A stretch of DNA of 33,486 nucleotides from Actinomadura sp. BRA 177 (GTDB lineage: Bacteria; Actinomycetota; Actinomycetes; Streptosporangiales; Streptosporangiaceae). Location of the stretch: contig NZ_JABXFD010000191.1 in assembly GCF_013372625.1 (NCBI RefSeq), positions 1-33,486 of the forward strand, given 5' to 3'. The notes beneath the pieces were generated by a model. The model had not been told where the DNA came from. It saw only the letters and a list, made by a program, of their open reading frames with translations, and did no database searches. Positions 1-33,486 of this stretch are shown one piece after another. Positions within the stretch are counted from its first letter, which is position 1, and each line of letters begins with the position of its first letter. A program made the position numbers and the translations under genes.

Positions 1-161
1 ACCCCCCGTAGAACCGGCCCCCGGCCTCTAAAACCCGCCACCAAACCAACTCCCAGCCCCGAAACAAGCCCCCAACCCACGCTCACTCGGGTCCCACCTC
101 GCCCGACCGACACCGACAAGCACCGCCGACGAGCCTGCGCTCGGCCCCCGAAAAGAAAAGT
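1..161. other. left contig edge, no gene seen
   Basis: C-rich sequence with no reading frame of protein-like composition. It lies downstream of the minus-strand oxidoreductase and its terminator. Nothing else is recognisable here. Confidence 0.5.
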
Positions 162-192
162 AGGACCCCGGGCCGCGGGGGCTCGGGGTCCT
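162..192 (-). terminator. Rho-independent terminator of the EtfD-like gene
   Basis: A 9-bp perfect inverted repeat (AGGACCCCG at 162-170, CGGGGTCCT at 184-192) lies 15 bases past the stop of the minus-strand gene. Read on the minus strand it is followed by CTTTTCTTTTC (150-160), a T-rich tract. This is the most canonical terminator in the window. Confidence 0.8.
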
Positions 193-207
193 GCTTTGGG
201 CGGTGGG

Positions 208-2355
208 TTATTCGGCGGCGACGGGCTCCTTCTGTTCGGGGAGGCCCTCGCCCTTGATGGAGCGGATCAGGAGCTGGGAGACGTCCACGACTTCCAGGGA
301 CTCCTTGGCCGCGCCCTCGTTCTTCTTCTCGTTGATGGCGTCGCCCAGCATGACCAGGCAGAACGGGCAGGCGGTGGAGACGGTGTCGGGGTTGGTCTCC
401 AGGGCCTCGTCGACGCGCTCGGTGTTGATGCGCTTGCCGATGCGCTCTTCCATCCACATCCGGGCGCCGCCGGCGCCGCAGCAGAAGCCGCGGTCCTTGT
501 GCCGGTGCATCTCCTGGGTCTTGACGCCGGGGACGGTCGCCATGATGTCGCGCGGCTGCTTGTAGACCTTGTTGTGGCGGCCCAGGAAGCAGGGGTCGTG
601 GTAGGTGATGTTCTCCTCGATCGGGGCGACCGGGGTGAGCTTGCCCTCCTCGACCAGGTGCGCGAGCAGCTGGGTGTGGTGGACGACCTCGTAGTTCCCG
701 CCGATCTGCGGGTACTCGTTGGCCAGGGTGTTGAAGCAGTGCGGGCAGGTCGCGACGATCTTCTTGACGCCCGCGTCGTTCAGCGTCTCGACGTTCTGCT
801 GGCCGAGCATCTGGAAGACGAACTCCATGCCGAGGCGGCGGGCCGGGTCACCGGTGCACGCCTCCATGGGGCCGAGGACGGCGAACTTGACGCCCGCGAT
901 GTGCAGCAGCTCGGCGACGGCCTTGGTGGTCTTCTTGGCCCGGTCCTCCAGGGCGCCGGCGCAGCCGACCCAGAACAGGTACTCGGTGTCCTCGGCGACC
1001 TTGTCGTCGACGACGTCGACCTCGAAGTCCAGCTCCTCGATCCATTCGAGGCGCTTCATCTCGGACATGCCCCACGGGTTGCCCTTGTTCTCCAGGTTCT
1101 TCAGCATGACGCCGGCCTCGGACGGGAACGAGGACTCGATCATGACCTGGAAGCGGCGCATGTCCAGGATGTGGTCGATGTGCTCGATGTCGACCGGGCA
1201 CTGCTCGACGCACGCACCGCAGTTGGTGCAGGACCACAGGACGTCGGGGTGGATGACGCCGTCGTCGGCGACGAGCTCCTTGTCCACCTGCATGGCGAGC
1301 TTCTGCTCGTCGGTGAACTCGCTACGAGCTTCTTCCGATGCGACCATGTACGGCGCCTTGGCCAGCGCGTGGTCGCGCAGCTCCAGGATGAGCATCTTCG
1401 GCGACAGCGGCTTGCCGGTGTTCCAGGCGGGGCACTGGGACTGGCAGCGACCGCACTCGGTGCAGGTCGCCATGTCGAGGAAGCCCTTCCAGGTGAAGTC
1501 CTCGATCTTGCCGCGGCCGAAGACGTCCTCGTCGGGGTCGGCCTCCTCGAAGTCCAGCGGCTTGCCGCCGGACATCATCGGCTGCGCGGCGCCCATGCCG
1601 TCCGGGCGGCGCTTGAACATGACGTTCAGCGGCGCCAGGAAGATGTGCAGGTGCTTGGAGTGGACGACGAACACCAGGAAGATCAGCGCGACGGCGATGT
1701 GCAGCAGCAGGCCGATCGACTCCAGGACCTCCAGCGTGTCCGGGTTCATGCCCTCGAACAGCTGGCCGACCAGGTAGGAGAAGTAGGCGCCCTTGCCGTA
1801 CGGGAGGTTGCCGGCGGCCCACTCGACACCGCGGAAGAAGAACATCGTCCAGATCACATTGAAGATCAGGAACAGCGTCCACCAGGCGCCGGACAGGTGC
1901 GAGCCCTTGAACCGGGACTTGCGGTCCAGCCGCTTCGGCGAGTTCTTGAACCGGATCGCGGTGAACACGATCAGCCCGGCGGTGCACGCCAGCGCGATGG
2001 TGTCCTGGACGAACCCGATCGGCCCCCAGGTCTGGAAGCCGGGGATCTTGGCGTCCAGCCCGACCAGCAGCGCGACGGCGGCCTCGATGTAGACCGTCAG
2101 CAGCAGGATGAACGCCCACATGACGGCCGCGTGCGACAGGCCGGCGACCGTCCACTTCAGGAGTTTGCGCTGCCCCAGGACCTCGACGGCCTGGCCCTCG
2201 ACGGCCTTCTTGGGCTCACGCCTGACCTGCAGCGTCCGCTCGGGGTCGGGCTGCCCGCTCGCGCCGATCTTGTACAGGAACAGCACCCGCCGACCGGCGA
2301 GCGCCAGCGCGACCGCCGTTCCGGCGAGCCCAATGGCCAATGTGATCCAGAACAC
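208..2355 (-). CDS. Membrane (Fe-S)-binding oxidoreductase, EtfD type
   Basis: 715 aa. Several hydrophobic helices fill the first ~260 residues (N-terminus MFWITLAIGL). A ferredoxin-like module with two 4Fe-4S motifs follows: CTECGRCQSQCP near residue 297 and CTNCGACVEQCP near 376. Two cysteine-rich CCG domains of the heterodisulfide-reductase type come next, with CPHC near 535, GFCCGAGG near 620 and CPFC near 665. The architecture matches mycobacterial Rv0338c (EtfD), a membrane protein that passes electrons from electron-transfer flavoprotein to the respiratory chain during acyl-CoA dehydrogenation. The mycobacterial protein is longer (about 880 aa). The thiolase and hydroxyacyl-CoA dehydrogenase next door support a beta-oxidation role. 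It ends in its own terminator, so it is probably monocistronic. The general family is sure; the EtfD role is inference. Confidence 0.9.
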   Translation of the reverse strand: MFWITLAIGLAGTAVALALAGRRVLFLYKIGASGQPDPERTLQVRREPKKAVEGQAVEVLGQRKLLKWTVAGLSHAAVMWAFILLLTVYIEAAVALLVGLDAKIPGFQTWGPIGFVQDTIALACTAGLIVFTAIRFKNSPKRLDRKSRFKGSHLSGAWWTLFLIFNVIWTMFFFRGVEWAAGNLPYGKGAYFSYLVGQLFEGMNPDTLEVLESIGLLLHIAVALIFLVFVVHSKHLHIFLAPLNVMFKRRPDGMGAAQPMMSGGKPLDFEEADPDEDVFGRGKIEDFTWKGFLDMATCTECGRCQSQCPAWNTGKPLSPKMLILELRDHALAKAPYMVASEEARSEFTDEQKLAMQVDKELVADDGVIHPDVLWSCTNCGACVEQCPVDIEHIDHILDMRRFQVMIESSFPSEAGVMLKNLENKGNPWGMSEMKRLEWIEELDFEVDVVDDKVAEDTEYLFWVGCAGALEDRAKKTTKAVAELLHIAGVKFAVLGPMEACTGDPARRLGMEFVFQMLGQQNVETLNDAGVKKIVATCPHCFNTLANEYPQIGGNYEVVHHTQLLAHLVEEGKLTPVAPIEENITYHDPCFLGRHNKVYKQPRDIMATVPGVKTQEMHRHKDRGFCCGAGGARMWMEERIGKRINTERVDEALETNPDTVSTACPFCLVMLGDAINEKKNEGAAKESLEVVDVSQLLIRSIKGEGLPEQKEPVAAE

Positions 2356-2433
2356 TGTTCCGTCCTCCTGGGGTACGGGCGTTGGCAGTCAGCGTAGGGC
2401 TCGCGAAAGACTGCTCTTCACCCGGGGCCCGAA

Positions 2434-2448
2434 TACTACTCGGTAGTA
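2434..2448. promoter_or_regulatory. Palindromic candidate operator TACTAC-N3-GTAGTA
   Basis: A perfect 6-bp inverted repeat, TACTAC-TCG-GTAGTA, lies 78 bases upstream of the oxidoreductase start, in the 285-bp divergent gap before the 2641 gene. Size and symmetry fit a TetR-family operator. AT-rich palindromes are rare in such GC-rich DNA. No cognate regulator is encoded nearby; the function is inferred. Confidence 0.45.
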
Positions 2449-2640
2449 GCTTATGCGTCACCTGCCCTGGTCAGACCATTCCCGGCCCCTTTCCAGGCCA
2501 TCGAGCCGCCGACCGGACGCGTTCCGCCCGTCATACCTTAGAGATTTCGCGCGCCGATGAGTATCGGCGGGTTCCCGAGTCCATAGCACAGGACGGGACA
2601 CGTCCAGTCCCGTCCCGTCCACCGGAACGGAGGAACCCCG

Positions 2641-3246
2641 ATGCCCTCGATGCCAGACCTCGCGCCCGCCGCCCGGCGCATGGCCGCCCTGCTCGCGAAC
2701 GTCCCCGACTCTCAGCTCGCCTCCCCCACCCCCTGTGCGGACACCCCCCTCGGTGCGCTCATCGACCACGTCAACGGCCTGGCCCTCGCCTTCACCTGGG
2801 CCGCCACGAAGGACTTCCCGGCCGGCGGGTCGCAGCCCCCGTCCAGCGACGCGTCCCGCCTCCCGCAGGACTGGCGCGCCCGCGTCCCCGAGCGGCTCGA
2901 CGCGCTCGCCGCCGCGTGGCGCTCCCCCGACGCCTGGCAGGGCATGACGAAGGCCGGCGGCATCGACCTGCCCGGCGACCAGGCCGGAAACGTCGCGCTC
3001 AACGAACTGGTCGTGCACGGCTGGGACATCGCCCGCGCCACCGGCCAGCCCTACGACGCCGGCAAGGACGAGATCGAGTCCTGCCTCGCCTTCGTCGCCC
3101 CGACGGTCGAGCAGAGCGGCGGCCAGGGCGTCCCCGGCCTCTTCGGCCCCGCCGTGGAAACCCCCGCCAACGCTCCCGCCCTAGACCGCCTCATAGCCCT
3201 GACCGGCCGCACCCCCTCCTGGACCCCGCCCTCAACCGCCTCATGA
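2641..3246 (+). CDS. TIGR03086-like metal-binding (DinB / mycothiol-dependent isomerase-like) protein
   Basis: 201 aa. The N-terminal half has the family signature of a four-helix DinB/mycothiol maleylpyruvate isomerase fold: a leucine-rich helix, PTPCAD near residue 31, and an aspartate-histidine pair in LIDHVNGL near 40-47. A second putative metal ligand lies in NELVVHGWDIARATG near 120-133. Members bind a divalent metal and may act with mycothiol; substrates are mostly unknown. The start is the ATG preceded by CGGAGGA at 2628-2634 (6-base spacing). Another ATG lies 9 bases in. Its stop is one base from the stop of the convergent thiolase, leaving no room for a terminator. The family call is confident; the biochemical role is not known. 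Confidence 0.8.
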   Translation: MPSMPDLAPAARRMAALLANVPDSQLASPTPCADTPLGALIDHVNGLALAFTWAATKDFPAGGSQPPSSDASRLPQDWRARVPERLDALAAAWRSPDAWQGMTKAGGIDLPGDQAGNVALNELVVHGWDIARATGQPYDAGKDEIESCLAFVAPTVEQSGGQGVPGLFGPAVETPANAPALDRLIALTGRTPSWTPPSTAS

Positions 3247-3247
3247 C

Positions 3248-4456
3248 TCAGAGGCGTTCGAAGATGGCGGCCAGGCCCTGGCCGCCGCCGATGCACATTG
3301 TTTCGAGGCCGTAGCGGGCGTCGCGGCGGTGCATCTCGCGGGCGAGGGTGGCGAGGATGCGGGCGCCGGTCGCGCCGACGGGGTGGCCAAGGGAGATGCC
3401 GGAGCCGTGCACGTTGACGCGGTCCCAGTCGGCGTCCTTGAGGTCCCATTCGCGGGCGACGGCGAGGACCTGCGCGGCGAACGCCTCGTTCAGCTCGATC
3501 AGGTCCATGTCGGCGAGGGTGAGGCCGGCGGCGGCCAGGGCCTTGGCGGTGGCGGGGACGGGGCCGATGCCCATGGTCTTGGGCGGCACGCCCGCGCGGC
3601 CCCACGAGACGAGCCGGACGAGGGGGCGCAGGCCCAGCTCGGCGGCGCGTTCCGGGGTCGTGACGACGCAGACGGCGGCGGCGTCGTTCTGGCCGCTGGC
3701 GTTCCCGGCCGTCACCGTGGCCTCGGCGTCCTGCTTGCCGAGGACGGGACGCAGCTTCCCAAGGGTCTCCATCGTGGTGTCGGGGCGCGGGTGCTCGTCG
3801 GTGTCGACGACCGTGTCCCCCTTCCGGGCCTTCACGGTCACCGGGACGATCTCCTCCGCGAACACGCCCGACTGCTGCGCGGCAACGGCGCGCTGGTGGG
3901 AGCGGACGGCCAGCTCGTCCTGCTCCGCGCGTCCGATGCCGTACTCGCGGCGCAGGTTCTCGGCGGTTTCCAGCATGCCGCCGGGCACCGGGTAGTTGGC
4001 GCCGCCGGCGGTGACGCGGCCCTGCGCCAGCGCGTCGTGCAGTTCGAGGGAGGGGCCGCGGACGCCCCAGCGCGCCTTCGTCGTGTAGAACGGCGCGCTG
4101 CTCATGCTCTCCGCGCCGCCCGCGATGATCACGTCGCTGACGCCGGTCTGGATCTGCATGGCCGCGTCCAGGACGGCCTGCAGCCCGGACCCGCAGCGCC
4201 GGTCGATCTGCGCGCCGCCGACGGAGATGGGCAGCCCGGCGTCCAGCGCGGCGACGCGTCCGATCGCGGGGGCGTCGGCGGTGGGGTAGCAGTGGCCGAG
4301 GATCACCTCGTCGACCGCGTCGCCGGGCAGGCCGGTCCGCTCGACCAGCGCGCGGATGGCGGTGGCGGCGAGCTCGACGGGCGGGACGGTCTTCAGCGTC
4401 CCGCCGAACCGGCCGATCGGGGTACGCAGCGGCTCGCAGATCACCGCGTCGCGCAT
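3248..4456 (-). CDS. Acetyl-CoA C-acyltransferase (thiolase)
   Basis: 402 aa, the usual length for a thiolase. All catalytic elements are visible: nucleophilic Cys88 in DRRCGSGLQAV, NEAFA from N323, His358 in GHPVGATGARI, and Cys388 in CIGGGQGLA, which deprotonates the acyl acceptor. It cleaves 3-ketoacyl-CoA to acetyl-CoA and a shortened acyl-CoA, or runs in reverse to condense acetyl-CoA. The ATG is preceded by GAGGAG with 7-base spacing. It is divergent from the 3-hydroxyacyl-CoA dehydrogenase, sharing a ~170-bp promoter region. Together they give the last two steps of a beta-oxidation or related degradation route. Chain-length preference cannot be told from sequence; FadA and AtoB roles are both possible. 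Confidence 0.93.
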   Translation of the reverse strand: MRDAVICEPLRTPIGRFGGTLKTVPPVELAATAIRALVERTGLPGDAVDEVILGHCYPTADAPAIGRVAALDAGLPISVGGAQIDRRCGSGLQAVLDAAMQIQTGVSDVIIAGGAESMSSAPFYTTKARWGVRGPSLELHDALAQGRVTAGGANYPVPGGMLETAENLRREYGIGRAEQDELAVRSHQRAVAAQQSGVFAEEIVPVTVKARKGDTVVDTDEHPRPDTTMETLGKLRPVLGKQDAEATVTAGNASGQNDAAAVCVVTTPERAAELGLRPLVRLVSWGRAGVPPKTMGIGPVPATAKALAAAGLTLADMDLIELNEAFAAQVLAVAREWDLKDADWDRVNVHGSGISLGHPVGATGARILATLAREMHRRDARYGLETMCIGGGQGLAAIFERL

Positions 4457-4629
4457 GGTGGGCTCCTCAGGCCCGGGTAGCGGGCACTTCGCAGGTTACG
4501 GCCCCGCCTCGCGAGCCCGCCGCCCGGTTCTCCATCCGCCGATGGCCGTGCCGTCCGGCAGCCCTGGTCCCTGCGGCTAGGGGCCGTGGGGGTTGAATGC
4601 GTGGGGAGCGGACGAGCGAGGAGGCGACG

Positions 4630-6162
4630 GTGGAGCAGTGGGCGCGGCAGGCGACGACGGTCCGGGTGATCGGCACGGGGGCGATGGGACGGGGGATCGC
4701 GCAGCTCGCCGCGGCGGGCGGGCTGACCGTGGAGTTGGCCGACATCCGGATGGAGGCCGTGGTCGCCGCGACCGAGTACATCGGCGGCATGTTCGACAAG
4801 CTGGTGAGCAAGGGGCGGATGACCGCGGAGGACGCGGAGGCCGCCAAGGGACGGCTCCGGCCGGTCGGTGAGCCGCTGACCCCGTTCCAGGACTGCGATC
4901 TGGTGGTCGAGGCCGTCCGGGAGGACATCGAGAGCAAGCGGGAACTGTTCACGTCCCTGGAGAAGGTGTGTCCGAAGCACACGATCCTGGTGACCAACAC
5001 CAGTTCGCTGCAGGTGACGGCGATCGCGGCCGCTTTGGAGGATCCGTCCAGGGTGGCGGGGCTTCATTTCTTCAATCCGGTGCCGTTGATGCGTCTCGTA
5101 GAGGTGATTCCGGGGGCGCGTACGGCGGAGTGGGTTCCGAGCGCCCTTTCCGACTTGGTGAGGCGTCTCGGCCATGAACCGGTGGTCGCGCCGGACGCGC
5201 CTGGGTTCCTCGTCAACCACGCTGGGCGCGGACTGGTGACGGAGGCCCTGCAAATCCTCTCCGAAGGGGTCGCTGAGCCCGTCGACATCGACCGCATCGC
5301 GCGGGACGTCCTGGGGCTCAAGATGGGGCCTTGCGAACTGCTCGACCTCACCGGGATGGACGTGTCGCACCCCGTCATGGAGTCGATCTGGACGGGGTTC
5401 TACACGGAGCCGCGGTTCCGTCCGTCCAGGATCGGACGGGCGCGCCTTGAGGCCGGCCTGTACGGACGCAAGACGGGCGAGGGCTTCTACAAGTATGTGG
5501 ACGACGCCAAGCAAGAGCCACCGGAGGTCACCGTCCCGCCGGTGGAGCCGCGCCCAGTGTGGGTGCACGGCGACGTCCGTGAAGCATTGGGCGCGCTGCT
5601 CTCGACGTCCGGTGTCGAGGTCGAGTCGGGGGACGAGCCGTCCGACCAGGCCGTCGTACTAGTCGCCCCCTTCGGGCAGAGCACTGTCGCCGCCGCCGAG
5701 AGCCTTCCCCTAGACCGCACCTTGGGCGTTGACCCGTTCGGTGGGTTCTTCACCCGCCTGACCGTGATGGTGCACCCGGGCTTGGACAAGGACGCAGGCC
5801 GCGCCGGTCTCGCCGCCCTCTCCGCTACCGGACGCGACGTGAGCATCGTCCGCGACGCCCCGGCCCCCGTGGCCCAGCGGCTCCTCGCCTCGATCGTGAA
5901 CGTGGGCTGCGGCATCGCCGAGCAGCGTCTCGCCCGTCCGCAGGACATCGACACCGCCGTCCGCCTAGGGCTCGGCTACCCGCGCGGCCCGCTGGAGTGG
6001 GGCGAACACGAGGGCGCCAACCGCATCCTCCAAATCCTGCGCGGCCTACACGAAACCACGGGCGACCCCCGCTACCGTCCCAGCACCTGGCTGACCGAAC
6101 GCGCGATGCTGGGCCTCCCCCTCACCGAAACCGGCACCATCCCCACCGACCTCACGTCCTGA
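4630..6162 (+). CDS. 3-hydroxyacyl-CoA dehydrogenase
   Basis: About 510 aa. An N-terminal Rossmann NAD-binding domain opens with VIGTGAMGRGIAQ (GxGxxG) and contains the catalytic HFFNPVP motif. A 3HCDH C-terminal domain follows (APGFLVNHAGRGLV and GMDVSHPVMESIW), and after a linker comes a second C-terminal-like domain (ASIVNVGCGIAEQRLA). This is the double-domain form seen in PaaH/FadB2-like enzymes that oxidise 3-hydroxyacyl-CoA to 3-ketoacyl-CoA. I chose GTG at 4630 because GAGGAGG (4618-4624) sits 5 bases before it. An in-frame ATG at 4597 would add 11 residues but has no good ribosome site. The divergent thiolase would take its product. A long hairpin ends the transcript. Confidence 0.92.
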   Translation: MEQWARQATTVRVIGTGAMGRGIAQLAAAGGLTVELADIRMEAVVAATEYIGGMFDKLVSKGRMTAEDAEAAKGRLRPVGEPLTPFQDCDLVVEAVREDIESKRELFTSLEKVCPKHTILVTNTSSLQVTAIAAALEDPSRVAGLHFFNPVPLMRLVEVIPGARTAEWVPSALSDLVRRLGHEPVVAPDAPGFLVNHAGRGLVTEALQILSEGVAEPVDIDRIARDVLGLKMGPCELLDLTGMDVSHPVMESIWTGFYTEPRFRPSRIGRARLEAGLYGRKTGEGFYKYVDDAKQEPPEVTVPPVEPRPVWVHGDVREALGALLSTSGVEVESGDEPSDQAVVLVAPFGQSTVAAAESLPLDRTLGVDPFGGFFTRLTVMVHPGLDKDAGRAGLAALSATGRDVSIVRDAPAPVAQRLLASIVNVGCGIAEQRLARPQDIDTAVRLGLGYPRGPLEWGEHEGANRILQILRGLHETTGDPRYRPSTWLTERAMLGLPLTETGTIPTDLTS

Positions 6163-6254
6163 CGGGTTCGGGGGTGCTGTCGGGGACGGGACGGCGCCGA
6201 GCACGTCCGGACGGCGGCGACCGCCTCGGCAGGCGCGTCCTCGGCCTGCCGAGC

Positions 6255-6293
6255 GCGATGCCCCCCGCCCGGACGCCGGGCGGGGGGCATCGC
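6255..6293. terminator. Strong bidirectional hairpin terminator
   Basis: An 18-bp perfect stem (6255-6272 with 6276-6293) closes on a 3-base loop ACG. It sits between the convergent hydroxyacyl-CoA dehydrogenase and the minus-strand CU044_5270-type gene, so it can serve both. There is no T tract, as is common in actinomycetes. Confidence 0.75.
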
Positions 6294-6354
6294 AGGGGGA
6301 GGCGGCTTTCGCCAAGGGATAACGGCAGCGCTCACCCGCCCCCGGCCCGGAAGG

Positions 6355-7530
6355 TCAGAAGGGCAGTTCCGCGGGCGGCTTCGGCTTCGCGTCGGTCCAG
6401 CCCGACGAGCGGACGGCCACGTAGTTGATGATGAAGCCCGGCTTCATCTCCGCGTACGGTCCCCCGGGCTTGGTCAGCTGGTCCTGGACGGACAGCAGCG
6501 CGCCCGTCCGCTCATCGAAGACGATCACCTGGCGGTGCCCGTAGGTCCCCCGCTCGGCCTTCGGCCCGCCGTACTCGCCGGTGATCGTCGCGGTGCGCTC
6601 GCCGGAGGCCAGCGCCACGCCCTGGCGGCCCAGCGGGTCGGCGGTGCGGCCGATCGCGTCGATGCCCGGCTGCGCGGCCAGTGCGCGCATCAGGCCCGCC
6701 CGCACCTTCGGCGAGACCGGGGTGCCGCCGAGGATCGACGACGCGCGCCAGATCTGGGCGGAAGCCGACTGCGAGGCGAGCACCTTGCGCGCGGACTTCT
6801 CCGGGAGACCCATCCCCGGACGCGTCTCCGCCTCGTTCAGGAACATCTTCGCGAGCTTGCCCGGGTCGGTCGGCAGGTTCTGCCACTCCGCGGCCGGCTT
6901 GCCCAGGAACTCACCGCCGCCGTCCGGGTCGATGCCGACCTCCGGGCCGTCCGACCGCCACTGCGTCGCCTTGGCCGTGTAGGTGTAGTAGTGGTCGTTC
7001 GACCAGACCCGGAAGCTGGACGGGGAACCGGCCTTCTTCCACGCCGCCTCGTCCTGCGCGGTGAGCGGCCTGGCGGGCAGGTCGCGGCCGTAGTACGCCT
7101 CGCCGGTCCCCTTTTTCAGGCCGGTCCAGCTGAACGACTCGCTCGCCGCGCCGACGATCGCGTACGTGCCGGTCTTCGCCCGGATGATGTACGACTGCCC
7201 GTCCAGGCGGTCGGTGTACCAGTACTTGCCGGTCGGCGTGAGCTCGACCTTGGCCGCCGCCGCGAGTACCGCGTCCCTGGGCATCTCGACGCCGGCCGGC
7301 GACTCCGGCGAACCCGGTGTCCCCTGGCCCGTGACGGCGATGGCGACGGCTGCCGCCGCACCCGCCGCGACGAGGCCCGCGCCCAGCCCGAACCATCGTC
7401 GCCCCACCCGGACGCGGCCCGACATCTCCTCCTCTAGCTTCCCGAACGCCTTCGCGGACGCCTCGGGCGAAGGGGCCGGAGGCGTGCCCAGCAGCACCCG
7501 CACCTTGTTCAGCTCGTCGATCTCTTTCAT
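6355..7530 (-). CDS. CU044_5270-type sigma-associated membrane protein (copy 1)
   Basis: 391 aa. A short cytoplasmic N-terminus (about residues 1-45, MKEIDELNKVRVLLGTPP) is followed by one hydrophobic helix at about 46-67 and a large extracytoplasmic domain with W/Y-rich motifs (KYWYTDRLDGQSYIIRAKTG; SNDHYYTYTAK). The end GWTDAKPKPPAELPF is shared with the second copy at 8272. Its ATG overlaps the stop of the upstream sigma factor (ATGA), and GGAGG precedes it inside the sigma gene, so the two are co-translated. The layout suggests an anti-sigma or signal-sensing partner, but I see no zinc-binding anti-sigma HxxxCxxC motif. The family name follows NCBI usage; the function is unknown. Confidence 0.8.
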   Translation of the reverse strand: MKEIDELNKVRVLLGTPPAPSPEASAKAFGKLEEEMSGRVRVGRRWFGLGAGLVAAGAAAAVAIAVTGQGTPGSPESPAGVEMPRDAVLAAAAKVELTPTGKYWYTDRLDGQSYIIRAKTGTYAIVGAASESFSWTGLKKGTGEAYYGRDLPARPLTAQDEAAWKKAGSPSSFRVWSNDHYYTYTAKATQWRSDGPEVGIDPDGGGEFLGKPAAEWQNLPTDPGKLAKMFLNEAETRPGMGLPEKSARKVLASQSASAQIWRASSILGGTPVSPKVRAGLMRALAAQPGIDAIGRTADPLGRQGVALASGERTATITGEYGGPKAERGTYGHRQVIVFDERTGALLSVQDQLTKPGGPYAEMKPGFIINYVAVRSSGWTDAKPKPPAELPF

Positions 7531-8132
7531 GCCGTCGCCTCCTCCGCGATCAGGGCCGGATGGTTTCCGCCGAGCGCCTCCCGCAGGCGCCGGCGGGCAC
7601 GGTTCAGGCGGGACCCGACCGTGCCCGTCTTGATGCCGAGTGCCTGCCCGACCTCCTCATAGGTCAGGTCGGCCAGCGCCACCAGCAGCAGGACGTCCCG
7701 GTCCCCGCGCGGCAGCCGGGCCAGCGCGTCGGCCAGGTCCTGTCCCGCGCCGCCGGCGGTGACGCGCGCCGCGACGAGGTCCTCGTGCCCGTCCTGGACG
7801 GAGTCGGCGGGCGTGCGCGCCAGCGCCCGGTACCGGCGTCCCTCCGCACGCCGGTGCGTCCCGATCAGCCGGGTCGCGATGCCGTACAGCCAGGGACGGA
7901 CCGACCCGCGCGCCGGGTCGAACCGGCCGCGCTTGCGGAACGCGGCCAGGAAGACCTCGGCGGCGATGTCGTCCGCGGCGTCCGAGCCGAGCCGCCGCGC
8001 CACGTATCCGTGGATCGCGGCGAAGTGCCGATGGAAGATCTCCGCGAACGCGGCGGGCTCGCGCCGCGACCGGACGATCGCCTCCGCATCGGAGGCGTCC
8101 CCACCGGAATCCGGTGGGCGGTGATGGGCCAT
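7527..8132 (-). CDS. ECF-type RNA polymerase sigma factor (copy 1)
   Basis: 201 aa with region 2 (FAEIFHRHFAAIHGYVARRLG through RPWLYGIATRLIGTHRR) and region 4 (LPRGDRDVLLLVALADLTYEEVGQ then TVGSRLNRARRRLREAL, a helix-turn-helix). No extra C-terminal domain. It directs RNA polymerase to a small set of promoters, probably in answer to the membrane protein encoded just downstream. I chose ATG at 8132, preceded by GAGGAT at 6 bases; a GTG at 8165 would add 11 residues but lacks a ribosome site. It is paralogous to the sigma factor at 9432. Confidence 0.9.
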   Translation of the reverse strand: MAHHRPPDSGGDASDAEAIVRSRREPAAFAEIFHRHFAAIHGYVARRLGSDAADDIAAEVFLAAFRKRGRFDPARGSVRPWLYGIATRLIGTHRRAEGRRYRALARTPADSVQDGHEDLVAARVTAGGAGQDLADALARLPRGDRDVLLLVALADLTYEEVGQALGIKTGTVGSRLNRARRRLREALGGNHPALIAEEATA

Positions 8133-8220
8133 GGGGTGATCCTCGCTGTGCGGGAACTCGGTCACCCGGTTCTCAGCCGAACTCCCGATCCCCCTTCACG
8201 CCCCCGCGCCACCGCAGGCC

Positions 8221-8262
8221 GCGCCCTCCGTCCGGACACCCGGATGTCCGGACGGAGGGCGC
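8221..8262. terminator. Hairpin terminator between the two sigma modules
   Basis: An 18-bp perfect stem (8221-8238 with 8245-8262) with loop CCCGGA lies just past the stop of the second membrane-protein gene. It separates the two tandem sigma/membrane-protein units into distinct transcripts. Confidence 0.75.
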
Positions 8263-8271
8263 CCGCCCTGG

Positions 8272-9439
8272 TCAGAAGGGCGGTTTCGCGGGCGGCTTCG
8301 GCTTGGCGTCCGTCCAGCCCGAGTCCCGGACGAGCCAGTAGTTGATCACGAAGCCGGGCGCACGGGTCCGGTACGCGCCGCCGGGCCTGGTCAGCACGGT
8401 CCGGCTGCCCAGCAGCCCACCCGTCCCCGGGTCGAAGATGATCTCCTCCCGGGAGTCGAAGTCGCCCTGCTCGCCGGCGGGCGCGCCGTACTCGCCGCCG
8501 ACGCGGGCGGTGCCGTTGTCGGCGGCCAGCGCCACGCCCCTGCGCCCCAGCTCATCGACCACGGATCCGATCGCCCGGACCCCCGGCTGCGCGGCGAGGG
8601 CCCGCATCAGCCCGGCCCGGACGGCCGGGGAGAGGGGGGCCTCCATCATCAGGTCCTCGACCCGCAGGACCTTGTCACGCGGCGTCATCGGCGGCGGGGT
8701 GCGCGGCTTGACGCCGCGCTCGCGAAGTGCCGCGCGCTTCTCCGGCGACATCGGGCTCAACGCCGGCTTGAAGAACATCGCGGCCAGCGCCTGCGGGTCG
8801 GTCGGCAGGTCCTGGAGCTGGTGGGCGGTCTTGCCGTCCAGCCAGCGGCCCCCGCCCGCCGGGTCCGGGTCGTCCACCCTCCATTCCGTGGTCTTCCGGG
8901 TGTAGGTGCTGTAGTGGTCGTTCGACCACACCCTGAACTTCGCCGGCGAGCCGGCACGTTTCCACGCCGCCTCGTCCTGCTCCGTCAGCGGCCTGGCGGC
9001 AAGGAAGCGCCCGTAAAACGCCTCTCCGCCGCCCTTCTTCGCGGCGGCCCACCGGAACGTCTCGCTGTGCGCGCCGACGATCGCGTAGCTCCCGGTCTTC
9101 GGCCGCATCATGTAGGACTGGCCCTGGATCTGGTCGGTGTACCAGTACGCGCCGGTCGGCAGCAGCTCCGCCTTCGCCGCGGCCGCCAGCACGGCCTGCT
9201 TGTTCAGGTCCACGCGTGCCGGCGCGTCCTCCGGCGAGCCCGGAGCGGTGACCGCGACGGCGGCGGCCACCGCGGCGCCCGCCGCAACCACCCCGACGCC
9301 CAGGCGGAGCTGCCACCCGAACCGGACGCGCCTTGCGCGGCGGCGTCCCGAGCATCGCGGCGCGGGCCTCGGTCATCTCCCGCAGCGTCGGCGGCTCCGG
9401 CTCCCCGTACGCCTCGCGGATCGTCCGCAGCTCATCCAT
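8272..9439 (-). CDS. CU044_5270-type membrane protein (copy 2), frameshifted near 9328
   Basis: Paralogue of the gene at 6355. The ATG at 9439 opens MDELRTIREAYGEPEPP and overlaps the sigma stop by 8 bases. Homology runs to AAMLGTPPRKA in that frame, then resumes one frame over as VRFGWQLRLGVGVVAAG, the membrane helix and the extracytoplasmic domain, ending at 8272 with GWTDAKPKPPAKPPF. One surplus base near 9328 explains it. With it removed the protein is 388 aa, against 391 in copy 1. The shift may be an assembly or sequencing error, or a true mutation. As it stands no intact product can be read from the ATG; translation from an internal GTG at 9291 would lack the N-terminal sigma-facing part. 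Confidence 0.75.
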
Positions 9440-10043
9440 GGTCGTCCTCCCTTTCGTGCATCGGGTTCGTGCCGCCGAGTGCCTCGCGCACCTTCTTCCT
9501 GGCCCGGCTCAGCCGCGACCCGACCGTCCCGTAGGGGACGTCCAGGGCCGCCGCGACCTCCTCGTGGGTGAGGTCGGCGAGCGCGACGAGGAGCAGCACG
9601 TCGCGCTCGCCGTCCGGCAGCGCGGCGATCGCGCCGGCCAGCCGTCCGCGCAGGCCTTGCGCGCTGACCCGGGCGTCCACCCGGTCGGCGTGCCCGCCCT
9701 CGTCCCGGACAGGACCGAGCCGCGCGCGGGCCCGCAGCCCGCGCACCTCGCTGCGCCGGTGCCTGCCGATGACGTTGGTCGCGATGCCGTACAGCCACGT
9801 CCGCACGTTGGCCCGTGCCGGGTCGAAGCGGTCGCGGTGGCGGAACGCCTCCAGGAACGTCTGGGAGGCGATGTCGGACGCGGCGTCCGGGCCGAGCCGC
9901 TTGGCGGCGTACCCGTGGATCTCGGCGAAGTGGGCGTCGAACACCTCACCGAACCGTTCGGGGTCGTGCAGGGACGGCCGCGGCGCGGCCGGACCGGGAT
10001 CGGCCCGACCCGGCCGCGCCGCGGCGAGGGGGTTCCCCGTCAT
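9432..10043 (-). CDS. ECF-type RNA polymerase sigma factor (copy 2)
   Basis: 203 aa. Region 2 is seen in FGEVFDAHFAEIHGYAAKRLG and RTWLYGIATNVIGRHRR. Region 4 is seen in LPDGERDVLLLVALADLTHEEVAAAL and TVGSRLSRARKKVREAL. It is clearly paralogous to the sigma factor at 7527, sharing the FDPAR segment and the LLLVALADLT segment. ATG at 10043 is preceded by AAAGG at about 6 bases. It is followed at once by the frameshifted CU044_5270-type gene. The two sigma/membrane-protein modules appear to derive from a tandem duplication followed by divergence. Confidence 0.9.
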   Translation of the reverse strand: MTGNPLAAARPGRADPGPAAPRPSLHDPERFGEVFDAHFAEIHGYAAKRLGPDAASDIASQTFLEAFRHRDRFDPARANVRTWLYGIATNVIGRHRRSEVRGLRARARLGPVRDEGGHADRVDARVSAQGLRGRLAGAIAALPDGERDVLLLVALADLTHEEVAAALDVPYGTVGSRLSRARKKVREALGGTNPMHEREDDHG

Positions 10044-10527
10044 GTGGTGCCTTTCCGTCGCACGGATGGCGGTCGCAGACGTATCACCCGAACCCCGTCA
10101 CCACTTTCACTCCAGCCGACCCACCGGACGCGCCAGGCGCTGCCCCGCAACGAACGGCCCGCCCCTTGCCCGGGAGCGGGGCCGCCCAGTCGTCCACCAC
10201 AGCGCCTGGCCCCTGCGGTCAACGACCTCGGCGCCGAGCACCAGCCGGGCGGGCCGAGCCTCCCCCGGCAGCGCGCCACACTCGGGGGTGCCGAGGTCCA
10301 CGATGCTCCGCGCGGCGAGGACCGGGACGCCCGCAGCCTCGCCCACATCGAGCCGCCCGACGCCGAGCTCGTACGTCAGCGCGGAGTCGGCCGTGCCGAC
10401 CGTCCCGACGCCGCCCTCGCTGCCCCTTGCGGAACGAGCGGGGCTTGCACCTCGCCCGTCCGGAAGGTTGATCGACTTCGCGGAAACGCATACGCCCGCG
10501 ATACGACCCACCGTCTTCAATGCAGCC
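10044..10527. other. 484-bp gap, possible decayed minus-strand gene
   Basis: No confident gene. On the minus strand, roughly 10430 down to 10107, one frame has protein-like composition and about 90 percent G/C at third positions where I counted (10321-10380), with segments such as LGVGRLDVGEAAGVPVLAAR and ARPARLVLGAEVVDRRGQ. No good start codon or ribosome site is visible, and I recognise no family. It may be a remnant or an unusual small protein. Confidence 0.25.
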
Positions 10528-11175
10528 ATGGACCAGAGCGCATCGTCGTCAGCCCCCCATACACGCAGGATCGTGCTGGCCGGCCTGGCGATCCTCGGCG
10601 CGGCGATCGCCGCGTTCGGACCGGTCGGCATGGTGCTGAGGATGTTGTCCCTGCCGATGCGCAGCCCGGATTGGCACGTGTGGGTCGGTACGTTCAACGG
10701 CGTCGCGCTCATCGCGGTGGCCGCATTCCCGCTGGCCGCACTGCTGGTGTGGGCTCTGGCTCGCCGTCGCAGTGCCGCCGGCGCCACGTCGGCGTGGCGG
10801 AGGTCGCTGGCCGAGGTCGGCATCGTCTACGGGACGGTGCCGTGGGTCTGGATGATCCTGCTGCCGGGGGACGAGGGCGGCGCCGTCGTGAGCCTGGTGC
10901 CGCTGCGCGACCTGGTCACGATGGACACGGGCCAGGTCGTCGGCAACCTGCTGGTCTTCGCCGCCCTCGGATTCTTCACCCCGCTGCGCTTCACGGCGCT
11001 GGCGTCGGTACCGCGAATCCTGGCGCTCGGCGCAGCTTGCTCCGCCCTGGTCGAGACCGCGCAGTACGTCCTGCAACTGAGCCGGGTGTCCTCCGTGGAC
11101 GACGTCCTCCTCAACGCCACCGGCGCCGCCCTAGCCGCCCTGGCCTCCCGCCCCTGGTGGCACACAACCCGCTGA
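10528..11175 (+). CDS. VanZ-like membrane protein
   Basis: 215 aa. Four or five hydrophobic segments are visible: about residues 12-40, 50-73, 93-110, 130-150 and 155-175. The C-terminal half carries the VanZ-family pattern: PLRDLV, then QVVGNLLVFAALGFFTPL, then ALVETAQYVLQLSRVSSVDDVLLNATGAALA broken by short gaps. VanZ relatives are small membrane proteins; the founding member gives low-level teicoplanin resistance by an unknown mechanism. The ATG has no clear ribosome site, so the message may be leaderless or weakly translated. It converges on the DUF397 genes with a 32-bp gap and no hairpin. Confidence 0.8.
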   Translation: MDQSASSSAPHTRRIVLAGLAILGAAIAAFGPVGMVLRMLSLPMRSPDWHVWVGTFNGVALIAVAAFPLAALLVWALARRRSAAGATSAWRRSLAEVGIVYGTVPWVWMILLPGDEGGAVVSLVPLRDLVTMDTGQVVGNLLVFAALGFFTPLRFTALASVPRILALGAACSALVETAQYVLQLSRVSSVDDVLLNATGAALAALASRPWWHTTR

Positions 11176-11207
11176 CCCGCCCGCCGCCCAACGTGATCGA
11201 AGGCTGA

Positions 11208-11417
11208 TCAGCGAATGGCCAAGCCCCCACCCTTGATCCGGGACGTCAGCACACGCCACGCGGACGGCGAGACCACCAGCACAGGCCCATCCGGATCCAC
11301 CGAATCACGGACGCCTACGACACCGGGAACGTTGAGCGCCACCTCTACACACGAACTATTACCTCCCCCCGAGTGGCTACTGATCCGCCACTCGGCGACG
11401 GATGGGCTAGACGTCAT
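11208..11417 (-). CDS. DUF397 protein, copy 1 of 3 (distal)
   Basis: 69 aa. DUF397 features: WRISSHSGGGNSSCVEVA at the start, then VGVRDSVDPDGPVLVVSP and WRVLTSRIK. DUF397 proteins are small partners of XRE/DUF5753 regulators in WhiJ-like developmental and antibiotic control systems. Its ATG overlaps the stop of copy 2 by 11 bases (ATGACGTCTAG). It differs from copy 2 mainly in the last residues (GGGLAIR in place of NDDV), because the 190-bp repeat ends here. Confidence 0.85.
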   Translation of the reverse strand: MTSSPSVAEWRISSHSGGGNSSCVEVALNVPGVVGVRDSVDPDGPVLVVSPSAWRVLTSRIKGGGLAIR

Positions 11418-11780
11418 CGTTCTTGATCCGGGACGTCAGCACACGCCACGCGGACGGCGAGACCACCAGCACAGGCCCATCCGGATCCACCGAATCACGA
11501 ATCCTCACGACACCGGGAACGTTGAGCGCCACCTCTACACACGTGCTGTTGCCGCCCCCCGAGTGGCTGCTGATCCGCCACTCGGCGACGGATGGGCTAG
11601 ACGTCATCGTTCTTGATCCGGGACGTCAGCACACGCCACGCGGACGGCGAGACCACCAGCACAGGCCCATCCGGATCCACCGAATCACGAACCCCCACAA
11701 CACCGGGAACGTTGAGCGCCACCTCTACACACGTGTTGTTACCTGCCCCTGAGTGGCTACTGATCCGCCACTGGGCTTCG
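11232..11780. repeat. 190-bp tandem direct repeat, three copies (last one partial)
   Basis: The marker TTGATCCGGGACGTCAGC begins at 11233, 11423 and 11613, exactly 190 bases apart. By eye, copies 1 and 2 are over 90 percent identical; copy 3 diverges after about 165 bases. Because 190 is 3x63+1, each repeat puts its DUF397 gene in a new frame and creates the same 11-base stop/start overlap. This is a recent tandem triplication of one gene. Confidence 0.92.
11407..11607 (-). CDS. DUF397 protein, copy 2 of 3
   Basis: 66 aa, nearly identical to copies 1 and 3 (differences at VRIRDSVD and NSTCVEVA). The start ATG lies inside the end of copy 3 with an 11-base overlap. No strong ribosome site precedes it, so translation probably depends on ribosomes finishing the upstream copy. 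It acts, if like its family, with the XRE/DUF5753 regulator encoded upstream. Confidence 0.85.
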   Translation of the reverse strand: MTSSPSVAEWRISSHSGGGNSTCVEVALNVPGVVRIRDSVDPDGPVLVVSPSAWRVLTSRIKNDDV

Positions 11781-11803
11781 GCGGGGAACCTAAGCATCGA
11801 CAT
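11597..11803 (-). CDS. DUF397 protein, copy 3 of 3 (proximal to the regulator)
   Basis: 68 aa from ATG at 11803 (MSMLRFPAEAQWRISSHSG), which lies 10 bases after GAGGAG; a GTG at 11821 would add six residues. The start overlaps the 3' end of the XRE/DUF5753 gene by 14 bases, the usual arrangement for such pairs. The N-terminus differs from copies 1 and 2 (RFPAEAQ against SPSVAE), so this is the probable ancestral copy from which the other two arose by duplication. Confidence 0.85.
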   Translation of the reverse strand: MSMLRFPAEAQWRISSHSGAGNNTCVEVALNVPGVVGVRDSVDPDGPVLVVSPSAWRVLTSRIKNDDV

Positions 11804-12653
11804 GGACTTGGAACTCCTCACAGACGGCGGCGATGATCGCTACCGAATCCTCTTGGGACAGGGCCGCGTCGGCGATGCGGTCCAGCACCGAGTTGCAGCG
11901 CCGTACTTGCGCGATGTCCTCGATGTACATACTTCCCCCCATAGTTTCCACGTGTGCGGTGTCGAGTTCCAGGGGCGACGAGAACTCAAAAACGTCCACT
12001 GAGCCTTCGCCGAGGCCGGGCCGGTACCCGTGTGCCATGGGAACGATGCGGATGGCCACCGACGGTTGTTCCGCCGCCTCTATCAGCGTCATGAGCTGGC
12101 TCGTCATCACCGCCGGCCCGCCGACCGGACGGCGGAGGATCTCCTCTGCCAGGAGGATGTCGAGTTCGGGCGCGTCGGAACGGGCAAACCGGGCACGCCT
12201 CGCTATCCGGGCCTGTAACCGGCGATCGATCTCGGCCTTGTCGTCCAGAAATTCGCCTGCGATCAGGACACGAGCGTATTCAGGGGTCTGGAGCAGACCA
12301 GGGACAGCTTCCGTTTGCCATGTCCGGATGCGGTCGGCCGCGTCCTCCAACTCGGCATAGCCGCCGGCGAGGACGTCGCCGAAGGCGGCCCACCAGCCTC
12401 GGGTACGAATGTCGCGGGTGAGTTGGAGTAGCGCTGCCCGGGTCGCGTAGTCGGTGCCGTAGACGTCCAATATGCGCTCGACGTCGGCCACGGTGGGCCT
12501 GCCCTTGGCCGTCTCGATGCGGACGAGCTTCGGGCGGCTCCAGCCCAGAAGCCCGGATGTGGCCTCGGGCGTCAGCCGAGCCTCCTCCCGGAGACGTCGA
12601 AGCTCCGCCGCCAGGCGACGGTGGCGAGCGGTGGGCCCGTGGTCGATCGGCAT
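11790..12653 (-). CDS. XRE-family regulator with DUF5753 domain (WhiJ-like)
   Basis: 287 aa. The N-terminal helix-turn-helix covers about residues 5-70 (LAAELRRLREEARLTPEATSG and LGWSRPKLVRIETAKGRPTV). The rest is the DUF5753 domain (TWQTEAVPGLLQTPEYARVL near 125-145; LDILLAEEILRRPVGGPAVM near 180). Family members such as Streptomyces WhiJ bind DNA and work with a DUF397 partner to control development or secondary metabolism. I chose ATG at 12653 with GGGAG 10 bases before; a TTG at 12680 would add nine residues. It is the first gene of the operon with the DUF397 array. An inverted repeat upstream may be its own operator. Confidence 0.9.
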   Translation of the reverse strand: MPIDHGPTARHRRLAAELRRLREEARLTPEATSGLLGWSRPKLVRIETAKGRPTVADVERILDVYGTDYATRAALLQLTRDIRTRGWWAAFGDVLAGGYAELEDAADRIRTWQTEAVPGLLQTPEYARVLIAGEFLDDKAEIDRRLQARIARRARFARSDAPELDILLAEEILRRPVGGPAVMTSQLMTLIEAAEQPSVAIRIVPMAHGYRPGLGEGSVDVFEFSSPLELDTAHVETMGGSMYIEDIAQVRRCNSVLDRIADAALSQEDSVAIIAAVCEEFQVHVDA

Positions 12654-12712
12654 GGGCGCCAGTCTCCCAGCGATGACCAAGAGTGCGCAGTCAAATACCG
12701 AACGGAATCTTC

Positions 12713-12739
12713 GACAAGTAGTAGCGCCCTGTACTTGTC
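12713..12739. promoter_or_regulatory. Inverted repeat GACAAGTA-N11-TACTTGTC
   Basis: Perfect 8-bp arms at 12713-12720 and 12732-12739, 60 bases upstream of the XRE/DUF5753 start and in the 374-bp gap shared with the plus-strand small genes. Symmetry and position suggest an operator for the WhiJ-like regulator. The rest of the gap, to 13027, shows nothing clear beyond a ribosome site (GGAGTGAGG) before 13028. Confidence 0.5.
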
Positions 12740-13027
12740 CATGTCATCCTTCCCGTGTCGAACTGACTCCGCAGCGTCACTTGACGCAGGTGAAGGTTCG
12801 TCGCGTGGCCGTCGACGCTCTACCCCCAGGTGCGGACGGCGGTTGCGTCGTCGGTGCGGGATCGTGCCGGCGGGGCGTTGCGCGGCGGGGGCTCACCCCC
12901 GGGCTCCCGGCGCGTGGCGTTACAAGAGCGAGTCGCGTCCCTGCGGGCTCGTAGATATAGGGCGGCCCCGGGACAGGTGCTGGAACACCGTTACGCCCGG
13001 GGCCTCAATCGGAGTGAGGTCCGATCT

Positions 13028-13342
13028 ATGCGCAACCTAGCTGATTGCTCCGCGACGAGTTGGGTCTACCTCGACCCAGACCAGATCCGGCGCGACCTGG
13101 AGGCCGCGTTCCCCGGCGTCCGAGCGTGGTTCGGCGAGTACACGGGGCACTGGTGGGCGCTGGTGAACGACCGGCTGGTGGAGGCGGACACCCCTCGGCA
13201 GCTCGCCGGCAAGGTTCGCGAGGCCCTCGGACGGGAGGCGCGGCCCCGTCCGACCGCTCCCTCCCGGCCCCGGAAAACGTCGCGGCCCTCGCACGTGCGG
13301 CCGAAGCGGCGGCGGCGCGTTCTGGTCGGGGGCTGGCGGTGA
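13028..13342 (+). CDS. Small hypothetical protein of an XRE/DUF397 neighbourhood
   Basis: 104 aa. An N-terminal ~65-residue domain (SWVYLDPDQIRRDLEAAFPG; WWALVNDRLVEADTPRQLAG) is rich in W, Y and acidic residues. A basic Pro/Arg tail follows (RPRKTSRPSHVRPKRRRR). The tail could bind nucleic acid, but this is a guess. ATG at 13028 is preceded by GGAGTGAGG. Its stop overlaps the next gene's GTG (GTGA). I do not recognise a named family. Confidence 0.65.
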   Translation: MRNLADCSATSWVYLDPDQIRRDLEAAFPGVRAWFGEYTGHWWALVNDRLVEADTPRQLAGKVREALGREARPRPTAPSRPRKTSRPSHVRPKRRRRVLVGGWR

Positions 13343-13638
13343 AGGCGCGGGTGCCGCAGATGTACGCCTGGGACGTCGAGGACGGGCAGGCCGGCGTGAC
13401 CGATGACATGGACGCCGCGATCACCAACGTCGATCTCGCTCTTCGCGGGGCGGCCACGGGTGTGTGCGGTGCGATCCGGGTCGTCACCGTGTCCATGTAC
13501 GGCAACAGCGAGTACATCGACCTCGGGGTCGTCGGCAAGGCGCGGCGGGACGAGGGCGGGGTCGTGTGGACGAGGCGGTGCGTCCTCCTGGCGAGGGATG
13601 GCCACGAGGGTGTTCTCCTCCGTCCGGGCGAACTCTGA
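13339..13638 (+). CDS. Small hypothetical protein, coupled to the previous gene
   Basis: 99 aa from the GTG that shares GTGA with the stop of the 13028 gene. Features: VPQMYAWDVEDGQAGVTDDM, then AITNVDLALRGAATG and AIRVVTVSMYGNSEYIDLG, ending LLARDGHEGVLLRPGEL. It looks like a small mixed alpha/beta protein with no signal peptide or membrane helix. Coupling implies a joint function with the 104-aa protein. Family not recognised. Confidence 0.6.
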   Translation: MKARVPQMYAWDVEDGQAGVTDDMDAAITNVDLALRGAATGVCGAIRVVTVSMYGNSEYIDLGVVGKARRDEGGVVWTRRCVLLARDGHEGVLLRPGEL

Positions 13639-13707
13639 GCCGATGGGGCCGATGCCGGGAACCGGAATAGGGTGCTCAATCGTCCTGTTGTAGAGGTCGT
13701 CAGCAAA

Positions 13708-13728
13708 GTTGAGTCGGGTCGGCTCAAG
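13708..13728. promoter_or_regulatory. HAIR element (HspR operator)
   Basis: GTTGAGT-N7-GCTCAAG matches the HspR-associated inverted repeat CTTGAGT-N7-ACTCAAG at 12 of 14 positions. It lies 112 bases upstream of dnaK. HspR, encoded fourth in this operon, binds HAIR with DnaK as co-repressor in Streptomyces, so the operon is autoregulated and opens on heat shock. Confidence 0.85.
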
Positions 13729-13840
13729 TCATTTGACAAGGGGACGCGATCCGGGCAACCTTGCGGAGAGAAGACGAGACCGGCCGCGCCCTGGGGGCGA
13801 CCGGGGCTGCGATAACACCGGAACGACGGAGGACGAGAAC

Positions 13841-15703
13841 ATGGCACGTGCGGTCGGCATCGACCTCGGGACGACCAACTCGGTCGTCGCGATCCTGGAG
13901 GGCGGCGAGCCCACCGTCATCGCGAACGCGGAGGGGTCGCGGACCACGCCGTCCGTCGTCGCCTTCGCCAAGAACGGCGAGGTTCTCGTCGGCGAGGTCG
14001 CCAAGCGCCAGGCGGTCACCAACGTGGACCGCACCATCCGGTCGGTCAAGCGCGAGATGGGCACCGACTGGAAGACCAAGATCGACGACAAGGACTTCAA
14101 CCCGCAGCAGATGAGCGCGTTCGTGCTGCAGAAGCTGAAGCGGGACGCGGAGTCCTACCTGGGCGAGACCGTGACCGACGCGGTCATCACGGTGCCCGCC
14201 TACTTCTCCGACCACCAGCGGCAGGCCACCAAGGAGGCCGGCCAGATCGCGGGCCTGAACGTCCTGCGAATCATCAACGAGCCGACCTCGGCGGCGCTGG
14301 CCTACCACCTGGAGAAGGAGAACGAGGCCACCATCCTGGTCTTCGACCTCGGTGGCGGTACGTTCGACGTCTCCCTGCTGGAGGTCGGCGACGGCGTGGT
14401 CGAGGTGAAGGCCACCAGCGGTGACAACCACCTGGGCGGCGACGACTGGGACCAGAAGGTCGTCGACTGGCTGGTCGAGAAGTTCAAGAGCGCCAACGGC
14501 GTCGACCTGTCCAAGGACAAGATGGCGCTGCAGCGGCTGCGCGAGGCGGCGGAGAAGGCGAAGATCGAGCTGTCCGGTTCGTCCGAGACGCAGATCAACC
14601 TGCCGTACATCACGGCGTCCGCCGAGGGCCCGCTGCACCTGGACGAGAAGCTCACCCGGGGTGAGTTCCAGCGGATGACCTCCGACCTGCTCGACCGGAC
14701 CAAGGCGCCGTTCCAGTCGGTGCTGAAGGACGCCGGCATCGGCGTGGACAAGATCGACCAGGTCGTGCTGGTCGGTGGTTCGACCCGGATGCCCGCCGTG
14801 TCCGACCTGGTGAAGGAGCTGACCGGCGGCAAGGAGCCGAACAAGGGCGTCAACCCGGACGAGGTCGTCGCGATCGGCGCCAGCCTGCAGGCCGGCGTGC
14901 TCAAGGGCGAGGTCAAGGACGTCCTGCTGCTGGACGTGACCCCGCTGAGCCTCGGCATCGAGACCAAGGGCGGCATCTTCACCAAGATCATCGAGCGGAA
15001 CACCACGATCCCGACCAAGCGGTCGGAGACGTTCACCACCGCCGACGACAACCAGCCGTCCGTGGAGATCCAGGTCTACCAGGGCGAGCGCGAGATCGCC
15101 GCGTACAACAAGAAGCTCGGCACCTTCCAGCTCACCGGTCTGCCGCCGGCGCCGCGCGGCGTCCCGCAGATCGAGGTCACCTTCGACATCGACGCGAACG
15201 GCATCGTGAACGTCAGCGCGAAGGACCAGGGCACCGGACGCGAGCAGTCGATGGTCATCACCGGAGGCAGCGCGCTGCCGAAGGAGGACATCGAGAAGAT
15301 GATGCGCGACGCCGAGGACTACGCCGAGGAGGACCGCAAGCGCAAGGAGGAGGCCGACGTTCGCAACCAGGCCGACACCCTCGCGTACTCGACCGAGAAG
15401 TTCCTGCGGGAGAACGACGAGAAGGTCCCCGCGGAGCTGAAGACCGAGGTGGGCGACGCGGTCGCCGAGGTGAAGAAGGCCCTGGAGGGCACCGACGTCG
15501 ACGCCATCAAGGGCTCGGCGGAGAAGCTCGCGCAGGTCTCCCAGAAGATGGGCGCGGCGATGTACGCGCAGCAGCCCGAGGGCGGCCAGCCCGGCGGCGC
15601 CGAGGACCACGGCCCGACGGCCGACGCGCAGGGGCCGCAGGACGACGAGGTCGTCGACGCGGAGATCGTGGACGAGGACAAGCCGAAGGGTGATGCATCG
15701 TGA
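13841..15703 (+). CDS. dnaK: Molecular chaperone DnaK (Hsp70)
   Basis: 620 aa, standard length. The N-terminal ATPase domain begins [14 protein letters not shown], with the phosphate loop [18 protein letters not shown] and the adenosine motif [11 protein letters not shown]. The substrate-binding domain begins near residue 360 ([14 protein letters not shown]). The C-terminal lid ends in an acidic tail ([13 protein letters not shown]). The ATG follows GGAGG (13828-13832) with 8-base spacing; an upstream open frame from 13709 has no homology. First gene of dnaK-grpE-dnaJ-hspR-clpB. It folds and refolds proteins with DnaJ and GrpE, and in actinomycetes also serves as HspR co-repressor. Confidence 0.98.
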
Positions 15704-16353
15704 CGTCCTCTCCCAGTGAGGGCGAGGAGAAGGAGGGCCCGGTGATCCGCGACAAGCGGCGCATCGATCCCGAAACGGGGGAAGTCCGGGTGCCGGCGGC
15801 GGAGTCGCCGGCCCCGGAGGCCCCGGCCGACGGGGGCGCCGGCAAGACGGCCAAGACCGACAAGACCGACGAGGAGGTCTCCGCGCTGCAGGAGCAGCTG
15901 GCGGAGCGCATCGCCGATCTGCAGCGGCTGAAGGCCGAGTACGACAACTACCGCAGGCGCGTCGAGCGCGACCGGGTCGCGGTCCGCGAGCAGGCCCTCG
16001 GGCAGGTGCTGTCCGAACTGCTCCCGGTACTGGACGACATCGGCCGCGCCCGTGACCACGACGAGCTCACCGGCGGGTTCAAGTCCGTCGCGGAGAGCCT
16101 GGAGGCGGTCACCGGCAAGCTCGGCCTGGTGCGGTACGGGGAGAAGGGCGAGCCCTTCGACCCGAACGTGCACGAGGCGCTCATGCACTCGCTCTCGGCG
16201 GACGTGACCGAGACGAGCGTGGTGGACGTCCTGCAGCCCGGCTACCGGATCGGCGAGCGCATCCTGCGGGCGGCGCGCGTCGCGGTGGCCGACCCCGACC
16301 CGGACGCCGGCGAGGACAAGCCCGCCGACGAGCCGGCCGACGACGGCGAGTGA
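15700..16353 (+). CDS. grpE: Nucleotide exchange factor GrpE
   Basis: 217 aa starting at a GTG that overlaps the dnaK stop (GTGA). A disordered Pro/Ala/Lys-rich N-terminus of about 45 residues is followed by a long coiled coil (about 48-90; [20 protein letters not shown]) with the family motif YRRRVERDR. The beta-wing domain includes [13 protein letters not shown] and ends near [20 protein letters not shown]. It releases ADP from DnaK. The acidic tail ([14 protein letters not shown]) is typical of actinomycetes. Confidence 0.97.
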
Positions 16354-16360
16354 GCCCCAT

Positions 16361-16387
16361 GGGCCCGTCCCTCACGGGGGCGGGCCC
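16361..16387. terminator. Intercistronic hairpin between grpE and dnaJ
   Basis: An 11-bp stem with one G-T pair (16361-16371 with 16377-16387) and a 5-base loop lies in the 87-bp gap. It has no T tract. It could act as a partial terminator or an RNA stabiliser, making more DnaK-GrpE than DnaJ-HspR-ClpB. The role is inferred. Confidence 0.45.
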
Positions 16388-16440
16388 GATCGGGGGCGTG
16401 CAGACATGTGGCAAGTGGCGATAGCAGAAGGCGGGGCGCC

Positions 16441-17616
16441 GTGAGCACCAAGGACTACCTGGAGAAGGACTACTACAAGGTCCTCGGTGTCGCGAAGACG
16501 GCCTCGCAGGAGGAGATCAAGAAGTCCTACCGGAAGCTGGCGCGCAAGTACCACCCGGACGCCAACAAGGGCGACGCCGACGCCGAGGACCGCTTCAAGG
16601 AGGTCTCGGAAGCCTACGACGTGCTGTCCGACGAGAAGCGCCGCAAGGAGTACGACAGCGTCCGGTCGATGCCGGGCGGGTTCCGCGGCCAGCAGGGCGG
16701 CGGCGGCTTCGGGTTCGACCTCGGCGACCTGTTCGGCCAGGGCGGCACCGGGACGCAGACGGGCGGCACCGGCGAGCGCATCGGCGACCTGTTCGGCGGG
16801 CTGTTCGGCCGGGGCGGCGGCGGGGGCACCCGCACGGCGGGGACGCGGCGCGCCCGGCGCGGCGCGGACGTGGAGACCGAGGTGACGCTGTCGTTCGGCC
16901 GCGCGATGAACGGCGTGACCGTGCCGATCAAGCTGACCAGCGAGGCGGCCTGCGACAGCTGCCGCGGGACGGGCGCGAAGGCCGGCACGGTGCCGCGGGT
17001 GTGCCCGAACTGCGAGGGCACCGGGCACGAGACCCGCAACCTCGGCAACTTCGGCTTCCAGGAGCCGTGCAAGGAGTGCCGCGGCCGGGGCCTCGTCGTC
17101 GACGACCCGTGCCCGACCTGCCACGGCAGCGGCCGCGCGACCGGCACCCGGACGATCCAGGCCCGCATCCCGGCGGGCGTCGCCGACGGCCAGAAGATCA
17201 GGCTGAAGGCCAAGGGCGCGCCCGGCGAGAACGGCGGCCCGTCCGGCGACCTGTACGTGAACATCAAGGTCCGGCCGCACGCGGTGTTCGGACGCAGCGC
17301 CGACAACCTCACGCTGACGATCCCGGTGACGTTCCCCGAGGCGGCGCTCGGCGCCGAGATCCGGGTGCCGACGTTCCAGGGGCAGCCCGTCACGCTGAAG
17401 CTGCCGGAGGGCACGCCCAACGGCCGCACGTTCCGGGTGAAGGGCCGCGGCGCGACCCGGCGCGACGGGACGAAGGGCGACCTGCTCGTCACCGTGGACG
17501 TGCACATCCCGCAGAAGCTTGACGAGCAGTCCCGCGAGGCGCTGGCCAAGCTCCGCGAGACGGGCGGCGGCGAGGACCTGCGCGCCGACATCATCCAGCA
17601 GGCCAGGCAGGAGTGA
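16441..17616 (+). CDS. dnaJ: Chaperone protein DnaJ (Hsp40)
   Basis: 391 aa from GTG ([18 protein letters not shown]). The J domain has the HPD triad in KYHPDANKG near residue 37. A Gly/Phe-rich segment follows (about 75-140). The zinc-binding domain has four CxxCxGxG repeats ([32 protein letters not shown]) from about residue 170 to 230, then the C-terminal substrate-binding domains. It stimulates DnaK ATPase and delivers clients. A frame opening at 16408 adds residues without homology; AAGGCGGGG precedes the chosen GTG. Confidence 0.97.
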
Positions 17617-17620
17617 GGTC

Positions 17621-18067
17621 ATGGACCCGTTCGGCGATGACACTCCGGTCTACGTGATCTCGGTGGCGGCGCAGCTGTCCGGCCTGCATCCGCAGACGCT
17701 GCGGACTTACGACCGGATGGGCCTGGTGTCCCCGGGCCGGACGGCGGGCCGGGGGCGCCGCTACTCGATGCGCGACATCGTGATGCTGCGCGAGATCCAG
17801 CGGCTCTCCCAGGAGGAGGGCATCAACCTGTCCGGCATCAAGCACATCCTGGAGCTGCAGCGCGACAACGTGCGGCTCCGCGAGGAGCTCGGCAAGGCGC
17901 ACGCGGCGCTGGAGGAGCTCGCCAACGAACTCGAGTCGACCCGCGCGGTCGCGGCGCGGCTGGCGCAGCAGCGGCGGCACGGCGACCCGACCGGCACGCC
18001 GGGCGCCGACCTGGTGCCGATCAGGCACACCAGCGTCGTCGTCTGGCACGAACGCAACACCGACTGA
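17621..18067 (+). CDS. hspR: Heat-shock repressor HspR (MerR family)
   Basis: 148 aa. The MerR-type helix-turn-helix spans about residues 10-80 (YVISVAAQLSGLHPQTLRTY; RYSMRDIVMLREIQRLSQEE). A coiled-coil segment follows (LELQRDNVRLREELGKAHAA), then a conserved C-terminal stretch (PIRHTSVVVWHER). It represses the dnaK operon by binding HAIR. ATG lies 4 bases after the dnaJ stop, so it is co-transcribed. The HAIR site at 13708 completes the feedback loop. Confidence 0.95.
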   Translation: MDPFGDDTPVYVISVAAQLSGLHPQTLRTYDRMGLVSPGRTAGRGRRYSMRDIVMLREIQRLSQEEGINLSGIKHILELQRDNVRLREELGKAHAALEELANELESTRAVAARLAQQRRHGDPTGTPGADLVPIRHTSVVVWHERNTD

Positions 18068-18109
18068 CCGCAACTCTGATTAAGCACAGCACATTCACGG
18101 GGACGGGAC

Positions 18110-20707
<2,598 letters not shown>

Positions 20708-20718
20708 CCGGGGTCCGG

Positions 20719-20745
20719 CGGGCCGGCGCGCGATGCGCCGGCCCG
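20719..20745 (+). terminator. Hairpin terminator after clpB
   Basis: An 11-bp perfect stem (CGGGCCGGCGC / GCGCCGGCCCG) with 5-base loop GCGAT starts 12 bases after the clpB stop. No T tract. It likely ends the heat-shock operon. Confidence 0.65.
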
Positions 20746-20817
20746 TCGCGTTCTCCCAGCGTGTCGGCCTGCCGCGGGCGGGCGGGGAGCCTTCACGGTC
20801 TCTTCGAGGATTATTAA

Positions 20818-20835
20818 AGTTTCTTTATGGAAACT
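20818..20835. promoter_or_regulatory. Palindrome AGTTTC-N6-GAAACT before the LPMO gene
   Basis: Perfect 6-bp arms (20818-20823, 20830-20835) lie in a markedly AT-rich stretch (TTATTAAAGTTTCTTTATGG) 74 bases upstream of the LPMO start. Such an AT island in GC-rich DNA marks the promoter, and the palindrome is a good operator candidate for a polysaccharide-responsive regulator. No DasR-type site is seen. Confidence 0.5.
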
Positions 20836-20908
20836 CCCACTAGCGTCCCACGGCATTGCGGTGCACCGAAATCCGGCCGCCGCAGGACGATCGTTGGGAG
20901 AAGTCTTC

Positions 20909-21703
20909 ATGCGCAGGTCCGTCGCCTACCCCCTCGCCGCCGTGGCGGCCGTCGCGGCGCCGGTGCTCGTCGCCGTCCCCGCATCGGCGCACGGCTACGT
21001 CTCCGCACCGCCGAGCCGGCAGGCGCTGTGCGCGACGGGCGCCGTCCCCGACTGCGGCCCCATCAAGTTCGAGCCGCAGAGCGTCGAGGGTCCGAAGGGG
21101 CTGAAGAGCTGCGACGGCGGCCTCAGCCAGTTCTCCGTCCTGTCCGACGAGAGCCGCGACTGGCCGGCGGAGTCCGTCGGCACGACCGTCCCGTTCCGGT
21201 GGGTGTTCACGGCGCGGCACCGCACGTCCAACTGGGAGTACTTCGTGGACGGCACCAAGGTCGCCACGGTCGACGGCGGCAACCAGCAGCCGGACGCGGT
21301 CGTGACCCACAACATCGACCTCAGCAAGTTCCAGGGCCGGCACACCGTCCTCGCGGTGTGGAACATCGGGGACACGCCGAACGCGTTCTACAGCTGCATC
21401 GACCTGAACATCGGCGGAGGCGGTGGCGGCGGGGGCTCGCAGCCGGCGCCCACCACCGAGCCCGCACCGGACCCGGCCCCGACGACGCAGGCTCCGAGCG
21501 CGCCGGCGACGCCGCCCAGCAGCCGTCCGCCGGCGCAGCCCGACCAGCCCGCGACCGGCGGCACCTGGAAGGCGGGCACGGCGTACAAGACGGGCGACGT
21601 GGTGAGCTTCAACGGCACCCAGTTCCGCTGCCGCCAGGGGCACACGGCGCTGCCGGGCTGGGAGCCGTCGCAGTTCACGCTGGCCCTGTGGCTGCCGCTG
21701 TGA
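20909..21703 (+). CDS. Secreted AA10 lytic polysaccharide monooxygenase with CBM5/12-like module
   Basis: 264 aa. A signal peptide covers residues 1-27 (MRRSVAYPLAAV...VPASA). Cleavage leaves His28 as the new N-terminus (HGYVSAPPSRQ), the first ligand of the copper histidine brace. The second is His104 in ARHRTSNWEYF; the axial Phe lies in NAFYSC. Four cysteines in the core fit disulfides. A poly-Gly and Pro/Thr linker (about 172-215) leads to a ~46-residue aromatic carbohydrate-binding module (TWKAGTAYKTGDVVSF). LPMOs cut crystalline chitin or cellulose oxidatively; the substrate cannot be fixed from sequence, though the module favours chitin. The ATG follows GGGAG at 8 bases. The stop overlaps the next gene. 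Confidence 0.93.
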   Translation: MRRSVAYPLAAVAAVAAPVLVAVPASAHGYVSAPPSRQALCATGAVPDCGPIKFEPQSVEGPKGLKSCDGGLSQFSVLSDESRDWPAESVGTTVPFRWVFTARHRTSNWEYFVDGTKVATVDGGNQQPDAVVTHNIDLSKFQGRHTVLAVWNIGDTPNAFYSCIDLNIGGGGGGGGSQPAPTTEPAPDPAPTTQAPSAPATPPSSRPPAQPDQPATGGTWKAGTAYKTGDVVSFNGTQFRCRQGHTALPGWEPSQFTLALWLPL

Positions 21704-22287
21704 GCGCCAGGCGCCGCGCGATCCTGCTGGTCGCGCTCGCCACGGCCCTCCCGCTGACGGCCTGCAACAGCGAACCGGCGAAGACGAAGGCGGCGAGCGC
21801 CGAATCCAGCGCCCCGGCGTCCGGCTACAACGACCAGGACGTCATCTACCTGCAGATGATGGTCACCCATCACAAGCAGGGGCTGGAGATGGCGAGCCTG
21901 GCCGCCGACCGCGCCGAGCGCAAGCAGGTGCGGACGCTGGCCGCGGCGGTCAAGGCGACGGAGTCCGAAGAGCTGAAGCTCATGACGTCCTGGCTGAAGA
22001 AGTGGTCGAAGCCGACCACGTCCGACGCGGCCTCGAACGCGCACGCGCATCACGGTGCCGCGCCCGCGACCGGCGCCAAGGAGATCAAGGCGCTGCGGAC
22101 GACGAAGGGCGCCGCGTTCGAGCCCGCCTTCCTCAACCTGTTCATCGGCCACCAGGGCAGCGCGGTGGAGATGGCGCGGACGGAGCAGAGCAAGGGCGCC
22201 AGCCCCGACGCGAAGGCGTTCGCCAAGCGCGTCGTGGACTCCCGGACGGCCGAGATCCAGCAGATGCTGAAGTTGCTCAACAGCTGA
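21700..22287 (+). CDS. DUF305 lipoprotein, coupled to the LPMO
   Basis: 195 aa from GTG overlapping the LPMO stop (GTGA). A short basic N-terminus and hydrophobic core end in the lipobox LPLTAC (Cys22), so it is an outer-face lipoprotein. Two DUF305 ferritin-like helical halves are seen: YLQMMVTHHKQGLEMA near residues 48-63 and FIGHQGSAVEMARTEQ near 148-163, separated by a His-rich NAHAHHG segment. DUF305 proteins such as cyanobacterial CopM bind copper. Next to a copper enzyme, this one may supply or buffer copper; that is inference. It ends in a strong hairpin. Confidence 0.88.
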   Translation: MSARRRAILLVALATALPLTACNSEPAKTKAASAESSAPASGYNDQDVIYLQMMVTHHKQGLEMASLAADRAERKQVRTLAAAVKATESEELKLMTSWLKKWSKPTTSDAASNAHAHHGAAPATGAKEIKALRTTKGAAFEPAFLNLFIGHQGSAVEMARTEQSKGASPDAKAFAKRVVDSRTAEIQQMLKLLNS

Positions 22288-22293
22288 CGCGGC

Positions 22294-22327
22294 ACGGCCC
22301 GTCCACCCCCCGCTGTGGACGGGCCGT
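22294..22327. terminator. Bidirectional hairpin terminator
   Basis: A 13-bp perfect stem (ACGGCCCGTCCAC at 22294-22306, GTGGACGGGCCGT at 22315-22327) with an 8-base loop lies between the convergent DUF305 gene and the minus-strand Roadblock operon. It serves both. Confidence 0.75.
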
Positions 22328-22333
22328 CCGCCG

Positions 22334-22705
22334 TCACACCTCCAGGTTCTCCTCGATGTCGCGCAGGCGGTGCCGGGCCAGCGCCAGGTTGGCGCGGGAC
22401 CGGTCGAGGGCCAGGTAGAGGAAGAGGCCCTTGCCCTTGCGCCCGCTCACCGGGCGGATGACGTGGTACTGGCTGGAGATGCTGATGAGGATGTCCTCGA
22501 TGTCCTCCTTGAGGCCGAGCTGCTCCATCGTGCGGAACTTGGCCCGCACCACCTCGGTGTTCCCGGCGGCGGCGACCTGCAGGTCGAGGGCCTTGGAGCT
22601 GCCCAGGTGCCCGAGCGCCATGCCGCTGTTGTAGTCGACGACGGCGGCGCCGATGGTGCCGTCGATCGCCATCATGTCCTTCAGCGAGAGGTCGAGGTTG
22701 GACAT
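22334..22705 (-). CDS. Roadblock/LC7-domain protein A
   Basis: 123 aa, all one domain: MSNLDLSLKDMMAIDGTIGA, then VVDYNSGMALGHLG, IEDILISISSQYHVIRPV and the end LYLALDRSRANLALARHRL. Roadblock proteins of the MglB class act on small Ras-like GTPases, and occur in actinomycete conservons. The ATG follows AGAAGGGGAG. It is the last gene of a four-gene minus-strand operon, 21 bases after the previous stop. No GTPase gene accompanies it here. Confidence 0.88.
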   Translation of the reverse strand: MSNLDLSLKDMMAIDGTIGAAVVDYNSGMALGHLGSSKALDLQVAAAGNTEVVRAKFRTMEQLGLKEDIEDILISISSQYHVIRPVSGRKGKGLFLYLALDRSRANLALARHRLRDIEENLEV

Positions 22706-22726
22706 GTTCTCCCCTTCTGATTGTCG

Positions 22727-23167
22727 TTACGTACGGCGCGTGCCTGTGAGATGCGCGGCGATGGCGCGGGCGACGGGGCGCGACTCCAGGTGGAGCCGCC
22801 CCACGTTGACGGTCGGTTCCGCGAGGACGGTGAGGGACGCGGTCGGGCCGGCCGCGTAGATGACCACGTAGCCGTCCACCCCGCGGATCACCACCTCGTG
22901 GAACGCGCCGCCGTGCGCGGTCTGCGCGATCCGGTGCGCCAGCGACAGGCCCGTCGCCGTCACCGCCGCCATCCCGGTCGGTTCGACGGCCTCGGGCAGG
23001 TCCTGCGCGATGAGCAGCCCGTCCGCGGACGCGACCAGGCTGCCGGTGAGCTGCGGGACGCGCGCCCGCAGGGCCCGCAGCTCCGCCGCCACCTTGGTCT
23101 CGGGGACCCGCGCCGCCGTCCCCGCTCGTTTCGCCACCTTCGTCAGCCTTTCGATCAGACGTTTCAC
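22727..23167 (-). CDS. Roadblock/LC7-like protein B
   Basis: About 146 aa from GTG at 23167, 8 bases after the previous stop; a GTG at 23137 with AAAGG before it is a fair alternative. A basic N-terminus (VKRLIERLTKVAKRAGTAAR) leads to a Roadblock fold: LVASADGLLIAQDLPEAVEP, MAAVTATGLSLAHRIAQTA, then VVIRGVDGYVVIYAAG and a short beta end. The pattern matches the MglB-like Roadblock protein of conservons. It is divergent from protein A and probably pairs with it. Confidence 0.8.
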   Translation of the reverse strand: MKRLIERLTKVAKRAGTAARVPETKVAAELRALRARVPQLTGSLVASADGLLIAQDLPEAVEPTGMAAVTATGLSLAHRIAQTAHGGAFHEVVIRGVDGYVVIYAAGPTASLTVLAEPTVNVGRLHLESRPVARAIAAHLTGTRRT

Positions 23168-23175
23168 CGCTCCGG

Positions 23176-23814
23176 TCAGCCGAGCTCCACCAGCGCCGTC
23201 CGGAGCCGGTCGAGCACGTCGTGGTCGGGCGGCGCCCACTCGACCGGCAGCTCCCTCGGCGATTCACCCGCGGACTCGGGCGGATCGGTCCGCACCAGCG
23301 ACGCCGCGGCGAGCCCGCGGACGGCGAGCAGGCAGCCGAACGCCGTCCGCCCGAGGTCGCGGGCCAGCCGCGCGGGCGTGCGCCGGCCGTCGGCGTTGAG
23401 CAGGATCTCCGCCTGGACGCCGGTCAGGATGACGCGCTGCCGCCGCACCCGCCGGACCGGCACGACGGGCGCCAGGTCGACGCCCCCGTCCGGCCAGGCG
23501 GCGTCGAGCCGCGCGCGGCGCCGGCGCTGCTCGTGCACGAGCGTCGCCACGGTGACCCGCAGATCGCCGCCCGCCGCCCCCTCCGTGAACACCGGCTCGG
23601 CCCCCGAGCCGAGCAGGAAGTAGGCGGCGTCGAACATCGCGAGCAGCGCCGACAGCTCGGGGTCGAGCCCGGCCCCAGCGGACACATGCCGGCTCTCAGC
23701 ACGGACGACGGCCCCACGATCAACATGGAACGCGCCATCACCCCCGACGCGCACCACGCCGGTGCACCTGTCCCGCTCCAGCGAGCCGAGGACTTCGCAA
23801 ACGTCGGCACCCAT
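23176..23814 (-). CDS. DUF4388-like / winged-helix-like protein of the Roadblock operon
   Basis: 212 aa from ATG at 23814, one base after the upstream stop. The N-terminal ~70 residues resemble DUF4388 (CEVLGSLERDRCTGVVRVGG; FHVDRGAVVRAES), a domain found with two-component and gliding-type signalling proteins. The middle is basic (EQRRRRARL). A C-terminal winged-helix-like segment follows (RVILTGVQAEILLNADGRRT; LARDLGRTAFGCLLAVRGLA). It may join the Roadblock proteins to a DNA or protein target. Family assignment is tentative. Confidence 0.6.
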   Translation of the reverse strand: MGADVCEVLGSLERDRCTGVVRVGGDGAFHVDRGAVVRAESRHVSAGAGLDPELSALLAMFDAAYFLLGSGAEPVFTEGAAGGDLRVTVATLVHEQRRRRARLDAAWPDGGVDLAPVVPVRRVRRQRVILTGVQAEILLNADGRRTPARLARDLGRTAFGCLLAVRGLAAASLVRTDPPESAGESPRELPVEWAPPDHDVLDRLRTALVELG

Positions 23815-23815
23815 A

Positions 23816-24187
23816 TCAGCGCATTTCCTGGACGATGCTCTGCATGCGCAACCGCGCGAGCGCGAGATTGCCGCTTTCCCTGTCGAGCAGCAAATGGACG
23901 AACAGATGCCCGTCGAGATCGGCTCCCGAGAGGGCCAACAGGTGATATCCCGCGGCGCCGCAAACGATGATCTCCTCGACATCGTCGCCCGCCGCGGTGG
24001 CGCTGAGCGCCGGCGACGTCAGCACCGCACGCACCACATCGGTCGCGCCGGCCGCGTCCTCGTGCTGGTCGACGAGGTCCTCCCGGCCCGCCGCCGCCAC
24101 CGCGAGCCCGCTGGCACAGTCCACCAGGGTCACCCGCTGGGCCCCCGGTATCGTCATCATCCGCGCAAGGCAGTCGTCAATCCGCAC
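23816..24187 (-). CDS. Roadblock/LC7-like protein C (first gene of the operon)
   Basis: About 123 aa. Roadblock-like pattern: IDDCLARMMTIPGAQRVTLV, then DCASGLAVAAAGRE, VEEIIVCGAAGYHLLAL and the end LFVHLLLDRESGNLALARLR, closely parallel to the end of protein A. I chose GTG at 24187 with GGGGGA just before; GTG at 24199 is possible. It shares its tail style (SGNLALARLRMQSI) with protein A, pointing to an old duplication. Confidence 0.72.
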   Translation of the reverse strand: MRIDDCLARMMTIPGAQRVTLVDCASGLAVAAAGREDLVDQHEDAAGATDVVRAVLTSPALSATAAGDDVEEIIVCGAAGYHLLALSGADLDGHLFVHLLLDRESGNLALARLRMQSIVQEMR

Positions 24188-24222
24188 CCATTCCCCCACC
24201 GAATGAGAGTTGCAGGAACTCG

Positions 24223-24250
24223 ACCATAGCCAGAACTTTGCGGCCCGCAA
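24223..24250 (-). promoter_or_regulatory. Candidate promoter of the Roadblock operon
   Basis: On the minus strand TTGCGG (24245-24250), a 16-base spacer and TATGGT (24223-24228) resemble -35 and -10 boxes, about 24 to 36 bases before the possible starts. The surrounding 24200-24310 is AT-richer than its flanks. Moderate match only. Confidence 0.4.
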
Positions 24251-24417
24251 CACCAAACAGTTAAATCCCCACAACATCCCCCGACGGGGGCATAAATACC
24301 ACCCCGTATCCAAACCGGTCAGCCCGGATATCCCGCCCGAGCCCGCAGAATCGGCCCGCCCGAACTCGGCCATTCCGGCACACCCGCAACCGGCCCATCA
24401 CCTTGGGGGGCGAACTT

Positions 24418-24603
24418 GGTCCAGGCGGCGGGCCAGGAAGCGGCGATCTGCGGCCAGTCGGCCTCCCCGGCCGGGCGCGCGGTGGCATGGCACCCCGCGA
24501 TGGCCGCCTGCACCTGGTAGGGCCCGGCCTCCCCCTGCCGCAACACGGCATCCAGCCGTTCGGTGCCCTCGGCGATCGCGGCGCGGTCCCACCGCCCGCG
24601 GTC
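24418..24603 (-). pseudogene. Fragment of an ECF42-type (DUF6596) sigma factor
   Basis: About 60 residues on the minus strand, RWDRAAIAEGTERLDAVLRQ then GEAGPYQVQAAIAGCHATAR and DWPQIAASW, match the C-terminal extension of ECF42 sigma factors, which carries the hallmark GPYQLQAAIAA. The sigma regions 2 and 4 upstream and the rest of the extension are missing, so this is a remnant. The flanks (24261-24417 and 24604-24700) show nothing coding. Confidence 0.6.
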
Positions 24604-24708
24604 AGCGTCGGCAGGTGCGCGGGAGAATTTCCTCGGTCCCGAGCGATCACCGTCCACCAACCATGAGATAATCGAACATGCATTCGGATCAGCGGGTGGG
24701 GAGTGGAA

Positions 24709-25650
24709 ATGCCCGGATCACGCTCGTACTCTGACACCATGAAGATGGTGAGTTCTGAGGAACGAGCGGCCCTGGTGGCACTCCTCCAGGTCCGCCCTCA
24801 GGGCCTGCGCTGGGGAGAGATCACAGCTGAGGTCGTCGAGACCGGGAGCGCCATCGCGGTCTGGCATCGCCTCGTCCCGCCCACCCTGGTAGACGCTCCA
24901 GGCGAAGTGGATCCCCTAGAGGCCGCCGCCCACGACCTCGAGGAGTGGGTCGGCCAAGGCCACACGATGCTCACCGTCCTCGATGGCCGGTATCCCGAAC
25001 GGCTGCGCGAGGTCCACCAGGCCCCACCGGTTCTCTTTGCTCGGGGTTCGCTTCTCGATGGCGACCTGGCCGTCTCGGTAGTGGGATCCAGAGCGGCCTC
25101 CAAGCGCGGCCTGGAGATCGCCGCCAGTGTGGCCGATAACCTGGTCCGCGAGAAGGTGACAGTCGTAGCAGGGCTCGCCGCCGGCATCGACACCGCCGCC
25201 CATCGCGCCGCCCTCGATGCAGGCGGACGCACGGTCGCCATCGTTGGAACGGGCATCAACAAGGTCTACCCGGCCGCCAACCGCGATCTGCACCAGGAGA
25301 TCTCGTCCCGTGGCCTTCTGCTATCCCAGTTCTGGCCCGACGCACCTCCACAGAAGCACACATTCCTGATGCGCAACGCGACCATGTCCGGTTACGGCAT
25401 GGCGACGGTCGTCGTGGAGGCGGGAGAGCACAGCGGGGCGCGCGCGCAGGCCCGGATGGCGGTCGAGCATGGCAGGCCCGTCATCCTCACCGATCTGGTA
25501 GTCGGCGCCAACCACTGGGCCCGCGCCCTCGTAAGCCGACCGGGCGTCCACGTCGCGAGCAGCCTCGACGAGGTGTTGACGATCATCAGTAACATCGTCA
25601 GCAGCAAGTCCGCGATCGACGCCGCCCTGCAGCGGCTGATCTACGCCTGA
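24709..25650 (+). CDS. Solitary DprA/Smf-like protein (SLOG Rossmann fold; ShosA-like)
   Basis: 313 aa. An N-terminal ~110-residue part (ERAALVALLQVRPQGLRWGE; LDGRYPERLREVHQAPPVLF) precedes a DprA Rossmann core: VVGSRAASKRG near residue 124, VVAGLAAGIDTAAHRAALDA near 150, GTGINKVYPAANRDL, and VVVEAGEHSGARAQARMAVE. Differences from housekeeping DprA include SQFWPDAPPQKHTF and MRNATMSGYG, and no C-terminal winged helix is visible. ATG at 24709 follows GGGGAG at 5 bases. It does not sit with topA or rnhB, where chromosomal dprA usually lies. DprA relatives of this kind serve as the antitoxin ShosA of ShosTA systems, but no phosphoribosyltransferase toxin gene is present here. Codon use is less GC-extreme than in neighbours, suggesting transfer. 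Confidence 0.85.
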   Translation: MPGSRSYSDTMKMVSSEERAALVALLQVRPQGLRWGEITAEVVETGSAIAVWHRLVPPTLVDAPGEVDPLEAAAHDLEEWVGQGHTMLTVLDGRYPERLREVHQAPPVLFARGSLLDGDLAVSVVGSRAASKRGLEIAASVADNLVREKVTVVAGLAAGIDTAAHRAALDAGGRTVAIVGTGINKVYPAANRDLHQEISSRGLLLSQFWPDAPPQKHTFLMRNATMSGYGMATVVVEAGEHSGARAQARMAVEHGRPVILTDLVVGANHWARALVSRPGVHVASSLDEVLTIISNIVSSKSAIDAALQRLIYA

Positions 25651-25694
25651 CATGCTCGATCCCGCTACCGAAAACGGGCGGCAGAGTTCTGCTT

Positions 25695-26400
25695 ATGAGG
25701 CTTCTGATGCTGGGTGGGACGGAGTTCGTCGGGCGGGCCGTCACCGAGGACGCGCTGGCGCGCGGCTGGGACGTGACCGTTTTCAACAGGGGACGCCATG
25801 AGCCGCCCAAGGGCGTTGCGTCGTTGCAGGGCGACCGCACTGCCGAGGGCGGGCTCAAGACCCTGGAAGACGGGGAATGGGACGCGGTCGTCGACACCTG
25901 GTCGGGCGCGCCGTCCGCCGTCCGTGACGCCGCGCGCCTTCTTGGTGGGCGGGTCGGGCACTACGTCTATATCTCCAGCCGTTCCGTCTACCGATTCCCG
26001 ACGCCCTTCGGGCTTGGCGAAGAGGCCGATGTGGTGGACGGCTCCCCGGACGAGGGCGACGTCGACTACGCGGCGGCGAAGCGTGGTGGAGAGCTGGCGG
26101 CGCTCGACGTGTTCGGAGACAGGGCGCTGTTCGTTCGGGCCGGTCTCATCCTGGGGCCGTACGAGAACATCGGACGCCTTCCCTGGTGGCTGACGCGCAT
26201 CGCCCGAGGCGGCCGCCGAGCAAGGTTTGAACGGCCCCTTTAACGTGGTCAGCCCGCCCGACCACACGACGATGGAGGAGTTGCTCCAGGCCTGCATCGA
26301 CGTAACGGGGTCGAACGCCGAACTCGCTTGGACGGCCCCAGAAACCGTCCTCGAAGCGGGCATCCAGCCGTGGACGGACCTTCCGGTCTGGCTTCCACCG
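25695..26400 (+). pseudogene. Broken NAD-dependent epimerase/dehydratase
   Basis: The first ~175 residues are normal for an atypical SDR: MRLLMLGGTEFVGRAVTEDA with a GGTxFVG nucleotide loop, YVYISSRSVYRF, and YAAAKRGGELAAL with the YxxxK pair. At about 26215 the frame runs into RRARFERPL and a stop (26241-26243). Homologous sequence resumes in another frame as GPFNVVSPPDHTTMEELLQA to TDLPVWLPPG at about 26400. About 30 residues between the two parts appear deleted, and the C-terminus is lost after 26400. Intact relatives are about 330 aa. No product with a full active site and C-terminus can be made. Confidence 0.72.
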
Positions 26401-26576
26401 GGCGATGGCCGCCATGCTCACCAACTACCGGTGGATTCCTGCCGATACCTCCTACGAGGTGGCCATAGCCGACCACCTCATCACCGCCGGCCGCAGCTTC
26501 ACCAAACCCCCTCGCATCGGCAGGCGATCGGTGTCCGGCGCATCGGGGTTCGCGGCCACCGGGGCGTGTTCGCTCG
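26401..26576 (+). other. Unrecognised coding-like fragment between epimerase remnant and MFS gene
   Basis: One plus-strand frame from 26405 reads MAAMLTNYRWIPADTSYEVA then IADHLITAGRSFTKPP, which has the composition of real protein and does not continue the epimerase. It runs without a stop to 26617, into the end of the convergent MFS gene. It is likely the orphan piece of another deleted gene. Confidence 0.3.
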
Positions 26577-28223
26577 TCATCGGGCCGGGGCGCGTCCGCC
26601 GAGTTCGTCGCACGTGATGTCCTCGAGCCGCCGGCGCCGGGTCTCGACGGCGACGGCGACCGCCGCGACGGTGGCAACGGCCATCGGCACCGCGCCGATC
26701 GCGGCCGTCGCCCTCAGGGAGGGCGCGGCGACGGCCGCGACGATCATCGCGAGGACGAGCACGCCGCCCGCCTTGGTCATCCCGGCGGCCAGGCCGCTGC
26801 CGCGCGAGCGGATGCGGGTGGGGTACACCTCGGCCGCATAGGCCGACAGCACCGCGATCACCGAGCTGGAGCCCCAGATGGGTATCACCAGCAGCGTGTT
26901 GAGCACGGCTCTGTTCTCGGCGGCCGAGTCGCCCAGGATCGTGAACAACGCCAGGGATGCGGTGACCAGGCCGCTCAGTCCGATGAGCGTCCAGCGGCTC
27001 GAACGGTGGTACAGGTAGGCCACCGCCAGATTCAAGGGGAAGCCGATCAACGCGGAGTCCCGCAGCACACGGTCCGCGCTCACGCCGTCGTAGCCCAGCT
27101 GCCTGAGATTGCTCGGCAGCCACATCTGGAAGCCGTACACCGTCAGGCCGATGCCGACCGCGAGCAGTGTGAGCATGGTTGTCAGGCCTAGGAACGGCGA
27201 CCGCACCAGTTGCGAATACCGATTGCCCAGGCTCTCCTCGTCCGCCAGCTCCGACCGTTCGATGCGGACGACCTCGGCCCGGTAGCGGGTCAGGACCCGG
27301 CGGGCCTCGTCCTCCCTGCCTACGGAGAGCAGGTAGCGGGGGGACTCGGGAACCCAGCGCGCGAGGAAGAGGAACAGCACTCCCATCGGGAGCCCGATGA
27401 GCCAGAGGATCCGCCAACTATATGTCGGTGTGAGGGTCTCGGAGGCCCAACTCGTCAGTACGTAGGCGCCCGCGATGTCACCGCCGATGAACACCATCAG
27501 CCAGCCCCGGCGACGGGCCGGGATGGTCTCCGACAGCAGGGTGAACGCGACCGGGAGCATCCCGCCTGCGCTCAGCCCCATGATGAAACACATCACCACG
27601 TTCCATCCGAAGCTGGGCATCGCGCCGCAGATCGACGTGCCGATGAACAGGATCCCGGCCAGCAGCATCGCGGCCCGGCGCCCCATCCGGTCTCCCAGCC
27701 ATCCCCAGATCAGTGAGCCCAGCACGGTGCCCGCGATGCCGCTGAACGGCAGCCACGCGACCGGGACATCGCCATGCGGATGGCCGGGTGCGCGCAGGTG
27801 GTACTCCTCGGCGACGCCCGGTGCCACGAACGCCAGCGTGGTCGGCTTCATCACATCGATGGTCACCGCGATCGCCAGCACGAGCAGCAGGCCGACATGG
27901 GTCTTGCTGATGCGGGCGTCGTCGATCGCGCGGACCTTCAGCAGGGCGGCGCCCTCGTGGTTGGCGCGCCGCGGCACCAGCCCCCAGCCGGCCAGCGCGC
28001 TCCCGGAGACGATGAGCACCATCCCCCAGAGCATCGCCGCGTCCATCTTCATTCCCGCCATGTGGTAATGCATTTCGGCGGATTCGATGTACATGGGCAG
28101 GTGCAGAATCACTCCCACCGTGACCAGCACTACACCGGTCCAGAAGACGATGGGACGGCGACGGCCATCGGGGAGGTCGAACTCGTGGTCCAGAAATACG
28201 CCAGTGCTGCGGCTTCCGCTCAT
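26577..28223 (-). CDS. MFS transporter with extra metal-ligand-rich N-terminal membrane domain
   Basis: 548 aa from ATG at 28223. About 12 helices form the MFS core, with GWLGDRMGRRAAML (loop 2-3 signature), PESPRYLLSVGRE (sugar-porter type motif) and EVYPTRIRSRGSGLA. The core most resembles sugar/organic-solute porters of the SV2-like group. Ahead of it stand two additional hydrophobic segments (VFWTGVVLVTVGVILHL and MLWGMVLIVSGSALAGWGL). The loop between them, about residues 48-65, carries MYIESAEMHYHMAGMKMDAA, crowded with Met and His like copper-binding sequences. Another His-rich spot, HLRAPGHPHGD, follows helix one of the core. The substrate is unknown; a metal or metal complex is possible. 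No strong ribosome site is seen. Confidence 0.85.
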   Translation of the reverse strand: MSGSRSTGVFLDHEFDLPDGRRRPIVFWTGVVLVTVGVILHLPMYIESAEMHYHMAGMKMDAAMLWGMVLIVSGSALAGWGLVPRRANHEGAALLKVRAIDDARISKTHVGLLLVLAIAVTIDVMKPTTLAFVAPGVAEEYHLRAPGHPHGDVPVAWLPFSGIAGTVLGSLIWGWLGDRMGRRAAMLLAGILFIGTSICGAMPSFGWNVVMCFIMGLSAGGMLPVAFTLLSETIPARRRGWLMVFIGGDIAGAYVLTSWASETLTPTYSWRILWLIGLPMGVLFLFLARWVPESPRYLLSVGREDEARRVLTRYRAEVVRIERSELADEESLGNRYSQLVRSPFLGLTTMLTLLAVGIGLTVYGFQMWLPSNLRQLGYDGVSADRVLRDSALIGFPLNLAVAYLYHRSSRWTLIGLSGLVTASLALFTILGDSAAENRAVLNTLLVIPIWGSSSVIAVLSAYAAEVYPTRIRSRGSGLAAGMTKAGGVLVLAMIVAAVAAPSLRATAAIGAVPMAVATVAAVAVAVETRRRRLEDITCDELGGRAPAR

Positions 28224-28403
28224 GACGCGGAAGATAACAGCTTTATGCCATATCGAAGAAGAGTCGGACGGCGCTTCCGGCCACATCGAGCACAATCAAT
28301 TAAATCAGGTGCAGCGCCCCGGCGAAGGTTTGGGCACATCGAATCACCCCTCGCGGCAAGCCCCCGCAGCCCCACCGGCGACGGTGCGCCAGCACTGATT
28401 TAG

Positions 28404-28586
28404 GGTGCCGGCCAGGGAGCATTCTCGAAGCGGCTCATCGATGCGCAGGCATGCCACCGGCTAGGGGAGAAACTGGCGAATTCCAGCTATGGGAAGTACG
28501 TCATGCCCGTCGCCCGCGAGAACGACGAAGGGAGGCCGCGAACGTCCGCGGCGACGGGGGCGAGCGCACCGCGTCCACGGCCTTGA
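28404..28586 (+). other. Possible decayed coding fragment
   Basis: An open frame after a TAG codon reads AFSKRLIDAQACHRLGEKLA then NSSYGKYVMPVARENDEG, protein-like and unlike shadow translation, before turning into Pro/Arg/Ala-rich sequence and a stop. No start codon or ribosome site precedes it. It is probably the tail of a lost gene. The rest of 28224-28631 is the upstream region of the MFS gene. Confidence 0.3.
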
Positions 28587-28631
28587 GCCGCCTCCAATAC
28601 GCTGCCGCAGCCGACAGAAGAGGGAGCGCGC

Positions 28632-28781
28632 ATGCAGATCCAGGCCATGGAGATGGACGGCATCCATAGGTTCATGTCGGACCAGGACGGTCTGGCTCCC
28701 AGCCCGCGGGAGGCAGGGCTGATTGCGTTCTCGGATGCTGAGATGGCCGGTGAGATGCCAGGTCACGGGATGATCGCGTGA
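28632..28781 (+). CDS. Possible small protein (49 aa)
   Basis: ATG preceded by AAGAGGGAG at 5 bases, an unusually good ribosome site. The product begins MQIQAMEMDGIHRFMSDQDG and continues LAPSPREAGLIAFSDAEMAG, ending PGHGMIA. It is acidic, Met-rich and has no Cys, signal peptide or membrane helix. It ends 50 bases before the insertion element. No family recognised; it could be a genuine small gene or the start of one cut short. Confidence 0.4.
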   Translation: MQIQAMEMDGIHRFMSDQDGLAPSPREAGLIAFSDAEMAGEMPGHGMIA

Positions 28782-28835
28782 GGCGTGTCCGCGGGCCGGG
28801 AGGCAACAAGGCCCCGTAGAACGGCGATTGCCTAG

Positions 28836-29883
28836 TACGGCAGCAGCATTTCGTTAGGTGAGCTGCGGATATGCGTGTTCTAGTGGGCGGCGGAGGCGGG
28901 TTCGCTGGTGGTACCAGCGGGCTCGTGCTCGGTGCCGGTCTCGCCAGTTCTGCCAGTGGACGGTGTGGTCGATGCCGTGGTGGCGGGGGTGCAGGGCGTT
29001 GACCAGGTTCTTGATCGCTGCGACCGACAGCGGGGTGTGCCCGGGGTCGGCGGGCGGCGGGGCGTCCGGGCCGGTCGGCGGGGGCGCTTGGGTGTCGGTA
29101 CGGGGCCGGGCCGAGGCCGCCGCCACCGCGTAGACCGCCAGGGCGAGCATGACCAGCACGGTGTGCCGGCGGATCGCCTCGTACCGGCGGACCTGGGACT
29201 GGTCCAGCCCGAACAGGTCCTTGCCGAACTCGAACGACTCCTCCACCGGCCACCGCAGCCCCGCCGCGGCGACCAGCAGATGCAGCGACACCGGCCGCCC
29301 CGCGGGGACGTGGCAGTAGTGGAAGGCCAGCTCGCCGGTGCGCAGGTGCTTGCGGACCAGCAGCCAGTGCACCGGTGAGGCGGTGGCCACCCACGCCCAG
29401 GCGTAATCGCGGGCGCCCTTGTCCCCGGCGCCGGCCGAGACGATCTGCCACCGCTCGCGGGTCCACAGCATCGACCAGATGATCTGCTTGCACGCCCGGC
29501 CCGAGCCGTCGCCCAGAGCAGCCGCTGGGTCTTGTCCGGAGTGCGGTCCCCGATCCACTCGGCGATCGTCCACCCGTTGCGTTCGGGCAGATCAGAGGAG
29601 ACCGCACGAACGTACTCGCGGGCCTGAACCCACGGCTCGATGCGGGCGAAACAGCCCCGGACCCGGTCCATCAGCTCGTGCAAGCCCGCCACGGCCCGCT
29701 CAGCCTCTACGATGAGCGCAGCGGCTGCTCTGGATTTTGTTCTCGTCACACAGACTTGATCACAGAGCAGCCGTCTTCATGTCCGGCGTTCCGGTCACAA
29801 GACCACATCAACCGGCCCGGCTTCCCCGCGCCCCTTGGGCCTGCCTATCCGCCCAGCTCAGCCCGCAAAGTGCTGCTGCCGTA
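28836..29883 (-). mobile_element. IS701-family element, internally deleted, ends intact
   Basis: Terminal inverted repeats TACGGCAGCAGCA (28836-28848) and TGCTGCTGCCGTA (29871-29883) are perfect over 13 bp. CTAG flanks both sides (28832-28835 and 29884-29887), fitting the 4-bp YTAR target duplication of the IS701 family. Total length is 1048 bp, shorter than a full element of this family. The single transposase gene within is broken. The element could move only if an intact relative supplies transposase. Confidence 0.85.
28854..29749 (-). pseudogene. IS701-family transposase, central part deleted and frameshifted
   Basis: The N-terminal part, from GTG at 29749, shows the family start (LMDRVRGCFARIEPWVQARE; DLPERNGWTIAEWIGDRTPD) up to KTQRLLW near 29530. 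The frame then changes, and the C-terminal part resumes with RERWQIVSAGAGDKGARDYA, WPVEESFEFGKDLFGLDQSQ and VRRYEAIRRH, ending HAYPQLT. The middle third of the normal ~400-residue protein, which carries the first two acidic residues of the DDE triad, is missing. Only the EESFE glutamate remains. It cannot be active. Confidence 0.85.
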
Positions 29884-30288
29884 CTAGGAATGCTGGAGGA
29901 GCGGGACCAGCGTTGGAAGCTCGGTGGACGGCATGTTCCGGCGAATCAGGTCCGCCAAGGACTTGAGCGAATTCCAGGGCATGCCGTTCTGCCCGCTCCC
30001 GCCAGCACTCGCGGAGCCGCGCGACCGCGGGGCCCTGGTTCCCCGCCCCTCGGTGTTCGCCCTCCGGGCGACCGCCGGCTCGGCGTCCTCCGCCCCCTCC
30101 TGCCTCGGATCCGGAACCTGTGTCGAGGAGTCGACGGATTCGGGAGCCGGCACGTCGGGGGAGCGCTGTTCCCGAGCCTGTTCCCGGGCCGCGGCGCTCT
30201 CCTTCCGACGGTTCTCCTGTCGGCGAGTCGCCTCCCACGCGCCCTTCTGCTCGCTCTACCTGCCCACGGCCATCTTCGACTTCGACAT
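29884..30288 (-). other. Possible gene with an in-frame TAG codon, next to the IS
   Basis: The minus-strand frame from ATG at 30288 reads MSKSKMAVGR, then TAG (30256-30258), then SEQKGAWEATRRQENRRKES and AAAREQAREQRSPDVPAPES, ending SLADLIRRNMPSTELPTLVP LLQHS. The hydrophilic composition after the TAG is protein-like. Its terminal TAG lies inside the CTAG target duplication, so the IS landed on the stop codon. A GTG at 30153 could start a shorter form. A plus-strand frame over 29924-30349 (Cys/Ser/Phe-rich) competes. No family is recognised. Confidence 0.25.
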
Positions 30289-30375
30289 CCGTCCGACGGC
30301 CGAGGGCCCGCGCCGCGCCGACCGCGGCCAGTGCGCCGTCTCGTCCTGACTCCGCGACACCGATTCCGCAACACC

Positions 30376-30410
30376 GGGCCCGGCCGCGTGCTCAGCACGT
30401 GGCCGGGCCC
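30376..30410. terminator. Long hairpin upstream of the PhoD-like gene
   Basis: A 16-bp stem with one G-T pair (30376-30391 with 30395-30410) and loop TCA lies 78 bases before the PhoD-like start. It may be a terminator of whatever once preceded it, or a structured leader. The gene ahead is decayed, so its original purpose is unclear. Confidence 0.5.
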
Positions 30411-30487
30411 ACTGCGTCCCGGCCCGGTATGGCACAGGCCCCATCCGGGTGGACGCGACGGGGTTCGGTCCGCTAGAGAGACGTCCT

Positions 30488-32110
30488 ATGAGCGCTTTGG
30501 TACTCGGGCCCCATCTCCGGCACGTGAGCCACCACACCGCGACGATCTGGGTGGAGACCGAACGGCCCTGCGAGGTGCGGGTCATCAGCGAAGAACACGG
30601 TGTGGACGCGTCCGCCAGGACGTTCACCGTGCACGGCCACCACTACGCGCTCGTCGAGATCGACGGCCTGGCGCCCGGCTCGCGCATCCCGTACAAGGTG
30701 CTGACCGACGGCGAGACGGTCTGGCCAGAGGACGACGGCTTCCCGCCGTCCCAGATCAGGACGCTCAAGGACGACGACGGGCTGCGTATCTCTTTCGGGT
30801 CCTGCCGCCGTTCGCCGGGCACCGTGGAGGAGTTCGGCTACGACGCGCTCGCCGCGTTCGCGGAACGGCTGCGGACGGGCGGCGACACTGTCGCCTGGCC
30901 CGACATCCTGCTCATGGTCGGCGACCAGGTGTACGCCGACGAGTTGAGCGACGAGATGCGCGCGTTCATCGGCGGACGGCGCGGACCGGACGAACCGCCC
31001 GCGGACGAGGCCGCCGACTACGAGGACTACACGCACCTCTACAAACTGGCCTGGCACGGTGATCCGGCCGTCCGGTGGCTGCTGTCGACCGTCCCCACCT
31101 TCACCATCTTCGATGACCACGACATCAGGGACGACTGGAACACCTCCTACGCGTGGCGCCAGGAGATGTGGGCTCAGCCCTGGTGGAAGGACCGCATCAC
31201 CGGCGGGATCGGCTCGTACTGGATCTACCAGCACCTCGGGAACCTGTCGCCGCAGGAGCGCGCGTCCAATTCGATCTTCGAGGCACTGCGCAAGGCGTCG
31301 GACGCGACGGGCGACGCCGGCGCCGTCCTGGACGAGTTCGCGGAGAAGGCCGACAAGGAACCTGCCAGTACGCGCTGGAGCTACGCCCACGACTGGGGCG
31401 GCACTCGCCTCATCGTCGTGGACAGCCGATGCTCCCGGCTCCTCACCGAAGACCGTCGCGGCATGCTCGACGACGAGGAGTTCGAGTGGCTGGACGGCCA
31501 GTGCCAAGGCGGCATGGACCATCTGCTCATCGCGAGCTCTCTCCCCTACCTCCTTCCCATGGCGATCCACCACGCGGAGTCGTGGAACGAGGCCCTCGCC
31601 GGTGGCGCCTGGGGCAAGCGCGGCGCGGGGCTCGGGGAGAAGATCCGGCAGGCCGCCGACCTGGAGCACTGGGCCGCGTTCGAACGGTCGTTCCGCGACG
31701 TGGCAGCTGACATCGTCGCCGTCGGACGTGGTGAGCGCGGTCCCGCACCGGCGAGCATCTCGTTCCTGTCCGGCGACATCCACTACTCGTACCTGGCGCG
31801 GGTCACGACGCCCGCCCTGCAGTCGAAGGTGTCCCAGATCGTCTGCTCGCCGCTGCGGAACCCGCTGATGGGCAGGTTCAAGTGGGCGAACCGCGTCGCG
31901 TACTCGCGGGCGTCCGGCGGCCCGTTCCGCCTGCTGGCGAAGCTCGCGAAGGTGCCCGTCCCGCCGATCCGGTGGCGCATGACGGAGGGCCCGTGGTTCC
32001 ACAACGCCATCGCGACCGTCGAATTGTCGGGTCTTGACTGCAACGTGCGCTGGGAAACTCCGCACGACGGCGGCAGGCTCGCCGAGATGGGCCGCGCCCG
32101 CGTCACCTGA
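30488..32110 (+). CDS. PhoD-like metallophosphatase, no signal peptide
   Basis: 540 aa from ATG at 30488 (GAGAG upstream). The N-terminal ~90 residues form a fibronectin-like domain (LGPHLRHVSHHTATIWVETE) as in DUF7800-PhoD proteins. The metallophosphatase core has SFGSCRRS near residue 103, MVGDQVYADE near 143, IFDDHDIRDDW near 207 and SGDIHYSYLAR near 427; these Asp/His ligands bind metals in PhoD enzymes. Classical PhoD is a Tat-exported phosphodiesterase/alkaline phosphatase. Here no twin-arginine leader or lipobox is present, so it is probably cytoplasmic and of unknown substrate. No pho box was seen. Confidence 0.88.
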   Translation: MSALVLGPHLRHVSHHTATIWVETERPCEVRVISEEHGVDASARTFTVHGHHYALVEIDGLAPGSRIPYKVLTDGETVWPEDDGFPPSQIRTLKDDDGLRISFGSCRRSPGTVEEFGYDALAAFAERLRTGGDTVAWPDILLMVGDQVYADELSDEMRAFIGGRRGPDEPPADEAADYEDYTHLYKLAWHGDPAVRWLLSTVPTFTIFDDHDIRDDWNTSYAWRQEMWAQPWWKDRITGGIGSYWIYQHLGNLSPQERASNSIFEALRKASDATGDAGAVLDEFAEKADKEPASTRWSYAHDWGGTRLIVVDSRCSRLLTEDRRGMLDDEEFEWLDGQCQGGMDHLLIASSLPYLLPMAIHHAESWNEALAGGAWGKRGAGLGEKIRQAADLEHWAAFERSFRDVAADIVAVGRGERGPAPASISFLSGDIHYSYLARVTTPALQSKVSQIVCSPLRNPLMGRFKWANRVAYSRASGGPFRLLAKLAKVPVPPIRWRMTEGPWFHNAIATVELSGLDCNVRWETPHDGGRLAEMGRARVT

Positions 32111-32470
32111 CGCGAAGTTAAGGAAACGCACCCGAATTACCTGACGGTCAGTGGTCAAGCGACCACAATGTGCAAGACTCCGAAAAGTTTCGAGTTTCAC
32201 CGGGACGCCGGACCTGAGCCCGTGACCTGCTTCTTCCCGTAAAGATCGGGCGGAACCGCGGGGCCGGGCCGAAAGGGCTGGTAGCGTCCGCCGCGGCTGC
32301 CCAATTCGTTGTTACCGGGGAGTCGCCAACGGGCGGGTCGTCATGAAAGAGTGGCGAAACGCCGTATCGGCCTACTGGGCTGCAGCTCTTCACTACGCTA
32401 TAAGCGCCCGGGGTCGCTACGTTCTAGTGGGCACGCTGTGAGCTCCCGTGTTGAGGAAGGACGGTGTCGC
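32111..32470. promoter_or_regulatory. 360-bp gap with adjacent small palindromes
   Basis: Just after the PhoD-like stop lie CTGAC-G-GTCAG (32141-32151) and GTGGTC-AAGC-GACCAC (32151-32166), sharing one base; either may be an operator or a weak terminator. The remainder has no coding signal. AGGAAGGA (32455-32462) is the ribosome site of the next gene, and the AT-richer ACTACGCTATAAG near 32392 may hold its promoter. Confidence 0.35.
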
Positions 32471-33355
32471 ATGGATCGCTGCGCGCTGTTCGTGGACGCC
32501 GGTTACCTGCTGGCGGACGGCGCCATGGCCGTGCACGGCACGCGCCACCGCGAGACTGTCTCCTGGGACTTCGGCGGGCTGCTGCAACTCCTGGGCAACC
32601 TGGCGCGAGAACGCACCGGCCTGCCCCTGATGCGCTGCTACTGGTACGAGGCGACGATCGAGGGCCGCCGCTCGCCCGAGCACGACTCGCTCGCCGACCT
32701 GCCCGGCCTCAAACTGCGGCTCGGCCGCGTCCGCCCCGGCCGCCGCGAGGGCGTCGACACCGAGATCCACCGCGACCTGATGACCCTGGCCCGCAACGGC
32801 GCGCTCGCCGACGCCGTCCTGGTCAGCGGCGACGAGGACCTCGCGCAGATCGTCACCGACGCGCAGGACCTCGGCGTCCGCGTCACCGTCGTGCACGTCG
32901 CCGTCGACGGCAACTGGACGATCTCCCGCGTGCTGCGGCAGGAGTGCGACGACCTCATCGAGATCGGCTCCGGCCACCTGCGCCCCTACGTCAACCTGCT
33001 CGCCGGCGTGGACGGGTCGTCCGGCTCCCCGTACGGGACGAGCCCGCTGTCCAACGGGCACGGCACCTCGCACGGCGTCTCGCACGGCGCCTCGTCGAAC
33101 GGGCACAGCCCCTCACTCGGCTCCCTGCAACCCGCCTCGCACAACGGCCCGCCGCCCGCGTCGCCGGTCAGCGGGCCGCCGATCCCGTCCGCCTCGTCCG
33201 TCCGCGACCTCGGCCCGGCCATGTCCGGCGGGATGAGCAACGGCTCCTCCGCGGGCCCCGGCGTGGGCACCGGCCCGATGCCACTGCCCGGCGGCACCGG
33301 CGGCGGCCTCGCCGGATCGTCCTACGGCACCGGCGGCCAGCAGGCCCCACTGCAG
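32471..33355 (+). CDS. NYN-domain (PIN-like) ribonuclease, 3' end missing
   Basis: At least 295 aa. The NYN domain fills about residues 1-165: RCALFVDAGYLLADGAMAVH with a first catalytic-type Asp, YWYEATIEGRR, GVDTEIHRDLMTLARNGALA and ADAVLVSGDEDLAQIVTDAQ with the later acidic residues. NYN proteins are PIN-fold nucleases acting on RNA. From about 177 onward a long Gly/Ser/His/Pro-rich disordered tail follows (SNGHGTSHGVSHGASSNGHS). The ATG has AGGAAGGA before it. Genomic sequence stops near 33355, where adapter sequence begins, so the true C-terminus is unknown. Confidence 0.85.
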
Positions 33356-33486
33356 CTGGCCCTTATACACATCTCCGAGCCCACGAGACCGACTCCTATA
33401 CCGTATGCCGGCTTCTGCTTGAAAAAAAAAAAAATAAACAAACCAAAATAACAGACTCATAGACACACGCACGATGACGAAGAACA
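33356..33486. other. Sequencing adapter and poly-A artefact at contig end
   Basis: 33356-33374 matches the Nextera mosaic end (CTGTCTCTTATACACATCT) at 17 of 19 bases. CCGAGCCCACGAGAC follows exactly, then an 8-base index-like stretch, then a near copy of the Illumina P7 end (CGTATGCCGGCTTCTGCTTG) and a run of 13 A at 33422-33434. The remaining ~50 bases are low-complexity. This is library-derived, not genomic. Confidence 0.95.

Follow-up and report, generated by a model that had tools for sequence, protein, structure and literature searches.

The window analyzed here, the whole 33,486-nucleotide stretch of DNA from Actinomadura sp. BRA 177, carries on its minus strand a gene for an XRE/DUF5753 regulator with three DUF397 genes behind it, and these three genes are closely similar copies set at a period of 190 bp (Table 1). 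The explanation that we favor, and consider probably correct as a whole, is that the locus is an XRE-(DUF397)n operon in which coupled translation would provide extra and mixed partner subunits, and in which the array is of the birth-and-death kind. Tandem DUF397 genes and DUF397:XRE ratios above 1 have already been published, and the window array is best read as adding to the known XRE-(DUF397)n operons. Two features were less to be expected: the clustering of the differences between copies in two patches, and the in-frame repetition of the DUF397 N-terminal hairpin in other genes.

The regulator, the DUF397 genes and the 190-bp repeat

The regulator gene starts at ATG 12653, with a TTG at 12680 also open, and its TAG stop ends at 11790. 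The product scores 170.6 bits against Pfam DUF5753 and 61.6 bits against HTH_31, and its score against the NCBIfam model TransRegSco1979 is 203.9 bits, below the cut-off of 350. All three DUF397 copies pass the Pfam cut-off of 24 bits (68.0, 66.5, and 68.3 bits), and the residues S13, S16, C23, V24, E25, R37, and D38 are invariant among 44 aligned DUF397 sequences, the window's three included. The gene order is that of an XRE-DUF397 pair of the WhiJ/BldB type, an HTH-XRE and DUF5753 regulator lying directly upstream on the same strand, and also that of an XRE-(n)DUF397 tandem unit, at least two DUF397 genes following one XRE gene on the same strand.

As judged from the sequence, ATG 11803 is a likelier start for copy 1 than GTG 11821. 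Read from that ATG, the gene overlaps the end of the regulator gene by 14 bp and is preceded by a Shine-Dalgarno-like sequence, and the N-terminus of its product, MSMLRFPAEAQW, also occurs in A. latina. Inspection by eye shows no ribosome-binding site of the AGGAG kind upstream of copies 2 and 3. A search of positions 11000-13200 for terminator-like and sigma-70-like sites found none, a weak test in that the means for shuffled sequence were only 0.9 and 0.3. Elsewhere in the window, dnaK, grpE, dnaJ, and a MerR-family gene lie beyond the regulator on the opposite strand (13841-18064), a sigma-70 family factor with regions 2 and 4 is encoded on the minus strand at 9435-10043, and there are two short tandem repeats, at 15792-15843 (period 15) and 33058-33094 (period 12).

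Table 1. Features of the regulator-DUF397 locus, its repeat and its variable patches, with the loci that carry in-frame hairpin repeats
Feature	Position	Strand	Basis
XRE-type regulator, HTH_31 + DUF5753	11790..12653	-	Pfam
DUF397 copy 1 (MSMLRFPAEAQW...NDDV, stop)	11597..11803 (ORF 11597-11821)	-	ORF + Pfam PF04149
DUF397 copy 2 (MTSSPSVAEW...NDDV, stop)	11407..11607	-	ORF + Pfam PF04149
DUF397 copy 3 (MTSSPSVAEW...GGGLAIR, stop)	11208..11417	-	ORF + Pfam PF04149
Shine-Dalgarno-like AGGAG	11814..11818	-	By eye; 10 nt before ATG 11803
190-bp tandem repeat	11232..11776	-	Tandem Repeats Finder: 2.9 copies, 94% matches, 0% indels, score 976
Stop/start overlap of copies 1/2, 11 bp, ATGACGTCTAG	11597..11607	-	Sequence
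Stop/start overlap of copies 2/3, 11 bp, ATGACGTCTAG	11407..11417	-	Sequence
Variable patch 1, unit offset 38-63	11734..11759 (copy 1), 11544-11569 (copy 2), 11354-11379 (copy 3)	-	
Variable patch 2, unit offset 98-107	11690..11699 (copy 1), 11500-11509 (copy 2), 11310-11319 (copy 3)	-	
Hairpin repeats, L081 1599-2037	G000:C168, matches at 13641-14015		About five units by eye, four profile-scored
Further hairpin-repeat loci	L066, L070, L071, L083, L085, L092-L095, L100-L103, L144		

The initial annotation described an exact 190-bp repeat that recreates the same 11-base overlap and seemed to be selected to stay functional. The three copies, the period, and the shared overlap were borne out at the coordinates given, on the minus strand, a strand that the annotation had left unstated. 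The repeat is exact in its period, without indels, but not in its sequence, the copies being 93-94% identical over the core. Since 190 is 3 x 63 + 1, each copy falls in the next frame, and at both junctions the next start codon lies 8 nt before the end of the stop codon of the previous reading. Selection for rebuilding the overlap is superfluous as an explanation, because any duplicated segment that contains the junction carries the junction along, so that a tandem duplication spanning it copies it anyway. The outer ends of the array differ, copy 1 having its own N-terminus and copy 3 its own C-terminus. The idea of a repeat unit that extends exactly from one stop codon to the next was dropped, that distance being 193 and not 190.

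Arrays in Actinomadura and the history of the copies

All three Actinomadura genomes in which the family was searched contain tandem arrays, taken as DUF397 matches with gaps of up to 500 bp, and duplication of the kind seen in the window is ordinary there. The window genome has 96 DUF397 matches, and 40 of its 82 full domains stand in arrays of two to four; in Actinomadura genome G053, a single 9.19-Mb contig, 52 of 76 full domains stand in arrays of two to five, and in A. latina (G020) 16 of 56 do so, all in pairs. Full domains make up 82/96, 76/84, and 56/66 of the matches in these genomes; the other 32, of which 25 are N-terminal partials, were left out, and a few of those kept as full are partial or hold a stop. 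For Actinomadura craniellae, 94 BldB paralogues are reported in the available text of two papers (PMC10294661, PMC4255298).

Junctions were compared in 58 adjacent pairs drawn from 48 loci, which were chosen for arrays or partial repeats and are not a random sample. Overlapping junctions total 23 of the 58 (4 bp in 19 pairs, 14 bp in 2, and 11 bp in 2, both of the latter in the window), a count that used the start codon nearest the stop and thereby favors overlaps; the rest have gaps below 30 (22 pairs) or larger gaps (12 pairs), and in one the start was not found. Adjacent spacings of 1 mod 3, as in the window array, make up 8/24 in the window genome, 10/31 in G053, and 0/8 in A. latina, and spacings of 2 mod 3 make up 13/24, 16/31, and 5/8, respectively.

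The window regulator is 82% identical to that of A. madurae and 77% identical to that of A. latina. In A. latina, synteny extends to both sides of the locus: dnaK lies upstream and a VanZ-like gene (Pfam) downstream, the downstream synteny consisting of an 81% DNA match to window positions 10484-11392. A single DUF397 gene follows the regulator there. A. madurae also has dnaK upstream and a single DUF397 gene. In a small tree, in which several supports are low, the three window copies are adjacent, as are the three copies of G053. Because the window copies resemble each other more than they resemble the lone DUF397 genes of the nearest relatives, the extra copies are lineage-specific duplications or have been homogenized in the lineage. 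Tests of origin covered the 3' flank and the 5' linker as sources of the new linker (MTSSPSVA, in copies 2 and 3). Flank alignments for this linker and for the C-terminus of copy 3 had best p values of 0.15-0.38, with one exception, at p 0.0014, to the end of the A. madurae gene, which is mostly coding.

The number of DUF397 copies behind related regulators ranges from 0 to 5. Among 70 related regulators from named genomes, a search up to 3 kb downstream and on that strand only found no DUF397 gene nearby in 34 cases, one in 30, two in 5, and three in 1, so that the partner is not universal; 32 of the 34 without one are from Nocardia.

Two rival accounts of the three copies were considered. 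One is that the assembler expanded a single real copy. The assembly is a draft of 735 contigs and the window is a whole contig, but the copies each carry variants of their own, the outer ends are unlike, the longest exact repeat is only 122 bp, and similar arrays occur in the single contig of G053; with private variants in every copy, an artefact of expansion is very unlikely, and we regard its probability as close to negligible. A draft of this kind could instead have collapsed further copies, and it is possible that the true number exceeds three. The other account is that the array is nearly neutral copy-number noise, a young and dispensable expansion before decay. The variable copy number behind related regulators, the broken copies in some arrays, and the sufficiency of a single copy in the closest relatives found all fit with this, and a recent, nearly neutral duplication would look alike except in pN/pS, which here draws on only 10-11 differences per pair. 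Against it, all three reading frames are intact, and pN/pS between the three copies is 0.37, 0.17, and 0.21 (as uncorrected proportions), which supports purifying selection and the proposal of the initial annotation that the copies are kept functional. Across the 58 adjacent pairs the pooled value is 0.41 and none exceeds 1, in a set found by profile and hence biased toward intact domains. We rate near-neutrality as a minority possibility, somewhat unlikely though to be taken seriously.

Stops in the copies of relatives, which the initial annotation had regarded as evidence against functional copies, gave a mixed picture: the window copies are open, and a few arrays in the same genome contain broken ones. 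Broken or partial DUF397 copies were seen at array ends in L067 (2567-2778), L083 (1674-1776), and L084 (1875-2797). From their sequences, broken copies point to a birth-and-death process in the DUF397 family, to which the window array most likely belongs.

Variable patches and predicted folds

The comparable core of the repeat spans 151 bp and has 16 variable sites, at a pairwise identity of 0.93-0.94. These sites are clustered (permutation p 0.00014 by the sum of squared gaps and 0.00066 by the longest gap; p 0.014 and 0.051 in the same tests for copies 2 and 3 alone), and 15 of the 16 lie inside two patches, the remaining one being at the 5' boundary. The patches cover 36 of 162 sites and hold 15/16 of the differences between copies, against 8/25 of those between A. 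madurae and A. latina (Fisher p 9.6e-5), a comparison for which the patch boundaries were drawn after the data had been seen; the permutation test is independent of the boundaries. Between copy 1 and A. madurae, 8/21 differences fall at patch sites (p 6e-4 against 15/16). Other arrays have no such concentration at the same sites (11/30 and 4/20 differences in G053 and 10/31 in A. rayongensis), which argues against a patch rule for all arrays.

A predicted model of copy 2 (pLDDT 82, pTM 0.64) has strands at residues 11-13, 24-27, 34-38, and 41-49 and a helix at 51-62. On this model, patch 1 (residues 13-22) is the loop that joins strands 1 and 2, a region modeled with lower confidence than the C-terminal part, and patch 2 (residues 33-36) is at the start of strand 3. 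Changes inside the patches are both synonymous and replacement; the array may let its copies diverge, as the initial annotation proposed, but with synonymous changes included the differences do not demonstrate selection on the protein. In 49 of the 58 adjacent pairs, those at least 60% identical, the loop exceeds the C-terminal part 1.53-fold in amino-acid differences (95% interval, 1.14-1.97) and 1.41-fold in synonymous differences (1.03-1.88), both relative to cross-array pairs. Selection for loop diversity as such is not supported, the excess being found for synonymous differences as well, and a process at the DNA level fits equally well. A comparison with 52 loci of the window genome, which represent part of its 96 DUF397 matches, revealed no donor for ectopic conversion of the patches; the best donor scores for patch 1 were 20, 22, and 18 of 30 bases (copies 1, 2, and 3), and the best for patch 2 was 12/14, in a segment too short to be judged.

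The DUF397 fold had no Foldseek match in the PDB with E < 1. Fold relatives proposed by VIA-align, of which the best had a Z of 4.8, were too weak to use; among these weak matches were the KhtT N-domain 7aht (50 residues aligned, rmsd 2.5) and the PC4 homologue 5a4n (58 aligned, rmsd 3.2). A PDB sequence search with copy 2 returned one match, at E 0.36, and the regulator profile returned none at E 0.001. The regulator was modeled as well (pLDDT 82, pTM 0.67), and the N-terminus of the prediction matches HTH proteins. Foldseek matched the DUF5753 part of this model (residues 85-282) to 4gem_B (E 2e-3) and 4rct_A (E 3.4e-3), both of the phospholipase D superfamily. VIA-align placed the same part on 4rct_A with 140 residues aligned at Z 9.6 and rmsd 3.5, a middling Z that can arise by chance, and on 7clg, 9vbj, and 7e0m with 139-143 aligned, Z 9.1-9.6, and rmsd 3.5-3.6. 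A resemblance of DUF5753 to the phospholipase D superfamily fold is thus a lead suggested by modeling. The catalytic motif of that superfamily is HxKxxxxD. Inspection by eye of the 287-aa regulator sequence found no HxK, so the regulator would be a noncatalytic phospholipase D relative at most. An open-access literature search found nothing that brings DUF5753 and phospholipase D together.

Proposed role and published relatives

Under the operon reading, copy 1 would have a ribosome-binding site of its own for translation, and copies 2 and 3 would depend on termination-reinitiation, as suggested by the overlaps together with the absence of a visible ribosome-binding site for these two copies. 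One transcript would in this way yield several DUF397 chains per regulator. In published work on relatives, DUF397 proteins form homo- and hetero-oligomers, and by analogy such oligomers may assist the DNA-bound XRE protein or oppose it; if the Streptomyces systems are a guide, the array would raise the dose of the partner and make mixed oligomers possible. The earlier suggestion that the array raises the DUF397:regulator ratio is plausible, and the likeliest role, again by analogy, would be to enlarge the supply of subunits for a multimeric partner with chains that differ slightly from one another.

Several published systems resemble the window locus, as far as the accessible portions of their descriptions go. 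S. clavuligerus has five XRE-(n)DUF397 units, in which one XRE protein is expected to work with DUF397 multimers and the DUF397:XRE ratio exceeds 1 in RNA and in ribosome footprints (PMC8269248). The window locus is like them in having several DUF397 genes after one XRE gene; its own array has copies 93-94% identical, a fixed 190-bp period, and an 11-bp overlap. The WhiJ-BldB pairs of S. venezuelae and S. coelicolor also combine an HTH-XRE regulator with an adjoining DUF397 protein, and have many paralogues (PMC10294661, PMC4255298); BldB paralogues form hetero-oligomers (PMC10294661), and SCO4542 is thought to relieve WhiJ repression (PMC4255298). In Scr1/Scr2 (SCO4441/SCO4442) and other S. 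coelicolor pairs, an HTH and DUF5753 protein is likewise accompanied by a DUF397 partner, of 63-91 aa, and these pairs have one DUF397 per XRE whereas the window locus has three (PMC6262351, PMC10364602). Scr1 depends on Scr2 (PMC6262351). Kaur et al. (2020; PMC7159879) noted that DUF397 occurs as several tandem copies together with an HTH gene, and proposed multimers; they read DUF397 as a toxin, unlike the reading here.

If DUF397 were the toxin of a type II toxin-antitoxin system, the array would raise the toxin dose. Such a role has been predicted from genomic features, according to the available text of Makarova 2009 (PMC2701414) and Doroghazi 2014 (PMC4239341), but the relative Scr2 is reported not to be toxic in S. 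coelicolor, in S. lividans, or in an S. coelicolor strain from which both genes are missing, and the pair works as an activator (accessible portion of PMC6262351). In addition, neither copy 2 nor the regulator was matched by PADLOC. We give the toxin reading very little credence and prefer the operon reading, with DUF397 as a partner subunit.

A separate form of repetition was observed within DUF397 genes. The N-terminal hairpin of the domain (WRKSSxS...CVEVA) is repeated in frame in at least 20 ORFs from four genomes: 9 in the window genome, 5 in G053, and 4 in A. latina (at least 18 in the three Actinomadura genomes), and 2 in Nocardiopsis prasina. The extra hairpins, of about 17-32 aa each, precede a full domain or the end of the examined stretch, and scored neighboring hairpins are 51-96 bp apart, with one exception, at 111 bp, where a unit in between went unscored (L081). 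An open-access literature search found no mention of DUF397 hairpin repeats in the text available to it. Natural XRE-DUF397 fusions were also sought, and none of 7 long DUF397 ORFs (a redundant set) matched the regulator. A broader and doubtful possibility, to which we assign a low probability, is that Actinomadura DUF397 loci diversify on two scales, genes being iterated with a frame shift as separate but coupled units and hairpins being iterated in frame, with patch changes in this young array giving one regulator a set of partners that have different recognition surfaces, perhaps by mutation or conversion limited to those segments.

Relatives of this system in Streptomyces affect development and antibiotic production. 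Each of the three Actinomadura genomes examined has 56-82 full DUF397 domains. The clustering of differences in two patches suggests where specificity may lie, and a young three-copy array together with a one-copy sister locus offers a natural dosage experiment.
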